DNA of 64,000 nt, from assembly GCF_010667575.1 (NCBI RefSeq), contig NZ_JAABNT010000002.1, positions 310,001-374,000 on the forward strand. The letters run 5' to 3'. The position numbers and the translations under genes are program-made. The stretch comes from Sulfitobacter sediminilitoris (lineage in GTDB: Bacteria > Pseudomonadota > Alphaproteobacteria > Rhodobacterales > Rhodobacteraceae). Of the stretch, positions 1 to 64,000 are shown piece after piece. The number at the start of each line of letters is the position of its first letter. Position 1 is the first letter of the stretch. Below the pieces are notes generated by a model. It was not told where the DNA came from, did no database searches, and saw only the letters and a program-made list of their open reading frames with translations.

Positions 1-500
1 AACACTGGTGTCTGGCAGAACAATCCGCCGGACGGTTGGAACAGGTGCAGATCACCAGCGCGGACGGTAGTCAAAGATTGGCCTTCGCGCGGCCCGGTCT
101 GGATGAGGATCCAGCGCTTCAGAATGCCCCGACCAACCGATTGCGCATTCTCAGCCCTTTCGACCCGGCACTGCGGGACCGCAAACGCGCAGAGCGGCTG
201 TTCGGGTTCACCTACCGGATCGAGGTTTTCGTGCCGGAACCGCAGCGCACTTTTGGTTACTACGTGTTTCCCATTCTGCAGGGCGACCGGCTGGTGGGCC
301 GCGTCGATATGAAAGCTTTCCGCGACGAAGACGTGCTGCGCGTCCGCGCGCTTTGGTCTGAGGGTAATATCCGCTGGGGCAAGGCACGGCAGACGGCGTT
401 CGAGGGCGAATTGGATCGCGTGAAACGTCTTGCCGGGGTTGATCGTGTCGAATTTGAGGACGGCTGGTTGCGCGGCTCAGCGCAGCAACATCTCGGCTAG
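1..500 (+). CDS. YcaQ-like winged-helix DNA glycosylase family protein (C-terminal part)
   Basis: The reading frame is open from the left edge (first full codon at 3), so the gene starts outside the window and only about 165 C-terminal residues are visible. The motifs LSPFDPALRDRKRAERLFGF, Y(V)FPILQGDRLVGRVDMK and a closing segment on small basic residues are typical of the C-terminal half of the winged-helix family that includes the crosslink-repair glycosylase YcaQ. In that family the protein unhooks DNA interstrand crosslinks; for this copy the activity is inferred. Its last 24 bases overlap the convergent IclR gene. The family call is reasonably sure, the exact function is not. Confidence 0.75.
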   Translation, partial: HWCLAEQSAGRLEQVQITSADGSQRLAFARPGLDEDPALQNAPTNRLRILSPFDPALRDRKRAERLFGFTYRIEVFVPEPQRTFGYYVFPILQGDRLVGRVDMKAFRDEDVLRVRALWSEGNIRWGKARQTAFEGELDRVKRLAGVDRVEFEDGWLRGSAQQHLG

Positions 501-1250
501 ATCGTTGGCTGCCGCACGCAGGCGGTCCAGATGGCCTTTCAGTTCCTCAAGACTGATCCGCTGGATCGGGGCGTGCACCGACAAGGTCGACATCAGCCGG
601 CCCAGATCATCGCGGATTGGCACGGCAATGGCGACCATGCCTTCCATGAATTCCTGATTGTCCGTGGAAAAATCGTTCTGACGCACCTTGTCAATCTCCT
701 GCACGATGGCTTCTGGATCGGTCAGAGTATCGGGCGTATGCGGTTCAAGTACCGCGTTGGACAGGTATTTGGACAGGTTGCGCGGCGGCAGGGATGACAG
801 GTACATCTTGCCGCTGGCTGTGCAATGGAACGGCACCGTGGTCCCAACGGGCAACTGAATACGCAACGGCCACTTGGTATCGACCCGGTCGATGTAGATC
901 ATCCCGTCACGCTCCGGCGTGGCAAGGTTGCAGGTCTCGCCCACGTCTTCGGTCAGCGCGTTCAGCACCGCCAGCCGAACGGTTCGCAGGCGGGTGGACG
1001 ACAAAACGTTCCCTGCCAGCTTGCGCAACCGCTGTCCCGGCGAATAGGACCGCCCGTCGACGTCACGTTGCAGGAACCCTTCTTCTTCCAGCCGGTGAAA
1101 CAGGCGGTGCACCGTGGGCTTTGGCAGGCCCAGCACCTCGATTGCGGCCGTTGGCGTCAAAGGCACCCCGACGCGGGCAATCTCCTCGAGCAGAAGAAGC
1201 AACCTCAAATTGGTTGGAATTGCCTTTTCTGAACTGCTCGTGTCGGGCAT
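477..1250 (-). CDS. IclR-family transcriptional regulator
   Basis: A 257-residue protein, normal length for IclR regulators. Residues about 15-75 form a winged helix-turn-helix (PTAAIEVLGLPKPTVHRLFHRL) and about 90-250 the effector-binding domain, with the usual HCTASGKMYLS segment. It lies 44 bp downstream of dctM on the same strand, so it is probably the last gene of the TRAP operon dctP-dctQ-dctM and may control that operon in response to the transported compound. The ligand cannot be read from the sequence. Its 3' end overlaps the ycaQ-like gene by 24 bp, convergently. Confidence 0.9.
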   Translation of the reverse strand: MPDTSSSEKAIPTNLRLLLLLEEIARVGVPLTPTAAIEVLGLPKPTVHRLFHRLEEEGFLQRDVDGRSYSPGQRLRKLAGNVLSSTRLRTVRLAVLNALTEDVGETCNLATPERDGMIYIDRVDTKWPLRIQLPVGTTVPFHCTASGKMYLSSLPPRNLSKYLSNAVLEPHTPDTLTDPEAIVQEIDKVRQNDFSTDNQEFMEGMVAIAVPIRDDLGRLMSTLSVHAPIQRISLEELKGHLDRLRAAANDLAEMLLR

Positions 1251-1294
1251 TTGCGACTTTCTGTCTCTCAGATCACCATCTCAGTGTCATACGG

Positions 1295-2689
1295 TTATCC
1301 CCCCAACCCTGACAAGAGTTCAAACAGGTAGCCTCCGGGCAGGAGCGTGTTTGAAAGCGAGGGGAAGATCGCCACACAGAACCAGACGATGACCAGCGAC
1401 ACAAGGTACATCGTCGCGTACCGAAGCAGGCGGAAGTAGGGCACGCCTGTCACGCCGGAGGCCACGTAGAGGTTCAGACCGTAAGGCGGTGTGATAAACC
1501 CGATGGATGCCCCCACAAGGAAGATCACCGCGAACTGGATTGGATCGACACCAACAGACGCTGCAATCGGGGCAAGAATGGGGGCCAGAATGATTGTCAC
1601 TGGTAAGGATTCAAGGATCATTCCTGCGACAAAGACAATTGCCATCGCGGTAAAGAGAACGGGATAGTATCCGCCCATACCCGTGACGAAACCGCCGATG
1701 ACCTGCTGCGCACCCAAAAGCGACAGGATCTGTTGCATCACCACAGAGACAGCGATCAGCGGGGCAAGGATGCCGGTGATCTGCGCCGAGCGGACAACGA
1801 TGGAAGGGATCTCGATCGGCGTGAACCCTTCGACCACAACCATCGACGCAAGTGACCGCTCTTCCACCGGCGCATCCGGCTTATTCTTCATCAGCTTGTT
1901 CAGCGGATAGGAAATGACGCCAACGATGATACAGAAACCCACCGTCACACCCGCCGCTTCTGTCGGAGAGAACTTGCCGGTGTAGATGCCCCAAAGCACC
2001 AGACCGATGGCAAAGAAGCCCAGCCAAGCGCCCACGGCGGTCTTGAAGACCCGCCATGGCGACAGGGTGATCAAAAAGCCCCACTTGTTAATGTAACAGA
2101 TGACGAAACAGGCGATCATCATCGCCAGCACCATCAGCGATCCGGGCACGATGCCCGCAATGAACAGGTCCGAGATCGGCAGGTTCATCAAAAAGCCGTA
2201 GACGATGAAGATGATCGAAGGTGGAATGATGATCCCCACCGTTCCGCCCGCCGCCGCCGTGGCGGCAGAGAACCGTTCGTCATAGCCCCCCTTGACCATC
2301 TCGGGATGCAGCATCGAGCCAATGGTGGCCGTGGTGGCAGAGTTCGAGCCGGAGATGGCCGCGAACAACCCGCATGCGCCGATGGAAGCCATGGCAAGCC
2401 CGCCGCGCAGCCACCCCAGACAGGCATAGGCAAAGTTTGAAAGCCGCCGCGCAATACCTGACTTGTTGATCAAGTCCCCGGTCAGGATGAAAAGCGGCAT
2501 CGCCAAGAGCGCAAAGCCCTTGTTAAAGACGTTCATCAGCTCCGCACCGGTGTTGTCGAGCGTGAGGCCCATCACAAAGGAACATCCCACCACCCAGTAG
2601 AAAATCACCAGCAGCACGGGCACGCCCATCATGAACAGGAACGTCACGCCAAGAGAAATCAGTGTAATCCAGCTTCCATCGGTCATCAC
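1295..2689 (-). CDS. dctM: TRAP transporter large permease (DctM)
   Basis: A 464-residue, very hydrophobic protein with about 12 predicted membrane helices and the DctM hallmarks AMPLFILTGDLI near residue 60, IPPSIIFIVYGFL near 155 and FITPPYGLNLYV near 400. It is the ion-coupled translocating subunit of a tripartite periplasmic transporter. The start is a GTG overlapping the dctQ stop as GTGA, so translation is probably coupled; a second possible start (ATG) follows directly. It belongs with dctQ and dctP upstream and iclR downstream. The substrate is unknown. Confidence 0.95.
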   Translation of the reverse strand: MMTDGSWITLISLGVTFLFMMGVPVLLVIFYWVVGCSFVMGLTLDNTGAELMNVFNKGFALLAMPLFILTGDLINKSGIARRLSNFAYACLGWLRGGLAMASIGACGLFAAISGSNSATTATIGSMLHPEMVKGGYDERFSAATAAAGGTVGIIIPPSIIFIVYGFLMNLPISDLFIAGIVPGSLMVLAMMIACFVICYINKWGFLITLSPWRVFKTAVGAWLGFFAIGLVLWGIYTGKFSPTEAAGVTVGFCIIVGVISYPLNKLMKNKPDAPVEERSLASMVVVEGFTPIEIPSIVVRSAQITGILAPLIAVSVVMQQILSLLGAQQVIGGFVTGMGGYYPVLFTAMAIVFVAGMILESLPVTIILAPILAPIAASVGVDPIQFAVIFLVGASIGFITPPYGLNLYVASGVTGVPYFRLLRYATMYLVSLVIVWFCVAIFPSLSNTLLPGGYLFELLSGLGG

Positions 2690-3384
2690 ACATCCCCCCC
2701 GATTACGGCTTGCTCTATCAGCGGCTCGCCTGCCCGGTATCTTTTCAGGTCTTCAAAGAGATTCTCCCAGACACGCCCTGCCATCAGCAAAAAGGCGATG
2801 GGCACGGTAATCAGGAATTTCCACTGCATCAGGTTGTCGGTGCCCAGAACGATCTGGAAGTTGTCGTAGGAGTTCACTGTCACCCGCGCCGTTGTCGTAA
2901 CCACGATGATGCAGAACCCCATCCACAGCACGGCGTCCATCATCAGCACGATGATCTGGCCCCTCGGCGGCATCTTGGATCGGAATTCGTTAAAGCTTAG
3001 ATGCGTCCGCAGCCGCACATTAAAGGCACATCCGTACCAGGCCATCACCATGAAAAGCAGTGGCGGGATGGTTGTGGACCACGCCGGTTGCCCCGCCCAG
3101 GCTTCGGGAAACCACCAAAGGTTCGGGCCAAAACGCTGCAACACACCAACAAAGATGATCATTGCGATCACGATATACGTCCAGACGACGATCGTGCGTT
3201 CCAGATGACGGTCCAGAAAGGGGACGCGTTGATAAATCCAGTACACCAGCAAACCACCCAACAACGTGAGCGGCCCGAACACGAACCATGCCGCCGGTGA
3301 GCGGTACGCCTGAACTGTAGAAAATGTGATGTCACCACTCAGCGTTGCGCCGATGATGGTGCCGACGTCAGCCATGACAGACAT
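2686..3384 (-). CDS. dctQ: TRAP transporter small permease (DctQ)
   Basis: About 232 residues with four main hydrophobic segments, longer than the usual 160-200 residue DctQ. I place the start at the ATG giving MSVMADVGT because GGGAGGGG lies just upstream; a TTG 39 bp further up is also open. The protein is the membrane partner of DctM, and its stop overlaps the dctM start. The charged loop between the second and third helices (around FNVRLRTHLSF) matches the cytoplasmic loop of the family. Confidence 0.9.
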   Translation of the reverse strand: MSVMADVGTIIGATLSGDITFSTVQAYRSPAAWFVFGPLTLLGGLLVYWIYQRVPFLDRHLERTIVVWTYIVIAMIIFVGVLQRFGPNLWWFPEAWAGQPAWSTTIPPLLFMVMAWYGCAFNVRLRTHLSFNEFRSKMPPRGQIIVLMMDAVLWMGFCIIVVTTTARVTVNSYDNFQIVLGTDNLMQWKFLITVPIAFLLMAGRVWENLFEDLKRYRAGEPLIEQAVIGGDV

Positions 3385-3437
3385 GACGGTCCCCTCCCAA
3401 AGACATGATAGGGCATTCTCCAACGCCCCGATATGCT

Positions 3438-3466
3438 AAGGTCGGCCCACAAGAAGGGCCGACCTT
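3438..3466 (-). terminator. Hairpin between dctP and dctQ (partial terminator or mRNA-stabilising stem)
   Basis: An 11-bp perfect inverted repeat (AAGGTCGGCCC, 7-nt loop, GGGCCGACCTT) sits in the 106-bp space between dctP and the dctQ start. There is no clear U-run on the minus-strand side. Such stems behind binding-protein genes usually reduce permease expression or protect the upstream mRNA end, which would give excess binding protein. Confidence 0.6.
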
Positions 3467-3490
3467 CTTCTTAATCTAACCCGTTTTGGA

Positions 3491-4723
3491 TCAAGCTTTC
3501 CACCAGCGCCGCGGCTCGACATTCTCGGCCAGCGTGTCTGCGGGGATTTCGCGCGCGATGTTGTAGATCTCCTGATAGGTATCCAGACCGCCGGACCAGC
3601 CGTTCAGACGCTCACGCCACTCTTCCCAAAGCTGGGGCTGGAACTCGGGCGAGCACATTTCCTCGGCCATCTTGATCTGCGCGGCGTCCAGTTCGGCAAC
3701 GCGGACGTTGTTCTGGGCAAAGATCGTGTTCGGACCCTGTGGGTTCGAAGCACCGACTGTGTTGACCAGCGCCGCCTCGTTCGCCGCCTGCACGTGAACC
3801 TGCGCAAGGTAGGCCGACTCCATTACCGCATCCTGCAGTTCGCCACCAAGGCTGTCGAAGGCAGACGCCGACATCGCCGTATGCTCGGTCCCGCAGAAGA
3901 ACCGCAGGTCCACGGACTGGGACACAACCGGCGACATGTTCGCATAGGCCACGGCGGAGGCCCATGTCTCGGCACCGTCGATCAGACCCTGCTTGAGACC
4001 ATCAAGCGTTTCTTCCCATGCCACAGGCACCGGGTTCAGGTTCAGCGCCTGCATCGCGATCCGACCCAACTGGGTGCCGGTGACGCGGTTCTTTGTGCCG
4101 AAAAGCTGCTCGATGCTGGTCACCGTGGGCTTGTCTTCCCATGACAGACCCAACTGGATGCCGCGCAGTTCGGCGTGGCTGAACAGGAACTTCAGGCCGT
4201 GACGCTTTTCATAAGGCTCACGCAGCAGCTTTTGCGAATCGGGGTGGTACATGAAGTAGTACTGCGCCGCGCGGGACGGGAACATGTAAGCATAGTCCAG
4301 CACGTTCAGGTAAGGCGCACCACCGGCAGAGTTCTGGGTAGAGGCCGCATAGATCTCGACGATGCCCTGCTGGGTCTTTTCCACGCAGGATGTCTGGCCG
4401 CAGATCTGGTTGTCGCCGATGAACTCGACCCGGATTTCACCGTCGGTCCGGCTTTCCAGATCGCGCGCGAACTCAAGGCAACCTGCGCGTTCAATCAACA
4501 GGTTACGCTGGTTAAAGCCCGCGGCACCAAACTTGAAAGTGAATTTCGGCTCTTTTGAAAAGCGTTTTTCATATGTGGATTCTGCCGCTGTCGCCAGATT
4601 GGCAAGGCTCATCGCGCCACCAAAGCTGCCTGCCGCCAGCAGCGTCGAAGACAGGCCATACTGGCCTGCTACACGAAACAGATCGCGGCGCGAAATGCCC
4701 TTGAGTTTGTCTTGTACCTTCAT
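3491..4723 (-). CDS. dctP: TRAP transporter substrate-binding protein (DctP) with Tat signal
   Basis: A 410-residue periplasmic binding protein, longer than the usual 330. The N-terminus has the twin-arginine motif SRRDLFRVAG followed by a hydrophobic stretch (LLAAGSFGGAMSLANLA) and an AxA-like cleavage region, so it is probably exported folded through Tat. The start at the ATG giving MKVQDKLKG is preceded by GGGAGGAACC at ideal spacing; the longer in-frame start would run into the divergent promoter region. The conserved DctP features (KNRVTGTQLGRIAMQALNLNPVPVAWEE, then GLIDGAETWASA) are present. It is the first gene of the TRAP operon with iclR at its end. Substrate unknown; the divergent GMC oxidoreductase suggests an alcohol or polyol-like compound, which is only inference. 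Confidence 0.93.
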   Translation of the reverse strand: MKVQDKLKGISRRDLFRVAGQYGLSSTLLAAGSFGGAMSLANLATAAESTYEKRFSKEPKFTFKFGAAGFNQRNLLIERAGCLEFARDLESRTDGEIRVEFIGDNQICGQTSCVEKTQQGIVEIYAASTQNSAGGAPYLNVLDYAYMFPSRAAQYYFMYHPDSQKLLREPYEKRHGLKFLFSHAELRGIQLGLSWEDKPTVTSIEQLFGTKNRVTGTQLGRIAMQALNLNPVPVAWEETLDGLKQGLIDGAETWASAVAYANMSPVVSQSVDLRFFCGTEHTAMSASAFDSLGGELQDAVMESAYLAQVHVQAANEAALVNTVGASNPQGPNTIFAQNNVRVAELDAAQIKMAEEMCSPEFQPQLWEEWRERLNGWSGGLDTYQEIYNIAREIPADTLAENVEPRRWWKA

Positions 4724-4843
4724 GTTGGTTCCTCCCGTTCGAAGCACAATCGTCAATTAATGAGACTTATGGTTTCAAAAAAGACTAGCTTGAATCGAGG
4801 CATCTGTATAGAATTTTCTTCAACGGGTTGGAGGAATCGTCAG
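4724..4843. promoter_or_regulatory. Divergent promoter region of dctP and the GMC oxidoreductase
   Basis: A 120-bp, comparatively AT-rich stretch between the two divergent ribosome binding sites. It must hold both promoters and is the likely operator site of the IclR regulator encoded at the end of the TRAP operon. I could not identify exact -35/-10 boxes with confidence. Confidence 0.45.
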
Positions 4844-6445
4844 ATGAACGCGGATTACATCGTGGTGGGGGCAGGTTCGGCTGGCTGTGTTTTGGCCAAC
4901 CGGCTCAGCGCCGATCCGAAAAACAAGGTCATCCTGCTTGAAGCCGGGGGGCGCGACATCAATCCCTGGATTCACATTCCCGTCGGCTACTTCAAAACCA
5001 TCCATAATCCGTCGGTCGACTGGTGTTACAAGACGGAGCCCGACCCAGGATTGAATGGCCGTTCTATAGAATGGCCCCGTGGCAAGGTGCTGGGCGGCTC
5101 CTCCTCTCTCAACGGTTTGCTCTACGTACGCGGCCAGCCGCAGGATTATGACCGCTGGCGGCAGATGGGGAATACAGGCTGGGGTTGGGACGACGTGCTG
5201 CCATTGTTCAAACGTGCGGAACGTAACGAACGCGGCGCAGATGAGTTTCACGGCGATCAGGGGCCGCTGTCGGTTTCAAACATGCGCATCCAGCGTCCGA
5301 TCACCGATGCCTGGGTCGCTGCCGCACAGGCCGCAGGCTATCCCTTCAACCCCGATTATAACGGGGCTGAACAGGAAGGCGTTGGTTTCTTCCAGCTGAC
5401 GTCAAGAAACGGGCGGCGGTGCTCTGCCGCTGTGGCCTATCTCAACCCGGTCAAGAAACGCCCGAACCTGCAGATCATCACCCACGCGCAGGTCGACAAG
5501 GTCATCATTGCAGACAACCGCGCCACCGGCGTGACCTATACTGACCGCAGCGGGCAAGAGCAGACCATCACCGCCAATCGCGAGATTGTTCTATCGGGCG
5601 GTGCGATTAATTCGCCCCAACTGCTGATGCTGTCGGGTATTGGTGAGGCCGACCAACTGGCCGAACACGGGATCACGGTTACACGGGATCTGCCCGGCGT
5701 CGGCAAGAACATGCAAGACCATCTGCAGGCGCGACTGGTCTACAAATGCAACGAGCCCACCCTGAACGATGAGGTATCGACCCTGATGGGGCAGGCGCGC
5801 ATTGGCCTGAAATACCTGATGTTCCGCGCTGGGCCGATGACCATGGCGGCAAGTCTGGCAACCGGCTTCATGAGAACGCGGGATGATCTGGAAACACCGG
5901 ATATCCAGTTCCACGTGCAGCCGCTCTCGGCGGAAAATCCCGGCAAGGGCGCTGACAAGTTCTCGGCCTTTACCATGTCGGTCTGTCAGCTGCGCCCAGA
6001 AAGCCGGGGAGAGATCAGGTTGAGCAGCGCCAAGCCCCGCGACTATCCAAAGATCATCCCGAACTACCTGTCGACCAAGACCGACTGCGATACGATTGTC
6101 GAAGGGGTAAACATTGCCCGCCGCATCGCACGCCATGCGCCTTTGAGCTCAAAGATATCAGAGGAATTTCGCCCTCATGCGGACCTCGACATCAATGATT
6201 ACGACGCCACACTGGACTGGGCGCGTAACAATACCGCGTCAATCTATCATCCGACGGGCACCTGCAAGATGGGCAATGGCAAAGACGCAGTCGTGGACGC
6301 ACGTCTGCGGGTTCACGGCGTCGCCGGGCTGCGTGTCGCCGATTGCTCAATTATGCCAGAGATTGTATCGGGCAATACCAATGCGCCTGCGATCATGATC
6401 GGGGAAAAGGCAAGCGATCTGATATTGGAAGACGCACGCGCCTAA
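4844..6445 (+). CDS. GMC-family FAD oxidoreductase (choline dehydrogenase-like)
   Basis: A 533-residue flavoprotein of the glucose-methanol-choline family. The start MNADYIVVGAGSAGCVLANRL is preceded by GGAGGA; the frame is open 132 bp further upstream but that part overlaps dctP. Visible are the GAGSAG dinucleotide-binding motif at residue 8, the GMC signature RGKVLGGSSSLNGLLYVRG near residue 80, the second signature GGAINSPQLLMLSGIG near 250, and the active-site region IYHPTGTCKMG near 465 with its histidine. It should oxidise an alcohol to an aldehyde and pass electrons to a quinone or another acceptor. Divergent from the TRAP operon, it probably acts on the imported compound. The substrate is not determinable here. 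Confidence 0.93.
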   Translation: MNADYIVVGAGSAGCVLANRLSADPKNKVILLEAGGRDINPWIHIPVGYFKTIHNPSVDWCYKTEPDPGLNGRSIEWPRGKVLGGSSSLNGLLYVRGQPQDYDRWRQMGNTGWGWDDVLPLFKRAERNERGADEFHGDQGPLSVSNMRIQRPITDAWVAAAQAAGYPFNPDYNGAEQEGVGFFQLTSRNGRRCSAAVAYLNPVKKRPNLQIITHAQVDKVIIADNRATGVTYTDRSGQEQTITANREIVLSGGAINSPQLLMLSGIGEADQLAEHGITVTRDLPGVGKNMQDHLQARLVYKCNEPTLNDEVSTLMGQARIGLKYLMFRAGPMTMAASLATGFMRTRDDLETPDIQFHVQPLSAENPGKGADKFSAFTMSVCQLRPESRGEIRLSSAKPRDYPKIIPNYLSTKTDCDTIVEGVNIARRIARHAPLSSKISEEFRPHADLDINDYDATLDWARNNTASIYHPTGTCKMGNGKDAVVDARLRVHGVAGLRVADCSIMPEIVSGNTNAPAIMIGEKASDLILEDARA

Positions 6446-7146
6446 AATCTGCGCGGCGCAAGTCCCGCATGAAACCACCGCAGATAGGTGTATATCGAAT
6501 AGACGGGCCGCCCGGTCGCAAGCGCGATATCTGGCGCATAAGGCACCATGTTTGTGCATTCTAGAATGATTGGGCCAACCTGAGGACTTTCCGCAACCAA
6601 GGCTTCTGCCTTTGCAACCATTTCGGCCCGTGCGGCTCTGACATCGAGTGTCGTCCGGTTCTCAAGGATCGACGTGGCAAAGCTGCTGCCTTCCATGCCC
6701 TTGATCGGCGTCTCCTCCGGAACCCCGGCCATTCTCAAATGCTGCGGCGACAGGCTTGTCGCGGAAATGGTCAGAATTCCCAGCGTCCGGTCAGGTGCCA
6801 GCATCGGCAGGATTTGGCCCGCCTGCTCAAGCGCGGAGGCCGCGACCGGCACGCCCAGCGCCTCAGCCAGCCGGGGTCGGATCAGCGCAAGAAACCCACA
6901 GGTCGTGGCGATGCCGGTGCAACCTTCGCCAATCAAATTTCGACCCATCTCAATAAAGGCCTGCACGAAGGGCTCCATATCCTCGCATACAATGGCTTGC
7001 GGCGTCGCACCATCGACCACGCCATACCGCACAGGGAATGGCCATGTGTCGGGATTACCGACATCACCCGGAATACGAGGGAATTGCGTATCAAGCATCA
7101 GAATGCCCAACCGCGCGCCTGACCTGTTTTGCAGCATGTCACCCAT
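6442..7146 (-). CDS. Aspartate/glutamate racemase superfamily protein
   Basis: A 234-residue protein with the two cysteines of the cofactor-independent racemase fold: TTCGFL near residue 85 and ECTNM near 195. These normally act as the paired general acid and base. The superfamily also contains hydantoin racemases and maleate isomerases, so the substrate is open. A second start, the ATG three codons in, has the better ribosome binding site (GGGTGAC). It converges on the GMC gene with a 4-bp overlap and is divergent from the FAD amino-acid dehydrogenase of the 5-oxoprolinase operon, so a role in handling an amino acid or lactam stereoisomer is plausible. Confidence 0.8.
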   Translation of the reverse strand: MGDMLQNRSGARLGILMLDTQFPRIPGDVGNPDTWPFPVRYGVVDGATPQAIVCEDMEPFVQAFIEMGRNLIGEGCTGIATTCGFLALIRPRLAEALGVPVAASALEQAGQILPMLAPDRTLGILTISATSLSPQHLRMAGVPEETPIKGMEGSSFATSILENRTTLDVRAARAEMVAKAEALVAESPQVGPIILECTNMVPYAPDIALATGRPVYSIYTYLRWFHAGLAPRRF

Positions 7147-7299
7147 GCAAGATCAATGCGGTGCGACAAGGCAGCTGACAAGGTCGAATTCCAACGATGA
7201 CAATTTGTAAACATTTTGTTGATGTTTTCGTTTTTCGTGCAATGATGCTTTTGGGGAGAATCGTTACGTGACGTCAAACAGCTTACAAGGGGCTCTGAC

Positions 7300-8538
7300 A
7301 TGACCCGGCACGTCGTTGTTATCGGTGCGGGAATCGTTGGCATTTCAACGGCCATCTGGCTGCGGCGCGCGGGCGTCGAGGTCACCGTGGTCGACCGTGG
7401 CGCGCCCGGAACAGGCACGTCCCACGGCAACGCCGGTGTGTTGGCTGCCTGCGCCATGGTGCCAGTTACAGGCCCCGGATTGATGAAAAAGGCGCCCGGC
7501 ATGTTGCTCGACAGTGACTTCCCACTGTTCATGCGCTGGACGTATCTGCCCAAGCTGCTGCCATGGCTGCGCAGATATATGTCGCACGCCAATGATGCCG
7601 ACACCAAGCGGATTGCACAGGGTTTGATCCCGATTGTCGCCGACACAGTTGAACAACACAAAAGCCTTTGTAACGGTCTGGGCTTGGGATCGTGGGTGAA
7701 CGACAGCGACTATTGCTTTGCCTACACTGACCGCAGTGTGTTCGAGGGCGAGGCCTATACATGGGCCATCCGCCGCGATGCTGGCTTTGTGCCAGAGATC
7801 ATCGAAGGGCAGGATGTTCGCGATTATGAGCCATCTTTGGGCGATGACATCACCTGCATGGCGATCCTCAAGAACCACGGCTTCATCCGCAGCCCGGGTG
7901 GGTACGTTCAGGCGCTGGCGCGCGCTTTCGAGGACATGGGCGGCACCCTGCGCGAAGCCGAGGTCAAGGACTTTGATCTGACGGGCGGCACGGTCACGGC
8001 AGTGCAGACCACTCAAGGGACCATCCCTTGCGATGACGTGGTTCTTGCCACCGGCGTCTGGTCCAAGCCGATGATGCAGAAGCTGGGCCTCAATATCCCG
8101 CTTGAGACAGAGCGTGGCTATCATATCGTGTTCGAGAACGCGACCGGCGGCCCGGCGCGGCCGATCATGCTGGCATCCGGCAAATTTGTCGCCACGCCGA
8201 TGGATCAGGGCGTCCGCTGTGCCGGGATTGTCGAATTTGGCGGGCTGGACGCCGGTCCTTCCAAGGCACCGCTGGCGTTGCTCCGCAGACAGGCGGCCAA
8301 GGCGTTTCCAAACATGAAGGCCACCAATGAAATTGAATGGCTGGGGCACAGGCCCGCCCCCAGCGACAGCCTGCCCCTGATCGGACAGGTTGGGCAAAGC
8401 CGGGTCTTTACCGCCTTCGGGCATCATCACATCGGGTTAACAGGCGGGCCAAAAACCGGCCGCCTTGTGGCCGGGTTGATCACCGGGGAGCAGGTCAATA
8501 CAGACCTCGCCCCCTACCACCCGCAGCGCTTTTCCTGA
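7300..8538 (+). CDS. FAD-dependent amino-acid dehydrogenase (DAO/DadA-like)
   Basis: A 412-residue DAO-fold flavoprotein. It opens with the nucleotide-binding motif VVVIGAGIVGISTAIWL at residue 4 and ends with a DAO C-terminal segment (FTAFGHHHIGLTGGPKTGRLVAGLI). It resembles D-amino-acid dehydrogenase small subunits and related sarcosine/proline oxidases. The start has AAGGGG upstream. It is 34 bp ahead of a TRAP dctP and co-directional with it and with pxpBCA, so it likely feeds the same catabolic route, for example oxidation of a D-amino acid or cyclic imino acid. Exact substrate unknown. Confidence 0.85.
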   Translation: MTRHVVVIGAGIVGISTAIWLRRAGVEVTVVDRGAPGTGTSHGNAGVLAACAMVPVTGPGLMKKAPGMLLDSDFPLFMRWTYLPKLLPWLRRYMSHANDADTKRIAQGLIPIVADTVEQHKSLCNGLGLGSWVNDSDYCFAYTDRSVFEGEAYTWAIRRDAGFVPEIIEGQDVRDYEPSLGDDITCMAILKNHGFIRSPGGYVQALARAFEDMGGTLREAEVKDFDLTGGTVTAVQTTQGTIPCDDVVLATGVWSKPMMQKLGLNIPLETERGYHIVFENATGGPARPIMLASGKFVATPMDQGVRCAGIVEFGGLDAGPSKAPLALLRRQAAKAFPNMKATNEIEWLGHRPAPSDSLPLIGQVGQSRVFTAFGHHHIGLTGGPKTGRLVAGLITGEQVNTDLAPYHPQRFS

Positions 8539-8572
8539 GGCCTGCGATAATAAAGAAACTGGGAGAATACGT

Positions 8573-9562
8573 ATGAAGATGACAAGCAAACTGATGGCTG
8601 GCGCCGCGACACTGGCGATTGCCGTGACCGGCGCTCTACCTGCAATGGCAGCGGAAAAGTGGGACATGCCGATGGCCTATTCCGCGTCGAATTTCCACTC
8701 TGAGAACGGCGTGGCCTTTGCCGACTGCGTGCGCGACGCGACGGGCGGCGAGATCGACATCACCGTGCATCCGGGCGGCTCGCTCTTTGCCGGTGCCGAT
8801 ATCAAGCGCGCGATCCAGACCGGCCAGGTTCAGATCGGTGAGCGTCTTTTGTCAGGTCACCAGAACGAAAACGCAGTGTTCGGATTTGACTCCGTTCCAT
8901 TCCTTGCGCCCTCGTTCGATGATAGCGCCAAGCTGTTTGAAGCTGCCAAGCCCAAGCTTGAAGAAGTCCTGGCAGAGCAGAACCTGACCATGCTCTATGC
9001 CGTGCCATGGCCGCCGCAGGGTCTTTACTTCAATAAGGAAGTGAACAGCATCGATGACATGAAGGGCATCAAGTTCCGTTCCTACAGCAACGCCACCTCG
9101 CGTCTGGCAGAGCTGACCGGCATGCTTCCGGTAACCATCGAAGCCGCTGAAATTTCCCAAGCCTTTGCAACAGGTGTTGCGGAATCGATGATTTCCTCCG
9201 GGGCCACCGGTTATGACCGCAAGGTATGGGAAAGCCTGTCGCACTTCTACGAAGTGGATGCATGGCTCCCCTACAACTACGTCATGGTAAACAATGATGT
9301 CTGGTCAGGTGTCTCGGACGCCAACAAGGCAGCGATCACCGGCTGCGCCGAAGAAGCCGCTTCGCGTGGTCTGCAGGCTTCCAAGGAATACACCCAGTTC
9401 ACCATGGACGGTCTGGCCGCAGGTGGCATGACCGTTCAACCCGCCGGTGACGAACTGATGTCCGGTCTGCGCGACGTTGGCGCGACCATGACCGCAGAAT
9501 GGCTGGAAGCCGCAGGCGAAGATGGCAAAGCCATCGTCGATGGCTTCAAGGCGATGCAATAA
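8573..9562 (+). CDS. dctP: TRAP transporter substrate-binding protein (DctP), possibly for pyroglutamate
   Basis: A 329-residue DctP-family protein with a Sec signal peptide (about 25 residues ending PAMAA). The conserved KFRSYSN segment near residue 165 carries the arginine that clamps the substrate carboxylate in the family. GGGAGAATAC precedes the start. It is the receptor of the TRAP system whose permeases follow, in one operon with pxpB-pxpC-pxpA. Members of the DctP family in Bordetella are known to bind pyroglutamate; that this one does is an inference from the neighbouring 5-oxoprolinase genes. Confidence 0.92.
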   Translation: MKMTSKLMAGAATLAIAVTGALPAMAAEKWDMPMAYSASNFHSENGVAFADCVRDATGGEIDITVHPGGSLFAGADIKRAIQTGQVQIGERLLSGHQNENAVFGFDSVPFLAPSFDDSAKLFEAAKPKLEEVLAEQNLTMLYAVPWPPQGLYFNKEVNSIDDMKGIKFRSYSNATSRLAELTGMLPVTIEAAEISQAFATGVAESMISSGATGYDRKVWESLSHFYEVDAWLPYNYVMVNNDVWSGVSDANKAAITGCAEEAASRGLQASKEYTQFTMDGLAAGGMTVQPAGDELMSGLRDVGATMTAEWLEAAGEDGKAIVDGFKAMQ

Positions 9563-9569
9563 ACCATTT

Positions 9570-9594
9570 GGCGGCCCCATCGTTCGGGGCCGCC
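9570..9594 (+). terminator. Hairpin between dctP and dctQ
   Basis: A 9-bp perfect GC-rich stem (GGCGGCCCC / GGGGCCGCC, 7-nt loop) lies 7 bp after the dctP stop and 22 bp before dctQ, followed by ATTTGCATTT. It probably acts as a partial terminator or 3'-end protector, so that the binding protein is made in excess over the permeases. Confidence 0.65.
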
Positions 9595-9616
9595 ATTTGC
9601 ATTTCAAGGGGGCGAC

Positions 9617-10141
9617 ATGGCTGCCATTCGCAAGTTTCTGGATTTTCTTTACATGCTGGCTGGCGTGCTGGCTGCGCTCTGCCTGATCTCGATCCTGCTG
9701 CTGATCGTCGTGCAGATGATTGCCCGCTGGACAGGCGAAGTCTTTCCCGGCGCGCCAAACTACGCGGGTTACGCCATGGCCGCCGCCAGCTTTCTGGCCT
9801 TTGCTAACGCGCTGAACCGTGGCGCACATATTCGGGTATCAATCCTGCTCAATGCGGTCACGGCTGGACCGAAACGATTGCTTGAAATCTGGTGTTTTGG
9901 ATTGGCCGCAGCGATTGCCTGGTATTTTACCTACTACGCCTACTGGTTCGTCTACTGGTCTTGGAAGTTCAAGGAAGTCAGTCAGGGGCAGGACGCAATA
10001 CACCTCTGGATACCACAATCCGTTATGGTCCTTGGCGGCGGTCTGCTGGCGCTCGCCCTGACCGACAACTTCATTCAAGTGCTGATCAAAGGCGAACACC
10101 GCATCGTCCGCGATTCCATTGATCAGTCGCACGGGGAATAG
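9617..10141 (+). CDS. dctQ: TRAP transporter small permease (DctQ)
   Basis: A 174-residue protein with four hydrophobic helices and the typical DctQ motif around residue 70 (NALNRGAHIRVSIL). AAGGGGGCG lies ahead of the start. It forms the membrane complex with DctM, which starts 4 bp downstream. Confidence 0.92.
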   Translation: MAAIRKFLDFLYMLAGVLAALCLISILLLIVVQMIARWTGEVFPGAPNYAGYAMAAASFLAFANALNRGAHIRVSILLNAVTAGPKRLLEIWCFGLAAAIAWYFTYYAYWFVYWSWKFKEVSQGQDAIHLWIPQSVMVLGGGLLALALTDNFIQVLIKGEHRIVRDSIDQSHGE

Positions 10142-10145
10142 TGAC

Positions 10146-11456
10146 ATGACCGAACTTTACGCCATCTCTCTGTTCCTGTTTGTGCTGTTCTTCCTGCTTG
10201 GCACCGGCGTCTGGGTGGGCCTCGCCCTGATGGGCGTCGCCTGGGTCGGAATGGAGCTTTTCACCACGCGGCCCGTGGGCGACACCATGGTCACCACGAT
10301 CTGGGCCTCGTCCTCAAGCTGGACGCTGACCGCCCTGCCGCTGTTCATCTGGATGGGCGAAATTCTGTATCGGACCCGATTATCGGAGGATATGTTCAAG
10401 GGCCTTTCGCCTTGGCTCGCCCGCCTTCCCGGCGGTCTGGTGCATACCAATATCGTCTCCTGCACGGTCTTTGCCGCCGTCTCCGGCTCTTCCGCCGCGA
10501 CGCTCACGACGGTAGGCAAAATGTCGATCCCTGAACTGCGTGCGCGGAACTATCCTGAGAAAATGGTGATCGGCACACTCGCCGGGGCCGCGACACTTGG
10601 CCTGATGATCCCGCCCTCTCTGGCACTCATCGTCTACGGGGTCACAGTGAACGAAAGCATCACCAAGTTGTTCTTTGCCGGCGTCTTTCCCGGTCTGGTC
10701 CTTGCAGGGATGTTCATGGCCTACGTCGCCGTGGTCAGCTTCACCTCCAAGGACTGGAATCCGACCGTTGAGCGCGGGATGAGCTTTTCCGCTAAACTCG
10801 CGAACTCCCGCTTCCTGATCCCCGTCTTCGGGCTGATCACTGTTGTTATCGGGTCCATGTACACCGGCCTTGCCACCGCGACCGAGGCCGCCGCGATTGG
10901 CGTGATCGGTGCCTTGGTGCTGGCGCTGCTGCAAGGTTCACTTACCCTGCAAAGCTTTCGCGAAAGCCTGATGGGAGCAACCCGAACATCTGCAATGATC
11001 GCACTGATCCTTGCCGGGGCCGCGTTTCTAAAGCTGTCCATGGGGTTTACGGGGCTTCCCCGATCATTGGCCGATGGCATTGCCGCAATGGAACTCAGCC
11101 GCTTTCAACTGCTTATGGCCCTCTTGGTCTTCTATATCATCCTCGGCATGTTCCTTGATGGGATCTCGGCCATTGTGCTGACCATGGCCGTTGTGGAACC
11201 GATGGTGCGCGACGCCGGGATCGACCTGATCTGGTTCGGTATCTTCGTTGTCGTGGTGATCGAGATGGCGCAGATCACGCCGCCTATTGGCTTCAACCTC
11301 TTTGTACTGCAGGGCATGACAGATCACGAAATGGGATACATTACCAAGGCCGCGCTGCCGATGTTCGGCATCATGGTCCTGATGGTCTTTGTTCTGATCT
11401 GGTTCCCTGAGATCGCCACATGGCTGCCAGATAACCTGCGCAGTGGGCCGGGTTAA
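10146..11456 (+). CDS. dctM: TRAP transporter large permease (DctM)
   Basis: A 436-residue membrane protein with about 12 helices. Family landmarks are TALPLFIWMGEIL near residue 60, MIPPSLALIVYGV near 155 and TPPIGFNLFVLQGM near 375. The start chosen is MTELYAIS, 4 bp after dctQ; the frame is open slightly further upstream inside dctQ. It translocates the compound bound by the upstream DctP and is followed within 10 bp by the BASS-like gene. Confidence 0.93.
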   Translation: MTELYAISLFLFVLFFLLGTGVWVGLALMGVAWVGMELFTTRPVGDTMVTTIWASSSSWTLTALPLFIWMGEILYRTRLSEDMFKGLSPWLARLPGGLVHTNIVSCTVFAAVSGSSAATLTTVGKMSIPELRARNYPEKMVIGTLAGAATLGLMIPPSLALIVYGVTVNESITKLFFAGVFPGLVLAGMFMAYVAVVSFTSKDWNPTVERGMSFSAKLANSRFLIPVFGLITVVIGSMYTGLATATEAAAIGVIGALVLALLQGSLTLQSFRESLMGATRTSAMIALILAGAAFLKLSMGFTGLPRSLADGIAAMELSRFQLLMALLVFYIILGMFLDGISAIVLTMAVVEPMVRDAGIDLIWFGIFVVVVIEMAQITPPIGFNLFVLQGMTDHEMGYITKAALPMFGIMVLMVFVLIWFPEIATWLPDNLRSGPG

Positions 11457-11465
11457 GGCACATGT

Positions 11466-12404
11466 ATGATCACACGCATCTTCTGGCTGGCCTCGACCCA
11501 CGCACGTCTTTGCCTGATACTCGGGCTGGCTGCCGGACTTCTGCTGCCCGGCTTTGCCGCGACCCTCGTTACGTGGTTGCCGCATATGGTCGCCGCCCTG
11601 CTGACCACCACGGCCCTGCGCATCGGGCACCAGGCGGCGATGGGGGCCATGCGCGATCTGCGCTGGGGTCTGGGATCGGTCGCTGTCCTGCAAATGATTG
11701 TCCCGCTGTTCTTGCTGGGTGTGCTGACGCTGGCTGGCCTGCAAGACACGCCTGCCGCGCTTGTGATCGTCCTGACGTCTGCCGCCCCGGCGATTACCGG
11801 CAGTGTGAATCTGGCGCTGATGATGCGGCTGGATGGGGGGCGGATGATGCAAATCCTTGTGCTCGGCACGGCTGCCTTTCCGCTGACCGTTCTGCCGGTG
11901 CTGATGCTGATGCCGCAACTAGGACCGGCCGATCAGGTGGTCTTGGCCGCGCTCAAGCTGTTGGGTGTGATCATTCTTGCAGCGGGCGCAGGGTTCACCC
12001 TACGCGCATGGCTGTTCCCACAGCCGACAGACGGTCAGATCAAGGCGCTGGACGGGCTGTCCGTGCTGGCGTTCTCGTTCATCGTTGTGGGGCTCATGGC
12101 AGCCCTGAACCCCGCCCTGCGCAGCGATCCCTTGACCGTGGCGCTCTGGGCGCTTCTTGCCTTCGCGATCAGCTATCTGTTGCAGCTCTTCACGCTGCTC
12201 ACCCTGCGTCGTACGCTCCTGCGTCCTGTTGCAGGGCCGCTGGCCATTGGCGCGGGCAACCGCAACATCGCGATCTTTCTTGTGGCGCTGCCCCCCGACA
12301 TACTGACGCCGCTGATGATATTTATCGGCTGCTGGCAGCTGCCGATGTATCTCACGCCGATGCTCCTGCCTCGGCTCTACCAATGGGCATTATCGAATGA
12401 GTGA
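11466..12404 (+). CDS. Membrane protein resembling bile acid:sodium symporter (BASS) superfamily
   Basis: A 312-residue protein with 9-10 hydrophobic helices and the segment GAGNRNIAIFLVALP near residue 260, which resembles the conserved glycine/arginine/asparagine region of the BASS fold (bile acid, pantothenate and 2-keto acid carriers). It is embedded between dctM (9 bp upstream) and pxpB (8-bp overlap), so it probably moves a substrate or product of the 5-oxoproline pathway. An equally long open frame 4 bp out of phase is proline- and arginine-rich and is a shadow. Function not proven. Confidence 0.65.
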   Translation: MITRIFWLASTHARLCLILGLAAGLLLPGFAATLVTWLPHMVAALLTTTALRIGHQAAMGAMRDLRWGLGSVAVLQMIVPLFLLGVLTLAGLQDTPAALVIVLTSAAPAITGSVNLALMMRLDGGRMMQILVLGTAAFPLTVLPVLMLMPQLGPADQVVLAALKLLGVIILAAGAGFTLRAWLFPQPTDGQIKALDGLSVLAFSFIVVGLMAALNPALRSDPLTVALWALLAFAISYLLQLFTLLTLRRTLLRPVAGPLAIGAGNRNIAIFLVALPPDILTPLMIFIGCWQLPMYLTPMLLPRLYQWALSNE

Positions 12405-13134
12405 CTGGCCACGCATACAGACAGTCGGGTTGTCCGGCCTGTTGATTACCTTCGCCGCCGCGATGTCCGAGCCAGCCAACCGCGCCGCTCTGTCATTTCG
12501 CGCCGCCGTTGACGCGCAGGACTGGCCGGAGGTCAAGGAAACCAGCACCTCGCTTGTCTCGACCTTTCTTGAGGTCGATCTGGCGACAACACCGGCGGAA
12601 AGCATGGAAGAACGCCTGCGCGACCTGCTCCAAAGCAAGGACTGGTTTTCCGCGCCGCTTCCTGCTGGCCGCACGCTTTGGCATGTGCCCACGGTTTACG
12701 GCACCGACCTTGCCCCACAGCTGGAGGAGGCCGCGCAGGTGGCAGGCGTCGATCCCGATGCGGCGATCAAGGAAATCTCGACGTCCCGCGTGCGCGTGCT
12801 GACCATCGGTTTCGCCCCCGGCCAGCCCTACACCGGAGAGCTGAGCGAGACATGGAACATCCCACGTCAACAGGGACTGACCAAATCCGTGCCCGCCTGC
12901 GCACTTGTTGTCGCCATCCGGCAGTTGATCGTTTTTACAAATGACACGCCGACAGGCTGGCGCCATATCGGACAGACCCTGTTCAAGACCTTTCGCCCCG
13001 ACAACCCCAAGCCCTTCACCCTCGCCCCCGGGGATGAGCTTTTGTTCCCGGCAATCAGTCGTGCCGAATACGATGAGATCAAGACCAAGGACACCTCCGG
13101 TCTTGGCGGCGCCACCCACGAGGCCCTGACATGA
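12397..13134 (+). CDS. pxpB: 5-oxoprolinase subunit PxpB (KipI family)
   Basis: A 245-residue KipI/allophanate-hydrolase-subunit-1-like protein. The C-terminal half has the family core (RVLTIGFAPGQPYTGEL, then VPACALVVAIRQLIVFTNDTPTGWRHIGQT). With PxpA and PxpC it forms the ATP-dependent enzyme that opens 5-oxo-L-proline to L-glutamate in the cytoplasm. The N-terminal about 100 residues are less conserved. It overlaps the BASS-like gene upstream by 8 bp and pxpC by ATGA. Confidence 0.88.
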   Translation: MSDWPRIQTVGLSGLLITFAAAMSEPANRAALSFRAAVDAQDWPEVKETSTSLVSTFLEVDLATTPAESMEERLRDLLQSKDWFSAPLPAGRTLWHVPTVYGTDLAPQLEEAAQVAGVDPDAAIKEISTSRVRVLTIGFAPGQPYTGELSETWNIPRQQGLTKSVPACALVVAIRQLIVFTNDTPTGWRHIGQTLFKTFRPDNPKPFTLAPGDELLFPAISRAEYDEIKTKDTSGLGGATHEALT

Positions 13135-14159
13135 GCGCGCATCTGACGATCCAGCAGGCTGGCCCGGCCATGACGCTGCAAGACATGGGACGCCCCGGTT
13201 ACCGGGCCGAGGGGTTGACCGGCGGCGGCGCGGCGGACCGGCTGGCGCTTTATGAAGGCGCTGCGCTGCTGGGACAGAAACCTGACCTCGCGGCCATTGA
13301 AATGGCGGGCAGCGGCGGCACCTTTGTCGCGGACGCGGACATCCGCATTGCCCTGACCGGGGCCGAGATGGCGGCGAACATCGACGGCGAAGCGGTGGTG
13401 TGGAACGCCAGCCATCTGCTGCCTGCAGGCGCCAAGCTGACCATCGGGGGTGCACGCAACGGCAGCTACGGCTATCTGCACGTCGGCGGTGGCTTTGACA
13501 CGCCGCTGGTCATGGGTGCGCGCAGTGCACACCTGGCCTGCGGGATCGGGGGCTTGCTGCAGAGTGGTGAAAGCTTACCCGTAGGCGCTGACAAGGGCCG
13601 AGACGTAGCGATGACCTTGCCCAAGCCGGACCGTTTCGGCGGCGGCAGGATCAGGGTCGTTGCCTCGATGCAGACCACTGCCTTCACGCCAGAGACCATC
13701 GAACGTTTTGTGACGACAACCTTCCGCCGCGATGCCCGCGCCAACCGCATGGGCGTGCGTATGGATTTCGACGGTGACGGCTTTGCCACCGAGGAACAGC
13801 TCAGCATCGTCTCCGAGGTCGTGGTGCCCGGCGATATTCAGGTTTCGGGCGACGGTGCCCCCTATGTCCTGATGTACGAATGCCAGACCACCGGGGGCTA
13901 TCCCCGCATCGCCGCCGTTCTGCCCTGCGACCTGCCGCGCGTCGCACAGGCCCAGACCGGGGCCGAGATCACCTTTGAATTTGTCGAGATGGCCGAGGCC
14001 GTCGCCCTGCAGGCGCGCTTTGAAGCCGAATTGAAATCCCTGCCTTCGCGGGTCACACCGCTGGTGCGCGACCCCGCCGACATCCGTGACCTGCTCAGCT
14101 ATCAGCTGGTCAGCGGCGCCGTCTCGGCCACAGCCAACCCCTTTGATGAGGAGACCTGA
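13131..14159 (+). CDS. pxpC: 5-oxoprolinase subunit PxpC (KipA family)
   Basis: A 342-residue protein of the biotin-dependent-carboxyltransferase-like/KipA family, the usual length. It opens with the family signature GPAMTLQDMGRPGYRAEGLTGGG and contains the conserved RVVASMQT and YECQTTGGYPRIAAVL segments. It is the partner of PxpB in 5-oxoproline hydrolysis. The start overlaps the pxpB stop by 4 bp and pxpA begins 1 bp after its stop, indicating tightly coupled expression. Confidence 0.9.
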   Translation: MSAHLTIQQAGPAMTLQDMGRPGYRAEGLTGGGAADRLALYEGAALLGQKPDLAAIEMAGSGGTFVADADIRIALTGAEMAANIDGEAVVWNASHLLPAGAKLTIGGARNGSYGYLHVGGGFDTPLVMGARSAHLACGIGGLLQSGESLPVGADKGRDVAMTLPKPDRFGGGRIRVVASMQTTAFTPETIERFVTTTFRRDARANRMGVRMDFDGDGFATEEQLSIVSEVVVPGDIQVSGDGAPYVLMYECQTTGGYPRIAAVLPCDLPRVAQAQTGAEITFEFVEMAEAVALQARFEAELKSLPSRVTPLVRDPADIRDLLSYQLVSGAVSATANPFDEET

Positions 14160-14160
14160 T

Positions 14161-14928
14161 ATGCCAACTGTCGATCTGAACGCCGATATGGGCGAAAGCT
14201 TTGGCCCGTGGAAAATGGGCGACGATGCTTCGCTGCTCAAAATCATCACCTCGGCCAATATCGCCTGTGGCGGTCACGCCGGAGATGCCGACGTGATGGC
14301 CGACACCATGCGCATGGCGCAGGAAAACGGCGTGGGCATCGGCGCGCATCCGGGGTTCATGGACCTTGCCGGCTTTGGTCGCAACCGCATCCAGATGCCA
14401 CGCGGCACACTGCAAAACCAGATCCGGTATCAGGTCGCTGCTTCCGTTGGTATGGCCCGCAGCATGGGGGTCAAGGTACGGCACCTCAAGCTGCACGGCG
14501 CCATCGGCAACATGACCTCGGAAGACGCGCAGATGGCCGAGGATCTTTATGACGCCGCGCTGAGCGTGGACCCGGACCTGATCGTCATGGTGCTGGCCGC
14601 GACAGCGCAGCAGGAGGCGGTTGAGAAGCTGGGCTGCAAATGGGCAGGAGAAATCTTTGCCGACCGCGCCTATAACGACGACGCGACGCTGGTGGACCGA
14701 CGCCAACCCGGCGCGGTGATCCACGACGCGGAGCGCGCGGGCAGCCGTATGGTCGAAATGGTCAAGGCGGGCGCGATCATCACCGAAAGCGGCAAGCAGA
14801 TCGAGACCCGGATCGACACGATCTGCCTGCACGGCGACACGCCTGAAGCCGTGCAGATTGCCGGGTCAGTCTGCAAGCAACTTGAGGCGGCCGGGATCAC
14901 ACTGGAGCAGTTTGAAGGCCATAAGTAG
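14161..14928 (+). CDS. pxpA: 5-oxoprolinase subunit PxpA (LamB/YcsF family)
   Basis: A 255-residue LamB/YcsF protein, standard length. It begins with the diagnostic MPTVDLNADMGESFGPWKMG and has the metal/active-site style motifs NIACGGHAGD (about residue 38), GIGAHPGFMD (about 60), HLKLHGAIGNM (about 112) and CLHGDTPEA (about 222). GAGGAG stands before the start. It is the last gene of the operon; a strong AT-rich inverted repeat follows. Confidence 0.93.
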   Translation: MPTVDLNADMGESFGPWKMGDDASLLKIITSANIACGGHAGDADVMADTMRMAQENGVGIGAHPGFMDLAGFGRNRIQMPRGTLQNQIRYQVAASVGMARSMGVKVRHLKLHGAIGNMTSEDAQMAEDLYDAALSVDPDLIVMVLAATAQQEAVEKLGCKWAGEIFADRAYNDDATLVDRRQPGAVIHDAERAGSRMVEMVKAGAIITESGKQIETRIDTICLHGDTPEAVQIAGSVCKQLEAAGITLEQFEGHK

Positions 14929-14956
14929 GACGCGCTGCGGGCATGACGCACTCAGC

Positions 14957-14994
14957 ATAAACTCTTGATTAGCTTATATTAATCAAGAGTTTAT
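14957..14994. terminator. 15-bp perfect AT-rich inverted repeat between convergent genes
   Basis: ATAAACTCTTGATTA, an 8-nt spacer, then its exact complement. It lies 28 bp after pxpA and 80 bp before the stop of the convergent ABC-like gene, so a bidirectional terminator is the simplest reading. It is unusually AT-rich for this genome and lacks a GC clamp. Confidence 0.55.
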
Positions 14995-15074
14995 CACAGC
15001 GATACCCCTATGTTTCAATTGAAGATTCCGCTTACGTCCCCGCGGGGGCGACAGGCACCAGACGCCGCAGCACG

Positions 15075-18000
15075 TCAGTTTGACACGTATCCGGCGACCA
15101 CCTGCAAGAGTTTGTAGGCTGTACGTGCGTCGCTGCCCACCACGTCAAGGAACTCTTCCGCGCCGATACGCAGGCAGGTCAGATCGGTCTTGGCGCGCAT
15201 ATCCAGCGCGCGCGGCACATTGCGGATCACCCCCAGTTCACCAACCAGCTTGCCGGGGCCCGATGTGACAATCAGCTTATCCTCTCCATCCTCGACAGGC
15301 AGGAGCAAATCCGCCTCACCCTCGACCACCAGAAAGGCGCCGCTGGTCGGATCATCGTCCTTGTGAAAGACGTATTCGCCCGCACTGGCAGAATACCACC
15401 GCGCCCCGAAGGCCAGCAAACGAAGCTGTTTGCGAGCAAGCCCTGAGAACAGGTCCGTCTGTTCCAGAGCCCGCAGTTTGCGCGCCAAATCGGCGCTGAC
15501 GGTGCTGTCCTCTTCTGTCGGCAAGTCTCCTCCCACGCTCGACATCCTTCCTTGCTGAAGCACGAACTGCGCATCGAAATCCGCAACATCCGCGAAACTC
15601 GGTTCCAGACAAATGATCGTTGAGTGCGGCAGCAACGTACGCAGTTTCATGTGCAGCGTGCTTCGGGTCTCTGCATCATAGCTCGACAATACGTTGTCGA
15701 GGATCAGCACCTGCGGCCGTTTGATGGTGGCCCGGCTGATGGCCAGCGTTTCGGTCAGCAGAGTTGGCAGATTGCCCCCACCCAACGTCAGCGGCATATC
15801 GAATATCAGGTCAAGCACCAGGCCATCCAGATCAGCATCATAAAGCGCACCAACAACGATTTGCCGCAGGTCATCGCCCTTTGCCCCCGCACTGTCAGCG
15901 ATCTTGCCGAAAAGGGCATTCTCCAACACCGTCAAACCGGCGACAGGTGCATCTTGCGAGATTGGTGTGAACACATCCCTGAGGCTCTTTTGCAATGCGG
16001 TCCCGTGTCTTTGACGGATCTCAAGAACTCTTTCGGTGATGTCTTGCGGAAAGGCTGACCCCAGCTTTTCGGCAGACATGGCAAAGGTGACGGCTAGCAT
16101 GATAGCCTTGTCCGTCGTGCTGAGTTCTTTGCCATCGCGGGTTTTTTCGCGCAGTTTTACGGCGGCTTCGAAGGTATCCGGATCGACGCCCAGCTTGCGG
16201 AACAGCGGGTGATCGGTGCCATCGACACCAAAGATCTGGCGCAGCAGATCAACCATATCGACCGCCAGTTGCAGCAGGTCAGCCTCAAGCCCCAGCTTGG
16301 ACAACAGGTCAATGAAATCTGTCTGACCTTCCAGAAGTGTTGCTGTCACTTTCTCGTTTGGGGTGGCGAAAATCAGATTCTCGGCAACGGGCAGTGCCGG
16401 GTTATAGACTTCTTTATCGAAAAAATGCACCTGCGCATCCAGATCCGCGGCACGGACACGATCGGCGATATCGGTGCGCAGCGATACAAGTGCGGCGGCC
16501 AGCGCATCATGTTCTTCTGGATCAAACCTTTGGTCGATGCCGCGTGCGAAGAGCGCCTGATCAATTTCCATGCCTTTAATCAGCTGTAGCCACCAGGCCC
16601 GCAATCCGGCATCACTGCTGGCTTCTTCGGCTTCGGGGTCGATCCACCGGGCATTGGGCAGATCAGTGCTGTTGCCCGCGCGTGCGCTTTCTTGCACGTC
16701 ATCGGAAGGATCGCCGTCCTCCACCGGTTTCAGCTTGAGCGGCAAAGCGATGTTGTCGCCAAAGCTGCCGACGAACATCACGGGCCGGGACGTGGCATAA
16801 CCAATGCGCTTGGCAATTGCCGCCTGATGCAATCCTGCCAAAGCATGCCCGGCGATGGAAACGCCCCCGGACGCCGGGACAAGTTCGCGCAACAGCACCT
16901 CGGAAAGGGCCCGTCGATCCTCATCACTTGGCGCGGTGATCGCAACTGTGCTGGCCGCGGCGAAGGTGACGTTGATATCTTCCAACACCATGTTCCCATC
17001 CGCGTCCTGAACGCTGATGCTATCCAGAACCACGTCACCATCCAGCGCGGGTATCTCACCCGGATCAGTTTCAAACAGATCACGGTCAATCATGCCATGG
17101 GGCGCGAAACGCTCGGTGATCGTCTCCCAGCGCAGCGCCATATCCTGACTTTGGTTATAGTAGGCCAACAGCTCTTTCCACGGGCTGGACAGATCCTTGT
17201 AGGCAGCAAGGGCGGCGACCAGAGCACCCACCGTCACTTCACCCGTGATCGTCAGATAGCCGCCGATAGAATAGAAGAAAAACGGCGTGAGCTGACCAAT
17301 GAAGTTGTTGATGAACTTCATGAAGAATTTCTTCTGGAAGATCTCGAACCGGATCGTGAACAAACGGCCAAGCCGGTCTGACACCAAGGCCATGCGGTAA
17401 CGCCATCCTCCGTTTGTGCGCAGGGTGCTGGCACCAACGGCTTTTTCCCCAATCTCGGCCGCAAGGGCGCGGATCTGGATCACACGTTTCTTGTTCAGCT
17501 GGTTGATCTGCTTTTGCAGTTTCGGGATCAGCCATGCCTGCAACGGGATCAGCGCACAGGCGGCCAGACCGAAGGCCACGCTTTGCAGGAACAGAAAGCC
17601 GAGGATCGTCAGCATCTGGCCTGCCTGCAACACGGGCTGCGCCACGGCATCGCCCATCAAACCGCCCATCGGTTCGGATTCGGAGGTCACCATCGACACA
17701 AGCTCGCCCTGGCTTGTCCGCTCAAAATAGGGGGCCGGGAACCTGAGAATGCGCGCAATCAGCGTATAGCGCAGACGCCTCAACAGACGCTCGGCCAACA
17801 CACCTTTCATGGTGTTGATCCGCATTTTCATGATGCCGTGTCCCAGCACCGAAATCAGGAAAAGCCCGCACAGCAGCATCAGAAAGCCGATCTGGCTCAG
17901 CTCGTAGCCGAAGACCGGCACCGTGTCCGAGCTGGCTCCGATAGCATCGTTGATGATCCGTTTGGGCAATTCCAGCGTGAGATACAGCAGCGGGAACAGC

Positions 18001-18113
18001 GTGAGCGTCACAGCCAGGAGGATCAGCTGATCGCGCTTGGAGTACTTCCAGATGAATGAGAAAAGACTGCGTTCTATGGGAAAGGTCCAATGTGTAATAT
18101 GGCAACGTCGCAC
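15075..18113 (-). CDS. ABC transporter-like permease with degenerate ATPase and C-terminal cyclic-nucleotide-binding domain
   Basis: A 1012-residue fusion. Residues about 20-330 are an exporter-type six-helix transmembrane domain. From about 360 an ABC nucleotide-binding domain begins, but its Walker A position (about 392-401) reads TAPSDEDRRA with no GxxGxGK. It is interrupted by an insert of roughly 270 residues (about 460-730). The signature is reduced to LTLGGGN (about 775-781), Walker B is QVLILDNVLS with Asn in place of the catalytic Glu, and the H-loop histidine position reads CLEPS. Residues about 885-1005 form a cNMP-binding domain with an apparently intact cassette (GELGVIRNVPRAL with its Glu and Arg). 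It therefore looks like an ATPase-dead, possibly cNMP-sensing membrane protein. The GTG start is uncertain: no good ribosome binding site is visible, and the protein may begin near residue 13. Confidence 0.85.
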   Translation of the reverse strand: MRRCHITHWTFPIERSLFSFIWKYSKRDQLILLAVTLTLFPLLYLTLELPKRIINDAIGASSDTVPVFGYELSQIGFLMLLCGLFLISVLGHGIMKMRINTMKGVLAERLLRRLRYTLIARILRFPAPYFERTSQGELVSMVTSESEPMGGLMGDAVAQPVLQAGQMLTILGFLFLQSVAFGLAACALIPLQAWLIPKLQKQINQLNKKRVIQIRALAAEIGEKAVGASTLRTNGGWRYRMALVSDRLGRLFTIRFEIFQKKFFMKFINNFIGQLTPFFFYSIGGYLTITGEVTVGALVAALAAYKDLSSPWKELLAYYNQSQDMALRWETITERFAPHGMIDRDLFETDPGEIPALDGDVVLDSISVQDADGNMVLEDINVTFAAASTVAITAPSDEDRRALSEVLLRELVPASGGVSIAGHALAGLHQAAIAKRIGYATSRPVMFVGSFGDNIALPLKLKPVEDGDPSDDVQESARAGNSTDLPNARWIDPEAEEASSDAGLRAWWLQLIKGMEIDQALFARGIDQRFDPEEHDALAAALVSLRTDIADRVRAADLDAQVHFFDKEVYNPALPVAENLIFATPNEKVTATLLEGQTDFIDLLSKLGLEADLLQLAVDMVDLLRQIFGVDGTDHPLFRKLGVDPDTFEAAVKLREKTRDGKELSTTDKAIMLAVTFAMSAEKLGSAFPQDITERVLEIRQRHGTALQKSLRDVFTPISQDAPVAGLTVLENALFGKIADSAGAKGDDLRQIVVGALYDADLDGLVLDLIFDMPLTLGGGNLPTLLTETLAISRATIKRPQVLILDNVLSSYDAETRSTLHMKLRTLLPHSTIICLEPSFADVADFDAQFVLQQGRMSSVGGDLPTEEDSTVSADLARKLRALEQTDLFSGLARKQLRLLAFGARWYSASAGEYVFHKDDDPTSGAFLVVEGEADLLLPVEDGEDKLIVTSGPGKLVGELGVIRNVPRALDMRAKTDLTCLRIGAEEFLDVVGSDARTAYKLLQVVAGYVSN

Positions 18114-18201
18114 TACACGCTTAGCAACTGCGTGCCTTGCAAATCAAATGATTTGCTCAAATAAGTTGATGGTCTAGGCTGCCTGAAAAGGAGGCAATGC
18201 A

Positions 18202-18591
18202 GTGACGGCAGTTCTACAGACAGCTTTGATCCTGCTTGTCCTGTTGCAAGTAAAGCATCTCTTTGCCGATTACTTTCTTCAAAGCAAGCGCATGTTGGCG
18301 GGGCGGGGAGAGTATCTGCATCTGGGACGCGCGCAGCACGCGGGCCTTCATGCGGTCCTGTCTGTCGTTGCGCTTTTGCTGGTCGGTGCGCCGTTACCGT
18401 TCACTCTTGTCCTCTGCGCTGCAGAGGGGATTCTGCATTACCATATCGACTGGGCCAAGGGCCGCCATGCTGACAAAACCAATCATGGACCTGCCGACGC
18501 CACCTATTGGCGCGCCTTTGGTGTGGACCAATTGCTGCATCAGCTGACCTATGTCGGAATGATCTGGGCCTGGGCAATCTACGCGGTCTGA
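18202..18591 (+). CDS. DUF3307 membrane protein
   Basis: A 129-residue protein with three or four hydrophobic helices and the DUF3307 pattern: QVKHLFADYFLQSK near residue 15, HAGLHAVLS near 47, HYHIDWAKGR near 82, and a closing DQLLHQLTY. Start is GTG, supported by AAGGAGG at ideal spacing. The family has no established biochemical function; the conserved His/Asp residues inside membrane segments are suggestive but unexplained. It is divergent from the degenerate ABC gene with an 88-bp shared upstream region. Confidence 0.85.
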   Translation: MTAVLQTALILLVLLQVKHLFADYFLQSKRMLAGRGEYLHLGRAQHAGLHAVLSVVALLLVGAPLPFTLVLCAAEGILHYHIDWAKGRHADKTNHGPADATYWRAFGVDQLLHQLTYVGMIWAWAIYAV

Positions 18592-18859
18592 CGCCCCCGT
18601 TTCAGCGACTGTTTCAGCGCTGATCATTGGCACTGCACATCTTGCCGCAAACAATTGTTGCCCATTCCAAAACAAACCATCGTTCTATTCTTGATTGTTA
18701 GGCAGAAATGTGGCGAATTCTGTTCAAATCGCCAAAATTCACTCAATTTCAAGGATTTTCTTGATATCTCAGGATTGAATAGGGCAACATTAAGGCGGTG
18801 GGTGCCGCATTTGAGTCCAAATGTCGGAGCTAGTGGTCGTGAATTGAGGTAGTCCATCA

Positions 18860-21037
18860 ATGTCAGTGATGACGCTTTCAGGTCTTCAAAAGACCGGTCT
18901 TTTCGTCTCTCAGGATATGTTCGGTGCGAACGCAGTGTTCAGCCTCACTGATGATGGTGTTCCAACCGCCGAATATGAAGCTGCGGCAGATGCCCTTGGT
19001 GTTCAGAACATTCGGTTCGGCGGCGGTCAGGCTGACCTTGATCCTGACAAGCCAAACGATGCCGGTGATCTGCCGATCGATGGGGTCAGTTCAATCAATA
19101 TCGTTGAGATGGACGGCGGCGCATTGCGTCCGGAACTGGTCAATTTCCTTGAGTGGTGCGCGGCAACGGAGGGTACGAACCAACCGGTCAAAACCACACT
19201 GATCATCCCCACGAAACACCTGACCTCAGAGGAATATGTCGCCTTTGCCGATGAGATTGAGGTTTTCGTCACCAAGGTGATGGCAGAATACGGGGACGTG
19301 ATTGCCGCCTTCCAGATTGGCAATGAACATTGGGAAATGGGCGAAACAGCTTACGGCATCAAGGCATCCATTGGCGCCGAAGCGATTGAGAAAGGCATGC
19401 TTGCCGCCGGGGTCAGCATTGACAACCAGCCCGATATCCTTGTCCAGATGGCGACGGCGGGAAACGAAGGGTCAGAATTTCCAGCCGTCTCAGGCGTCTC
19501 TGACTTTGTTGCCCGCAACAAGGCAGCGAACGAACAGGTGATTGCGCAGCTGAGCAACGCGGCCAGAGAGGCCATCGACGGCGTGACCGAGCATTATTAC
19601 TATAACAAGACAGATTTCGCTTTCCCGGACACAGATGCTGCCGTCAAGAACATCGACAAGGACTTTCGGGTCTGGTCAGACGCTTTCGACAAGGACCTTG
19701 ATCTGCACATCACCGAATGGAATGTGAAAACATCTGCCACCACGCAGCAGGGCATGGTGGCCGCATCCAGCCTGATCAAACAGTTCGAGAATATGATCGA
19801 AATCGGGGCCGATGGCGCGCACATCTGGGCGATCGATTATCATTCGCGCACCGCACTGACCCTAGATACGGATAATGGTGCGCGCTTGGATGATCAGGGG
19901 CGGCTGACAAATTCTGTCCAAGGTGCTGCGTTTGATCTCATGGCAGATGCCCTTGCCGGCAAAGAACTGATCTCGACTTCTTTTGCAAACGGCATACCAG
20001 AGATTGAGGTTTCCGCCTATGCATCGGCAGAGGAGGTTGTGTTCTACATCTCTTCCCGCACTTTGGATCAGACCAGATTTACGCTTGATCTGGCCCGTAA
20101 ACTGCCAGCAGTTGGGCCAGTTCAGGCCGTCCAAATGGCGATGGACCCGGCCTCATCAAACGGCAAGCAATGGGAACAGGGTGTGGATGCCGATAGTGTG
20201 CTGATCGAGGGCCAGCCTTATTTCTACAACGAACATGATATTGATGTGATCCTGACCGATCTTGTGTTCGAGGATGCCAGTCAAATCGAACTGACGCTGA
20301 ACCCGTTTGAAGTGGTCGAACTGACCGTCGATCTGAAACCAAAAGATGTCCAAGAAAATCTCAAAGAGATCGACGAGCCGAAGCCGGCGGAGTCACCGAA
20401 GGAAGAAATGACTGTCGAGAACCAATACGTTCTTGGGACAGACGAAGACGATTTGATCGATCTGATGCCGAACCTGGTCTACATCGACAGTGGTGCTGGT
20501 CTGGATACGGTCTTCGTCGATGCCCTCAGCACAGAGGCAACCGTCAAAGTGGACGGTTACGGCAAACCTGTGATGATCACCGAAGGTTTGCCCAATGAGG
20601 TTACCCTTGCCAATGTGGAACGGGTCGAATTCCTTGATGGTACGCTTGCGTTCGACACGGAGGGCAACAGCGGTCAGGCCTACCGGCTGTATCAGGCCAG
20701 TTTTGACCGCACCCCTGACGCCGCAGGTCTGGAGTTTTGGGTCAAGCAGCTGGACTGCGGTGCATTTTCACTCAAAGAAGTCGCGTCACATTTCCTGAAA
20801 TCGGCCGAGTTTGAGAGCGCTTACGGAAAGAACGAAAAACTGTCGGATACGCAATTTGTTGATCTGCTTTATCAAAATGTGCTGGATCGGCAGCCAGATC
20901 CAGAAGGCTACGCCTTCTGGTGCGAGCAGCAGGAAAACAACCTCTCGCGCGAGCAAATGCTGGTTTCGTTTTCCGAGAGTGTTGAGAATAAGTCCAATGT
21001 TTCATCAGCCATCGACGATGGGATTTGGTACACCTGA
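18860..21037 (+). CDS. Glycoside-hydrolase-like protein with C-terminal DUF4214 domain, probably secreted
   Basis: A 725-residue acidic protein without signal peptide. Residues about 1-400 look like a retaining clan-A type TIM barrel: FQIGNEHWEMG places a candidate acid/base Glu near 156 and LHITEWNV a candidate nucleophile Glu near 286. A beta-rich segment follows, then a charged linker (about 490-520), a short RTX-like stretch (VLGTDEDDLIDL ... DSGAGLDTVFV), and a DUF4214 domain from about 610 (AYRLYQASFDRTPDAAGLEFW, repeated once as LYQNVLDRQPDPEGYAFW). Acidic, cysteine-poor proteins ending this way are often exported by type I secretion, which I infer here. GAGGTAG precedes the start. Substrate unknown; an arabinofuranosidase- or xylosidase-like activity is possible. 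No secretion genes are nearby. Confidence 0.75.
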   Translation: MSVMTLSGLQKTGLFVSQDMFGANAVFSLTDDGVPTAEYEAAADALGVQNIRFGGGQADLDPDKPNDAGDLPIDGVSSINIVEMDGGALRPELVNFLEWCAATEGTNQPVKTTLIIPTKHLTSEEYVAFADEIEVFVTKVMAEYGDVIAAFQIGNEHWEMGETAYGIKASIGAEAIEKGMLAAGVSIDNQPDILVQMATAGNEGSEFPAVSGVSDFVARNKAANEQVIAQLSNAAREAIDGVTEHYYYNKTDFAFPDTDAAVKNIDKDFRVWSDAFDKDLDLHITEWNVKTSATTQQGMVAASSLIKQFENMIEIGADGAHIWAIDYHSRTALTLDTDNGARLDDQGRLTNSVQGAAFDLMADALAGKELISTSFANGIPEIEVSAYASAEEVVFYISSRTLDQTRFTLDLARKLPAVGPVQAVQMAMDPASSNGKQWEQGVDADSVLIEGQPYFYNEHDIDVILTDLVFEDASQIELTLNPFEVVELTVDLKPKDVQENLKEIDEPKPAESPKEEMTVENQYVLGTDEDDLIDLMPNLVYIDSGAGLDTVFVDALSTEATVKVDGYGKPVMITEGLPNEVTLANVERVEFLDGTLAFDTEGNSGQAYRLYQASFDRTPDAAGLEFWVKQLDCGAFSLKEVASHFLKSAEFESAYGKNEKLSDTQFVDLLYQNVLDRQPDPEGYAFWCEQQENNLSREQMLVSFSESVENKSNVSSAIDDGIWYT

Positions 21038-21126
21038 TCTGAAGCAGGTTGTTTAATCAGTCTCTTCGCCCGCCTGATCACATGTACCCATCGCATGCTT
21101 GTCAGATGGTCATGACCATCAGCCCG

Positions 21127-22161
21127 TCAAGCGCCTGAGCTTGGCGGGCCGCTGGTGTTTCTCACCATCAGATCGGGTACAACCAACTGTCCTTCGATGC
21201 TGTCATCCGGTGTAATGATCTTGTGCGCGATCACATCAGCGGCCTTTGCGCCGATCTGGCGCGCCGGGATCCGCACCGTGGTCAGCGCGGGTTCGAACTC
21301 ACGTGACCCTTTGAAATCCCCGATCCCCGTGACCGTGATGTCGTCCGGCACGCGAAGCCCATGCCGGGATATTGCGTGCAGCGCCCCCCAGGCAAGGACA
21401 TCATTTCCGCAGATCAGCGCCGTTGGCAGATCGGCCTGTGACAGCAGTCCCACAAGTGCCTCTTTCGCCGCCCCGACGCTGTAGGGTGTCTCAAGCGACC
21501 AGCCGTCGGGTATCGCAATATCAAACTCTGAAAGCGCCTGACTGACCCCTTCAAACCGATGCGCCGCCCGGTCATTCCCCGCAAGCGGCGGGAACAGGGC
21601 TGCCACCTTCTTGTGCCTCAGTTGTCCGACATGTTGCCCTACCAGCCACCCCGCCTGAAAGTTATCCGATCCAACGCAGGGGAATGGCGCGGTCTGGGAA
21701 AAGTTCCACAGCTGGATGGTCGGGACACCCTGACTTTGCAGCAGTGACAGGGTTTCCTCGCTGTGTTCGATCCCGATCAGCGCCATGCCATCCACGCGGT
21801 GCTCCAGCATTTTGCGGGTCAGCGCATATTCCCTTTCAAGGTCATAGCCGTGCGAGGCCAGAAGGATCGTGAAACCCAGATCCTCGATGGATTCCGAAAA
21901 GCTCTGGATCAATTCAGCAAAGATCGCGTGATCCACGGTCGGCACGATCAACCCGACCGTGCCGCTGCGGATGCCGTGGATCGTTTGTGCCGCGCGGTTG
22001 CGGATATAGCCCAAGCGCCGAACGGCTGCGTCGATCTTTTTGCGCGTCGTCGCCTTGACCAGTTCGGGATGGTTAAAGCTGCGCGACACGGTCGAGGGAG
22101 ATACACGTGCGGCTTTGGCGACAGCTATAATATCCGATTTTTTCTTATTTTTATCAGTCAC
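21127..22161 (-). CDS. LacI-family transcriptional regulator, candidate SauR
   Basis: A 344-residue LacI/GalR repressor. The N-terminal helix-turn-helix (IAVAKAARVSPSTVSRSFNHPELV) is followed by the hinge region and a periplasmic-binding-protein-like effector domain (about 65-335; VGLIVPTVDHAIFAEL, ALICGNDVLAWGAL). It starts with GTG. It is divergent from tctABC and the putative sulfoacetate genes across a 99-bp gap that contains a palindromic element, so it most likely represses that operon. I recall the sulfoacetate regulator of Cupriavidus necator as LacI-type too, which fits but does not prove the role. Confidence 0.88.
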   Translation of the reverse strand: MTDKNKKKSDIIAVAKAARVSPSTVSRSFNHPELVKATTRKKIDAAVRRLGYIRNRAAQTIHGIRSGTVGLIVPTVDHAIFAELIQSFSESIEDLGFTILLASHGYDLEREYALTRKMLEHRVDGMALIGIEHSEETLSLLQSQGVPTIQLWNFSQTAPFPCVGSDNFQAGWLVGQHVGQLRHKKVAALFPPLAGNDRAAHRFEGVSQALSEFDIAIPDGWSLETPYSVGAAKEALVGLLSQADLPTALICGNDVLAWGALHAISRHGLRVPDDITVTGIGDFKGSREFEPALTTVRIPARQIGAKAADVIAHKIITPDDSIEGQLVVPDLMVRNTSGPPSSGA

Positions 22162-22185
22162 CTGAGTGCCAATTCCAGTCGAAAA

Positions 22186-22213
22186 ATGAAAACATTTGCA
22201 AAACTATTTTCAT
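22186..22213. promoter_or_regulatory. Candidate LacI-family operator upstream of tctA
   Basis: An imperfect 28-bp palindrome: ATGAAAA and TTTTCAT arms 14 bp apart around a TTTGCAAA core. It sits between the divergent lacI and tctA genes, 25 bp from the lacI start and 47 bp before the tctA start. LacI-family proteins bind such symmetric elements. The ATG in the left arm is in frame with tctA but has no ribosome binding site. Confidence 0.45.
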
Positions 22214-22260
22214 TACTTACGGTTACCGGTCAAGACATTCGCACGACGGGAGACGCTGCG

Positions 22261-23790
22261 TTGGAGTTTCTGGCCTATTTCGGTGACGTGTTCACGCCGA
22301 TCAATTTCGGACTGCTGCTGATCGGTACGATCGGCGGGCTGATCCTTGGGGCGACACCGGGGTTGTCCCCGACGATGGCTGTTGCCCTGCTGATCCCTTT
22401 CACTTTTCGGCTGGAGCCTGCGCAGGGGCTGATCCTGCTGGGGGCCGCCTATACCTCGACCGTGGCAGGCGGGGCGGTCAGCGCGATCTTGCTGAAGATT
22501 CCGGGTGCCCCTGCAAACATCGCCACCACCCTTGATGGGCATACGATGGCGCAAAAGGGTCAAGGCGCGCGGGCGCTGCAGTTGTCATTCATCGCCTCGG
22601 CAGTCGGCGGCGTGTTCGGTGTTCTGCTGTTGATCTTTCTGACGCCGATGCTGGCGCAATGGGCGCTGGCCTTTGGGCCGTCGCACCTGTTCTGGCTCGC
22701 CATCCTTGGAGTGACCGTCATTGGGTCGCTGGATTCCAGTTCGGTAGTCAAAGGGCTTTTGTCGGGCTGTATCGGTCTGTGGCTGGCAACCATCGGATTT
22801 GACGACATCATGGGTGCGCAGCGGTTCATTTTTCATTCCAGCGTTTCAGGCGGGATTAATGTCATTCCCGCCCTTATCGGATTGTTTGCGATCCCGCAGG
22901 TCATCACGATGTTTGCCAAAGATCGCAGAAAGCTGGATGCCGAGGTTCTTACTGTTGAACACCACCCAATTGGTGGCGCAATTCGTGAAGTGTTCAAGCG
23001 TAAGCGCGCGTTGGGCATCGGAACGATTACGGGGTCGATTATTGGACTGATCCCCGGCGTGGGCGGGCAGATTGCGGGCCTTGTAGCGTACGACCAGACC
23101 AAGAAAATGAGCCCGGAGCGGGACAAGTTTGGCACAGGCCATAGCGAAGGTGTGATTGCAGCCGAAAGCGCGAACAACTCCATGGTCGGCCCCTCCCTTG
23201 TGCCGCTGCTGACCCTGTCGATCCCCGGTTCTCCTACGGCTGCGGTGTTGCTGGGTGGCCTTCTGATCCATGGCATTTTTCCGGGCAGCGATCTGTTCGA
23301 CAACCACCCCGAAGTCGCGTGGACATTCATCAATTCGATGCTGATCGGGCAGATCCTGATGTGCATCTTCGGGCTTTACGTGGCGGGGTTGGCCGCGAAG
23401 GTGGCACAGGTGCCAAACGCGGTGATGGCCGCGGTTGTTCTGGGGTTGGCGGTATTTGGCAGCTACTCGGTGCAGAATTCCATGGGCGATGTCTATGTGA
23501 TGATGACCCTCGGCACAGGCATGTATTTCCTTGAACGCTTTGGTTTCTCGGCGGCGCCGCTGGTGCTTGGCCTGATCCTTGGCCCGATTGCCGAGGCGAA
23601 CTTTATCCAAGGCAGCATGATCGCCAATGCCACGTCCAGCGTCGGCCAGTACTTCTTTACCGGTCCTTTGAACCTGGCGCTGATCGCGGTTGTCGTCGTG
23701 TCGGTCGGCTATTCGGTCTGGATGGAACTGCGCCACCGCCGCTACACCACCAAGGATGACGCGGTAAGCAAAGAGGAAGCGCTGTCATGA
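22261..23790 (+). CDS. tctA: Tripartite tricarboxylate transporter permease TctA
   Basis: A 509-residue membrane protein from a TTG start, which matches the usual length of about 500; GGGAG lies 8-12 bp upstream. The in-frame region before it (an ATG at 22186 and an open frame back into lacI) is non-coding or antisense. TctA features: ATPGLSPTMAVALLIPFTF near residue 38, the second inverted-repeat copy GLIPGVGGQIAGLVAYDQ near 255, and SIPGSPTAAVLLGGLLIHG near 325. It is the large permease of an ion-coupled importer for carboxylates. With TctB (ATGA overlap) and TctC it precedes two enzymes resembling sulfoacetate catabolism, so sulfoacetate is the candidate substrate. Confidence 0.93.
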   Translation: MEFLAYFGDVFTPINFGLLLIGTIGGLILGATPGLSPTMAVALLIPFTFRLEPAQGLILLGAAYTSTVAGGAVSAILLKIPGAPANIATTLDGHTMAQKGQGARALQLSFIASAVGGVFGVLLLIFLTPMLAQWALAFGPSHLFWLAILGVTVIGSLDSSSVVKGLLSGCIGLWLATIGFDDIMGAQRFIFHSSVSGGINVIPALIGLFAIPQVITMFAKDRRKLDAEVLTVEHHPIGGAIREVFKRKRALGIGTITGSIIGLIPGVGGQIAGLVAYDQTKKMSPERDKFGTGHSEGVIAAESANNSMVGPSLVPLLTLSIPGSPTAAVLLGGLLIHGIFPGSDLFDNHPEVAWTFINSMLIGQILMCIFGLYVAGLAAKVAQVPNAVMAAVVLGLAVFGSYSVQNSMGDVYVMMTLGTGMYFLERFGFSAAPLVLGLILGPIAEANFIQGSMIANATSSVGQYFFTGPLNLALIAVVVVSVGYSVWMELRHRRYTTKDDAVSKEEALS

Positions 23791-24251
23791 CCGATCTGCC
23801 CCGCACCCAGCATATCATCGCCAGCGGCCTTGTCGCCGCTGTGGGCATCGCGGTGACCTACATCAGTTTTACGCAGGAACCGGCGGCCGCCTTCTTGTTT
23901 CCACGCCTGATCTCGACCGTATTTGCTGTGCTGGCGCTCTGGACCTTTGGCAAGGCGCTCTTGGGTCGGACCAAGGTGGGCAACGGGTTGAGCCGTCAGG
24001 CAATGGCCAACATTCTGCCCGGTCTGGTCGTAGCACTGGTGTTTGTCTTTTGGGCCGCCAGGACACTTGGCTTTTACACCGCCTCGACGATCACCTTCTT
24101 TATTCTTTTGTCGCTCTATGATCCGGCCCCTCATGGAGAGGTCAAGACATGGATCAAGCGCGTGGTCATAACTGCCGGTTTCCTGGCGGTCATGTACGGC
24201 CTCTTCGCGATGCTTCTGAACGTGTTCACACCGCGAGAGATTTTCTTCTGA
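23787..24251 (+). CDS. tctB: Tripartite tricarboxylate transporter small subunit TctB
   Basis: A 154-residue protein with four hydrophobic helices, the TctB pattern: AAAFLFPRLISTVFAVLAL near residue 30 and LGFYTASTITFFILLSLYD near 95. It starts inside the tctA stop (ATGA), so it is translationally coupled. It forms the membrane complex with TctA. Confidence 0.9.
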   Translation: MTDLPRTQHIIASGLVAAVGIAVTYISFTQEPAAAFLFPRLISTVFAVLALWTFGKALLGRTKVGNGLSRQAMANILPGLVVALVFVFWAARTLGFYTASTITFFILLSLYDPAPHGEVKTWIKRVVITAGFLAVMYGLFAMLLNVFTPREIFF

Positions 24252-24291
24252 ACCGCAACAGCGGCAGATCCAACCAAGGGAGGAGAAACCC

Positions 24292-25260
24292 ATGAAGAAA
24301 CTAATTGCAGCCGCCGCAATGGCGCTGATGACAATGACCGGCGGCGCATTTGCCGATGGTCACGATAATTTCCCCGAACGGCCGATCATGCTGATGGTCA
24401 GCTACGGAGCCGGGGGCGCCACGGACTTTCAGGCGCGGATCGTGACAATGACCGCAGGCAACGAAGACGCGCTGGGCATGCCGATTGCCATCATCAACAA
24501 GCCCGGCGCAGGCGGGCGCGTGGGCTGGAACTGGTTCGCGACGCAGGCGGATTCTGATGGCTACACCCTTGGCGCCTACAACATCCCGCACTTCATCGCG
24601 CAGTCGATCGAGGGTGGCGTGGAGTATTCCGCCGAAAGCTTTGAGCCCATCGCCAACTGGGGCGCGGACCCGGCTGTGTTTGTGGTGGCCGCAGACAGCG
24701 AATTCAACTCCATGGCCGATGTTGTGGACTATGCCAAGGCGAACCCGGGCAAGCTGACCTTTTCCGGTGCGGGGCTTTTCGTCGGACACCACATTGCCGC
24801 GCTTCAGCTTGAGAAGGCCGCAGGCGTGAAGCTGGCCTATATCCCCAACAACAAGGGCGGTGCCGGTGCGATGAAAGCCGTGATCGCGGGCGAGGTTCTG
24901 GGTGGGGTGAACAACCTGTCGGACGCATTCCGCGCACGTGAGGCCGGGAACGTGAAGATCCTCGGCGTTTTTGACCTTGAGCGAAATGATTTCCTGCCGG
25001 ATGTGCCAACCATGGCAGAGCAAGGTTTCGACATCGACAATGCCTCTGTGAACTTTCGCGGCGTGATGGTGCCCAAGGGGACGCCTCAGCCGATCATCGA
25101 CAAGCTGGCCGAGATCGTCCCGACCATGTTCGAGAATGGCCGCGTGGCGGGCAAGATGAAGGCGGGCGGATCGCCGATGCACGTCATGACACGTGCCGAA
25201 GTGCTTGAGATGTGGGCCGCGCGTGAGAAAACCCTCAAAGAGCTGCTTTCCGGTCTGTAA
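24292..25260 (+). CDS. tctC: Tripartite tricarboxylate transporter receptor TctC (Bug family)
   Basis: A 322-residue periplasmic binding protein with a Sec signal peptide of about 22 residues ending GAFADG. The Bug-family features are FPERPIMLMVSYGAGGATD near residue 28 and VGHHIAALQLEKAAGVKLAYIPNNKGGAGAMKAVIAG near 165 (the carboxylate-binding loops). AAGGGAGGAG precedes the start. It delivers a small carboxylate to TctAB. Sulfoacetate is suggested by the next two genes. A stable hairpin follows the gene. Confidence 0.92.
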   Translation: MKKLIAAAAMALMTMTGGAFADGHDNFPERPIMLMVSYGAGGATDFQARIVTMTAGNEDALGMPIAIINKPGAGGRVGWNWFATQADSDGYTLGAYNIPHFIAQSIEGGVEYSAESFEPIANWGADPAVFVVAADSEFNSMADVVDYAKANPGKLTFSGAGLFVGHHIAALQLEKAAGVKLAYIPNNKGGAGAMKAVIAGEVLGGVNNLSDAFRAREAGNVKILGVFDLERNDFLPDVPTMAEQGFDIDNASVNFRGVMVPKGTPQPIIDKLAEIVPTMFENGRVAGKMKAGGSPMHVMTRAEVLEMWAAREKTLKELLSGL

Positions 25261-25269
25261 AGACACGCG

Positions 25270-25294
25270 GGGTGCCCCGGTGTTCGGGGCACCC
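25270..25294 (+). terminator. Hairpin between tctC and the acylating aldehyde dehydrogenase gene
   Basis: A 9-bp perfect stem (GGGTGCCCC / GGGGCACCC, 7-nt loop) 9 bp after the tctC stop and 22 bp before the next start, without a U-run. Likely a partial terminator or mRNA-protecting stem that separates binding-protein from enzyme expression. Confidence 0.6.
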
Positions 25295-25316
25295 TGACCA
25301 ACGAGAGAATAATGAC

Positions 25317-26720
25317 ATGAACGCCTCAGATTCCATTGCCGAGCTGGATACGATCATCGCCCGCGCACGCGCCGCGCAGAGGCGTTACGAGGCTGAAGGC
25401 AGGCAGGCGCGTTATGACCGTGCGGCACAGGCCGTTGCCTGGGCAATCATGGAACCGGCACGCAACCGCGAACTGGCCGAGCTGGCGGTTCGGACCACCG
25501 GTCTGGGAAATGTGGCTGACAAGATCACCAAGAACCATCGCAAGACGCTGGGCCTGATGCGTGATATCAAGGGCGTTACCACCTTTGGCGTCATCAAGGA
25601 TGACGTTGATACCGGGATTACGGAAATTGCCCGTCCGGTCGGGGTGATCGGGGCGATTGTGCCATCGACCAATCCGGCGGCGACACCGGCGAACAACATC
25701 ATCAACGCGCTGAAATGCGGCAATGCCATCGTGGTCGCCCCGTCGCCCAAGGGCGTTGCGTCATGCGAGCGGCTGCTTGAATTTATCCACGCCGAGTTTG
25801 CAAAGATCGGCGAAGAGCCGGATCTGGTCCAGATGATCCCTGCGCCGGGGTCCAAGGAAAAGACACAGCGCCTGATGGAAACCTGCGACAAGGTCATCGC
25901 TACGGGCAGTCAGAACAACGTGCACCGCGCACAGACCTGCGGCACGCCTGCGGTGGCGGTTGGTGCGGGCAACGTGACCGTGATCGTGGATGAGACCGCA
26001 GACCTTGCCGATGCGGCAGAGAAAATCCGCGCGTCAAAGACATTCGACAATGCAACGTCCTGTTCGTCAGAGAATGCGGTGGTCGTCGTCGATGCCGTCT
26101 ATGATGCTTTTGTTGCCGCTATGGCGCAGGCTGGCGGTGCGCTGGTGGACGATGAACAAACGATCGTGTCCCGGCTGTGGCCCGATGGGCATCTGAACCG
26201 GGAGGTGATCGCACAGGACGCGCCCGATATGATCAAGGCTCTGGGTCTTGAAGGGCAGGTGCCGGAAGGCACGGAATACATCGCCGTGCCGACCTCCGGC
26301 ATCGGTCCCTCGCATCCGTTGAGCGGCGAAAAGCTGAGCCGGGTGCTGGCACTTTACCGCGCATCTGATTTCGACGCGGCGGTTGCGACGACCCGTGACA
26401 TTCAGTTGCACCAGGGCGCCGGACATTCGGTCGGGCTGCACTCCAGTGATCAGGACCGTGTCATGCAGCTTGCCACCTCGATCCCGACCAGCCGTGTGAT
26501 CGTCAATCAGGCGCATACCTTCGCCACCGGCGGGGCCTTTACCAACGGAATGCCGTTTTCGTTGAGCATGGGATGCGGCGCCTGGGGCGGTAACGCGATT
26601 GATGAGAACCTGCATTGGAAACACTTCATGCAGACCACCAAAATCGTCCGGGAAATCCCCCCGCGCGAGCCGTCGCTTGACGATATCTTCGCGGATTACT
26701 GGCAAGAGGCCGGTGCATGA
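25317..26720 (+). CDS. sauS: CoA-acylating aldehyde dehydrogenase, probable sulfoacetaldehyde dehydrogenase SauS
   Basis: A 467-residue aldehyde dehydrogenase of the acylating (EutE/AdhE-like) branch. Evidence is the ARPVGVIGAIVPSTNPAATP motif near residue 105, the nucleotide loop VAVGAGNVTVIVD near 213, and the catalytic cysteine at about 249 in TFDNATSCSSEN. This branch makes or uses acyl-CoA instead of free acid. Next to an AMP-forming CoA ligase and an organic-acid importer, the arrangement matches SauS/SauT of sulfoacetate degradation: sulfoacetyl-CoA is reduced to sulfoacetaldehyde, which Xsc would then cleave. No xsc or pta gene is in this window. Another short acyl-CoA substrate cannot be excluded. 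A longer start 45 bp upstream is open but runs into the hairpin region. Confidence 0.78.
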   Translation: MNASDSIAELDTIIARARAAQRRYEAEGRQARYDRAAQAVAWAIMEPARNRELAELAVRTTGLGNVADKITKNHRKTLGLMRDIKGVTTFGVIKDDVDTGITEIARPVGVIGAIVPSTNPAATPANNIINALKCGNAIVVAPSPKGVASCERLLEFIHAEFAKIGEEPDLVQMIPAPGSKEKTQRLMETCDKVIATGSQNNVHRAQTCGTPAVAVGAGNVTVIVDETADLADAAEKIRASKTFDNATSCSSENAVVVVDAVYDAFVAAMAQAGGALVDDEQTIVSRLWPDGHLNREVIAQDAPDMIKALGLEGQVPEGTEYIAVPTSGIGPSHPLSGEKLSRVLALYRASDFDAAVATTRDIQLHQGAGHSVGLHSSDQDRVMQLATSIPTSRVIVNQAHTFATGGAFTNGMPFSLSMGCGAWGGNAIDENLHWKHFMQTTKIVREIPPREPSLDDIFADYWQEAGA

Positions 26721-28207
26721 AACTCGATCGTGGCTCTCCGCCCGCTGGCACTGTCCGCGACTGGCTGGATGCCCGGGCCGAGGTGGGCGGTACGGCCATC
26801 GTCTTTCCGGAGACCGGTATGACCTTGGATTGGGACGACCTGCGCGATGCAGCGCGCACCTTTGCCATGGGTCTGACCGCTGTGGGCGTTGGCAAGGGCG
26901 AAAGCCTTGCCATCGTCGCACCAAATGGTGCCGAGGCGGTGACCGCGTTTTACGGTGCGCTTTATGGCGGGTTCCGGGCGACGATGATCAATCTGGCGGC
27001 TGGGCTGGACGCGATTGCCTATGCGCTTGAGCATTCCGAGGCGCGTTTTGCCTTTGTTCACGAGACCAGTCGCGCGCTGTTCGACGAAGCCAATGCCAGC
27101 GGCGTTCAGTCTGTTTCGCTGACACCGGGTGGCACAGCCGACCTGCCAGAGCTGGCGCCGACCGACCATGCCCTGCTGATGTATACCTCCGGCACCACCG
27201 GACGGCCCAAAGGTGTGGTGCATACCCACGCAAGTCTGCTGGCCGGGGGATGGACGACAGCCATTGCGCATGATCTGCGCACCGACGACCGGGGTTTTTG
27301 CGTTCTGCCGATCTATCACATCAACGGGCTTTGTGTGACCATGATGGGCAGTTTGATATCCGGCGGATCGCTTTCCATGGTTTCGCGGTTCTCTGCTTCG
27401 CGGTTCTGGGAGCAGGCCGAGGCCAGCGACGTGACATGGTTTTCCGCCGTGCCGACAATCATCTCGCATCTGCTCCACGGCGATGCCGAACCCACGCAGG
27501 CATGCAAGGACCGTATCCGATTTGGTCGGTCGGCGTCTTCCGCCTTGGCTGTTGAGACGCAGTCAGCGTTTGAGAACCGTTTTTCCATCCCGATCATCGA
27601 AACCATGGGATTGACGGAAACCGCGGCGCAAATTCTGTCAAACCCGCTGCCGCCCGGTAGACGCAAAATAGGGTCGCCCGGCTATTCATTCGGGTGCGAA
27701 GTTGAGATCCAGGACCAGAGCGGCGCGCGCGTGCCTCCGGGGACCGAAGGGGAAATTGTCGTTCGCGGGCCGAACGTCTTGCTGGAGTATCTCAAGAACG
27801 CTGACGCCACCTCAGACACCTTTCGTGACGGATGGCTCAGGACCGGAGATTTGGCCAAGATGGACGAAGACGGATATGTCTTTGTGACCGGTCGCCTGAA
27901 AGAGTTGATCATCAAGGGTGGCGAGAACATTGCCCCACGCGAAGTTGACGAGGCGCTGTATTCGCATCCGGACGTTGTCGAGGCTGCTGCGTTTGCGCGG
28001 CCAAGCGGCAGTTATGGCGAAACCATCGAAGCCGCTGTGCGGGTGCGCGAAGGGTCTAACCTGTGCTCCTCTGATCTGATCGAGATTTGCCAAGAGCGGT
28101 TAGGGCGGTTTAAGTCGCCGGATGTTGTGCATTTCATGGATGAATTGCCCAAAGGGCCATCCGGGAAAATTCAGCGTCTTAAGATCGCAGATTTGATTGC
28201 GGTCTAG
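26717..28207 (+). CDS. sauT: AMP-forming acyl-CoA ligase, probable sulfoacetate-CoA ligase SauT
   Basis: A 496-residue ANL-superfamily enzyme. The P-loop core LLMYTSGTTGRPKGVVHTH is near residue 155, the adenylate-binding ETMGLTETAA near 295, the hinge DGWLRTGDLAKMDEDGYVFVTGR near 370, and the C-terminal catalytic lysine in PKGPSGKIQR near 485. It activates a carboxylic acid as acyl-adenylate and then acyl-CoA. The start overlaps the sauS stop by ATGA, so ligase and acylating dehydrogenase are made together, the arrangement known for sulfoacetate use. The specificity is inferred from context. Confidence 0.78.
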   Translation: MKLDRGSPPAGTVRDWLDARAEVGGTAIVFPETGMTLDWDDLRDAARTFAMGLTAVGVGKGESLAIVAPNGAEAVTAFYGALYGGFRATMINLAAGLDAIAYALEHSEARFAFVHETSRALFDEANASGVQSVSLTPGGTADLPELAPTDHALLMYTSGTTGRPKGVVHTHASLLAGGWTTAIAHDLRTDDRGFCVLPIYHINGLCVTMMGSLISGGSLSMVSRFSASRFWEQAEASDVTWFSAVPTIISHLLHGDAEPTQACKDRIRFGRSASSALAVETQSAFENRFSIPIIETMGLTETAAQILSNPLPPGRRKIGSPGYSFGCEVEIQDQSGARVPPGTEGEIVVRGPNVLLEYLKNADATSDTFRDGWLRTGDLAKMDEDGYVFVTGRLKELIIKGGENIAPREVDEALYSHPDVVEAAAFARPSGSYGETIEAAVRVREGSNLCSSDLIEICQERLGRFKSPDVVHFMDELPKGPSGKIQRLKIADLIAV

Positions 28208-28362
28208 CGCAGCTACGGAAATCAAGCGTGCAGGTGCGTCGCTGAAGCTGCCCGTTATGACGCGTGACATGATTACTCCACTCCGAAGAAACCCGTCAGG
28301 CGTGCGCAGAGTTTTCAGAATGCGTCCTTGACTGGCGCATTTTGAGCCACAATGCTCAAGAT

Positions 28363-28746
28363 ATGAGCAGAATAAAAAGACTGCTGATCGCAGCAATGCT
28401 ACTTTCGCCAAGCGCCCTTTGGGCAGGGCCGCAGGATGATTTACCTTGGATATTCACGGCATGTGCAGGCCGGTATTCGGCAGAGATTGAGCATGCGTGG
28501 ATTCTGGGGGGGTCCGAGACCACGCAATACGAAAACCAGAAACAGGCCTTCGTTACTCTGGCAGAGGCGACTGCGCCCGATCCGGGATCACCTGAACTAC
28601 TGAACCACCGGATCGAAGCAAAGTATGCGCAGGCGCGCCTGCTCACGCTTGCCACGTTCCAAACTGACCCTAAACGCGCAAGACTTGCTCAGCGCATGGC
28701 ATCAACGCATATCAATGCCTGCAAAATGCTACTGCTTGGCGGTTAG
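28363..28746 (+). CDS. Small exported protein of unknown function
   Basis: A 127-residue protein with a clear signal peptide (MSRIKRLLIAAMLLSPSALWA). The mature part of about 105 residues is mostly helical, with Cys in FTACAGRYSAEIEHAW near the front and Cys in THINACKMLLLGG at the end, so an intramolecular disulfide joining the two ends is likely. I do not recognise a named family. A TTG 21 bp upstream is also open. It lies alone between sauT and urtA, co-directional with both. A periplasmic accessory role for one of these systems is only a guess. Confidence 0.7.
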   Translation: MSRIKRLLIAAMLLSPSALWAGPQDDLPWIFTACAGRYSAEIEHAWILGGSETTQYENQKQAFVTLAEATAPDPGSPELLNHRIEAKYAQARLLTLATFQTDPKRARLAQRMASTHINACKMLLLGG

Positions 28747-28769
28747 GCCCGGCTGTACATTGCGGATGA

Positions 28770-28814
28770 GCCCAAAAATTAAACTCAAAACCCGGTTCTG
28801 CGAGATTTTTGGGC
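28770..28814 (+). terminator. Inverted repeat downstream of the small exported protein
   Basis: Perfect 10-bp arms GCCCAAAAAT and ATTTTTGGGC, 25 nt apart, starting 24 bp after the stop codon. It could be a terminator or a binding site ahead of urtA. The remaining stretch up to 29039 holds no gene I can support. Confidence 0.4.
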
Positions 28815-29039
28815 GCATCGCTTCAGTCACATCCGCCGGAGGCCCCAAACGACTCCTGTGTCGGCAAGTTTCTGAATACCACCATCATCAGGTCTTTTTT
28901 GTGGACCGACCTGAATGCGCGATGGTGCAGGCCTAGGAACCAAAATCACCATCGCACACCGCAATAGATGCGTAGAGAGCATATGAGACGTTCACGCGTC
29001 GCACGCAAGGCTTTCGCGCATCGCAATAAGGATATCGCG

Positions 29040-30317
29040 ATGTCACCAAAATTCATGAAAACTTCCGCAGCAGCGCTTCTGATTGCCAGCGCAGCACCTG
29101 CCTTGGCCGATTGCCCGATCAAGGTTGGCGTTCTTCATTCCCTGTCCGGCACCATGGCGATCTCGGAAACGACGCTCAAAGACACGATGGAAATGCTGAT
29201 TGATCAGCAGAATGCCGCGGGCGGCGTACTGGGATGTGAGCTTGAAGCCGTGGTCGTTGATCCAGCGTCCGATTGGCCCCTTTTCGCAGAAAAAGCGCGC
29301 GAGCTGCTGACCATTCACGAGGTCGATGTGATCTTTGGCAACTGGACCTCCGTATCGCGCAAATCCGTGCTCCCGGTGATCGAAGAATTGAACGGGCTGC
29401 TGTTCTACCCTGTCCAGTACGAGGGCGAGGAAAGCTCAAAGAACGTCTTTTACACCGGGGCTTCGCCAAACCAGCAGGCGATCCCGGCCACGGACTATTT
29501 CCTTGAAGAGCTGGAAGTTGAGAAATTCGCGCTGTTGGGCACTGACTATGTCTATCCGCGCACCACAAACAACATCCTTGAATCCTATCTCAAGCAGAAA
29601 GGCATTCCCGAAGAAGACATCTTTGTAAACTACACGCCCTTTGGTCACTCCGATTGGTCCAAGATTGTCGCCGATGTCGTGGCCCTGGGTGCGGATGGCA
29701 AGAAGGTCGGCGTGATCTCGACCATCAACGGCGATGCCAATGTGGGATTCTACAAGGAACTCGCCGCTGCGGGTATCTCTGCTGACGATATTCCGGTTGT
29801 CGCCTTCTCGGTCGGTGAAGAAGAGCTCTCCGGTCTGGATACGACAAACCTTGTCGGGCACCTGGCCGCCTGGAACTATTTCCAGTCTGCGGATACCGAG
29901 GCGAACTCTGAGTGGATTGCCGCGTGGAAGGACCGTATGGGCGAAGACCGCGTAACCAATGACCCGATGGAGGCGCATTACATCGGCTTCAACATGTGGG
30001 TGAACGCGGCCGAGGCGGCAGGAACAACCGATGTGGATGCCGTGCGCACGGCAATGTACGGTCAGGAATTCCCAAACCTGACCGGCGGTACGGCGGTGAT
30101 GCTGCCCAACCACCACTTGGCTAAGCCGGTCCTGATCGGTGAAATCCAGGAAGACGGTCAGTTTGACATCATCTCTCAGACCACAGAAGTACCGGGTGAC
30201 GCCTGGACTGATTTCCTGCCGGAATCCGCTGTTTTGACCTCGGATTGGAAGGATCTGGGTTGCGGCATGTACAACACGCAAACCAGCACCTGTGTGCAGA
30301 TCAAGTCCAACTACTGA
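29040..30317 (+). CDS. urtA: Urea ABC transporter substrate-binding protein UrtA
   Basis: A 425-residue periplasmic receptor with a signal peptide ending APALA. It begins IKVGVLHSLSGTMAISETTLKDT, the UrtA/amide-binding hallmark, and has the conserved VFGNWTSVSRKSVLPVIEELNGLLFYPVQYEG region near residue 97. AAGGA precedes the chosen ATG; the frame is open 72 bp further upstream without support. It delivers urea (possibly short amides) to UrtBC. It heads a complete urtABCDE operon and is followed by a hairpin. Confidence 0.95.
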   Translation: MSPKFMKTSAAALLIASAAPALADCPIKVGVLHSLSGTMAISETTLKDTMEMLIDQQNAAGGVLGCELEAVVVDPASDWPLFAEKARELLTIHEVDVIFGNWTSVSRKSVLPVIEELNGLLFYPVQYEGEESSKNVFYTGASPNQQAIPATDYFLEELEVEKFALLGTDYVYPRTTNNILESYLKQKGIPEEDIFVNYTPFGHSDWSKIVADVVALGADGKKVGVISTINGDANVGFYKELAAAGISADDIPVVAFSVGEEELSGLDTTNLVGHLAAWNYFQSADTEANSEWIAAWKDRMGEDRVTNDPMEAHYIGFNMWVNAAEAAGTTDVDAVRTAMYGQEFPNLTGGTAVMLPNHHLAKPVLIGEIQEDGQFDIISQTTEVPGDAWTDFLPESAVLTSDWKDLGCGMYNTQTSTCVQIKSNY

Positions 30318-30335
30318 TCTGAGATCTCAAAACAA

Positions 30336-30363
30336 CCGGGGCGCTGCATGTTCTGCGCCCCGG
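30336..30363 (+). terminator. Hairpin between urtA and urtB
   Basis: A 9-bp perfect stem (CCGGGGCGC / GCGCCCCGG, 10-nt loop) in the 70-bp gap, 18 bp after the urtA stop. Same placement as the hairpins after the other four binding-protein genes of the window. Confidence 0.6.
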
Positions 30364-30387
30364 ACCTGAGACCAAGGGATTTCCTGA

Positions 30388-32346
30388 ATGTTTGTTGTGA
30401 TCCGGCGCATTGCCACCTGTCTTTTGCTTTGTGCTGCGCTGACCTCGACCGCTGTGGCGAAGGAAGCGGACGCCCCTATTCAGACACTGCTGCAAAGCCA
30501 TGGCGCGGAGATCAAGAAATCCTCACGAAAGTCAATCGGCCCGGCCATTGATGCGTTGGCGGCAAGCGGGACACCCGATGCGCAGACCGTGCTGGAACGC
30601 TGGCAGGCGAAAGAGATGTGGTTTCACAAGGACAGCGGGCTGTTCGTGTTCGGTCAGGAGGCCGATGGCGGTGATCTGGCTCTATTCGATGTCGCCGGAG
30701 GGGGCGAGATCGGGACAGCGCCGAAGAAAGACTACAAGCAACTCAAACCCAATTCCGGCATTCGCGGCATGATCGCTGCCGCCCTTGTCCAGTTTCAACT
30801 GAATGCCCCTGATCCCGCAACACGCGCAATTGCGCTTGATGCGATAGAGCGGGATGCAGAGGTTTCTCATCTGGCCGCCCTGCGTGCTTCTATCGGGCCA
30901 GAGAGGGATCTCACGCTCAAGGCGCGCAAGGAACGGATTGAGCGCCTTTTGACCATCAGGTTTGCAGAGGATGACGCCGAGAGGATCGCTGCGATCAGGG
31001 GGTTTTCTGGCGATCTGAGCGTTGATCTGCGCGCGGCGCTGAACCCGCTGGTTCAGACCAAGCTTGAGGTCGCCACGGACCTGCCAGCCGATGCAAAGGT
31101 GGTTCGGGTTGGTAAAGAGCTGGCCCACGATGAGGCCTATGCGCTGCTGGTGGAGCGTGACCTTGCGCCCCCACGTACGGACCCGCAAACACTGCGCGAA
31201 ACCTTGATTGCCAATATCGAGGGCGAGGAAGTCGCAGGCGTCAAGGTGGCAACCCTTGATACTGACGATGCCCGCGCGGCCGTCTACGCCACGCTTGCTG
31301 CGTCAGGCAACGCGCAACCGCTGGTCACCGATGCGGATGTGACCGGCGCGCTGGAACGGTACGTGTTCTTCGAGGTCTTCACCGGCGCGCCGGTGCCGGT
31401 TGCCCTTGCCGCGCAGGCCGCCCTGCATGACATCGAGGCCAAGCTTGCGCTGAGCCAGACGGTTGACCTGGCTCTGGACGGTCTGTCGTTGGCGTCGATC
31501 TATTTTCTTGCTGCCATCGGCCTTGCCATCACCTTTGGCGTGATGGGCGTGATCAACATGGCCCATGGCGAATTCATCATGATGGGCGCCTACACCGGCT
31601 ATGTCGTTCAGCTTTTCGTCCCCGATTATACGTTGTCCATCCTGCTGGCCATTCCGCTGGCTTTTGCCGTCACCTTTGGTGCGGGCGTGGCGATGGAGCG
31701 GTTGGTGATCCGATGGCTCTACCACCGCCCGCTTGAGACGCTGCTTGCCACCTTCGGCGTCTCCATTGCGCTGCAGCAGCTGGCCAAGAATATCTTTGGC
31801 ACGCAGGCGCGGCCGCTGACGGCCCCCGGCTGGTTGGACGGGTCGTTGGTGTTCAATGACGTTATCGCCATCAGCTATATCCGCATCGCGATCTTTGTGC
31901 TGGCCATGATTTTTCTTGCGGTGTTCCTGTTCGTGATGAACCGCACACGGCTGGGGCTTGAGGTGCGCGCGGTCACGCAGAACCCGCGCATGGCTTCGTC
32001 GATGGGGATCAATCCTGACCGCATCAACATGCTGACCTTCGGCTTCGGCTCTGGCATTGCCGGGATCGCGGGCGTTGCGATTGGTCTTTATGCAAAGGTG
32101 ACCTCTGAGATGGGGGCCGATTACATCGTGCAAAGTTTCATGACCGTGGTCGTGGGCGGGGTCGGGAATATCTGGGGTACGCTCTTGGGCGCGACGCTGG
32201 TCGGCACGCTGCAAAAGGGAATTGAATGGCTGAACCCGTCAAACACGCTGGCCGCGCAGACCTACATGATCCTGTTCATCATCCTGTTCATCCAGTTCCG
32301 GCCGCGCGGGATTATCGCGCTCAAAGGCAGGGCGGCGGAGGCGTAA
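30388..32346 (+). CDS. urtB: Urea ABC transporter permease UrtB with large N-terminal periplasmic domain
   Basis: A 652-residue protein. Residues 1-24 are a signal-like segment, about 25-350 a soluble helical region with repeated charged helices (RIERLLTIRF, DDAERIAAIRGF), and about 355-650 a LivH-type permease (GLSLASIYFLAAIGLAITFGVMGVINMAHGEF, then NRTRLGLEVRAVTQNPRMASSMGI). UrtB proteins are known for N-terminal extensions; this one is at the long end. AAGGGA stands before the start. Confidence 0.93.
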   Translation: MFVVIRRIATCLLLCAALTSTAVAKEADAPIQTLLQSHGAEIKKSSRKSIGPAIDALAASGTPDAQTVLERWQAKEMWFHKDSGLFVFGQEADGGDLALFDVAGGGEIGTAPKKDYKQLKPNSGIRGMIAAALVQFQLNAPDPATRAIALDAIERDAEVSHLAALRASIGPERDLTLKARKERIERLLTIRFAEDDAERIAAIRGFSGDLSVDLRAALNPLVQTKLEVATDLPADAKVVRVGKELAHDEAYALLVERDLAPPRTDPQTLRETLIANIEGEEVAGVKVATLDTDDARAAVYATLAASGNAQPLVTDADVTGALERYVFFEVFTGAPVPVALAAQAALHDIEAKLALSQTVDLALDGLSLASIYFLAAIGLAITFGVMGVINMAHGEFIMMGAYTGYVVQLFVPDYTLSILLAIPLAFAVTFGAGVAMERLVIRWLYHRPLETLLATFGVSIALQQLAKNIFGTQARPLTAPGWLDGSLVFNDVIAISYIRIAIFVLAMIFLAVFLFVMNRTRLGLEVRAVTQNPRMASSMGINPDRINMLTFGFGSGIAGIAGVAIGLYAKVTSEMGADYIVQSFMTVVVGGVGNIWGTLLGATLVGTLQKGIEWLNPSNTLAAQTYMILFIILFIQFRPRGIIALKGRAAEA

Positions 32347-32347
32347 T

Positions 32348-33604
32348 ATGGCTGCTATCGCTCTCTCCGCTTCGCGCAGGTCATTTGTCATGCGCTACCC
32401 GTCTGTGGTGATCTTCATCGGCGTGCTGGCCCTCTTTACTCTTGGCGTCACCATCCTTGCCGAAGGGTTCGGCATAGGCGTGATCTCGACCAGTTTCGTC
32501 AAGACGCTGGGCAAGACGCTTTGTCTTTGCCTTGTTGCGCTCGCCATGGATCTCGTCTGGGGCTATTGCGGCATCCTGAGCCTGGGTCACATGGCGTTCT
32601 TCGGGATCGGCGGCTATGCCATCGGCATGTGGCTGATGTACGCCCGCACCGAGATCATCGTGCGCGAGAGCCTCGCAGCCGCCCCCTTACCCCCGACACC
32701 GCAGGAAATTTCCGACGGGATCGCAGGCCAGATCTTTGGCGTGGTGGGTGCGTCCGAGTTCCCGCCGATCTGGGCCTTTGCGCATTCCCTGCCTTTGCAA
32801 CTGGCCGCCGTGGTGCTGGTGCCGGGCCTGATCGCGCTGGTCTTTGGCTGGCTGGCGTTCCGCAGCCGCGTGACAGGCGTTTACCTGTCGATCCTGACGC
32901 AGGCGATGACGCTGGCACTGTCACTTTATCTTTTTCAGAATGACAGCGGGCTGCGCGGCAACAACGGACTGTCGGGGCTTCAGAACCTGCCGGGCTTGTC
33001 TGACGTGCCGCAATCCACGATCTCGATCCTATTCTTCTGGGCGTCGGCGCTGGCACTGGGGCTGGGCTATGTCATTTGCGCGTGGATGGTGTCAGGCAAA
33101 TTCGGCTCCGTCATCCGTGCCATCCGGGATGACGAGGCGCGGGTGCGGTTCCTGGGATACTCGGTCGAAGCCTACAAGCTGTTCATCTTTACCTTTACGG
33201 CTGTGATCGCGGGGATTGCCGGGGCGCTCTATTATCCGCAGGCCGGTATCATCAACCCCGCTGAGATCGCGCCCATCGCGTCGATCTACCTTGCGGTCTG
33301 GGTCGCCATCGGCGGGCGCGGCAGGCTTTATGGTGCTGTGATCGGCGCGGCATTCGTGTCGTTGCTGTCGACGTGGTTCACCGGCGGACAGGCCCCCGAT
33401 ATCAACCTTGGCTTTTACACGGTGCAGTGGGTTGACTGGTGGACGATCCTGCTGGGGCTTTCCTTTGTCGCGGTCACCCTGTTCGCGCCACGCGGCATAG
33501 GCGGGTTGTTCGACCTGATTTCAGAGCGCCGCCACCCGGACCGCAATGGCGCCAGCCTTGGTCCCGATCCGGGCGCGTTGCGGGAAAAGGAGGCAGATCA
33601 GTGA
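32348..33604 (+). CDS. urtC: Urea ABC transporter permease UrtC
   Basis: A 418-residue LivM-type permease with about ten helices: LVWGYCGILSLGHMAFFGIGGYAIGMW near residue 65 and the cytoplasmic coupling loop SVIRAIRDDEARVRFLGY near 255. It begins 1 bp after urtB; an internal ATG (MRYPSV) at 32390 is an alternative start. Its stop overlaps the urtD GTG. Together with UrtB it forms the membrane channel. Confidence 0.94.
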   Translation: MAAIALSASRRSFVMRYPSVVIFIGVLALFTLGVTILAEGFGIGVISTSFVKTLGKTLCLCLVALAMDLVWGYCGILSLGHMAFFGIGGYAIGMWLMYARTEIIVRESLAAAPLPPTPQEISDGIAGQIFGVVGASEFPPIWAFAHSLPLQLAAVVLVPGLIALVFGWLAFRSRVTGVYLSILTQAMTLALSLYLFQNDSGLRGNNGLSGLQNLPGLSDVPQSTISILFFWASALALGLGYVICAWMVSGKFGSVIRAIRDDEARVRFLGYSVEAYKLFIFTFTAVIAGIAGALYYPQAGIINPAEIAPIASIYLAVWVAIGGRGRLYGAVIGAAFVSLLSTWFTGGQAPDINLGFYTVQWVDWWTILLGLSFVAVTLFAPRGIGGLFDLISERRHPDRNGASLGPDPGALREKEADQ

Positions 33605-34341
33605 GCACCTTGCTTGAAGTTTCAGGTGTGTCTGTCTCCTTTGACGGGTTCAAGGCGATCAACAATCTGACGTTCCAGATTAACGATGCCGAAATGCGCG
33701 CGGTCATTGGCCCGAATGGTGCGGGCAAGACCACCTTCATGGACATCATCACCGGCAAGACGCGGCCCGATAGCGGGAGCGTGCTGTGGGGAGAGAAATC
33801 CGTGTCACTTCTTTCCATGTCCGAAAGCCGGATCGCGCAGGAAGGCATCGGTCGCAAGTTTCAGCGCCCCACGGTTTTCGAGGATCAGAGCGTTGCAGAC
33901 AACCTCATGCTGGCGCTGAAAAAGGAGCGGGGTCCGCTTTCGGTGCTGGGCTTCCGTCCGTCCACGACAGACGGCGAGAAGGTCGTCGATCTGGCAGAGC
34001 AGATTGGTCTGGCCACAGCGCTGCACCGCAAATCGGGGGAGCTTTCGCACGGGCAGAAGCAATGGCTTGAGATCGGCATGTTGCTGGCGCAGGAACCGCG
34101 TCTGTTGCTGGTGGACGAACCGGCGGCGGGCATGACCCCGGCAGAGCGCGAACACACGACCGAACTGCTGGTCGAGGCGGCCAAGACCCGGGCGGTTGTT
34201 GTCGTTGAGCACGACATGGAATTCGTGCGCCGGCTGGGCTGCAAGGTCACAGTGCTGCACGAGGGGTCGGTGCTGGCCGAAGGCAGCCTTGACCATGTGA
34301 CATCGGATGAAAAAGTGATCGAGGTATACCTTGGCCGATAA
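33601..34341 (+). CDS. urtD: Urea ABC transporter ATPase UrtD
   Basis: A 246-residue ATPase starting with GTG behind AAAGGAGG; an upstream open stretch inside urtC is a shadow. Walker A GPNGAGKTT is near residue 38, the signature LSHGQKQWLEIGMLL near 143 (SHGQ replaces SGGQ, as common in UrtD), Walker B LLLVDEPAAGMT near 167, and the switch His in VVVEHDMEFV near 203. It drives urea import with UrtE. Confidence 0.95.
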   Translation: MSTLLEVSGVSVSFDGFKAINNLTFQINDAEMRAVIGPNGAGKTTFMDIITGKTRPDSGSVLWGEKSVSLLSMSESRIAQEGIGRKFQRPTVFEDQSVADNLMLALKKERGPLSVLGFRPSTTDGEKVVDLAEQIGLATALHRKSGELSHGQKQWLEIGMLLAQEPRLLLVDEPAAGMTPAEREHTTELLVEAAKTRAVVVVEHDMEFVRRLGCKVTVLHEGSVLAEGSLDHVTSDEKVIEVYLGR

Positions 34342-35038
34342 CCTTCTCGATATCCGCGATCTGACGCTGCACTATGGCAGCAGTCAGATCCTCAATGGGA
34401 TCAGCGTCACCGCGCAAACAGGCGAGGTGACCTGCGTGATGGGGACCAATGGCGTGGGCAAGACAAGCCTGCTCAAAGCGATTTCGGGCACGCATCCGAT
34501 CAGCGGCGGGGACTACCTTTTGGATGCCCAGCCGATCACCCGTGCGCAGGCCCACACGCTGGCACAAAAAGGCGTGGCCTATGTGCCGCAAGGCCGCGAG
34601 ATATTCCCGTTTCTGACCGTCAGGGAAAACCTTGAAACCGGATATGCCTGCCTGCCGCGGGATCAGCACTATCTGCCGGATGAGATCTTTGAGCTGTTTC
34701 CGATCCTTAAGGAATTCCTGTCCCGGCGCGGGGGCGACCTGTCAGGCGGTCAGCAACAGCAGCTTGCCATCGCACGCGCGCTGATCACCCGGCCCAAGTT
34801 GTTGCTGTTGGACGAACCCACCGAAGGCATTCAGCCGAACATCATCAAGCACATCGGCGAGGTCATCAAACGACTGCGCGACCGTGGCGATATGGCGATT
34901 GTCTTGGTGGAGCAGTTTTTGGATTTCGCCTATGGCCTGGGGGATCAGTTTGTCGTGCTTGAACGGGGCAGCTGTATCCTGCGCGGTGCGAAATCCGAAG
35001 TGTCCTTCGACAGGCTTCAACAAGCGGTCTCCTTGTAG
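34331..35038 (+). CDS. urtE: Urea ABC transporter ATPase UrtE
   Basis: A 235-residue ATPase. Walker A GTNGVGKTS is near residue 38, the signature LSGGQQQQLAIARAL near 137, Walker B LLLLDEPTEGIQPNIIKHI near 157. The EGIQPNI motif is characteristic of UrtE. The start is a TTG 11 bp inside urtD, an unusual start but the only one that keeps the N-terminal strand. It ends the urt operon; no urease genes are in the window. Confidence 0.93.
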   Translation: MADNLLDIRDLTLHYGSSQILNGISVTAQTGEVTCVMGTNGVGKTSLLKAISGTHPISGGDYLLDAQPITRAQAHTLAQKGVAYVPQGREIFPFLTVRENLETGYACLPRDQHYLPDEIFELFPILKEFLSRRGGDLSGGQQQQLAIARALITRPKLLLLDEPTEGIQPNIIKHIGEVIKRLRDRGDMAIVLVEQFLDFAYGLGDQFVVLERGSCILRGAKSEVSFDRLQQAVSL

Positions 35039-35151
35039 CGGGTGACCCCTGTTTAGGATCGTGTCCGGTCAACCGTTTTGCGCGCCGGTCATCGCCAAAT
35101 GTCTTCTCTGGATTGGCTGAGTTGCCTTCCTGACCGTCCCATGATCAGCAT

Positions 35152-36951
35152 GTGCGAGCCGCGCTGCAAATGGGGGACCACGTGACAATCATCAAAGCTG
35201 AAAACGCGGCCATCGTGTCTCAGGTTCATGTCGAAGTCGGCGCGAGGGTTTCTGCCGGGACTGTCCTGATCGTGACTGAACTGATGAAAATGCATCACGA
35301 TATCTGCGCCAAGGAAAGCGGTATCATCACGGCGATTCATGTGGCGCCCGGCGATGAATTGCGCGGCGACGAGCCCCTGCTGACGTTTGAACCTGCTGAA
35401 GTCGATGTGGCGGTGCTACAAGACGCCCACGACGTTCGGGCCGATTTTACCGAGTTCGAGGCACGCATGGCTTTGCTGTCGGACGAGGCGCGGCCCGAAG
35501 CGGTGGAAAAGCGCCACGCGCAGGGGATGCGCACAGCCCGCGAGAATATCGACGACCTGTTCGACACGGGATCGTTCACGGAATACGGCGCGCTGGCAGT
35601 TGCCGCGAAGCGGTCCAAGCGCGCGCTGCCCGAGCTACAAGAACGAACGCAGGGCGATGGCATCATCTGTGGCGTTGGCACAGTAGGCGGGCGTCCGGTT
35701 GCAGCGATGGCGGTGGATTACATGGTCCTTGCCGGCACGCAGGGTTTCAATCACCACCGTAAAATGGACCGGCTGATCGAAGTCGCGGGGCGCGACAACA
35801 TGCCGATTGTGCTGTTTGCCGAAGGCGGCGGTGGCCGACCCAACGACTACGACGTCGGGCTGGTCATGGCTGCCTGGCTGAATGTCACTTCGTTTCAACA
35901 TTTCGCGGCCCACAAGGGACCGAAGATCGGAATTGTCGCGGGTTACTGTTTTGCCGGAAACGCGGCCCTGTTCGGGGTCTGCGACGTGCGGATCGCCACG
36001 CGGCAAAGCTGGATTGGCATGGGTGGCCCCGCAATGATCGAAGGCGGTGGTCTGGGAGTTTTCGGCGCAAAGGACATCGGCCCGTCCGAGGTACAGGCAA
36101 GGAACGGTGTCATTGACCTGCTGACCGATGACGAGGCCAGCGCCGTTGCATCGGCAAAGACATTGCTGGCGCTTAACGCGCCTTGCGAAAAGATAGAGCC
36201 GGAAACCGATGCGCTGCGGTCCATCGTGCCGGTCGACCGTACACGCGCCTATGACATGCGTGAAGCGGTTGAGGCTGTGACGGACCCGGCGAGTTTTCTT
36301 GAGATGCGCCGCGATTTTGGCGTTGGCATGATCGCCGGTTTTGCCCGGATCAAGGGCCGCACCGTTGGCATTCTTGCCAATAATCCCCTGCATCTGGGCG
36401 GCGCGATCGATGCGGAAGCGGGAGACAAGAGCGCGCGCTTCCTCCAACTTTGCGATGCCTGGGGGGTGCCGGTGGTGACCCTGTGCGACACGCCGGGCTT
36501 TATGGTGGGTCCAAAGATCGAGGAAACCGGACAAGTAGCCCATGTCTCAAGGCTGTTTCTGGCCGGAGCGCATTTTGGCCAGCCGCTGGTGACCGTCATC
36601 CTGCGCAAGGCCTACGGTCTGGGCGCGATGGCGATGGCTGGCGGCGGGTTCAACAGGCCGCACTATTGCTGTGCATGGCCTACCGGAGAGGTCGGGGCGA
36701 TGGGGTTGGAAGGGGCAGTAAAGCTGGGCTACCGCGACCGGCTTGCCGCCATCGCGGACCCCGCCGAACGGGAACGCGAGTACAACCGCCTCGTCGGTGA
36801 ACTTTATGACCGTGGCAAGGCGCTGAACGCGGCGAGCATGCTGGAATTTGACGCGGTCATCGACCCGGCCAACACCCGCGAAGAAATCGACCGGGCACTA
36901 TCGACTGCCGGACCAGCGGTGCCTTCTTTGCGCTACGTCGACGCCTGGTAA
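35152..36951 (+). CDS. Biotinyl-domain/carboxyltransferase fusion (acyl-CoA carboxylase type) without biotin carboxylase
   Basis: About 599 residues. The first 75-80 form a biotinyl domain with its lysine near position 46 in TELMKMHH, where most biotinyl domains have EAMKM or ESMKM. The rest (about 95-590) is a carboxyltransferase of the propionyl/methylcrotonyl-CoA carboxylase type: FTEYGALAVAAKRSKR, GGRPVAAMAVDYMVLAGTQGF, GIVAGYCFAGNAALFG and VTLCDTPGFMVGPKIE. Related single-chain enzymes carry biotin carboxylase in front of these domains; here it is missing and no biotin carboxylase gene lies nearby. It may borrow one from elsewhere or be a shortened relic, though the frame is intact. The start is uncertain: GTG here, or the ATG at 35170, neither with a good ribosome binding site. 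Confidence 0.82.
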   Translation: MRAALQMGDHVTIIKAENAAIVSQVHVEVGARVSAGTVLIVTELMKMHHDICAKESGIITAIHVAPGDELRGDEPLLTFEPAEVDVAVLQDAHDVRADFTEFEARMALLSDEARPEAVEKRHAQGMRTARENIDDLFDTGSFTEYGALAVAAKRSKRALPELQERTQGDGIICGVGTVGGRPVAAMAVDYMVLAGTQGFNHHRKMDRLIEVAGRDNMPIVLFAEGGGGRPNDYDVGLVMAAWLNVTSFQHFAAHKGPKIGIVAGYCFAGNAALFGVCDVRIATRQSWIGMGGPAMIEGGGLGVFGAKDIGPSEVQARNGVIDLLTDDEASAVASAKTLLALNAPCEKIEPETDALRSIVPVDRTRAYDMREAVEAVTDPASFLEMRRDFGVGMIAGFARIKGRTVGILANNPLHLGGAIDAEAGDKSARFLQLCDAWGVPVVTLCDTPGFMVGPKIEETGQVAHVSRLFLAGAHFGQPLVTVILRKAYGLGAMAMAGGGFNRPHYCCAWPTGEVGAMGLEGAVKLGYRDRLAAIADPAEREREYNRLVGELYDRGKALNAASMLEFDAVIDPANTREEIDRALSTAGPAVPSLRYVDAW

Positions 36952-37066
36952 CTGTGCCACGCCTTGGCGCCGACCCATTCTTGTCAGCCGTCAAATCTGG
37001 ACCTACTACTGAGCCCTGTAAACCTCGGCATTCCTCTTCTGTTTGCCTTTATGAAGTGAAGCGCAA

Positions 37067-37960
37067 ATGGCCGATACCCCCACCTCTCAGATCACGGGCT
37101 TCGCGGCGGCGTGGACGATTGTCTTTGTCTGGGCGTTCTGGCTGATCGTCAGCCGCATCGCCAGCGGCAGCGGGCTAACAATCTTTGACCTTGCCGCCTT
37201 GCGCTATGGTTTGGCCGCCTTGGTCGGCATTCCGCTTTCGCTTTACTACAAGCCGTGGCGGGGACTGCGATTGTCACAAATCGCGATCCTGTCGTTCATA
37301 CTTGGACCAATCTACATCCTCTGCGTTTTCGCGGGCTTCCTGTTCGCGCCTGCGGCCCATGGCGGCATTTTCATGAACGGTGTGTTGCCACTGGTCAGCA
37401 TCGTGATCGGCGTGTCGCTGTTTCGTGCGGAACCCACGTCGAGGCAAGTCTTTGGCTCGGTGCTCATCCTGATTTCGGCGGTGATACTGGCGTGGGACGG
37501 CAACACCTTCGGCAGCGAAGCGGCGTGGATCGGTGACCTGCTCTTTTTGGTCGGCGCGGTCTTCTTTTCGTTCTACATCATCCTGTCCGAACGCTGGCAA
37601 CTTGGCGCCATGCAGATCATCTTTTGCGGGACGGTCGTGAACGCCGCGCTCTACCTGCCGATCTGGGCGCTATGGCTGCCTTCGGGACTTGCCGACGCGC
37701 CGCTTGGCCCGCTTATGCTGCAAGCGATCTACCAAGGCTTTGTGCCGAACCTGATGGGGCTTCTTTTCATCGCCCATGCCTCCCGCAAGATCGGCAACGC
37801 CAACACGTCAACCATTCTTGCCGCCGTGCCGGGCATGGGCGGCATTCTCGGGGCGCTGATCCTTGGCGAAAACCTGAGCCTGATCAGCATTCTGGCGCTG
37901 ATCGCCCTGACCATCGGGTTGCTGATCGCTGTGCGCAAACGGCGCGTGTTACCAGCTTGA
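37067..37960 (+). CDS. DMT-superfamily permease (EamA domains)
   Basis: A 297-residue protein with ten hydrophobic helices in two EamA repeats; the second begins near residue 150 (WIGDLLFLVGAVFFSFYIILSERW). Typical small-metabolite exporter of the drug/metabolite transporter superfamily. It is convergent with the amidase/TRAP operon and 115 bp after the carboxyltransferase gene. The substrate cannot be inferred. Confidence 0.87.
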   Translation: MADTPTSQITGFAAAWTIVFVWAFWLIVSRIASGSGLTIFDLAALRYGLAALVGIPLSLYYKPWRGLRLSQIAILSFILGPIYILCVFAGFLFAPAAHGGIFMNGVLPLVSIVIGVSLFRAEPTSRQVFGSVLILISAVILAWDGNTFGSEAAWIGDLLFLVGAVFFSFYIILSERWQLGAMQIIFCGTVVNAALYLPIWALWLPSGLADAPLGPLMLQAIYQGFVPNLMGLLFIAHASRKIGNANTSTILAAVPGMGGILGALILGENLSLISILALIALTIGLLIAVRKRRVLPA

Positions 37961-37989
37961 TTTGCCCTCGTAGCAGGTAAGCGCGATGA

Positions 37990-38859
37990 TCAGTAGGTTT
38001 CCAGGCGCTTGAACAGAGACGACGTATCCCACCGTCCGCCGCCCATCTTCTGCACGTCCTTATAGAACTGGTCCACCAGCGCCGTCACTGGCAGGCTGGC
38101 ACCGTTCTCATTCGCCGTTTCCAGACAGATACCGAGGTCCTTGCGCATCCAGTCCACGGCAAAGCCATGTTCGAAATGATCGTCCAGCATCGTCTCATAC
38201 CGGTTGGCCATCTGCCAGCTGCCTGCCGCACCCTGACTGATCACCTCAACCACGTCCCGGCCGTCAAGGCCCGCCTTGGTCGCGAAATGCAGCGCCTCTG
38301 ACAGTCCCTGCACCAGTCCCGCAATCGCGATCTGGTTTGCCATCTTGGTCAGTTGGCCCGCCCCGCTTGCCCCGATCCGGCGCACCAGCTTAGCGTAGAC
38401 GTTCATCACGGGCTCTGCGCGGTCATAATCGGTCTGATCGCCGCCACACATGATCGACAGTTGCCCGTTCTCGGCCCCTGCCTGACCACCAGATACCGGT
38501 GCATCGACAAAGCTGAGACCCTTGGCCTTGGAGGCCTCAAAAAGCTCCCGCGTCACCTTGGCCGAAACCGTAGTATGATCCACGAAAAGCGCCCCTTTGG
38601 ACATGCCGGCGAAGGCACCGGTATCCCCCAGACAGACGGCGCGCAGATCGTCGTCGTTGCCCACGCAGGCCATGACCAGTTCCGCGCCCTTTGCGGCATC
38701 GGCCGGGGTCGCCGCACTTTGGCCGCCGTGCTCTTTTGCCCAGGCTTCCGCCTTGGCGGCGGTACGGTTGTAGACGGTGACCTCGTGCCCAGCGGCCTGC
38801 AGATGCCCCGCCATCGGGTAGCCCATGACACCCAGACCCAGAAATGCAACTTTTGTCAT
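37990..38859 (-). CDS. NAD(P)-dependent 3-hydroxyisobutyrate dehydrogenase-family oxidoreductase
   Basis: A 289-residue beta-hydroxyacid dehydrogenase. N-terminal cofactor motif VAFLGLGVMGYPMAGHL, substrate-binding FVDAPVSGGQAGAENGQLSIM near residue 118, and the catalytic lysine in LTKMANQIAIAGLVQG near 170. The family includes 3-hydroxyisobutyrate dehydrogenase and tartronate semialdehyde reductase. AAAGGACG precedes the start. It is the last gene of the dctPQM-amidase operon, right behind a 2-hydroxyacid dehydrogenase, suggesting a hydroxyacid as intermediate. Confidence 0.9.
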   Translation of the reverse strand: MTKVAFLGLGVMGYPMAGHLQAAGHEVTVYNRTAAKAEAWAKEHGGQSAATPADAAKGAELVMACVGNDDDLRAVCLGDTGAFAGMSKGALFVDHTTVSAKVTRELFEASKAKGLSFVDAPVSGGQAGAENGQLSIMCGGDQTDYDRAEPVMNVYAKLVRRIGASGAGQLTKMANQIAIAGLVQGLSEALHFATKAGLDGRDVVEVISQGAAGSWQMANRYETMLDDHFEHGFAVDWMRKDLGICLETANENGASLPVTALVDQFYKDVQKMGGGRWDTSSLFKRLETY

Positions 38860-38880
38860 CGTGATCGTCCTTTCGGAAAT

Positions 38881-39840
38881 TTACAGCAAATCGCCCGGCG
38901 TCTGCCCGGCAAAAAATGCGTCAAGATTATCGAGTGCGCGAAAGCCCATCGCATCGCGCGTCTTGCGCGTGGCGCTGCCGATGTGAGGCAGCATGAAGAT
39001 ATTCTCATGCGCGGCGAAGGCGGGATTGCCCCCCGGCTCAACCTGAAAACAATCCAACCCGGCAGCGGCCACGCGGCCCGTGGCCATCGCATCCAGCAAG
39101 GCGGCCTCATCCACCAGCGCACCGCGTGCGGTGTTCACCACGACCGCCCCTTCGGGCAGCAGGGCAAAGCGGTCAGCGTTCATCAGGTTGATCGTGTCCG
39201 GCGTGGCCGGGCAATGCAGCGAGAGGAAGTCCGCCACGCCCAGCAGGCTTTCGACACTGTCATGATAGATCGCCCCCTGCGCCTGATCTGCAGGCAATGC
39301 TGAGCGGTTATAGTAGTGAATTTCCATATCGAAGCCGCGCGCCTTTGCAGCAAAGGCACGACCCACCCGGCCCATCCCGATGATGCCAAGCCGTGCGCCC
39401 GTCACCTGTTTGCCGACCATGAACGCCGGTGACCAGCTGTCCCATGCGCCCGTTCGCACGATCCGGTCGCCCGCGACGGCGTGGCGTGCCGTCCCCAGCA
39501 TCAGCAGCATGGCCAGTTCGGCGGTTGCGTCGGACAGAACATCAGGCGTGTTTGTCACAGCGATGCCACGCGCCTTGAGCGCAGGCAGATCGCAGTGATC
39601 CACGCCGACGGAATGATTTGCGACAATCTTCAGACGGTCAGAGAATTGCGCGACGACATCCGCGCTGAAGTGTTCAGAATGACACGGTATGATCGCGTCA
39701 AATTCGGCGCTTGCTGCAATCAGCTCTTCTGCGGTGCCGGGGGTGTCTTCGTGATTGATCACAACGTCATAATCGCGGGCCGCGCGTTCAAGCGTGGCGT
39801 CCGACAGGCGACGGGTAATCCAGAGGCGCGGCTTGGTCAT
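38881..39840 (-). CDS. D-isomer-specific 2-hydroxyacid dehydrogenase (glyoxylate/hydroxypyruvate reductase-like)
   Basis: A 319-residue NAD-dependent dehydrogenase. NAD motif GARLGIIGMGRVGRAFAAKA near residue 145, then NTARGALVDEAALLDAM near 232 with the catalytic Arg, the Glu in FQVEPGGNP, and the catalytic His in MLPHIGSAT near 285. The start MTKPRLW overlaps the stop of the upstream small membrane gene as ATGA, which favours it over an ATG 15 bp earlier. Probably reduces or oxidises a 2-oxo/2-hydroxy acid produced by this operon. Confidence 0.9.
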   Translation of the reverse strand: MTKPRLWITRRLSDATLERAARDYDVVINHEDTPGTAEELIAASAEFDAIIPCHSEHFSADVVAQFSDRLKIVANHSVGVDHCDLPALKARGIAVTNTPDVLSDATAELAMLLMLGTARHAVAGDRIVRTGAWDSWSPAFMVGKQVTGARLGIIGMGRVGRAFAAKARGFDMEIHYYNRSALPADQAQGAIYHDSVESLLGVADFLSLHCPATPDTINLMNADRFALLPEGAVVVNTARGALVDEAALLDAMATGRVAAAGLDCFQVEPGGNPAFAAHENIFMLPHIGSATRKTRDAMGFRALDNLDAFFAGQTPGDLL

Positions 39841-40031
39841 TTCTTGCGGACGCATTCGTCCCAGAAATCATAGACCGCCATGCCGCAAACGATGATCGCG
39901 ATGATCATGAAGGGAAAACCGCCCCAGAACCCGGCAAACCCGCTTGAGATACTTTGCGACAGGCCGCCAATAAAAACGCACAGGATCAAGGTCCCTATCA
40001 GACCGACGATCAGTTTCACTCCGTAAGACAT
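39837..40031 (-). CDS. Small two-helix membrane protein in the amidase operon
   Basis: A 64-residue protein with two strongly hydrophobic helices (LIVGLIGTLILCVFIGGL, about 6-23, and FPFMIIAIIVCGMAVYDF, about 38-55) and a charged tail DECVRKK. AAAGGACAAGAA precedes its ATG at good spacing, and its stop overlaps the next start as ATGA, so it is a real coupled gene. No family recognised. It may be an accessory to the TRAP transporter or a membrane anchor for an operon enzyme. Confidence 0.75.
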   Translation of the reverse strand: MSYGVKLIVGLIGTLILCVFIGGLSQSISSGFAGFWGGFPFMIIAIIVCGMAVYDFWDECVRKK

Positions 40032-40046
40032 TTCTTGTCCTTTCCT

Positions 40047-41387
40047 TTATTCTGACGCCTGAGCGAGCCGGGTTTGAAGCCAGCGCGCTGTGCGCAGCAG
40101 GCGGTCGTCCTTTTCCACGGGGCCGATCAGTTGGACACCAATCGGCAGATCGTTCTCGCCCACGAGCAAGGGCAGTGACACGCAGGGCAATCCGGCCAGT
40201 GTCCACAGTGTACAGAAAATTGGATCGCCCGTCCCATTGCCAAAGACCGGTGCCTCCCCCGCGGCGGAAGGGGCGATGATCGCATCGAATTCGACAAAGA
40301 AATCGGCGAAGAAGGCTTCAGCCGAGGCTTTGACCGCCAAGGCGTCTTCGTATTCTTCCAAACTGATCTGGCGGCCTCGTTCGATGACCGGTTTCAGCGT
40401 ATCGCTGATCTGATCCCAATGGGTGTCGAACACTTCTGCCTGATGCTGGCAAATCTCGTATTCATGGATGCGGGCTTGCACAGCCACCAGGTTGGACAGC
40501 GTGTCGGCGGCAGGCAGGCGCGTCACCTGATCGCCCAGAATGTCTATCACCGCGTCCAGACCTTCACGCGCATCATCCGAAAGACGATCGTTAAACGGCA
40601 GGTCGAACAATGCCAGATCGGGGGTGACCGGTGCATCGGCCATCGCTCCGGCAGACATGTCAGGCCGGGGGCGCGCAAAGCTGACCGGGTCGCGCTGGTC
40701 ATAGCCGCTGATGGCATCGGTCAGCAGGGCCACATCTGCCAAGGTGCGCCCAAAGCACCCGACCTGATCCAGAGACACAGATGTCTGCAACAGCCCCTTG
40801 CGAGAGATCACGCCACGGGTCGGCTTGAACCCGAAAGTGCCGCAGAATGAGGCCGGACGAATGACTGACCCGTTGGTCTGCGTGCCAATAGCCAGCGGCA
40901 CATGGTGGGCAGCAACCGCAGCGGCGGACCCGCTGGATGACCCACCGGGGCTGTGCTCAGGGTTATGCGGATTGCGGGTTTCATTCGCGTGGACAAAGGC
41001 CAGTTCAGTCGTGACTGTCTTGCCCATGATCACAGCACCCGCTTCACGCAGGTGTTCCACCAGCCGCGCAACATGCTCTGTCTGGCGACCGGCAAAGATC
41101 GGTGTGCCCCGTTGCGTTGGCATTTTGGCGGTGTCGATGATGTCTTTCAGACCAACGGGGATGCCGTGCAATGATCCGATGGGCATGCCCGCCTTGCGGA
41201 TACGGTCACATTCAGCGGCTTGCGCAAGCGCCGCTTCGGGGTCCAGAAACGCCCACGCCTCGATCGCTCCGTCAGTCTCTTCGATACGTGCCAGACAGGA
41301 TTTCGTCAGTTCGACCGACGTCAACCGTCCCGAGGCCATGGCTGTCAGGGCCTCGGTCGCTGTCAAAGTGTAGGCGTCCTTGATCAC
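40047..41387 (-). CDS. Amidase (amidase-signature family)
   Basis: A 446-residue amidase-signature hydrolase with the complete Ser-cisSer-Lys triad region: Lys in PVGLKDIIDTA near residue 77, GGSSSGSAAAVAAH near 145-160 with the cis-serine, and the nucleophile serine in GTQTNGSVIRPASF near 170-175. It hydrolyses a C-N bond in an amide or carbamoyl compound. GTG start overlapping the dctM stop as GTGA. The imported compound may itself be an amide whose acid part goes to the two dehydrogenases downstream. Confidence 0.9.
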   Translation of the reverse strand: MIKDAYTLTATEALTAMASGRLTSVELTKSCLARIEETDGAIEAWAFLDPEAALAQAAECDRIRKAGMPIGSLHGIPVGLKDIIDTAKMPTQRGTPIFAGRQTEHVARLVEHLREAGAVIMGKTVTTELAFVHANETRNPHNPEHSPGGSSSGSAAAVAAHHVPLAIGTQTNGSVIRPASFCGTFGFKPTRGVISRKGLLQTSVSLDQVGCFGRTLADVALLTDAISGYDQRDPVSFARPRPDMSAGAMADAPVTPDLALFDLPFNDRLSDDAREGLDAVIDILGDQVTRLPAADTLSNLVAVQARIHEYEICQHQAEVFDTHWDQISDTLKPVIERGRQISLEEYEDALAVKASAEAFFADFFVEFDAIIAPSAAGEAPVFGNGTGDPIFCTLWTLAGLPCVSLPLLVGENDLPIGVQLIGPVEKDDRLLRTARWLQTRLAQASE

Positions 41388-42751
41388 GGGATGTAGGGCC
41401 CGAACAGGTAGTCAGGGAACCACAGCGCGATGCCTGGGAACTGGTACATCAACGCCATCGTCAGGATCACGATGCCGAGGTAGGGCATGATGCCCCGGAA
41501 AATCTGCATCAGTTCGATCTGATTTTTTAGAACACCCTTTAGATAATAGGCCGACATCGCCATTGGCGGCGTCAGGAAGGACGTCTGCAGGTTCAGGGCG
41601 ACGAGCATCGCAAAGAAGTATGGGTTCACGCCGAACACATCGAGCAGGGGCAAGAAGATCGGCACAAAGATGATCAGGATTTCAGACCACTCCAGCGGCC
41701 AGCCCAGCAGGAAGATGATGATCTGTGCGAGGACCAGGAACTCCCACGGCTCAAGGTCCATGCCGCCAACCCAGTCCGCGATGATATCGTGACCACCGAG
41801 GTAGGAGAAGACAGAGGCAAAGGTCCATGAACCCACGAAGAGCCAGCAGACCATCGCGGTGGCCTTGGCGGTCAGGAACACGCTTTCCTTCAGCTTGGTC
41901 CATGTCATTGATCGGTAGAGCACGGCCAGAACCATGCCGCCCAGCGCACCCATTGCGGCCGCTTCGGCAGGTGTCGCAAGACCACCGAGGATGGAACCCA
42001 GAACAAGAGCAATCAGCACCGTCAGCGGTACAAAGCTGACCAAGAGGTCAAGATAGATCTCCTTGGGCGGAGGAACATCTTCCATCATCGGCTTTGGTGC
42101 CAGCGACGGGTTCGACCAAACGCGCAGGATCACGTAGACGATGTAGAGACCCGCCAGAAGCAAGCCGGGGAACACCGCCGCCGCGTAAAGGCGTAGGGGC
42201 GACAGATCAGCAATTGCCGCATAAACGATCAGCATGATTGACGGGGGGATCAGGATACCCAAGGTGCCGCCTGCGCAGATCACGCCCGACGCGAAACTCT
42301 TGTTATAGTTGGCATTGGCCATGGCCGGAAAGGCGAGCAGACCCATCAGGGTCACAACCGCGCCCACGATACCGGAGGCGGTTGAGAAAACAGCGCAGGT
42401 CAGCAGTGCTGCGATGGCAAGGCTGCCCGGCAGGTTGCGCGCCGCCATGTAGAGAGAGAAGAACAGCTTGTCCACGATATTGGCGCGTTCAACCACGTAC
42501 CCCATGAACAGGAATAGCGGGATGGCGACCAGCGTTGGGTTCTCCATCACCGAATAGGTATTCTGGTTCAGCAGGTAGAAAATATTGTTGTTGAAGATAT
42601 CGCTGAACTGCTCAATCGGGTGTCCTTGGTGGTAGGCGTAGTAGCCAAAGGCGACACCCATGGCGAGCAGGGTAAAGGCAATTGGAAAGCCCAGCAGAAC
42701 CAGGACAATAAACAACCCAAGCATGACGAGGGCGACTTCAGGATTTGTCAT
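41384..42751 (-). CDS. dctM: TRAP transporter large permease (DctM)
   Basis: A 455-residue DctM-family protein. Landmarks: VAIPLFLFMGYVVERA near residue 75, ILIPPSIMLIVYAAIADLSP near 160, and LTPPMAMSAYYLKGVLKNQIELMQIFRGIMPYL near 395. This variant (TSFLTPPMAMSAYYLKG) is the subfamily associated with longer DctQ subunits and Tat-exported receptors, consistent with its neighbours. The tail overlaps the amidase start. Confidence 0.93.
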   Translation of the reverse strand: MTNPEVALVMLGLFIVLVLLGFPIAFTLLAMGVAFGYYAYHQGHPIEQFSDIFNNNIFYLLNQNTYSVMENPTLVAIPLFLFMGYVVERANIVDKLFFSLYMAARNLPGSLAIAALLTCAVFSTASGIVGAVVTLMGLLAFPAMANANYNKSFASGVICAGGTLGILIPPSIMLIVYAAIADLSPLRLYAAAVFPGLLLAGLYIVYVILRVWSNPSLAPKPMMEDVPPPKEIYLDLLVSFVPLTVLIALVLGSILGGLATPAEAAAMGALGGMVLAVLYRSMTWTKLKESVFLTAKATAMVCWLFVGSWTFASVFSYLGGHDIIADWVGGMDLEPWEFLVLAQIIIFLLGWPLEWSEILIIFVPIFLPLLDVFGVNPYFFAMLVALNLQTSFLTPPMAMSAYYLKGVLKNQIELMQIFRGIMPYLGIVILTMALMYQFPGIALWFPDYLFGPYIP

Positions 42752-42781
42752 CTTTTTATCTTTCGTGAAGCGCTGAGCGGC

Positions 42782-43372
42782 TTATTTCTTGGCAGGGGTG
42801 ACGGCGCGGATCGCGTCAAGGTCTGCCTCGGTCAACAGGTCTTCGGTTTCTTTCACATCGGCAAGCCGTTCTGGCCAAACGCCGGTTCGGAAGGCGAACA
42901 CACAACGGACAAGCTCCGCGATCCCTTGAATCACCAGCAGTGCGCCAGAGAGAGGGATGAGTGTTTTGAAGAAATAGATCTGGATGCTGGCCGGGCTATT
43001 AAAGCTGACTTCCTTGTAGCGCCAGCTGTCTGAGGCGATTTCCCACCCGTACCAGACTAGGGCAATAATGCCGGGGAAAAAGAACAGGAAGTAGAGCAGG
43101 AAGTCCAAGCTTGCCTGCACCTTGACCGGTAGCAGGCGATAGACGACGTCCGCGCGCACGTGCGTATCCTGGGCAAGGGCGTATGCGCCGCACATCAGGA
43201 ACAATGCACCGTACATCTGGATCATCATGTCGAAGGCCCAGACGGTTGGTGAATTCAGTACGTAACGGACAAAGACCTCGTATGACACCGACAGTGTCAG
43301 GATCAGAATGCACCAGCCGAAGGCGCGCCCGACCCACAGGCTTAACCCTTCAATGGCGTGAACGAATTTCAT
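42782..43372 (-). CDS. dctQ: TRAP transporter small permease (DctQ)
   Basis: About 196 residues with four helices. Conserved DctQ segments LNSPTVWAFDMMIQMYGALFLMCGAYALAQDTHVRADVVY (about 33-72) and FNSPASIQIYFFKTLIPLSGALLVIQGIAELV (about 125-155). I start at the ATG giving MKFVHAIEG; an ATG 18 bp upstream is possible. Confidence 0.9.
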   Translation of the reverse strand: MKFVHAIEGLSLWVGRAFGWCILILTLSVSYEVFVRYVLNSPTVWAFDMMIQMYGALFLMCGAYALAQDTHVRADVVYRLLPVKVQASLDFLLYFLFFFPGIIALVWYGWEIASDSWRYKEVSFNSPASIQIYFFKTLIPLSGALLVIQGIAELVRCVFAFRTGVWPERLADVKETEDLLTEADLDAIRAVTPAKK

Positions 43373-43431
43373 ATGACACTGGCCCCCCATGAAATATCAC
43401 CGGGAGGTTTTGCCACTCCCTGATGCGTCAA

Positions 43432-43459
43432 ATGTCCGGGCCCCGAAAGGCCCGGACAT
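43432..43459 (-). terminator. Hairpin between dctP and dctQ
   Basis: An 11-bp perfect stem (ATGTCCGGGCC / GGCCCGGACAT, 6-nt loop) in the 106-bp gap between dctP and dctQ, 20 bp after the dctP stop. Same placement as in the other TRAP operons; likely lowers permease expression relative to the receptor. Confidence 0.65.
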
Positions 43460-43478
43460 CTTTTTTAGTACTCTGAGA

Positions 43479-44573
43479 TCAACCGAAGTAGTGGTTGTAG
43501 GCCAGCTTGTAGTCAGGCTGGTTCAGGTTGAGGTAGTTCATCACATCCTTGGCGTAGGCCTTCTGCGATTCCATCACCTTGGCAAAGAATGGATCGTCCT
43601 CTGCGATTCGGTTTGCCACGGCATCCCATGCAACCAGCTGTGCCTCCATCACGGAATCCGGGGTCCGGTGAACCGCAACGCCGTCCGCTTCCTGCAGTTT
43701 GATCAGGTCATCGGAATAACGCTTTGTGTTGCCCCAGTAGAAGCCAGAGTTTTCCGCCATGGACGCGTTCTTGATGATCGCCTGATGCTCAGGTGACAGG
43801 CTGTTGAACTTGTCTTTGTTGATCGTGACTTCAAAGAACTCCTGCGACTGGTGGTAGGATGCCAGCATGTAGTTCTTGGCCACATCCTGCATACCAAAGT
43901 CACGGTCGGATGTTGGGTTGTTGAATTCAGCCGCGTCGATCAGACCGGATTTCATTGCTGGCTGGATTTCACCGCCCGGCAGCTGAACAACTGACATGCC
44001 CATTTCCAGCATGACGTCAGCAGCCAGACCCACTGTCCGGTACTTCAGGCCCTTCATCTGGGATGCGTCTGTGATCTGCTCTTTGAACCAGCCCAGTGGC
44101 TGTGCAGGCATGGGCGAGTTGAAGAAGGACACAACGTTCAGACGCAGGCTGTCCATCAGTTCATTGAACAGTTCCATGCCGCCGCCGGCGTAAACCCAAC
44201 CCAGCACTTCCTGGCTTGACCAGCCAAAGCAAGGACCGGTGCCGAAAAGCGAAGCGGCCTTGGATTTACCATACCAGTAGGCAGGCACGTAGTGAGCCGC
44301 GTCCAGAACACCGCGGTGAACCGCATCTTGCATCTGGCTTGTTTTGACAACCGCGTCCACCGACAGAACTTCGATGGTCAGCGAGCCGCCGGACATTTCA
44401 TTGACGCGTGCCGCGAAGGACTGGGCGTTCTCCAAAAAGATACCGCCGCCCCAGGCCGCTTGCATCTTGAGCGTAACACCGTGGCTGTCCGCGAGCGCGG
44501 GTGTGGCCAGTGCTGCGGCACCGGCAACAGCCGAGCCGCGCAGAAATTTTCTGCGGTTAATAGAGTCTTTCAT
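43479..44573 (-). CDS. dctP: TRAP transporter substrate-binding protein (DctP) with Tat signal
   Basis: A 364-residue receptor. The N-terminus has twin arginines (NRRKFLRGSAVAGAAALATPALA), so Tat export is likely. It belongs to the subfamily with WGGGIFLENAQSFAARVNEMSGG near residue 40 and the clamp region MKGLKYRTVGLAADVMLEMGMSVVQLPGGEI near 160. GGGAGGAAAC precedes the ATG. It heads a seven-gene operon: dctP, dctQ, dctM, amidase, small membrane protein, 2-hydroxyacid dehydrogenase, HIBADH-like. Substrate unknown; an amide or hydroxyacid derivative fits. Confidence 0.93.
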   Translation of the reverse strand: MKDSINRRKFLRGSAVAGAAALATPALADSHGVTLKMQAAWGGGIFLENAQSFAARVNEMSGGSLTIEVLSVDAVVKTSQMQDAVHRGVLDAAHYVPAYWYGKSKAASLFGTGPCFGWSSQEVLGWVYAGGGMELFNELMDSLRLNVVSFFNSPMPAQPLGWFKEQITDASQMKGLKYRTVGLAADVMLEMGMSVVQLPGGEIQPAMKSGLIDAAEFNNPTSDRDFGMQDVAKNYMLASYHQSQEFFEVTINKDKFNSLSPEHQAIIKNASMAENSGFYWGNTKRYSDDLIKLQEADGVAVHRTPDSVMEAQLVAWDAVANRIAEDDPFFAKVMESQKAYAKDVMNYLNLNQPDYKLAYNHYFG

Positions 44574-45285
44574 GTTTCCTCCCAAGGACTTCTATGCGGC
44601 CGATGCTTGTGATCGATCCACTTTTAAGTTTGGTGCTAAGGTGTGAACTTTTGTGCCGCGCATCACGAATATCGATCCAGCCAGCAGCGACTTGCCGTCA
44701 CCCAACACGCGCCACAATTAGGTTCTACAGGGCTAGAGACAAGGACTTCTTTGACGTAAGGGCCTGCGCTGAGTGGCGCGACAGAAAGAGATACACGTTT
44801 TGCGTGTGGTCACGCGTCTGACGCTGCCTCTATTCTCTCACAAGATTGTGATAGGCATGTCTTTGTTTAATATAATGGTAGCGGTAACAGCTTTGGGCAA
44901 CGGATTGTTTGCAATGCTCACCGAAACCTTCAGGCCCAACCTGTCGCCACCCGGTAAAAAAATTTTACCAAAGAGCGCCTCAAGGCCGAATATAGACACT
45001 TCGAAGCAGGGATTTCGCAAGATTCGATAACCTCGTCCGAATCACTTTTGAGAAGAGGAAACCGGATGGGATCCGGGTTGCGAAATCCGGGGTACCTTGC
45101 CGAACTCCTGCCCGGAAGACTTACGGCGATGCAATCATAGATGAGGAGTCTGCCCGCGCCAAAGCACTGAGCCGCGAGCTTGCGCGACTGCCGCTGATCG
45201 CATCGCAATCGGGGGCGATGCACCTGCGGATGTCTAGATCAGGCAGGTACACCAAAGCGGCCACGTGACTCAGGCCATCAGGGTT
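44574..45285. other. Gene-poor intergenic stretch of about 700 bp
   Basis: No convincing gene. Short frames on both strands have no ribosome binding site and no recognisable protein. The right-hand part of the dctP promoter must lie at its left end. It holds a TCACAA-GA-TTGTGA palindrome (44838-44851). A plus-strand stretch at 45141-45266 codes without stop for an amphipathic helix-like sequence (DEESARAKALSRELARLPLIA) that may be the tail of a decayed gene. Confidence 0.5.
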
Positions 45286-46287
45286 TTAGCAATACTTCTC
45301 CGGCCCGTTCCACTGTACGGCTGAGTAACGGTCACCATGTGCCCAACCGATTGGAAGAACGTCTTCGATTGCCTGCAGTTCGTCAGCAGTGAGCGTTCGA
45401 TCCGCCGCTTCAAGCAGCTGCGCGAAGTGTGCGACAGACCGTGTGCCGGGGATCGGGATCACATGTTCGCCCTGCGCCATGACCCACGCGATCGCCAGCC
45501 CCGCCGTTGACATGCCCATGTCCGCAGCCAAGGCCTGAAACGGCGCAACGGCTGCGATGTTGGCGCTGTAGTTCGGTTCCATAAAGCGGGGGTTGTTCAC
45601 CAGAAACGGCAAATCCTGCACTGCCGCATGGCTTAACGGGCTGTCCGTCAGCAAGGAGCGGCCGACCGGGGAAAAGGCCACCAGTGCTGTGCCCAGTTCT
45701 TCGCAGGTTTGCACCAGCCCCATTTCTGGCGACCGGGTAGAAAGGGAGTATTCAGATTGCACCGCGGCGACGGGATGGATCGCATGCGCGCACCTCAGCG
45801 ATGTTGGTGCGATCTCGGAGAACCCGATCGTCTTGGTCTTGCCCGCCTTGACCAGACCGGCAAGGGTTTCGGTGACCTCTTCGATTGGCAGTGAGGGGTC
45901 ACGGCGATGAACATAGTAAAGATCGACCGCCTCAACGCCCAAACGCCTTAGACTTCCTTCCAGCTCTGCCTGCAGATGTTCCTTGGAGTTATCAAAGATA
46001 TTGCCGGGCCCATCTGGATTGCGTTTGATCGACCCCTTCGTGGCAATTTTGAATGCGTCTTTGGCCGCTGGGTTCGCTTTGAGATAGGTACCGATCACCG
46101 TTTCTGATGTGCCCATGCCGTAGACGTTCGCCGTGTCGATGTGCGTCACACCGGCATCCATCGCTGCATCCAGTATCGCATGGCTGTTTGCCTCGTTCGT
46201 GGGGCCGTAAAAATTGGAGAAGGACATCGCACCGATACCGATGGGATGCACAAGCGGGCCGTTCTGACCAAGGCGTCGGGTTTGCAT
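45286..46287 (-). CDS. Aldo/keto reductase
   Basis: A 333-residue NADPH-dependent aldo/keto reductase with the catalytic tetrad visible: Asp and Tyr in THIDTANVYGMG near residue 50-55, Lys in IATKGS near 85, and His in LYYVHRRDPSL near 127. The C-terminal cofactor loop is HVIPIPGTRSVAHFAQLLEA near 275. AGGATTT precedes the start. Reduces an aldehyde or ketone; the natural substrate is unknown. It stands alone. Confidence 0.92.
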   Translation of the reverse strand: MQTRRLGQNGPLVHPIGIGAMSFSNFYGPTNEANSHAILDAAMDAGVTHIDTANVYGMGTSETVIGTYLKANPAAKDAFKIATKGSIKRNPDGPGNIFDNSKEHLQAELEGSLRRLGVEAVDLYYVHRRDPSLPIEEVTETLAGLVKAGKTKTIGFSEIAPTSLRCAHAIHPVAAVQSEYSLSTRSPEMGLVQTCEELGTALVAFSPVGRSLLTDSPLSHAAVQDLPFLVNNPRFMEPNYSANIAAVAPFQALAADMGMSTAGLAIAWVMAQGEHVIPIPGTRSVAHFAQLLEAADRTLTADELQAIEDVLPIGWAHGDRYSAVQWNGPEKYC

Positions 46288-46438
46288 ACTTTAAATCCTG
46301 CGTGTTCTTTCATTACGTCTGGTCTGGCCCGCAGCATGGGCCGACCTATATGACTAGGCGAACATCTCAATCTAAGCACGGTTTGTCCACGCGGGTTTTG
46401 GGCAGGCACCGTCCAGCTTGTGAAAGCGTAGGGAACAA

Positions 46439-47017
46439 ATGCCGCAAGAAACCTCTGGCGAAATGCTTAATCTTGATTTGCGCACAGGCTTGCCCGACGC
46501 CCTAACCGTTCTGCTGAAAGAATATCCGAGGGCAGGGTGGGAGGCGCACCCCGGCTTTGACGGGCTGATCCGTTTCTGGCTGGACCGCCACATGATGTTC
46601 CGTCGCATCCTAGAGCGTCTGACACTTCAAACGCAGGAAACCCTCGACAAACGGATGGACCTGGGCCAATTCCGGCAGCAGACAGGGCGGCTTGGATCTG
46701 CTTTCGTGCAGGAATTGCATGGTCATCACAGCATCGAGGACGCCCATTATTTCCCGGTTCTAAGTCAAAAGGACGCCCGGATCTCGCAGGCGTTTGAACT
46801 GCTTGACCACGATCACCATGCATTGGACGGACATCTGAACAATTTCGTGGAAACGGCGAATGCAGCCCTGCGCGCGGATGGTCACAAGGACAGCGCAATC
46901 GGTGCGTTCCATGAAAATCTTGCGGACCTCAACGCCATGCTGGACCGGCATCTGATCGATGAAGAGGAAATCATCGTGCCCGTCATCCTGAAATACGGCG
47001 CGGCAGGGTTGAGCTGA
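46439..47017 (+). CDS. Hemerythrin domain-containing protein
   Basis: A 192-residue four-helix protein with the iron-ligand pattern of hemerythrins: RFWLDRHMMFRRIL near residue 46, ELHGHHSIEDAHYFPVL near 92 (HHxxE type), LLDHDHHALDGHL near 122, and DRHLIDEEEIIVPVI near 172. It probably binds a di-iron centre and senses or buffers oxygen, NO or iron. AGGGA lies before the ATG. Divergent from the aldo/keto reductase; no other partner is evident. Confidence 0.88.
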   Translation: MPQETSGEMLNLDLRTGLPDALTVLLKEYPRAGWEAHPGFDGLIRFWLDRHMMFRRILERLTLQTQETLDKRMDLGQFRQQTGRLGSAFVQELHGHHSIEDAHYFPVLSQKDARISQAFELLDHDHHALDGHLNNFVETANAALRADGHKDSAIGAFHENLADLNAMLDRHLIDEEEIIVPVILKYGAAGLS

Positions 47018-47059
47018 GGCAGTGCCAAGGCTCAAGCCCCTGTTTTCGAGGTTGCGGAT

Positions 47060-47088
47060 GTCACTTCAGGTGCAAGGGCTGAAGTGAC
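47060..47088 (+). terminator. Terminator-like hairpin after the hemerythrin gene
   Basis: Perfect 10-bp stem GTCACTTCAG / CTGAAGTGAC with a 9-nt loop, 43 bp after the hemerythrin stop and just before the decayed metE-like fragment. No U-run follows. Confidence 0.5.
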
Positions 47089-47117
47089 TTAGTCCCACTG
47101 TCACCACTGCTCCGCCC

Positions 47118-47306
47118 TCATGCCTCGTGCTCTGCACGCACAATCGCTGCACCTGCGGCCATGGATTGCATCTTGCCGAAGGCGACGTCGCGGCGCAGGT
47201 ACTTCAAACCGCAGTCTGGCGCCACGACCACCTTGTCCGCATCGACATGTGGCAAGGCGCGGCGTATCCGCTGTGTAATCACGGATCTAAACTCTGCTGA
47301 ATTCAT
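47118..47306 (-). pseudogene. C-terminal remnant of a MetE-like methionine synthase family gene
   Basis: About 60 residues, RIRRALPHVDADKVVVAPDCGLKYLRRDVAFGKMQSMAAGAAIVRAE, match the extreme C-terminus of cobalamin-independent methionine synthase-like proteins, including the zinc-ligand cysteine region (APDCGLKYL). Normal members have more than 340 residues, so at least 80 percent of the gene is gone. The frame continues upstream to 47405 but there it is antisense to the dctQ remnant and not related to MetE. Confidence 0.7.
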
Positions 47307-47329
47307 CGGTGTGAACCGTATCGCAACTT

Positions 47330-47442
47330 TGCCCACCTGGCCGTTCCGCGCCTTGATCCTCGCGGGCTTTGCTGTCGCCGCGATTGAATTTGCGGCGCGT
47401 GTCATCTCTGCCCTGCGTCAAGCTGCCCGAGGTCGCCCATGA
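47330..47442 (+). pseudogene. C-terminal remnant of a TRAP small permease gene (dctQ)
   Basis: The last 35 or so codons (TWPFRALILAGFAVAAIEFAARVISALRQ) look like the final helix and tail of a DctQ protein. The stop overlaps the following dctM-like ATG as ATGA, the usual dctQ-dctM junction. The N-terminal three quarters are missing; the sequence ahead belongs to the metE-like remnant on the other strand. Confidence 0.65.
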
Positions 47443-48117
47443 GCCCGGTTGAATTCGGCTCTATTGCGATTGTGGCCCTCGTTCTGCCGATCCTGATCGG
47501 ACTGCCCATCGGCATCTGCATGCTGGCCATGTCTTTTGTTGGCGTGTCCTTTATCCGCAATGACACTGTGGCCACACGGATGATGACCCAAGTCGCGAAC
47601 GACAGTCTTGAGGAATACCTTTTCGCCGTTGTGCCGCTGTATATCTTGATGGGGCTACAGGTCACGGTGTCAGGCGTTGGTCGCGACACATTTGACGTCT
47701 TTCAGAGACTTCTCAGGCGTGTGATGGTCGGACTTGGGGTTTCGATGGTCTTTGCGAATGCCGTCTTCGCCTCGATCACCGGCATCTCAATCGCCTCGGC
47801 AACGGTATTCAGCCGTATCGCTGTGCCTGAGATGCGCCGACATGGCTACACACGGCGCTTTGCGACAGGCGTTGTGGCCGCTGATCCCTCCATCGCTTTT
47901 GATGATTGTCTATGCTGTGCTGGCCGAACAATCGGTTGGCCGGATGTTCCTTGCGTGCGTCGGGCCGGGGTTGTTGCTGTCCCTTGTGTTCTCACTGACA
48001 ATCCTGCTTCTGGCGCTCACGCGGCGCAGCTTCGTATTTGATACAGAGAAGGACGACGCGGATATCCTCGCTTTTGCCATGGCAGAGCTTGAGCGTTTCC
48101 TTTCCAGTCTGGGCTAG
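47439..48117 (+). pseudogene. Frameshifted and truncated TRAP large permease gene (dctM)
   Basis: The first 147 codons encode a good DctM N-terminus (IGLPIGICMLAMSFVGV, AVVPLYILMGLQV, TGISIASATVFSRIAVPEMRRHGYTRRFATGVVA). At about 47881 the frame breaks and continues in another phase with IPPSLLMIVYAVLAEQSVGRMFLACVGPGLLL, the next DctM block; the linking G-rich loop (usually GSSVLGML) has been deleted with a loss of phase. After about residue 200 the similarity ends, so more than half the gene is absent. The final about 25 codons before the stop at 48117 are of unknown origin. Confidence 0.75.
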
Positions 48118-48158
48118 GTACCGATCCACATAAAACAAAGAAATGCGGAGACCCACAG

Positions 48159-49007
48159 ATGCGACTAGTGACATTTCAACGTGCGGATAAGAGCCAATCC
48201 TACGGCACGGTCGAAGGCGACCTGATCCGCGATGCAGGGGCGGTTCTGGGCGGTACCTATCCCGATCTCCGCAGCGTCTTGGATGCGGGTGCGACGGCTG
48301 ATTTGGACGGCAAAGGCGATACAATCAAGATGTCTGACGTGACTCTGCTGCCGCCAGTACCGAACCCCGAAAAAATTCTGTGCATCGGCCTGAACTACCT
48401 GCCGCATATTCTGGAGTCCGGGCGCGCGAAACCAGAATACCCGTCAATTTTCACGCGGTATCCGGCATCCGTTGTCGGACATGGCACGCCGATTGAGCGC
48501 CCCTTGGCAAGCCGTGAATTTGACTATGAGGGCGAATTGGCCCTCGTGATCGGGAAGGCCGGTCGTCACATCTCAGAAGACGATGCATGGGATCATATTC
48601 TGGGATATTCGTGTTTCAACGAAGGGTCGGTGCGCGACTACCAGAATCACACGACGCAATTCTGGCCGGGCAAAAGCTTTGAGCGTTCGGGTGCGATGGG
48701 GCCGTGGATTGTGACCTCAGACGAAGTCGGCGACATCACCGCACAGACCCTCACCACGCGGGTAAATGGAAACGTCGAACAGCACGCGCCAATCTCGGAC
48801 CTCGCCATCGGCATCCCGGAGATCATCGCCTATGCATCGACGGTCCTGACGCTGAAGCCGGGAGATATCATTGTCACCGGAACGCCCGGTGGCGTTGGAC
48901 GGTATCGCAAGCCGCAGCTGTTCCTTGAACCCGGCATGTCGGTTGAGGTTGAGATCAGCGGCGTCGGAACGCTGGTCAATGGTGTGATCGACGAACCCAG
49001 TGCCTGA
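48159..49007 (+). CDS. Fumarylacetoacetate hydrolase (FAH) family protein
   Basis: A 282-residue FAH-fold enzyme. The metal site is visible as FDYEGELALVIGKAGRHI near residue 122, SVRDYQNHTTQFWPGKSFERSGAMGPWIV near 158, and the C-terminal LKPGDIIVTGTPGGVG near 230. The family hydrolyses or decarboxylates acylpyruvates and related 2-oxo acids. GGAG precedes the start. It lies directly behind a decayed TRAP locus and may be a survivor of the same catabolic cluster. Confidence 0.9.
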   Translation: MRLVTFQRADKSQSYGTVEGDLIRDAGAVLGGTYPDLRSVLDAGATADLDGKGDTIKMSDVTLLPPVPNPEKILCIGLNYLPHILESGRAKPEYPSIFTRYPASVVGHGTPIERPLASREFDYEGELALVIGKAGRHISEDDAWDHILGYSCFNEGSVRDYQNHTTQFWPGKSFERSGAMGPWIVTSDEVGDITAQTLTTRVNGNVEQHAPISDLAIGIPEIIAYASTVLTLKPGDIIVTGTPGGVGRYRKPQLFLEPGMSVEVEISGVGTLVNGVIDEPSA

Positions 49008-49034
49008 CCCCACAAGCACCGGGCCGGTCCCTCG

Positions 49035-50021
49035 TCAGAGCGTCAGAACCGTCGATCCGATCGTCTCGCGCGCTTCCAGCGCACGGTGGGCGTCTGCGAC
49101 CTGCTCCAGCGGAAACCGCTGACCGATTTTGACTTTGACGTCACCGGAGACGACCTTGCCCAGGACATGGCGCGCCATGTCTTGGCAACGCTCCGGGTCA
49201 GCCGTGTAGGTAAAGAGCGTTGTCCGCGCGACCTTGAGCGATCCCTTTGCCGCCAGCGTCAGTAGACTGACAGGCGGTACCGGGCCAGAGGCGTTACCAA
49301 AAGACATCATGATGCCCAGCGGTTTGAGACAATCGAGCGAGGCATCAAACGTGTCCTTACCCACGCCGTCCATGACCACGTCTACACCCTTGCCGTTGGT
49401 GATCTCTGAAACGCGCTCCACAAAGTTTTCCGTCCGGTAATTGATCACATGCGCGGCCCCATGGGCGCGTGCCAGTTCGCATTTTTCATCGGTACTCGCA
49501 GTACCGATCAATTCGATCCCTTCGGATTTGGCCCACTGGCACGCCAAGAGGCCCACACCCCCTGCCGCTGCGTGGAACAGAACCTTTTCCCCCTTCGCAA
49601 TCGGATAGGTTCGATGAAACAAGTATTCTACGGTCATGCCCTGCAGCATGATCGCCGCCCCTTCCTCGAAAGACAGCGCATCGGGCAGCGGACAGACCTG
49701 CGCGGCCGGCATCACACGAACATCGCAATATGCACCGGGTGGCATCGCGGCGTAGGCAACGCGGTCACCCACTGCCAGATGTGTGACGCCATCACCCACC
49801 GCCTCGACCGTGCCGGAAGCCTCCATGCCAAGAGCATGAGGCATCTCAAGCGGATACAGCCCGGTTCTTTGATAAACATCGATATAGTTCAGCCCGCAAA
49901 CCGCATGCCGCACACGGACTTCTCCTGCGCCCGGTTCGCCAACTTCCTGCTGCCTGAGTTCAAGAACCTCGGGCCCACCGGGTTTCGAAATCACAACGGC
50001 GCGTGATGTTTGACTTGTCAT
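49035..50021 (-). CDS. qor: Quinone oxidoreductase (zinc-independent MDR family)
   Basis: A 328-residue NADPH:quinone reductase-like protein: N-terminal GPEVLELRQQEVGEPGAGEVRVR, RHAVCGLNYIDVYQRTGLYP near residue 38, and cofactor loop KVLFHAAAGGVGLLACQWAK near 145. The zinc ligands of classical alcohol dehydrogenases are absent. AGGAG precedes the start. Converges on the FAH gene with 27 bp between. Typical one-electron quinone reducer; the physiological substrate is uncertain. Confidence 0.92.
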   Translation of the reverse strand: MTSQTSRAVVISKPGGPEVLELRQQEVGEPGAGEVRVRHAVCGLNYIDVYQRTGLYPLEMPHALGMEASGTVEAVGDGVTHLAVGDRVAYAAMPPGAYCDVRVMPAAQVCPLPDALSFEEGAAIMLQGMTVEYLFHRTYPIAKGEKVLFHAAAGGVGLLACQWAKSEGIELIGTASTDEKCELARAHGAAHVINYRTENFVERVSEITNGKGVDVVMDGVGKDTFDASLDCLKPLGIMMSFGNASGPVPPVSLLTLAAKGSLKVARTTLFTYTADPERCQDMARHVLGKVVSGDVKVKIGQRFPLEQVADAHRALEARETIGSTVLTL

Positions 50022-50141
50022 GGCAGATGCTCCTGATCAGTGGATTTCCCTCAATCCTTTGTGGCAGGTGCTCGCAAAACGTCAAGCGCGTGCTCTGACG
50101 AACGATGAATGGTTCAGGACTAACCGGAGAGGAGGTTTCAG

Positions 50142-50217
50142 TGGTGAGCCGTGCAGGATTCGAACCTGCGACCCACTGATTAAAAGTCAGTTGCTCTACC
50201 AACTGAGCTAACGGCCC
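50142..50217 (-). tRNA. tRNA-Lys (anticodon TTT)
   Basis: A 76-nt cloverleaf read on the minus strand from GGGCCGT to the encoded CCA. The acceptor stem pairs GGGCCGT with ACGGCTC (one G-U), the D-loop contains AGCTCAGTTGGTAGAGC, the anticodon loop is ACTTTTAAT, and the T-arm has GGTTCGAATCC. The anticodon UUU reads lysine AAA/AAG codons. Confidence 0.97.
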
Positions 50218-50322
50218 ACGCTGGCTGTACTTAGAAAGGTGCGCCCAAGGGGTCAAGCCCATAAAACGTTAAATGATGGACGCATGCTGGATATGTCGCA
50301 TGGGCCGGGTTATATGCCCGGA

Positions 50323-51156
50323 ATGACCGGAGATTCCGCAGATAGCTTGCCCTTTATGAAGATGCATGGGCTGGGAAACGACTTTGTCGTGGTGGACGCA
50401 CGTGTGCAGGATTGGGCAATCACACCAAAGGTGGCGAAGGGAATCGGTCATCGGCACTTTGGTGTGGGATTTGATCAGCTTGCCGTCATCTCAAATGGGA
50501 CGGGCGATGCGCATCTGACGTTTTTCAACGCTGACGGTTCCACGTCAGCGGCCTGCGGAAATGCAACCCGCTGTATTGCGCGATTTCTGATGCAGGAAAG
50601 CGGCAAGACCAAGCTGCATCTTACGACAGATCGAGGCACCCTGCTGGCTGAGGATGTGGGCGACGGGCTAACGGCGGTCAACATGGGTCAGCCGCAGCTT
50701 GATTGGCAAGAGATCCCGCTTTCCCATGAGCTTGATACGCTTGAGTTGCCGATTGATGGTACGCCCACCGCGACCGGTATGGGAAATCCACATTGCACCT
50801 TCTTTGTTGAGAACGTTGGCGACGTCGATCTTGCGCAGTTTGGACCAGGGATTGAGCATCATGCCCTTTTTCCAGAGCGTACCAATGTGCAGATCGCCCA
50901 GATCATCGGACCTGACCATATCCGTATGCGTGTCTGGGAACGCGGTGTGGGGATTACCCTCGCATCTGGTTCTTCTTCCTGTGCAACGGCGGTTGCGGCG
51001 GTGCGGCGGGGGCTGACCAGCCACAAGGTCCAGATTGATCTGCACGGCGGCACCCTGCACGTGGACTGGCGCGATGACGGCGTTTGGATGATCGGGCCGA
51101 CCGCGCATGTCTTTAGCGGGACGCTTACACCAGATTTCCTAGAGAGCATCTCATGA
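50323..51156 (+). CDS. dapF: Diaminopimelate epimerase DapF
   Basis: A 277-residue epimerase converting LL- to meso-diaminopimelate for lysine and peptidoglycan. Begins FMKMHGLGNDFVVVDAR; the two catalytic cysteines are at about 78 (SAACGNATRC) and 220 (SGSSSCATAV). Upstream of the second Cys it reads WERGVGITLASG, where E. coli-type enzymes have a Glu (GETQACG); this seems to be an alphaproteobacterial variant. The start is uncertain among ATGs at 50284, 50314 and 50323. Overlaps mtaB by ATGA. Confidence 0.93.
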   Translation: MTGDSADSLPFMKMHGLGNDFVVVDARVQDWAITPKVAKGIGHRHFGVGFDQLAVISNGTGDAHLTFFNADGSTSAACGNATRCIARFLMQESGKTKLHLTTDRGTLLAEDVGDGLTAVNMGQPQLDWQEIPLSHELDTLELPIDGTPTATGMGNPHCTFFVENVGDVDLAQFGPGIEHHALFPERTNVQIAQIIGPDHIRMRVWERGVGITLASGSSSCATAVAAVRRGLTSHKVQIDLHGGTLHVDWRDDGVWMIGPTAHVFSGTLTPDFLESIS

Positions 51157-52406
51157 GCGCTCCAGTATTCTCAAACCACGGTTGCCGTCTGAATGCCTAT
51201 GAGGTTGAGGCCATGAAAGACCTTGCGGGGCAAGCGGGTCTGGAGAATGCGGTCATCGTCAATACCTGTGCCGTGACAGCCGAAGCCGTGCGCAAGGCGC
51301 GGCAGGATATCCGCAAGCTGCGCAAGGCAAATCCGGATGCGCGGTTGATCGTAACAGGCTGTGCTGCACAAACGGAGCCGGATACCTTTGCCAAGATGGG
51401 TGAAGTGGACGCCGTCATTGGCAATACAGAGAAGATGCAGCCCGACACGTGGCGCGGTCTGGCCGCCGATTTCATCGGTGAGACAGAGGCCCTGCAGGTC
51501 GATGACATCATGTCGGTCACTGAAACTGCAGGACACCTGATTGACGGGTTCGGCACACGCAGCCGTGCGTATGTGCAGGTGCAGAACGGTTGCGATCATC
51601 GCTGCACGTTTTGCATCATTCCGTTCGGTCGCGGCAATTCACGGTCGGTTCCGGCAGGGGTTGTGGTCGACCAAATCAAACGGCTGGTGGACAAGGGGTT
51701 CAACGAGGTGGTGTTGACCGGCGTAGATCTTACCTCGTGGGGTGCGGACCTTCCCGCCGCCCCCAAGTTGGGCGATCTGGTCATGCGCATTCTCAGACTC
51801 GTACCGGACCTGCCGCGCCTGCGGATCAGTTCCATAGACAGCATCGAGGTTGATGAGAACCTAATGCAGGCAATCGCGACAGAGCCGCGGTTGATGCCGC
51901 ATCTTCATCTGTCTCTGCAACACGGCGATGATATGATCCTCAAAAGGATGAAGCGACGTCATCTGCGTGATGATGCGATTGCTTTCTGTCACGAAGCCCG
52001 CCAGCTGCGGCCGGAAATGACCTTTGGTGCAGATATCATCGCGGGCTTCCCGACCGAGACGGAAGAGATGTTCGAGAATTCGCTAAAACTGGTGACGGAT
52101 TGCGATCTTACGTGGCTGCACGTTTTCCCCTATTCGGCCCGTCCCGGGACGCCCGCCGCGCGCATGCCCGCCGTGAATGGCCGCTACATTAAGGAACGTG
52201 CCAGCTTATTGCGCGCTGCGGGTGAAGCTCAGGTGTCAAAGCATCTGGCAGCGCAGCTGGGCAAAGAACATCGTATCCTGATGGAAAACCCAACGATGGG
52301 ACGGACAGAGCAATTTACCGAGACCGTATTCAGCTCTCCACAGATTGAGGGGCAGATCGTGACTGCCACCATTCGACACGTCCAAGGCGCGCAACTGGCT
52401 GCTTGA
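51153..52406 (+). CDS. mtaB: tRNA (t6A37) methylthiotransferase MtaB
   Basis: A 417-residue radical-SAM methylthiotransferase. The N-terminal UPF0004 domain has FSNHGCRLNAYEVEAM, VNTCAVTAEA and VTGCAAQTEPD with the three cysteines of one 4Fe-4S cluster; the radical-SAM motif CDHRCTFC is near residue 148. It converts t6A to ms2t6A at tRNA position 37. The LNAYE motif and the absence of a MiaB-like N-terminus favour MtaB over MiaB. Coupled to dapF. Confidence 0.92.
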   Translation: MSAPVFSNHGCRLNAYEVEAMKDLAGQAGLENAVIVNTCAVTAEAVRKARQDIRKLRKANPDARLIVTGCAAQTEPDTFAKMGEVDAVIGNTEKMQPDTWRGLAADFIGETEALQVDDIMSVTETAGHLIDGFGTRSRAYVQVQNGCDHRCTFCIIPFGRGNSRSVPAGVVVDQIKRLVDKGFNEVVLTGVDLTSWGADLPAAPKLGDLVMRILRLVPDLPRLRISSIDSIEVDENLMQAIATEPRLMPHLHLSLQHGDDMILKRMKRRHLRDDAIAFCHEARQLRPEMTFGADIIAGFPTETEEMFENSLKLVTDCDLTWLHVFPYSARPGTPAARMPAVNGRYIKERASLLRAAGEAQVSKHLAAQLGKEHRILMENPTMGRTEQFTETVFSSPQIEGQIVTATIRHVQGAQLAA

Positions 52407-52469
52407 CAGACATAGTTTGCGATCACAGCGATCTGAACTAGGCTATCCTTTTTGCCGGGAGGGCGGGAT

Positions 52470-52829
52470 ATGAGTGACGTGATTGAATGGGTGCTTGAGA
52501 TGCGGGTGCAGGACGGACAGGCAGATAGCGTTCAGCCCTTGCTGGACGAAATGGTTGCCGCCACGCAGGCAGATGAACCGGGCGCATTGCACTACGAATA
52601 CTTCATGCCCGAAGACCGCAGCACTTGCACGGTTCTGGAGCGCTATTCGGACAACGCTGCTGTGATGACCCATCTGGGCAATTTTGGCGCAAAATTTGCG
52701 GACAGGTTTCTCACTGCCTTCGCGCCGATACGTTTTACGGTCTACGGGCCGGCCAATGATGAAGTTCGGGCAGCGCTTGCCGGTTTCGGGGCCACGCATC
52801 AAGAGCGCGTGGCAGGCTTTCATCGTTAG
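52470..52829 (+). CDS. Antibiotic biosynthesis monooxygenase (ABM)-domain protein, putative quinol monooxygenase
   Basis: A 119-residue ferredoxin-like ABM-domain protein: VLEMRVQDGQADSVQPLLDEMVAATQADEPGALHYEYFMPEDRSTCTVLERYSDNAAVMTHLGNF. Such YgiN-like proteins oxidise quinols or act on small aromatics without cofactor; function here unassigned. GGGAGGGCGGG precedes the ATG; an ATG 18 bp upstream is less likely. Confidence 0.82.
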   Translation: MSDVIEWVLEMRVQDGQADSVQPLLDEMVAATQADEPGALHYEYFMPEDRSTCTVLERYSDNAAVMTHLGNFGAKFADRFLTAFAPIRFTVYGPANDEVRAALAGFGATHQERVAGFHR

Positions 52830-52840
52830 AACCGCGCTAC

Positions 52841-52872
52841 AAAAAAGCCCCCGCAGCGGAACTGCGGGGGCT
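52841..52872 (-). terminator. Rho-independent terminator of the petABC operon
   Basis: An 11-bp GC-rich stem (AGCCCCCGCAG / CTGCGGGGGCT, 5-nt loop) followed on the minus strand by a run of T. It lies 26 bp after the petC stop. It may also stop transcription from the ABM gene on the plus strand, with less of a U-run. Confidence 0.88.
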
Positions 52873-52897
52873 AGAATGGTCTAGGAAGTGTAAGAGA

Positions 52898-53707
52898 TCA
52901 GTTCTCTTCTTTCATCCGCCGCTTAACCGGCGCCCAGATACGTTTGTTCGTCAGGTACAGCAGCACCGCGAGGACGGTCAGGAAGATCACCCCGGCAAAA
53001 CCGGCCTGCTTGCGCGCCATCATTTTGGGTTCAGCGGTCCACATCAGGAAGGCAGATACGTCTTCAGACAAGTGGTGCAGGTCGGTTGAGTGACCGTCAG
53101 CATACTCGACATCGTCGCCATACAACGGTGGTGCCATCGCGATCCAACCGCCCGGAAACGCCGTATTTTCATAGAACACAACGCCGGCCTGTTCTTTCTC
53201 TTCGCCGGTATATCCAACCAGCAAGGATGCGATGTACTCAGGGCCGCCGATACCTTTGAAAAACTGGTTGATACCCAGCCCGTACGGACCGTTGAAACCA
53301 GCGCGCTTTTTCGCCATCAAAGACAGGTCAGGCGCAGTTTCGAGGTTTGATTCAGGGAAGTGGTCGGTCGGAACCGCTTCGCGGAAATCATCCAGCTCGG
53401 CGTCATACACTTCGTACTGCTTGGAGTATTCGATGACTTGCTCTTCGGGCAGCATTGGTCCGCCCTCATCACCGAGGGTCCGAAGCGGGACGAACTTCAG
53501 GCCGTGACAGGCTGAACAAATCTCGGTGTAGACTTGAAGACCACGCTGAAGCTGGTTCACATCGTAGGTGCCAAAAGGACCCTCGAACGAGAAATCGAAA
53601 TCTTCAATGTGGGTGTCCGTTGCCCCGGCAGCCAGAGCACCGGAGGTGCTCAGGCCAAACACCACAAGTGCGGAGGCGGTCAGTTTCTTGATCATGCTCA
53701 TTTTCAT
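52898..53707 (-). CDS. petC: Cytochrome c1, bc1 complex subunit PetC
   Basis: A 269-residue cytochrome c1 with signal peptide (ending GALAAG), heme-c motif CSACHG near residue 65, the sixth-ligand methionine region [10 protein letters not shown] near 190, and a C-terminal membrane anchor ([19 protein letters not shown]) near 240. It passes electrons from the Rieske protein to soluble cytochrome c. The start overlaps the petB stop (TAATG). Confidence 0.97.
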
Positions 53708-55050
53708 TACTCCGCAGGCTCCACGATGGTTTTCGTGCCACCGACATTTTTGGCATAATGCGCTTTGTAGTCTTCCTCGATCGTCGCAGGCTGCGGAAGG
53801 GGCTTTTCAATCACTCCAAGCAGCGGCAGGATGACAAGGAAATACGCAAACCAGTAGGCCGACGCGATCAGCGAGAAGGTCGCATAGGGCTCTTCCGCAG
53901 GCATCGCACCCAGCCACATCAGGGCAAAGAAGTCGACGACCAGCAGTGCAAACCACCATTTGAACATCGGACGGTAGCGGCCCGAACGCACGTTTGAGGT
54001 ATCCAGCCATGGCACAGCAGCCATGACCGCAATCGCACCGAACATCGCCAGAACACCAAAGAACTTAGCGTCGATGATGCCACCTGTCAGCGTCTCCGCG
54101 ATGATCACCACCCACACATCAGATGTGAAGGCACGCAGGATTGCGTAGAACGGCAAGAAGTACCATTCGGGCACGATGTGCGCAGGCGTCGCTAGTGGGT
54201 TTGCTTCGATGTAGTTGTCAGGGTGACCCAGGTAGTTCGGCATAAAGCCGACAACCGCAAAGAACACAGCCAGAATAACCGCCAGCGCAAACAGATCTTT
54301 GATCACGAAATAGGGCCAGAAGGGCAGCGTGTCTTTTTCCGCTTCTTCCTTGGACCCGCGACGGACCTCAACACCTGTTGGGTTGTTGTTGCCTGTCGTG
54401 TGGAAGGCCCAGATGTGCAGGATCACAAGACCCGCAATCAGGAATGGGAACAGATAGTGCAGGCTGAAGAAGCGCGTCAGTGTGGCATTGTCCACCGCTG
54501 GTCCGCCCAACAGGAACGTCTGCAGCGTGTCACCGACAAACGGGATCGCGCCGAACAGGCCGGTGATCACGGTCGCACCCCAGAAGGACATCTGGCCCCA
54601 TGGCAGCACGTAGCCCATAAAGGCCGTCGCCATCATCAGCAGGTAGATCAGCATTCCGATGATCCACGTGACCTCGCGCGGTGCCTTGTAGGAGCCGTAG
54701 TACAGACCACGGAAAATGTGCGCATATACCGCGATAAAGAACAGCGATGCCCCGTTTGCGTGCATGTAGCGCAGCATGTGGCCGCCGTTCACGTTCCGCA
54801 TGATATGCTCAACAGAAGAGAACGCGAGGTCCACGTCAGGCGTGTAGTGCATCACCAGAACGATGCCGGTGATGATCTGCAGCGCCAGACAGAAAGTCAG
54901 AACGATACCCCAGATCCACATCCAGTTCAGGTTCTTGGGCGTGGGGATCATCAATGTGTCATACAACAGGCCAACAACGGGCAGGCGGCGGTGCAGCCAC
55001 TTTTCTCCGTTTGAGGTTGGCTCGTAATGGTCGTGAGGAATTCCAGACAT
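53707..55050 (-). CDS. petB: Cytochrome b, bc1 complex subunit PetB
   Basis: A 447-residue polytopic cytochrome b. Visible are [55 protein letters not shown] near residue 95 with heme-ligand histidines, [21 protein letters not shown] near 145, and the Qo-site PEWY motif ([14 protein letters not shown]) near 295. AGGGAGAAAG precedes the start. Middle gene of petABC. Confidence 0.97.
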
Positions 55051-55061
55051 ATCTTTCTCCC

Positions 55062-55622
55062 TTAACCCAGTTTGATCGTGGTTTCGTCCACGAATTCAGC
55101 GACAGGCACTGGCAGGTTGGTGGGCGCAGGCCCTTTGCGAATGCGGCCCGCCGTGTCGTAGTGCGAACCGTGGCAGGGGCAGAACCAGCCGCCGAAATCA
55201 CCCGCGTCGCCCAAAGGAACGCAGCCAAGGTGCGTACATACGCCCATCATCACCAGCCATTCACCCGCCTCATCCAGCGTGCGGTTAGCGTCCAGCGCAG
55301 GCTCGGACCCGTTAATGTTTTCGTTCTGCGCGATAGGATCTGGCAGATCCGCCATATCGACGGCGCGCGCAGCTTCAATTTCTTCTTCGGTCCGACGGCG
55401 GATAAAAACAGGCTTACCCAACCATTTAACTGTCAGTTGAGAGCCCACTTCGAGGCTGCTGACGTCAACCCGGATCGACGACAGCGCAAGCACGTCTGCG
55501 GATGGGTTCATCTGATTGACGAGGGGCCAAACCGCAGCACCTACAGCCACTGCGCCAGTCCCAGCCGTCGCATAGTACAGGAAATCCCTACGGGTGCCTG
55601 CGTGATCTTCTGCGTTGGACAC
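55062..55622 (-). CDS. petA: Rieske iron-sulfur protein, bc1 complex subunit PetA
   Basis: A 186-residue Rieske subunit. The GTG start gives [18 protein letters not shown] with a Tat-type twin arginine signal anchor, as known for bacterial Rieske proteins, and GGAGAAAAC precedes it; an ATG 36 bp upstream lacks a ribosome binding site. The 2Fe-2S ligands are in CTHLGC near residue 127 and CPCHGS near 147. First gene of petABC. Confidence 0.96.
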
Positions 55623-55798
55623 GTGTTTTCTCCAATCTTTAAGGACCCGACGGGCCACTGGAAATTTGGGCAGCGCAAATGCACAACCCGGTTAGGGGGC
55701 TATCTAGCTTGCCGACCCCGGTGCGTCTAGATGCCAAAGACGCGCAAACCGTCGCACTGTGGGGTTAAGATCATGGAAATCGGGGTAAACTGACGCAA

Positions 55799-56410
55799 TT
55801 AGCCTGCCGGAGGCCGGGTAGCCTGCATGGATGGACGCGAATCGAAGTTTTCGAACCAAGCGGCCAGTGCATCGTTCCCTGCACGCCAACCGCGTGCATC
55901 ATGGCGGAAATCAACGTATCCCAACGCGCAGGCCACAGCGATCTGGCCCATGTCGAGAGGACCGGACAGATGGCTCATCCAGCGAGTATTCAGAGCCGCA
56001 CAGGCGCGGGCGATCTTGTCCCACTGCGCATCGGCCCATGCGTCCATGCGCTTGTCTTCCGGGCGCAAACGCGATTCGTAGGTAATCAGCAGGGCGGCAT
56101 CCAGAATACCGTCTGCTGTAGCTTCAAGCGTCAGAATATCCCAATGCCCCGCGCCTTTGCCATAAAGGCTGCCGCCGGCACGGTCGTTCAGATAGGCGCA
56201 AATTACCCGACTATCATAAAGCGCCGGTCCCTCTGACCGCTCCAATGCGGGCACTTTCCCCAAAGGATTGCTGGGCAGCAGCCCCTCGGCCGGATCAAAT
56301 GGCGTGGTGGCAAGGTTCTCCAGTGCGACATCGTCCAGCTGTCCGGTTTCATGCAGCAACACCATGACCTTGCGGACATAGGGCGAGGTCGGGGAGTAGG
56401 CGAGTTTCAT
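55799..56410 (-). CDS. Glutathione S-transferase family protein
   Basis: A 203-residue GST. The thioredoxin-like N-terminus is MKLAYSPTSPYVRKVMVLLHE, followed by the cis-proline segment GKVPALE near residue 53 and DSRVICAYL near 66 that binds glutathione; the helical C-terminal domain follows. TTGGAGA precedes the start; the frame extends 57 bp further up without support. Likely detoxification or a thiol-exchange role. Confidence 0.9.
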   Translation of the reverse strand: MKLAYSPTSPYVRKVMVLLHETGQLDDVALENLATTPFDPAEGLLPSNPLGKVPALERSEGPALYDSRVICAYLNDRAGGSLYGKGAGHWDILTLEATADGILDAALLITYESRLRPEDKRMDAWADAQWDKIARACAALNTRWMSHLSGPLDMGQIAVACALGYVDFRHDARGWRAGNDALAAWFENFDSRPSMQATRPPAG

Positions 56411-56493
56411 GAGATTTCTCCAACTTATGTTCGGACAAAGTATCGCCTGCGTGCGGCACGGGCGCAATCACGGCTTTGTACCATTGCTCTTTA

Positions 56494-57120
56494 TCAGTCG
56501 CGAGGGGATACGCCCTGCATCAACGCAGCCAGGATATCTGCCTCTGCGCCAAATCCATATGCCTTGGCGTGCTCTGCTGCACTTGCGCGCACGGCATCCG
56601 GCTTGTTCTGTCCCAGTTTCCACGTTCCATCGACGTCAGTGATCTGCATCCGGCAAGGCACGATCATCCGCATCATCTTGTCCATGACGCAATCAGACAT
56701 CTTTGCGGTTTTCCAAGGCACCTTTGGCAGCAGCCGATCTTCATAGACAGCCGACTGCCGGTCCAGCAAATCGTGCAGTTCTTCGTGCGGACGCAACTCC
56801 AGCACACCGGTCAGATGCACGGCAATGTAATTCCATGTCGGCACCTGATCGATCACGCCATACCAGTCAGGAGAGATGTAACTGTCAGGCCCCGAAACCG
56901 CGATCTTGGCCTGCAGAGGTTCTTTCAATGCACGGGCAATGGGGTTGGAGCGGACCAGATGCAGTTCAGCGACCTGACCATCCTCGCTTAGCAAGAAGGG
57001 CACATGGCTCAGCATCGGGGCGTCAGGTCCATTGACCGACAACACGCCAAAGCCACGCTCTCTGGCAAAGCCAAGATTCTGCGCCGTCTCGGCATCATGA
57101 TAGATCGGGTTGGGATGCAT
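56494..57120 (-). CDS. FMN-binding protein of the PaiB/negative-regulator family
   Basis: A 208-residue split-barrel protein: MHPNPIYH at the start, LSHVPFLLSEDG near residue 41, HLVRSNPIARAL near 57, SPDWYGVIDQVPTWNYIAVHLTG near 83, all typical of the PaiB family. It may reduce or bind FMN-linked substrates; the regulatory role known for B. subtilis PaiB is not assured. AGGAAG precedes the chosen ATG. Divergent from the FMN riboswitch/ribH transcript, 67 bp away. Confidence 0.88.
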   Translation of the reverse strand: MHPNPIYHDAETAQNLGFARERGFGVLSVNGPDAPMLSHVPFLLSEDGQVAELHLVRSNPIARALKEPLQAKIAVSGPDSYISPDWYGVIDQVPTWNYIAVHLTGVLELRPHEELHDLLDRQSAVYEDRLLPKVPWKTAKMSDCVMDKMMRMIVPCRMQITDVDGTWKLGQNKPDAVRASAAEHAKAYGFGAEADILAALMQGVSPRD

Positions 57121-57186
57121 GAGCAGACTTCCTGTGACGATACGTCTGACTTGCACAGACCACATCTTCCCGGCAGGGTGCAAGCA

Positions 57187-57333
57187 TTCTCAGGGCGGGG
57201 TGGAATTCCCCACCGGCGGTGGGAGGGCGCACCCTCAAGCCCGCGAGCGCAACGTGCCCCGTTTCGGGGCGCTTGGTCAGCAGACCCGGTCAAAGTCCGG
57301 GGCCGACGGTTAAAGTCCGGATGAAAGAGAATG
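57187..57333 (+). promoter_or_regulatory. FMN riboswitch (RFN element)
   Basis: The conserved core is easy to follow: TTCTCAGGGCGGGGTG, AATTCCCCACCGGCGGT, AGCCCGCGAGCG, GGTCAGCAGACCCGGT, CAAAGTCCGGGGCCGACGG, and TAAAGTCCGGATGAAAGAGAA, in the order of the six-helix RFN fold. It binds FMN and is followed 88 bp later by ribH, so high FMN should switch the lumazine synthase gene off. A small GACGC/GCGTC stem (57347-57363) may be part of the expression platform. Confidence 0.97.
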
Positions 57334-57420
57334 CGCGCATTTTGCTGACGCCTTCGGTGCGTCGGTAGCTGCGTGTGATCGCCTTGGGTGGAGACGTGTC
57401 TGAACCTGAAGGAGATCAAC

Positions 57421-57870
57421 ATGACACATGGCAATTCAGCCCCCGCCCGTTTCGCATTCATAAAGGCACAGTGGCATGCAGATATCGTGGACCGCAGTCT
57501 GGATGGATTTCTGGAAACCATTCCTGCCAGCACTGTCGATGTATTTGACGTACCCGGCGCATTTGAACTGCCGCTTATGGCGCAGAAACTTGCAGCTACC
57601 GGTCGCTATGACGCGATTGTTTGCGCTGCCTTTGTCGTTGATGGCGGCATATACCGTCATGACTTTGTCGCCAGCGCTGTCGTTGATGGGCTGATGCGCG
57701 TGGGTCTTGATACAGGGATACCGGTCCTGTCTGTATCGCTGACCCCTCACCAGTATCAGGAGACCGATCATCACAACGCCATCTATCGGGACCATTTCGT
57801 GGTTAAGGGACGCGAAGCGGCCTTTGCTGCGCTCAAAATGGTTGAAACGCGCGCATTGATCGCCGCGTAA
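57421..57870 (+). CDS. ribH: 6,7-dimethyl-8-ribityllumazine synthase, type II (RibH2-like)
   Basis: A 149-residue lumazine synthase that condenses ribityl-uracil and dihydroxybutanone phosphate in riboflavin synthesis. Seen are RFAFIKAQWHADIVD, the ribityl-binding VFDVPGAFELPLMAQKL near residue 40, the catalytic His region GGIYRHDFVASAVVDGLM near 80, and HQYQETDHHNAIYRDHFVVKGREAA near 115, as in the type II (RibH2) enzymes of Brucella and rhizobia. GAAGGAGA precedes the ATG. The gene stands alone behind an FMN riboswitch. Confidence 0.93.
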   Translation: MTHGNSAPARFAFIKAQWHADIVDRSLDGFLETIPASTVDVFDVPGAFELPLMAQKLAATGRYDAIVCAAFVVDGGIYRHDFVASAVVDGLMRVGLDTGIPVLSVSLTPHQYQETDHHNAIYRDHFVVKGREAAFAALKMVETRALIAA

Positions 57871-57891
57871 AACAGTTGCTTAGACAGAACA

Positions 57892-57919
57892 GGCCCAGCG
57901 GGTTCGAAAACGCTGGGCC
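57892..57919. terminator. Hairpin between convergent ribH and thiQ
   Basis: Perfect 9-bp GC-rich stem GGCCCAGCG / CGCTGGGCC, 10-nt loop, 21 bp after the ribH stop. No U-run; likely a terminator for ribH or shared with thiBPQ. Confidence 0.6.
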
Positions 57920-57996
57920 ACATCGACAGACGTGCCGCCCTTCTCAGGGCCGCTTCGGCATTGGCAATCTCAAGTGTCCGAAGCCCGTGGCAGGCC

Positions 57997-58689
57997 CTAG
58001 CCAAGGTACGCCTTTAGTTCCGGCGGTGGATTTTGCATCAAGGCCGCCGCTGGTTGTGGTGCCTCTGCGCGGCCTGATCCCACAAAGATCACCTCATCCG
58101 CAATGCGCCGCACATCTTCAGGCGCGTGGGTGACCATGATCAGCCCTGCGCCTGTCTCGGCCACCAGCTGCTGCACCAGTTGCAGCATCTCATTGCGCAG
58201 GGCTGGACCCAATGCCGCGAAGGGTTCATCCAGCAAAACCCAAGGGCGTGCTTGCACCAACACCCGCGCCAGCGCCGCACGGCTTTGCTGGCCACCGGAC
58301 AAGGCATTCGGTTTCTTGGTCATCTGATCCCCAAGTCCGACACGAACCAGCGCCGCCTCCACTCGCGCCTTTTCCTCGCTGGTCAGTCGCAGATCGGGCT
58401 TGATGCCCAGCCCGACATTTTGCAGCACCGTCAGATGTGGAAAAAGATTATTGTCCTGAAAGAGCATCGTCATGGGCCGTGCGCCCGGATCTGCGTTGGT
58501 GATCTCCGTCTCACCACAGAACAACCGGCCGGCCGCCAGCGGCACGAACCCACAAAGAGCACCCAGCAGCGTTGATTTCCCGGCACCGGATGGCCCGATC
58601 ACTGCGTACTTCCGACCATGTTTAAGAGTCATATCCGCAGCAAGGCGGAAATCGCCCTGCGTAATTTCAAGCCCCTCAAGCCTCAGCAT
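57997..58689 (-). CDS. thiQ: Thiamine ABC transporter ATP-binding protein ThiQ
   Basis: A 230-residue ATPase: Walker A GPSGAGKST near residue 33, Q-loop LFQDNNLFPHLTV near 77, signature LSGGQQSRAALARVL near 130, Walker B WVLLDEPFAAL near 150, and the switch His in MVTHAPEDV near 187. The start MLRLEGLEI has GGGGTGGGCG upstream and lies 14 bp inside thiP. Energises thiamine/TMP/TPP uptake by ThiBP. Confidence 0.93.
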   Translation of the reverse strand: MLRLEGLEITQGDFRLAADMTLKHGRKYAVIGPSGAGKSTLLGALCGFVPLAAGRLFCGETEITNADPGARPMTMLFQDNNLFPHLTVLQNVGLGIKPDLRLTSEEKARVEAALVRVGLGDQMTKKPNALSGGQQSRAALARVLVQARPWVLLDEPFAALGPALRNEMLQLVQQLVAETGAGLIMVTHAPEDVRRIADEVIFVGSGRAEAPQPAAALMQNPPPELKAYLG

Positions 58690-60232
58690 GCCAGCGCCCA
58701 CCCCTGTCACAAACCCAGAAGATGCCCAGCGCCATCACCAACAGCAAGAGCGCCGCACCCGCCGCCGCCTCCATCTGATATGCCCCCATCAGGCGGTACA
58801 TCTGCAAAGGCAGCGTGGCCCGTTCCTGATCAGCAAAAAGAGTGATGACACCCAAATCCCCAACCGACAGCGCCCCGGTCAAGCCAGCAGCGAATCCGAT
58901 CTGCGGTGCGAGGCGGGGCAAGATCACCCAGCGCCATAATGGCCAGCCCTTCAGGCGCAACGTTACACTTAGGCGGCCAAAATCCTGCAACGTGTCCCGC
59001 AGCCGCGGCACCATGATCCGCAAGCAGAAGGGCAGGGCCATCAGCGCATTGACCAGCGCCGTGACCGGCAGCGCCAGATCGGCAGGGTTCATCAGCGGAT
59101 TGATCAGGATGAACCACCCCGTCCCGATCATCAGCGGCGATGCCGACAGTCCCAACAGGCCGATGGCCTCCGTCCCGCCTGTGCGCCCCGAAGCGATCCA
59201 ACCCGCCATCGGCAAAGCCAGCGCAAGCAAGACCAGTACGCTTATTATGGCAACATATAATGACAGCCCCGCCGCCGCCCAGACCTGCGGTGGCATCACA
59301 GCCAGCCCCGCCATTCCGCGCAGCACAACAGCGCACAGCGGTAGCAACAGGAACGCAGCGGCAAGCGTGATTACAACGGTATCCTGCACCCGCTGCGCAC
59401 CGCCCAGCGCATCCCAGCGTCGCAAGGGCCGATCCTGACCACCGCCCATCGATATCGATGGAATGATCGACAGCGCCAGCACCGCCGCAGCGCCTGCCAA
59501 CACCAGCTGCGTCACTGACAAAAGCGCGGCACGACCCAGATCAAAGTCGAAACGGAACGCCTGATAAATAGCGAGCTCCACCGTTGTCGCCTTTGGCCCG
59601 CCACCCAGCGTCAGCGCAACCGCAAAGCTGGTCAGGCAGATCACGAAAATCAAAGCTGTTACTCCCGGCACAACCTGCCGCAATAGCGGCCATTCAAGGG
59701 TCCGGAACATGGCCCAAGGCGTAAGTCTGAGTTGAGCTGCCAGACGGAAGCGTTCAGCGGGCAGGGTTTGCCAGCCCTGCAGCAACAACCGCGTCGCAAG
59801 TGGCAGGTTGAAAAATACATGCGCCAGCACGACACCATGCAGGCCATATATCGATACGGGGGGCAGACCGACGGCCTCGAAAACCACGTTTAGCCAACCG
59901 CTCCTGCCAAACACCGTCAGCAATCCCAGCACGGCCACGATCACTGGGAGGATAAACGGAGCGCCCAGAAGCGTGACCAGTATTGCCCTGCCCCGAAACC
60001 GGCGCCGGGCAAAGGCGCGCGCGACCGGAACGGCCAGCACAACCGAAAACAGTGCCGACAGGACTGCTTGCCAGACAGTGAACCGGATCGCGGCCCAGTC
60101 AGAGCTCAGGAAACCTGCGCCCACCTCTGCCCGCGAGACCACTGCCAGCAACGCAGCAACGATCAGTGCCACGACCAAGGCCGCAGCGCCGATGCCAGAC
60201 TTTACGCTTACTGAGAGAGCGCGCCGAGCCAC
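58676..60232 (-). CDS. thiP: Thiamine ABC transporter permease ThiP
   Basis: A 518-residue fused permease with about 12 helices and two binding-protein-dependent-transport inner-membrane domains; EAA-loop segments at about 165-180 (ERFRLAAQLRLTPWAMF) and in the C-terminal half (LRDTLQDFGRLSVTLRLKGWPLWRWV). The GTG start lies 25 bp inside thiB. It forms the homodimer-like channel of ThiBPQ. Confidence 0.92.
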   Translation of the reverse strand: MARRALSVSVKSGIGAAALVVALIVAALLAVVSRAEVGAGFLSSDWAAIRFTVWQAVLSALFSVVLAVPVARAFARRRFRGRAILVTLLGAPFILPVIVAVLGLLTVFGRSGWLNVVFEAVGLPPVSIYGLHGVVLAHVFFNLPLATRLLLQGWQTLPAERFRLAAQLRLTPWAMFRTLEWPLLRQVVPGVTALIFVICLTSFAVALTLGGGPKATTVELAIYQAFRFDFDLGRAALLSVTQLVLAGAAAVLALSIIPSISMGGGQDRPLRRWDALGGAQRVQDTVVITLAAAFLLLPLCAVVLRGMAGLAVMPPQVWAAAGLSLYVAIISVLVLLALALPMAGWIASGRTGGTEAIGLLGLSASPLMIGTGWFILINPLMNPADLALPVTALVNALMALPFCLRIMVPRLRDTLQDFGRLSVTLRLKGWPLWRWVILPRLAPQIGFAAGLTGALSVGDLGVITLFADQERATLPLQMYRLMGAYQMEAAAGAALLLLVMALGIFWVCDRGGRWHAEA

Positions 60233-61188
60233 TCGGCCAATGCCTCATCCCGGAGCGCCGGTACCTTGTCCGCGTCGATCAGGCGGGCGTTTTCAGGCTT
60301 CACCAGCGCCTCGAACCCTTGGGGCAGACCGCCCGAGGGCATCACCGCCGGATACATCCAGTTGGTCGTCGGCAGGATCGACTGCGCCGCATCAGACACC
60401 ATGAAATGCATGAACTTTTCCGCAAGTTCCGGCTGGTCCGATCCCGCCAGGCGCCCCACCACTTCGATTTGCATGTAGTGGCCTTCGTCGAATATCGCCG
60501 CTGCCTTGCTTTCATCTTCTTCGGCGATGATGTGATACGCGGGCGAGGTCGTATAGCTCAGCACCATATCCGCTTCTCCTTCGAGGAAGAGACCGTAAGC
60601 CTCGGACCAACCCTTGGTGACGGTCACGACGTTATCTGCCAAGCCTTCCCAGATCGCCGTTGCCTCTGCCCCGTAAGCATCTTTGACCCACATCAGCAGG
60701 CCCAGCCCGGGCGTGGAAGAGCGCGGGTCCTGAATAACGATCTTCAGATCACTCTTGCCCAGCGCCTTGAAGTTCGCAGGCGGGGTCAGATCCGTATTAT
60801 GAACAAAGGCGAAATAGCCCCAGTCGTAAGGCGCGAAGGTATTGTCGGTCCAGTCAATCGGCAGCGCATAGTCTGCGGTGACTGCGGTCTCGGTAAACAG
60901 ATCCGTTTCCTTGGCTGCCGCGATCAGGCTGGTATCCAGACCAAGCACCAGATCAGCGTCAGACCGCGTGCCTTCCAGCTTTAATCGCGCCAGCAGCGCA
61001 GCGCCATCGCCGTTGCCGACGAATTTCAGGTCGCAGGCGCAGGTTTCCTCAAACGCCTTTTCGATCTGCGGACCGGGACCCCAGTCCGAGACGAAGCTGT
61101 CATAGGTGTAAACAACAAGTTCAGGTGTATCGGCCGCGGCTGCTGTCGCGGCGAGTGTGGTGGTAGCAGCAAGTGCAAGATACTTCAT
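60208..61188 (-). CDS. thiB: Thiamine ABC transporter substrate-binding protein ThiB
   Basis: A 326-residue periplasmic receptor with a signal peptide ending AAAA-DTPELVVYTYDSFVSDWGPG. The segments FVGNGDGAALLARLKLEG and WGYFAFVHN and the closing SILPTTNWMYPAV are typical of ThiB. TTGGAGGATACC precedes the ATG; the long upstream open frame is the riboswitch region. Binds thiamine and its phosphates. First gene of the TPP-riboswitch-controlled operon thiB-thiP-thiQ. Confidence 0.95.
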   Translation of the reverse strand: MKYLALAATTTLAATAAAADTPELVVYTYDSFVSDWGPGPQIEKAFEETCACDLKFVGNGDGAALLARLKLEGTRSDADLVLGLDTSLIAAAKETDLFTETAVTADYALPIDWTDNTFAPYDWGYFAFVHNTDLTPPANFKALGKSDLKIVIQDPRSSTPGLGLLMWVKDAYGAEATAIWEGLADNVVTVTKGWSEAYGLFLEGEADMVLSYTTSPAYHIIAEEDESKAAAIFDEGHYMQIEVVGRLAGSDQPELAEKFMHFMVSDAAQSILPTTNWMYPAVMPSGGLPQGFEALVKPENARLIDADKVPALRDEALAEWLGALSQ

Positions 61189-61229
61189 GGTATCCTCCAA
61201 TTTGCGGCGTCGAGAGGTGTTGGAAGTAT

Positions 61230-61318
61230 GCCCAGACCTTCCCTCCGCCGGTGTTAACCGGTTCAGGTTCAACGGGTCAGCTTGCGCAATCTCAGCCAGT
61301 GGATGGCCCCCCGAGGTG
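61230..61318 (-). promoter_or_regulatory. TPP riboswitch (THI element) upstream of thiBPQ
   Basis: On the minus strand the order is GGGGGGCC, CTGGCTGAGATTGCG, ACCCGTTGAACCTGA, CCGGTTAACACCGGCGGAGGGAAGG: the conserved CTGAGA and ACC-TGAACCTGA cores and the CCGG-stem of the TPP aptamer. It ends about 45 bp before the thiB start; TPP binding likely blocks the Shine-Dalgarno GGAGG near 61195. Confidence 0.97.
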
Positions 61319-61499
61319 ACGGAACAGGTAGTTCGGACGGTGCTGTAAGGCAAGGCAAAAGACGGCCCAAAGAGCAAAGTGGATCTCTCTGGCCCTATCT
61401 GCCGTTTCAAACGCGTCTGTGCCTTTACCCGAAATGGGTCCCATTTCACGGCAGAGGCCCATGCGATGCTCAGACGTTACTGCGCAGCAAGCAGCCTGA

Positions 61500-63053
61500 T
61501 TATCCTCGAAATTGGCGCATGACCTTTGGATCAATGGTGCCTGCGCAAAGGAGCCCACCCCAAAGCGCGCCGGGGATTCCCGGACTTGCGACATCCTGAC
61601 CCGCAAGGAAAAGACCCGGAACCGGTGTCCGGGCACGCAGGGCATCCGACACGACGCGTTCTGGAGTTACATCAAGCCCATAGAACGCGCCTTTGCGGTG
61701 GCCTGTAAAGCTGACGGTGGAAAGTGGTGTCGACAGTTCCCGATAGACCACCAGCTTTGCAAGATCGGGAAAATGTTTCTCGTATTCTGCCATCAGGGTT
61801 TTCTCCGTCCGACGCTTGAATTCGGCATAATCGTCGCCCCGTGCGCCTGCGGGCAGGTCGGCCCATTTTTCCACTGTCTTCCAATCAGCCCACACAAGGA
61901 ACTGGCCCATATGCTTTTGCCGCTCTCCGGGGTCATGTGCCGGGTTCTTGAGGGAACCAAAGGACGCAACCATACATGGCGGGGGTCCGTCGGGCGCGTC
62001 TGTCCAGACGGCATCAACCTTGCCTTCGGGATAAATCCAATGGTTTGCTTTGGTGGCCCCAGCGGCTTCAACATCACCTTCAAAGCCAAGAAACAGGGTA
62101 AAGTGCGCGATGCTTGGGGGCAGAGCGCGGATTTCTTCAATCCAGTCGTCGTGGCCACAGTTTTCAGGCAAGAGCGTGTCAATCGTTTCCCGCGCACCGA
62201 TATCCGACACGACAGCCTTCGTGTGGAATTCCGTTCCATCGTCAGTCCGGACGCCGACAACTGTGTCGCCTTCAAAGACCAGACCAGTCACACGGACACC
62301 AGCGCGGGCCTCGCCGCCATTTTTGGTGATCGTCGGAATGATGTGGTCCGCAAAGGCGGCGCTGCCTCCTACCGGATACCATGATCCGCTCGGCAGATAG
62401 GCCCCGGCAATCAAGGCATGTATCGCAAAGCTGGCTTTGCTTGGCCGCCCTCCGTGATCGCCCCATTGCGCAGCGAGCACAGCCGCAAGCGCCGGGTTGT
62501 CCGTGATGTCGTCAATGACCTCCCGCGTGGTGCGGGCGCACCACTTTTCAATCGCATGGCGGTTCCACCAGTCAAGCATGTCGCCTGCGATTTCAGGCAT
62601 TGCCCGAGTTGGAAACACCTTGAGCATGGCATCCTGACCGTCGCGCAGCGCCTGGGTCCAGGCCTCGATAGCCTCGGCGTCATCTGGAAAACGGTCTTTG
62701 AGATCTCTCTCCTGCGCTTCAAAGGGCCGGGAAAGGGACAGCGGTTCAGCAGATCCGATATGCAAGTAATCGTAGACCGACCCCAAGGGTACAAATTCGA
62801 TCGGCGTGTCGGACAGCCAGTCTATCAACCGGCGCACGCGGTCTTCAGGGGCCATTTCGCTGAGGTAATGTATCCCGACATCCCAAGAAAAACCCTCGCG
62901 GGAAAAGCTGTGCGTCAATCCGCCTAGCGTTTGGTGCTGCTCAAGCAGAAGCACCTTATGTCCGACTCTGCTTAACGCTGAAGCGGCTGCCATCCCCCCC
63001 ATGCCTGAGCCGATGACTATGACGTCCCAACGATCTTTCTCTGAATCGGTCAT
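61500..63053 (-). CDS. Phytoene dehydrogenase-like NAD(P)/FAD oxidoreductase (CrtISO/RetSat-like)
   Basis: A 517-residue flavoprotein. The FAD motif DVIVIGSGMGGMAAASALSRVGHKVLLLEQH is near residue 10-40, GGLTHSFSREGFSWDVGIHYL near 45-65, and the C-terminal FAD-binding segment VPGLFLAGQDVASPGIPGALWGGLLCA near 480-505. It resembles carotenoid isomerases and all-trans-retinol 13,14-reductases. MTDSEKDRWD is chosen as start (GGGGTC upstream); 38 more codons are open but look non-coding. No carotenoid genes lie nearby, so a polyene or retinoid role is only suggested. Confidence 0.85.
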   Translation of the reverse strand: MTDSEKDRWDVIVIGSGMGGMAAASALSRVGHKVLLLEQHQTLGGLTHSFSREGFSWDVGIHYLSEMAPEDRVRRLIDWLSDTPIEFVPLGSVYDYLHIGSAEPLSLSRPFEAQERDLKDRFPDDAEAIEAWTQALRDGQDAMLKVFPTRAMPEIAGDMLDWWNRHAIEKWCARTTREVIDDITDNPALAAVLAAQWGDHGGRPSKASFAIHALIAGAYLPSGSWYPVGGSAAFADHIIPTITKNGGEARAGVRVTGLVFEGDTVVGVRTDDGTEFHTKAVVSDIGARETIDTLLPENCGHDDWIEEIRALPPSIAHFTLFLGFEGDVEAAGATKANHWIYPEGKVDAVWTDAPDGPPPCMVASFGSLKNPAHDPGERQKHMGQFLVWADWKTVEKWADLPAGARGDDYAEFKRRTEKTLMAEYEKHFPDLAKLVVYRELSTPLSTVSFTGHRKGAFYGLDVTPERVVSDALRARTPVPGLFLAGQDVASPGIPGALWGGLLCAGTIDPKVMRQFRG

Positions 63054-63371
63054 TTCGTGACCCCCATTTGTACTTGCGGTTGCCAGCGCCACCTCTACCG
63101 ACAGGATGTCTTGGCAGGCCTGCAAACTGGCACGGGGCGTTGTCTTGTGCCCTAAGGCTACAGTCACGGTCAGATCGAAAGTTGACTTAACTCAATCGGC
63201 ACGCAGCCCGCCAAAACCTTGATCGCGCGGCAACGATGCGTGGTGCTTCGTTGTCTGAAAGGCCACCTATCCGACCGTCTCTGTCAAAGTGGCGTCGCTG
63301 GACCGGGACACTCTACACCTTGAGGCCCAGCGTTCACCTCGCTAATGCTCTCCCTTAACAGGAGCACGCCC
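63054..63371. other. Intergenic region between the oxidoreductase and aroC
   Basis: 318 bp separating two divergent genes. It must hold both promoters. I see no gene, repeat or RNA element that I can support; a longer N-terminal frame for the oxidoreductase up to 63167 has poor coding character. Confidence 0.5.
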
Positions 63372-64000
63372 ATGTCCATGAACTCTTTCGGTCATCTTTT
63401 CCGCGTCACCACCTGGGGTGAAAGCCACGGGCCTGCCCTTGGGGCTACGGTCGATGGCTGCCCTCCGGGTGTGCCGATTGACGAGGGCATGATCCAGCAC
63501 TGGCTCGACAAGCGCAAACCCGGGCAGAACAAATACACCACTCAGCGCCGCGAGCCCGATCAGGTGAAAATCCTGTCCGGCACCTTTGAGGGGGTGACCA
63601 CAGGCACCCCCGTGCAGCTGATGATCGAAAACACCGATCAACGGTCCAAGGACTATGGCGATATCAAGGACAAGTTCCGTCCCGGTCACGCCGACATTAC
63701 CTATTTCCAGAAATATGGCATCCGCGATTATCGTGGCGGCGGGCGGTCCTCGGCGCGGGAAACCGCTGCCCGCGTCGCCGCCGGTGGCCTTGCCCGCGAG
63801 GCGATCAAGGCCCTTGCGCCCAATCTTCAGATCACCGGCTATATGGTCCAGATGGGACCGCACCAGATCAACCGTGATGCCTTTGACTGGGACCAGATCA
63901 ACGAAAACCCCTTCTGGGTGCCTGACGCGAAGGCTGCGACAGACTGGGCGGATTATCTGGATGGTCTGCGCAAATCCGGCTCCTCGGTTGGCGCAATTAT
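63372..64000 (+). CDS. aroC: Chorismate synthase AroC (5' part, cut by window end)
   Basis: The first 209 residues of chorismate synthase. Start [20 protein letters not shown], with AGGAG upstream; the signature [18 protein letters not shown] is at residue 16-33, and the FMN/substrate region [37 protein letters not shown] near 98-135. It makes chorismate from EPSP, the last step of the shikimate pathway. The frame is open to the edge; the missing part lies beyond 64000. Confidence 0.96.

Follow-up and report, generated by a model that had tools for sequence, protein, structure and literature searches.

The window, a 64,000-nucleotide stretch of the Sulfitobacter sediminilitoris genome, encodes an ABC-exporter-like protein whose probable role, judged by its sequence and those of its relatives, is that of a gate or receptor under signal control, and not that of a pump driven by ATP. 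ABC exporters are otherwise textbook examples of ATP-coupled transport. The protein comprises an ABC-exporter transmembrane domain, a nucleotide-binding domain (NBD) split by an insert and a C-terminal cNMP-binding domain (Table 1), and all 1012 codons are open from a GTG to the stop. Alignments to many relatives begin only at residue 12 or 13, and the true start may therefore lie a few codons downstream of the GTG. A Pfam search placed ABC_membrane (PF00664) at residues 52-302 (E 1.4e-18, 68 bits against a cut-off of 28), in agreement with the full exporter transmembrane domain of the original prediction, and cNMP_binding (PF00027) at residues 910-993 (E 7.7e-15, 55.1 bits against a cut-off of 27.5). 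ABC_tran remained under its cut-off in this protein (13.3 bits against 25, E 0.13).

Table 1 Features of the gene and its divergent neighbour, in window positions
Feature	Residues	Position	Strand	Basis
Predicted ATPase-dead ABC-exporter-like protein fused to cNMP-binding domain, 1012 aa		15075..18113	-	Open frame; Pfam; related loci; dN/dS
Exporter transmembrane domain	13-340	17094..18077	-	PF00664; conservation
Degenerate NBD, N-terminal half	358-460	16734..17042	-	Alignment; ABC_tran E 0.13 only
Degenerate Walker A (P-loop) site	394-401	16911..16934	-	Lys in 0/86 rows; column counts
Q-loop site, Gln replaced (Ser442)	436-449	16767..16808	-	Gln in 0/86 Rhodobacteraceae and 25/113 other rows
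Insert region (family marker)	470-765	15819..16706	-	Profile of residues 470-770
Internal repeat unit B	540-650	16164..16496	-	Profile match to unit C
Internal repeat unit C, extending into signature region	695-790	15744..16031	-	Profile match to unit B
Degenerate NBD, C-terminal half: signature, Walker B and H-loop sites	766-860	15534..15818	-	Alignment; PDB profile
Walker B site VLILDN, catalytic Glu replaced	802-807	15693..15710	-	Glu in 0/86
H-loop site, His replaced	836-840	15594..15608	-	His in 0/86
Linker and cNMP-binding domain	865-1012	15078..15521	-	PF00027; cassette counts
Divergent intergenic region, 88 bp, shared with DUF3307 gene		18114..18201	.	ORF coordinates
DUF3307 gene (PF11750), conserved divergent neighbour		18202..18591	+	Pfam E 2.2e-10

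The Walker A position reads TAPSDEDRRA, Ser442 occupies the Q-loop Gln position, and the signature and H-loop sites read LGGGNLPTLLTE and LEPSF, respectively. Walker B (LILDN) is only half lost: Asn807 stands in place of the catalytic Glu, and the first acid, Asp806, which is present in 42 of 86 Rhodobacteraceae rows, is retained. The earlier claim of five degenerate motifs thus held for Walker A, Q-loop, signature and H-loop and for only part of Walker B. For comparison, 80 of the 188 related loci found were kept. Seventy-nine other frames of >950 aa, about 48-81% identical and including a paralogue in the same genome, have degenerate sites too and also match much of the replacement sequence there, which argues that the degeneracy is not a matter of chance; a PSEEDRRA-type P-loop sequence recurs in much of the window clade. 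Walker A Lys, catalytic Glu, H-loop His and Q-loop Gln are each found in 0 of the 86 Rhodobacteraceae rows, in which the same-genome paralogue was entered twice (L009 and L146), and the Walker A Ser/Thr is found in two. Aligning the motifs of homologues, as the original prediction had proposed, shows degeneracy to be a conserved family trait across genera, and by sequence the ATP site is dead.

Among 113 rows from outside Rhodobacteraceae, the Walker A Lys is present in 73, the catalytic Glu in 67 and the Q-loop Gln in 25, the Walker A Ser/Thr place is taken by Asp/Glu in 93, and most rows keep a signature-like LSxAQRQK. Relatives of about 900 aa carry a GxGGSGK[E/D] P-loop. Lys, Ser/Thr, Asp, Glu and His occur all together in a single row (L125: GDGNSGKT, LDEAT, HR). 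Homologues with intact Walker motifs, named beforehand as evidence against a repurposed protein, were therefore absent from the Rhodobacteraceae rows and encountered once outside them. In 199 of 201 loci the frame is 780 aa or longer; of the two exceptions, one is split (L046) and the other is cut by a contig end (L166). Moreover, 22 of the 31 family-bearing genomes of the family sample hold at least two copies. The family was not found in a 40-kb stretch of the S. meliloti 1021 record, which carries no annotated features and in which only weak ABC matches occurred. Public records name the proteins "ABC transporter transmembrane domain-containing protein", "ABC transporter ATP-binding protein" or "ATP-binding cassette domain-containing protein", and no listed name hints at the missing ATP site or at the cNMP pairing. 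No description of the family appeared in the titles and abstract openings returned by a literature search whose scope excluded preprints and most subscription papers.

Purifying selection acts on the gene, which is no pseudogene, as its long intact frame had indicated: dN/dS lies between 0.082 and 0.148 against five Sulfitobacter relatives and is at most 0.19 in every computable domain-by-relative cell. Over 80 rows, 187 of the 328 transmembrane-domain positions (57%) are at least 95% conserved, compared with 25-26% for the two halves of the NBD and 17% for the insert. Constraint is greatest in the membrane domain, the reverse of ordinary exporters. This domain also occurs alone: NBD-less relatives of 434 and 420 aa reside on plasmids, and two are present in the window protein's own genome. 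All 20 loci checked from among 29 frames of <510 aa had frames of 323-499 aa without an NBD. No cNMP match was present in the examined stretches of these 20 loci, so this membrane domain can also serve in ways that do not require the sensor. The original prediction suggested that the protein may be a receptor or scaffold and not a transporter; because the membrane domain is most constrained and exists alone in relatives, transport or gating independent of ATP is no less likely.

In the phosphate-binding cassette of the fused cNMP domain, the predicted retention of Glu and Arg was borne out by Glu959 (Glu in 82 and Asp in 4 of 86 Rhodobacteraceae rows) and Arg968 (86 of 86), and the Gly is likewise invariant (86/86). 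The residue two past the Arg, usually Ala, is Leu in every one of the 86 rows, and the ligand may therefore be something other than cAMP or cGMP. The source genome has 74 matches to the nucleotide cyclase family PF00211. The cNMP domain is fused in all 86 Rhodobacteraceae loci and accompanies 106 of the other 113 (fused in 8, in the next gene in 88, nearby on the same strand in 10, none in 7), with the cassette retained in 95 of 98 stand-alone proteins. By this distribution, the domain forms one unit with the degenerate exporter, as a fusion or as a neighbouring gene. The stand-alone partner is called "cyclic nucleotide-binding domain-containing protein" or "Crp/Fnr family transcriptional regulator" in public records. 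In a membrane-domain tree that took in NBD-less relatives (22 sequences, one distant outgroup), separate and fused forms were joined with a support of 0.22, and the placement of the NBD-less relatives is tentative. With midpoint rooting, in another analysis, fused members fell on both sides of the root, which favours neither fusion nor fission as the direction of change.

The insert, foreseen as roughly 270 residues splitting the NBD, spans about 270-300 residues from about residue 465 to 735-765. A profile (A1) of residues 470-770, built from seven rows, matched 131 of the 385 alphaproteobacterial genomes searched, and the insert thereby marks a wider alphaproteobacterial family. Unit B, with the motif FDxxxYNPxxPVxENLLFxxP, matched the profile of unit C (probability 98.7, E 2e-15), which reveals an internal B-C duplication in the insert. 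Segment A, around the Q-loop, matched segment B weakly (probability 2.3, E 0.007). DNA-level repeats within the gene are short. Against solved structures the insert gave no match at E up to 10; the alignments to models of CydC, PhnT and PstB start at residues 708-726, and in a PDB profile search residues 745-856 matched the second NBD of ABCB1.

In 76 of 81 Rhodobacteraceae loci the gene is preceded by a divergent DUF3307 frame, with a gap of <600 bp in 75. The literature match for DUF3307 was a phage paper. An Rce1-like gene sits beside a paralogue in three of the seven Rhodobacteraceae loci with long flanks. Outside Rhodobacteraceae, glycosyltransferases are found near 29 of 36 loci; the label of one such neighbour (c2) rests on two Rhizobium proteins over the Pfam cut-off, with two others below it. 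Another neighbour (c3) was considered as a polysaccharide deacetylase, but that label was dropped when no Pfam family was found. The tested glycosyltransferase-cluster genes occur in none of 80 Rhodobacteraceae loci (flanks up to 5 kb). With a full-length family profile, no conserved exporter partner was detected near 40 loci (9.7-17 kb) or the 81 Rhodobacteraceae loci. Apart from family members and stand-alone cNMP genes, the profile picked up a single further exporter (L141, 609 aa) and a single frame of ATPase type (L144); greedy frame choice hid the focal gene in 4 of the 40 loci, and some neighbours may be missed.

The explanation we favour, with a confidence slightly short of even, is an exporter-fold membrane protein that has lost its coupling to ATP and is under the control of a cyclic or related nucleotide. 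The protein would form an exporter-like dimer in the inner membrane, in which the dead NBD together with its insert would sit between membrane domain and sensor and serve for transmission and docking. Nucleotide bound at the C-terminal domain would make the membrane domain open or close. Since separate-gene relatives adjoin glycosyltransferases, the cargo would most likely be a lipid-linked or glycan-related molecule, although the lack of the tested cluster genes in the flanks of the Rhodobacteraceae loci means that this may not extend to the window protein. The cargo would move downhill or be driven by ions, as in SbmA, and ATP would not power it. A broader, speculative extension, which we hold to be possible but rather unlikely, is an alphaproteobacterial nucleotide-gated family derived from an ABC exporter, in which the NBD grew by duplication, lost catalysis and came to serve for transmission, a CRP-type sensor took over control from ATP, and the NBD-less side branches are ATP-free gates with an exporter fold.

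It is also conceivable, if doubtful, that the protein is a cNMP receptor or scaffold whose membrane domain is only an anchor and dimeriser, the signal being relayed to a partner without transport. Candidate partners are glycosyltransferases, the DUF3307 protein and the Rce1-like protein encoded next to some paralogues. The dead NBD, the sensor in 86/86 Rhodobacteraceae loci, the divergent DUF3307 gene in 76 of 81 and the Rce1-like gene adjoining a paralogue in 3/7 long-flank loci are consistent with this, and the constrained membrane domain may instead be a protein-docking surface. However, conservation is strongest in the membrane domain, and the persistence of NBD-less relatives without detected cNMP (20 loci) suggests that this domain is itself active. 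Slow decay of a gene whose role has gone is scarcely credible: the degenerate NBD motifs and the split frame in one relative (L046) would fit, but dN/dS never exceeds 0.19 in a computable cell, frames of at least 780 aa persist in all but two of 201 loci, and 22 of 31 genomes with any copy have several.

Two further explanations retain a role for ATP. We think it unlikely that the protein is half of a heterodimeric ABC exporter in which an intact partner encoded elsewhere provides the working ATP site. Such degenerate-site heterodimers are well documented (PMC7756269), and the 113 other rows mostly keep a signature-like LSxAQRQK, with Glu in 67 and Lys in 73. Against this, NBD-less relatives exist and no conserved exporter partner was found near the 40 and 81 loci, allowing that some neighbours may be missed. 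Quite improbable, too, is a switch in which ATP, bound without hydrolysis at the altered P-loop, competes or cooperates with the cNMP signal. It would be most plausible for the relatives of about 900 aa with GxGGSGK[E/D]: outside Rhodobacteraceae the Lys is kept in 73/113 rows, the Asp/Glu swap (93/113) is consistent enough to hint at a use, and the retention of that Lys and of Glu (67/113) means that non-hydrolytic ATP binding may occur in the wider family. In the window clade, though, the Lys is gone from 86 of 86 rows, and the acidic loop (EED) should repel phosphates.

This widespread family offers a natural experiment in which a pump turns into a gate or receptor: an erased ATP site under purifying selection, with grades visible across a bacterial class and a nucleotide sensor as regular partner. 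It is also a candidate membrane effector of nucleotide signalling in roseobacters and rhizobia.

The window protein shares the order of transmembrane domain and NBD with type IV ABC exporters (MsbA, ABCB1, peptidase-containing, NHLP). Its profile matched the solved ABCB1, bacteriocin-type and TM_0288 exporters, and its best NCBIfam match was MsbA (TIGR02203) at 114 bits, far under the 602-bit cut-off. In contrast to these exporters, it lacks the catalytic motifs, contains a duplicated NBD insert and belongs to a family with a fused or adjacent cNMP domain. A cNMP-type protein is tied to an exporter by name in TIGR03896 (cyc_nuc_ocin, bacteriocin-type transport-associated), the paired exporter being assumed active. 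The Rhizobium stand-alone partner was rejected as a member of that family (E 3e-11, 43 bits against a cut-off of 161).

SbmA is not known to carry an NBD remnant or a cNMP domain, and the SbmA/BacA family is absent among the four Pfam families that the window protein matched with E values of up to 1. The SbmA/BacA (SLiPT) peptide transporters nevertheless parallel the NBD-less reading: SbmA is described as an ABC-type membrane domain without NBD that is driven by the proton gradient (PMC13316013). The kinds of substitution in the window protein resemble those of exporters with one degenerate site, such as Pdr5, which has Asn for the catalytic Glu and has lost the H-loop His (PMC7756269). Those exporters keep one working site, whereas the window protein encodes none and no conserved nearby partner was found. 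HetC of Nostoc differs in its N-terminal cNMP and peptidase domains and in an essential catalytic ATPase residue (PMC10986499). Its ligand is reported to be ppGpp, with cAMP and canonical ligands unbound, and, as in the window protein, an exporter fold is combined with a CRP-type nucleotide-sensing domain, which HetC requires for function.

In the window protein, Pfam detected the membrane domain of an exporter and, at the C-terminus, a cyclic-nucleotide-binding (cNMP) domain; of the intervening ATPase domain it picked up no more than a trace below threshold. MsbA-like exporters were the nearest NCBIfam match, at 114 bits where the cut-off is 602. The original prediction had described an ATPase-dead ABC exporter with degenerate motifs fused to a cNMP domain; its motif readings were correct, with the refinement that Walker B retains its first acid, Asp806. 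By the features tested, the window protein falls outside the ATP-driven ABC exporters, yet it has their fold.

Coordinates of the window gene, a second frame of the window and related loci (NBD, nucleotide-binding domain)
Feature	Location	Strand	Description
Window gene	window 15075-18113	minus	intact open frame, 1012 codons
Repeat-containing frame	window 18860-21037		725 aa with C-terminal repeat; we take it to be likely a secreted repeat module, DUF4214-like
Paralogue in own genome (L009, L146)	C45:~11400-14550		1052 aa, 49% identical, like architecture, equally degenerate motifs
NBD-less protein, own genome (L251)	C56:184785-185747		356-aa frame, membrane-domain homologue
NBD-less protein, own genome (L252)	C1:251630-252379		367-aa frame, membrane-domain homologue
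Membrane domain alone, Phaeobacter plasmid	L247 5773-7077		434 aa, window type
Membrane domain alone, Dinoroseobacter plasmid	L248 4653-5915		420 aa, window type

Relatives were collected by a genome-collection scan, from which the best 80 of 188 were used; their titles were Rhodobacteraceae/Rhodobacterales genera or bins, one being titled just 'Alphaproteobacteria'. The resulting Rhodobacteraceae set comprised 86 rows: the window protein, its paralogue, five same-genus or same-family loci and 79 of the 80 scan loci. The sole exclusion, L046 (CATOSU010000003.1), was the only scan locus with a split frame (543 + 463 codons), either through a sequencing error or because the gene may be broken. 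Along its length the window protein was alignable with 79 frames of >950 aa. A profile of the insert (residues 470-770, built on seven rows) had 138 matching places, spread over 131 of the 385 genomes in a class sample; 8 of the places lay within the own family. Of the 130 places outside it, 112 gave frames of 780 aa or more and were used, one (L166) was truncated by a contig end and 17 low-scoring or partial ones were left out. The 113 'other' rows were these 112 frames plus L142, the third copy in the same-genus genome G154, whose divergence keeps it from grouping with the Rhodobacteraceae set. Set counts are not independent events, because the rows are related sequences; L009 and L146 are one gene, which enters the motif tables once but the cNMP fusion count twice.

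ATP-site degeneracy is a trait of the family. Among the 86 Rhodobacteraceae rows the Walker A Lys, catalytic Glu, H-loop His and Q-loop Gln were each found in 0/86, so that the degeneracy originally noted in one protein is conserved among its homologues; Ser/Thr was kept in 2/86 and the first Walker B Asp in 42/86. The degenerate P-loop sequence is not random: across 88 rows (the 86 plus L142 and L146) we found Glu398 in 80, an acid at 399 in 87, Arg400 in 86 and Ala402 in 87. The other rows show an incomplete, graded loss, with Lys in 73 of 113, Glu in 67, His in 42, Gln in 25, the first Asp in 14 and Ser/Thr in 7; Asp or Glu replaces the Mg-binding Ser/Thr in 93. L125 alone combines Lys, Thr, Asp, Glu and His, though without the Q-loop Gln, and L137 keeps Lys, Ser, Asp and Glu without the H-loop His. 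In the tree L125 sits inside a degenerate sister group (support 1.0), and therefore the ATP site was either lost repeatedly or regained. Since L125 (G247 in the class-sample search) carries the insert, its presence does not depend on a dead site.

In the own family the insert profile hit 31 of 149 genomes, of which 22 hold at least two copies; in a phylum sample it hit 31 of 398 genomes, all 31 from the same class (the non-class share of the 398 is not stated). Compared as profiles, residues 540-650 and 695-790 matched with a probability of 98.7 (E 2e-15, a single comparison uncalibrated against shuffles, as for all segment E-values). The non-overlapping segment pairs A-B, A-C, A-M, C-N and M-N reached at most 8.6, and A-N, B-M, B-N and C-M were uninformative because they share residues. 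The repeated element, FDxxxYNPxxxVxENLLFG, resembles the stretch after the Q-loop in ordinary NBDs. Its second copy extends as far as the signature region and is aligned by normal NBD models from residues 708-726 onward. The insert would have arisen when part of the helical subdomain was duplicated.

Comparison of the window gene with five Sulfitobacter relatives gave overall dN/dS values of 0.082, 0.101, 0.096, 0.148 and 0.116, which are rough, as synonymous change is almost saturated (dS 1.4-1.9); dS was not computable in four domain-by-relative cells. Positions at least 95% conserved made up 57% of the membrane domain, 41% of the linker, 36% of the cNMP domain, 26% and 25% of the NBD halves and 17% of the insert.

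The cNMP domain is a regular partner. It was fused in 86/86 Rhodobacteraceae loci; at the 113 other loci it was fused in 8 (including L142), encoded by a same-strand gene at most 400 bp downstream in 88, matched on the same strand in a stop-to-stop frame overlapping or further away in 10, and absent in 7. The stand-alone proteins measured 146-193 aa in 93/98 (with a crude start choice) and carried the cassette pattern GExxxL..R[STAQV]A in 95/98; the two that were scanned with Pfam showed no DNA-binding domain. A Rhizobium plasmid record holds the exporter-like and cNMP genes as a pair and an Azospirillum record the fused form, while in a Sinorhizobium record a 'Crp/Fnr' partner gene adjoins the match and the exporter-like gene is missing from the feature table. 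All three plasmid records (Sinorhizobium L244, Azospirillum L245 and Rhizobium L249) also encode, near the glycosyltransferase and ABC-like/cNMP genes, an ABC importer of four genes whose substrate-binding protein measures about 619-635 aa. Cyclic nucleotides are plausible ligands, since PF00211, the class III nucleotide cyclase family, has 74 matches in the own genome (4.86 Mb). This number seems very high for one genome, and some matches may be fragments on short contigs. A cNMP-type domain can, however, bind ppGpp in place of a cyclic nucleotide, as described for HetC (PMC10986499).

At 36 non-Rhodobacteraceae loci of about 16-23 kb we found group-1 glycosyltransferases in 28, a second type in 29 and either in 29, a histidine phosphatase in 24, a methyltransferase in 19 and, whether fused or separate, a cNMP domain in all 36; fused forms accounted for 5 of the 7 loci without glycosyltransferases. 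None of the five neighbour types tested occurred at 80 Rhodobacteraceae loci (flanks up to 5 kb). There, the upstream neighbour in 76/81 loci is a divergent DUF3307 gene, with a gap of <600 bp in 75; the five without it include L073, cut by a contig end. In a separate genome set DUF3307 was found at L143 and L145 only, and an Rce1-like gene takes its place at three paralogue loci (L140, L144 and the Pfam-checked L146). The own-genome paralogue is followed by this gene for an Rce1-like (CAAX-protease family) membrane protein.

The strongest hint of an ATP-independent use of the membrane domain comes from NBD-free relatives. Both plasmid-borne examples lie in clusters with a copper oxidase, a copper-binding protein and cytochrome c, which suggests a metal or redox role for this branch. 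Searching the 149 family genomes returned 29 matching frames of <510 aa, some at contig ends or with an internal stop. The 20 examined (18 genomes; 323-499 aa), two of which belong to the own genome, had no NBD in frame and no cNMP match within the fetched stretch; an ATPase-type neighbour was seen at one.

The analysis shows a dead ATP site that is conserved as such, a nucleotide-sensing domain as regular partner and relatives that lack an NBD; from these we infer an ATP-independent exporter-fold protein that would operate under nucleotide control. It may quite possibly, if tentatively, act as a gate or transporter, whose cargo could be guessed from the glycosyltransferase neighbourhoods of its relatives. 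A receptor or scaffold that signals without moving a substrate is a somewhat less likely reading of the same features. For an ATP-independent gate or transporter, SbmA provides a precedent, showing that such a fold is able to run on protons (PMC13316013). Among the entries listed by our literature search, which most subscription journals lay outside, none described these pieces combined as a graded, conserved family distributed across the Alphaproteobacteria; individually, ABC exporters, cNMP domains, degenerate sites and NBD-free exporters are already known.
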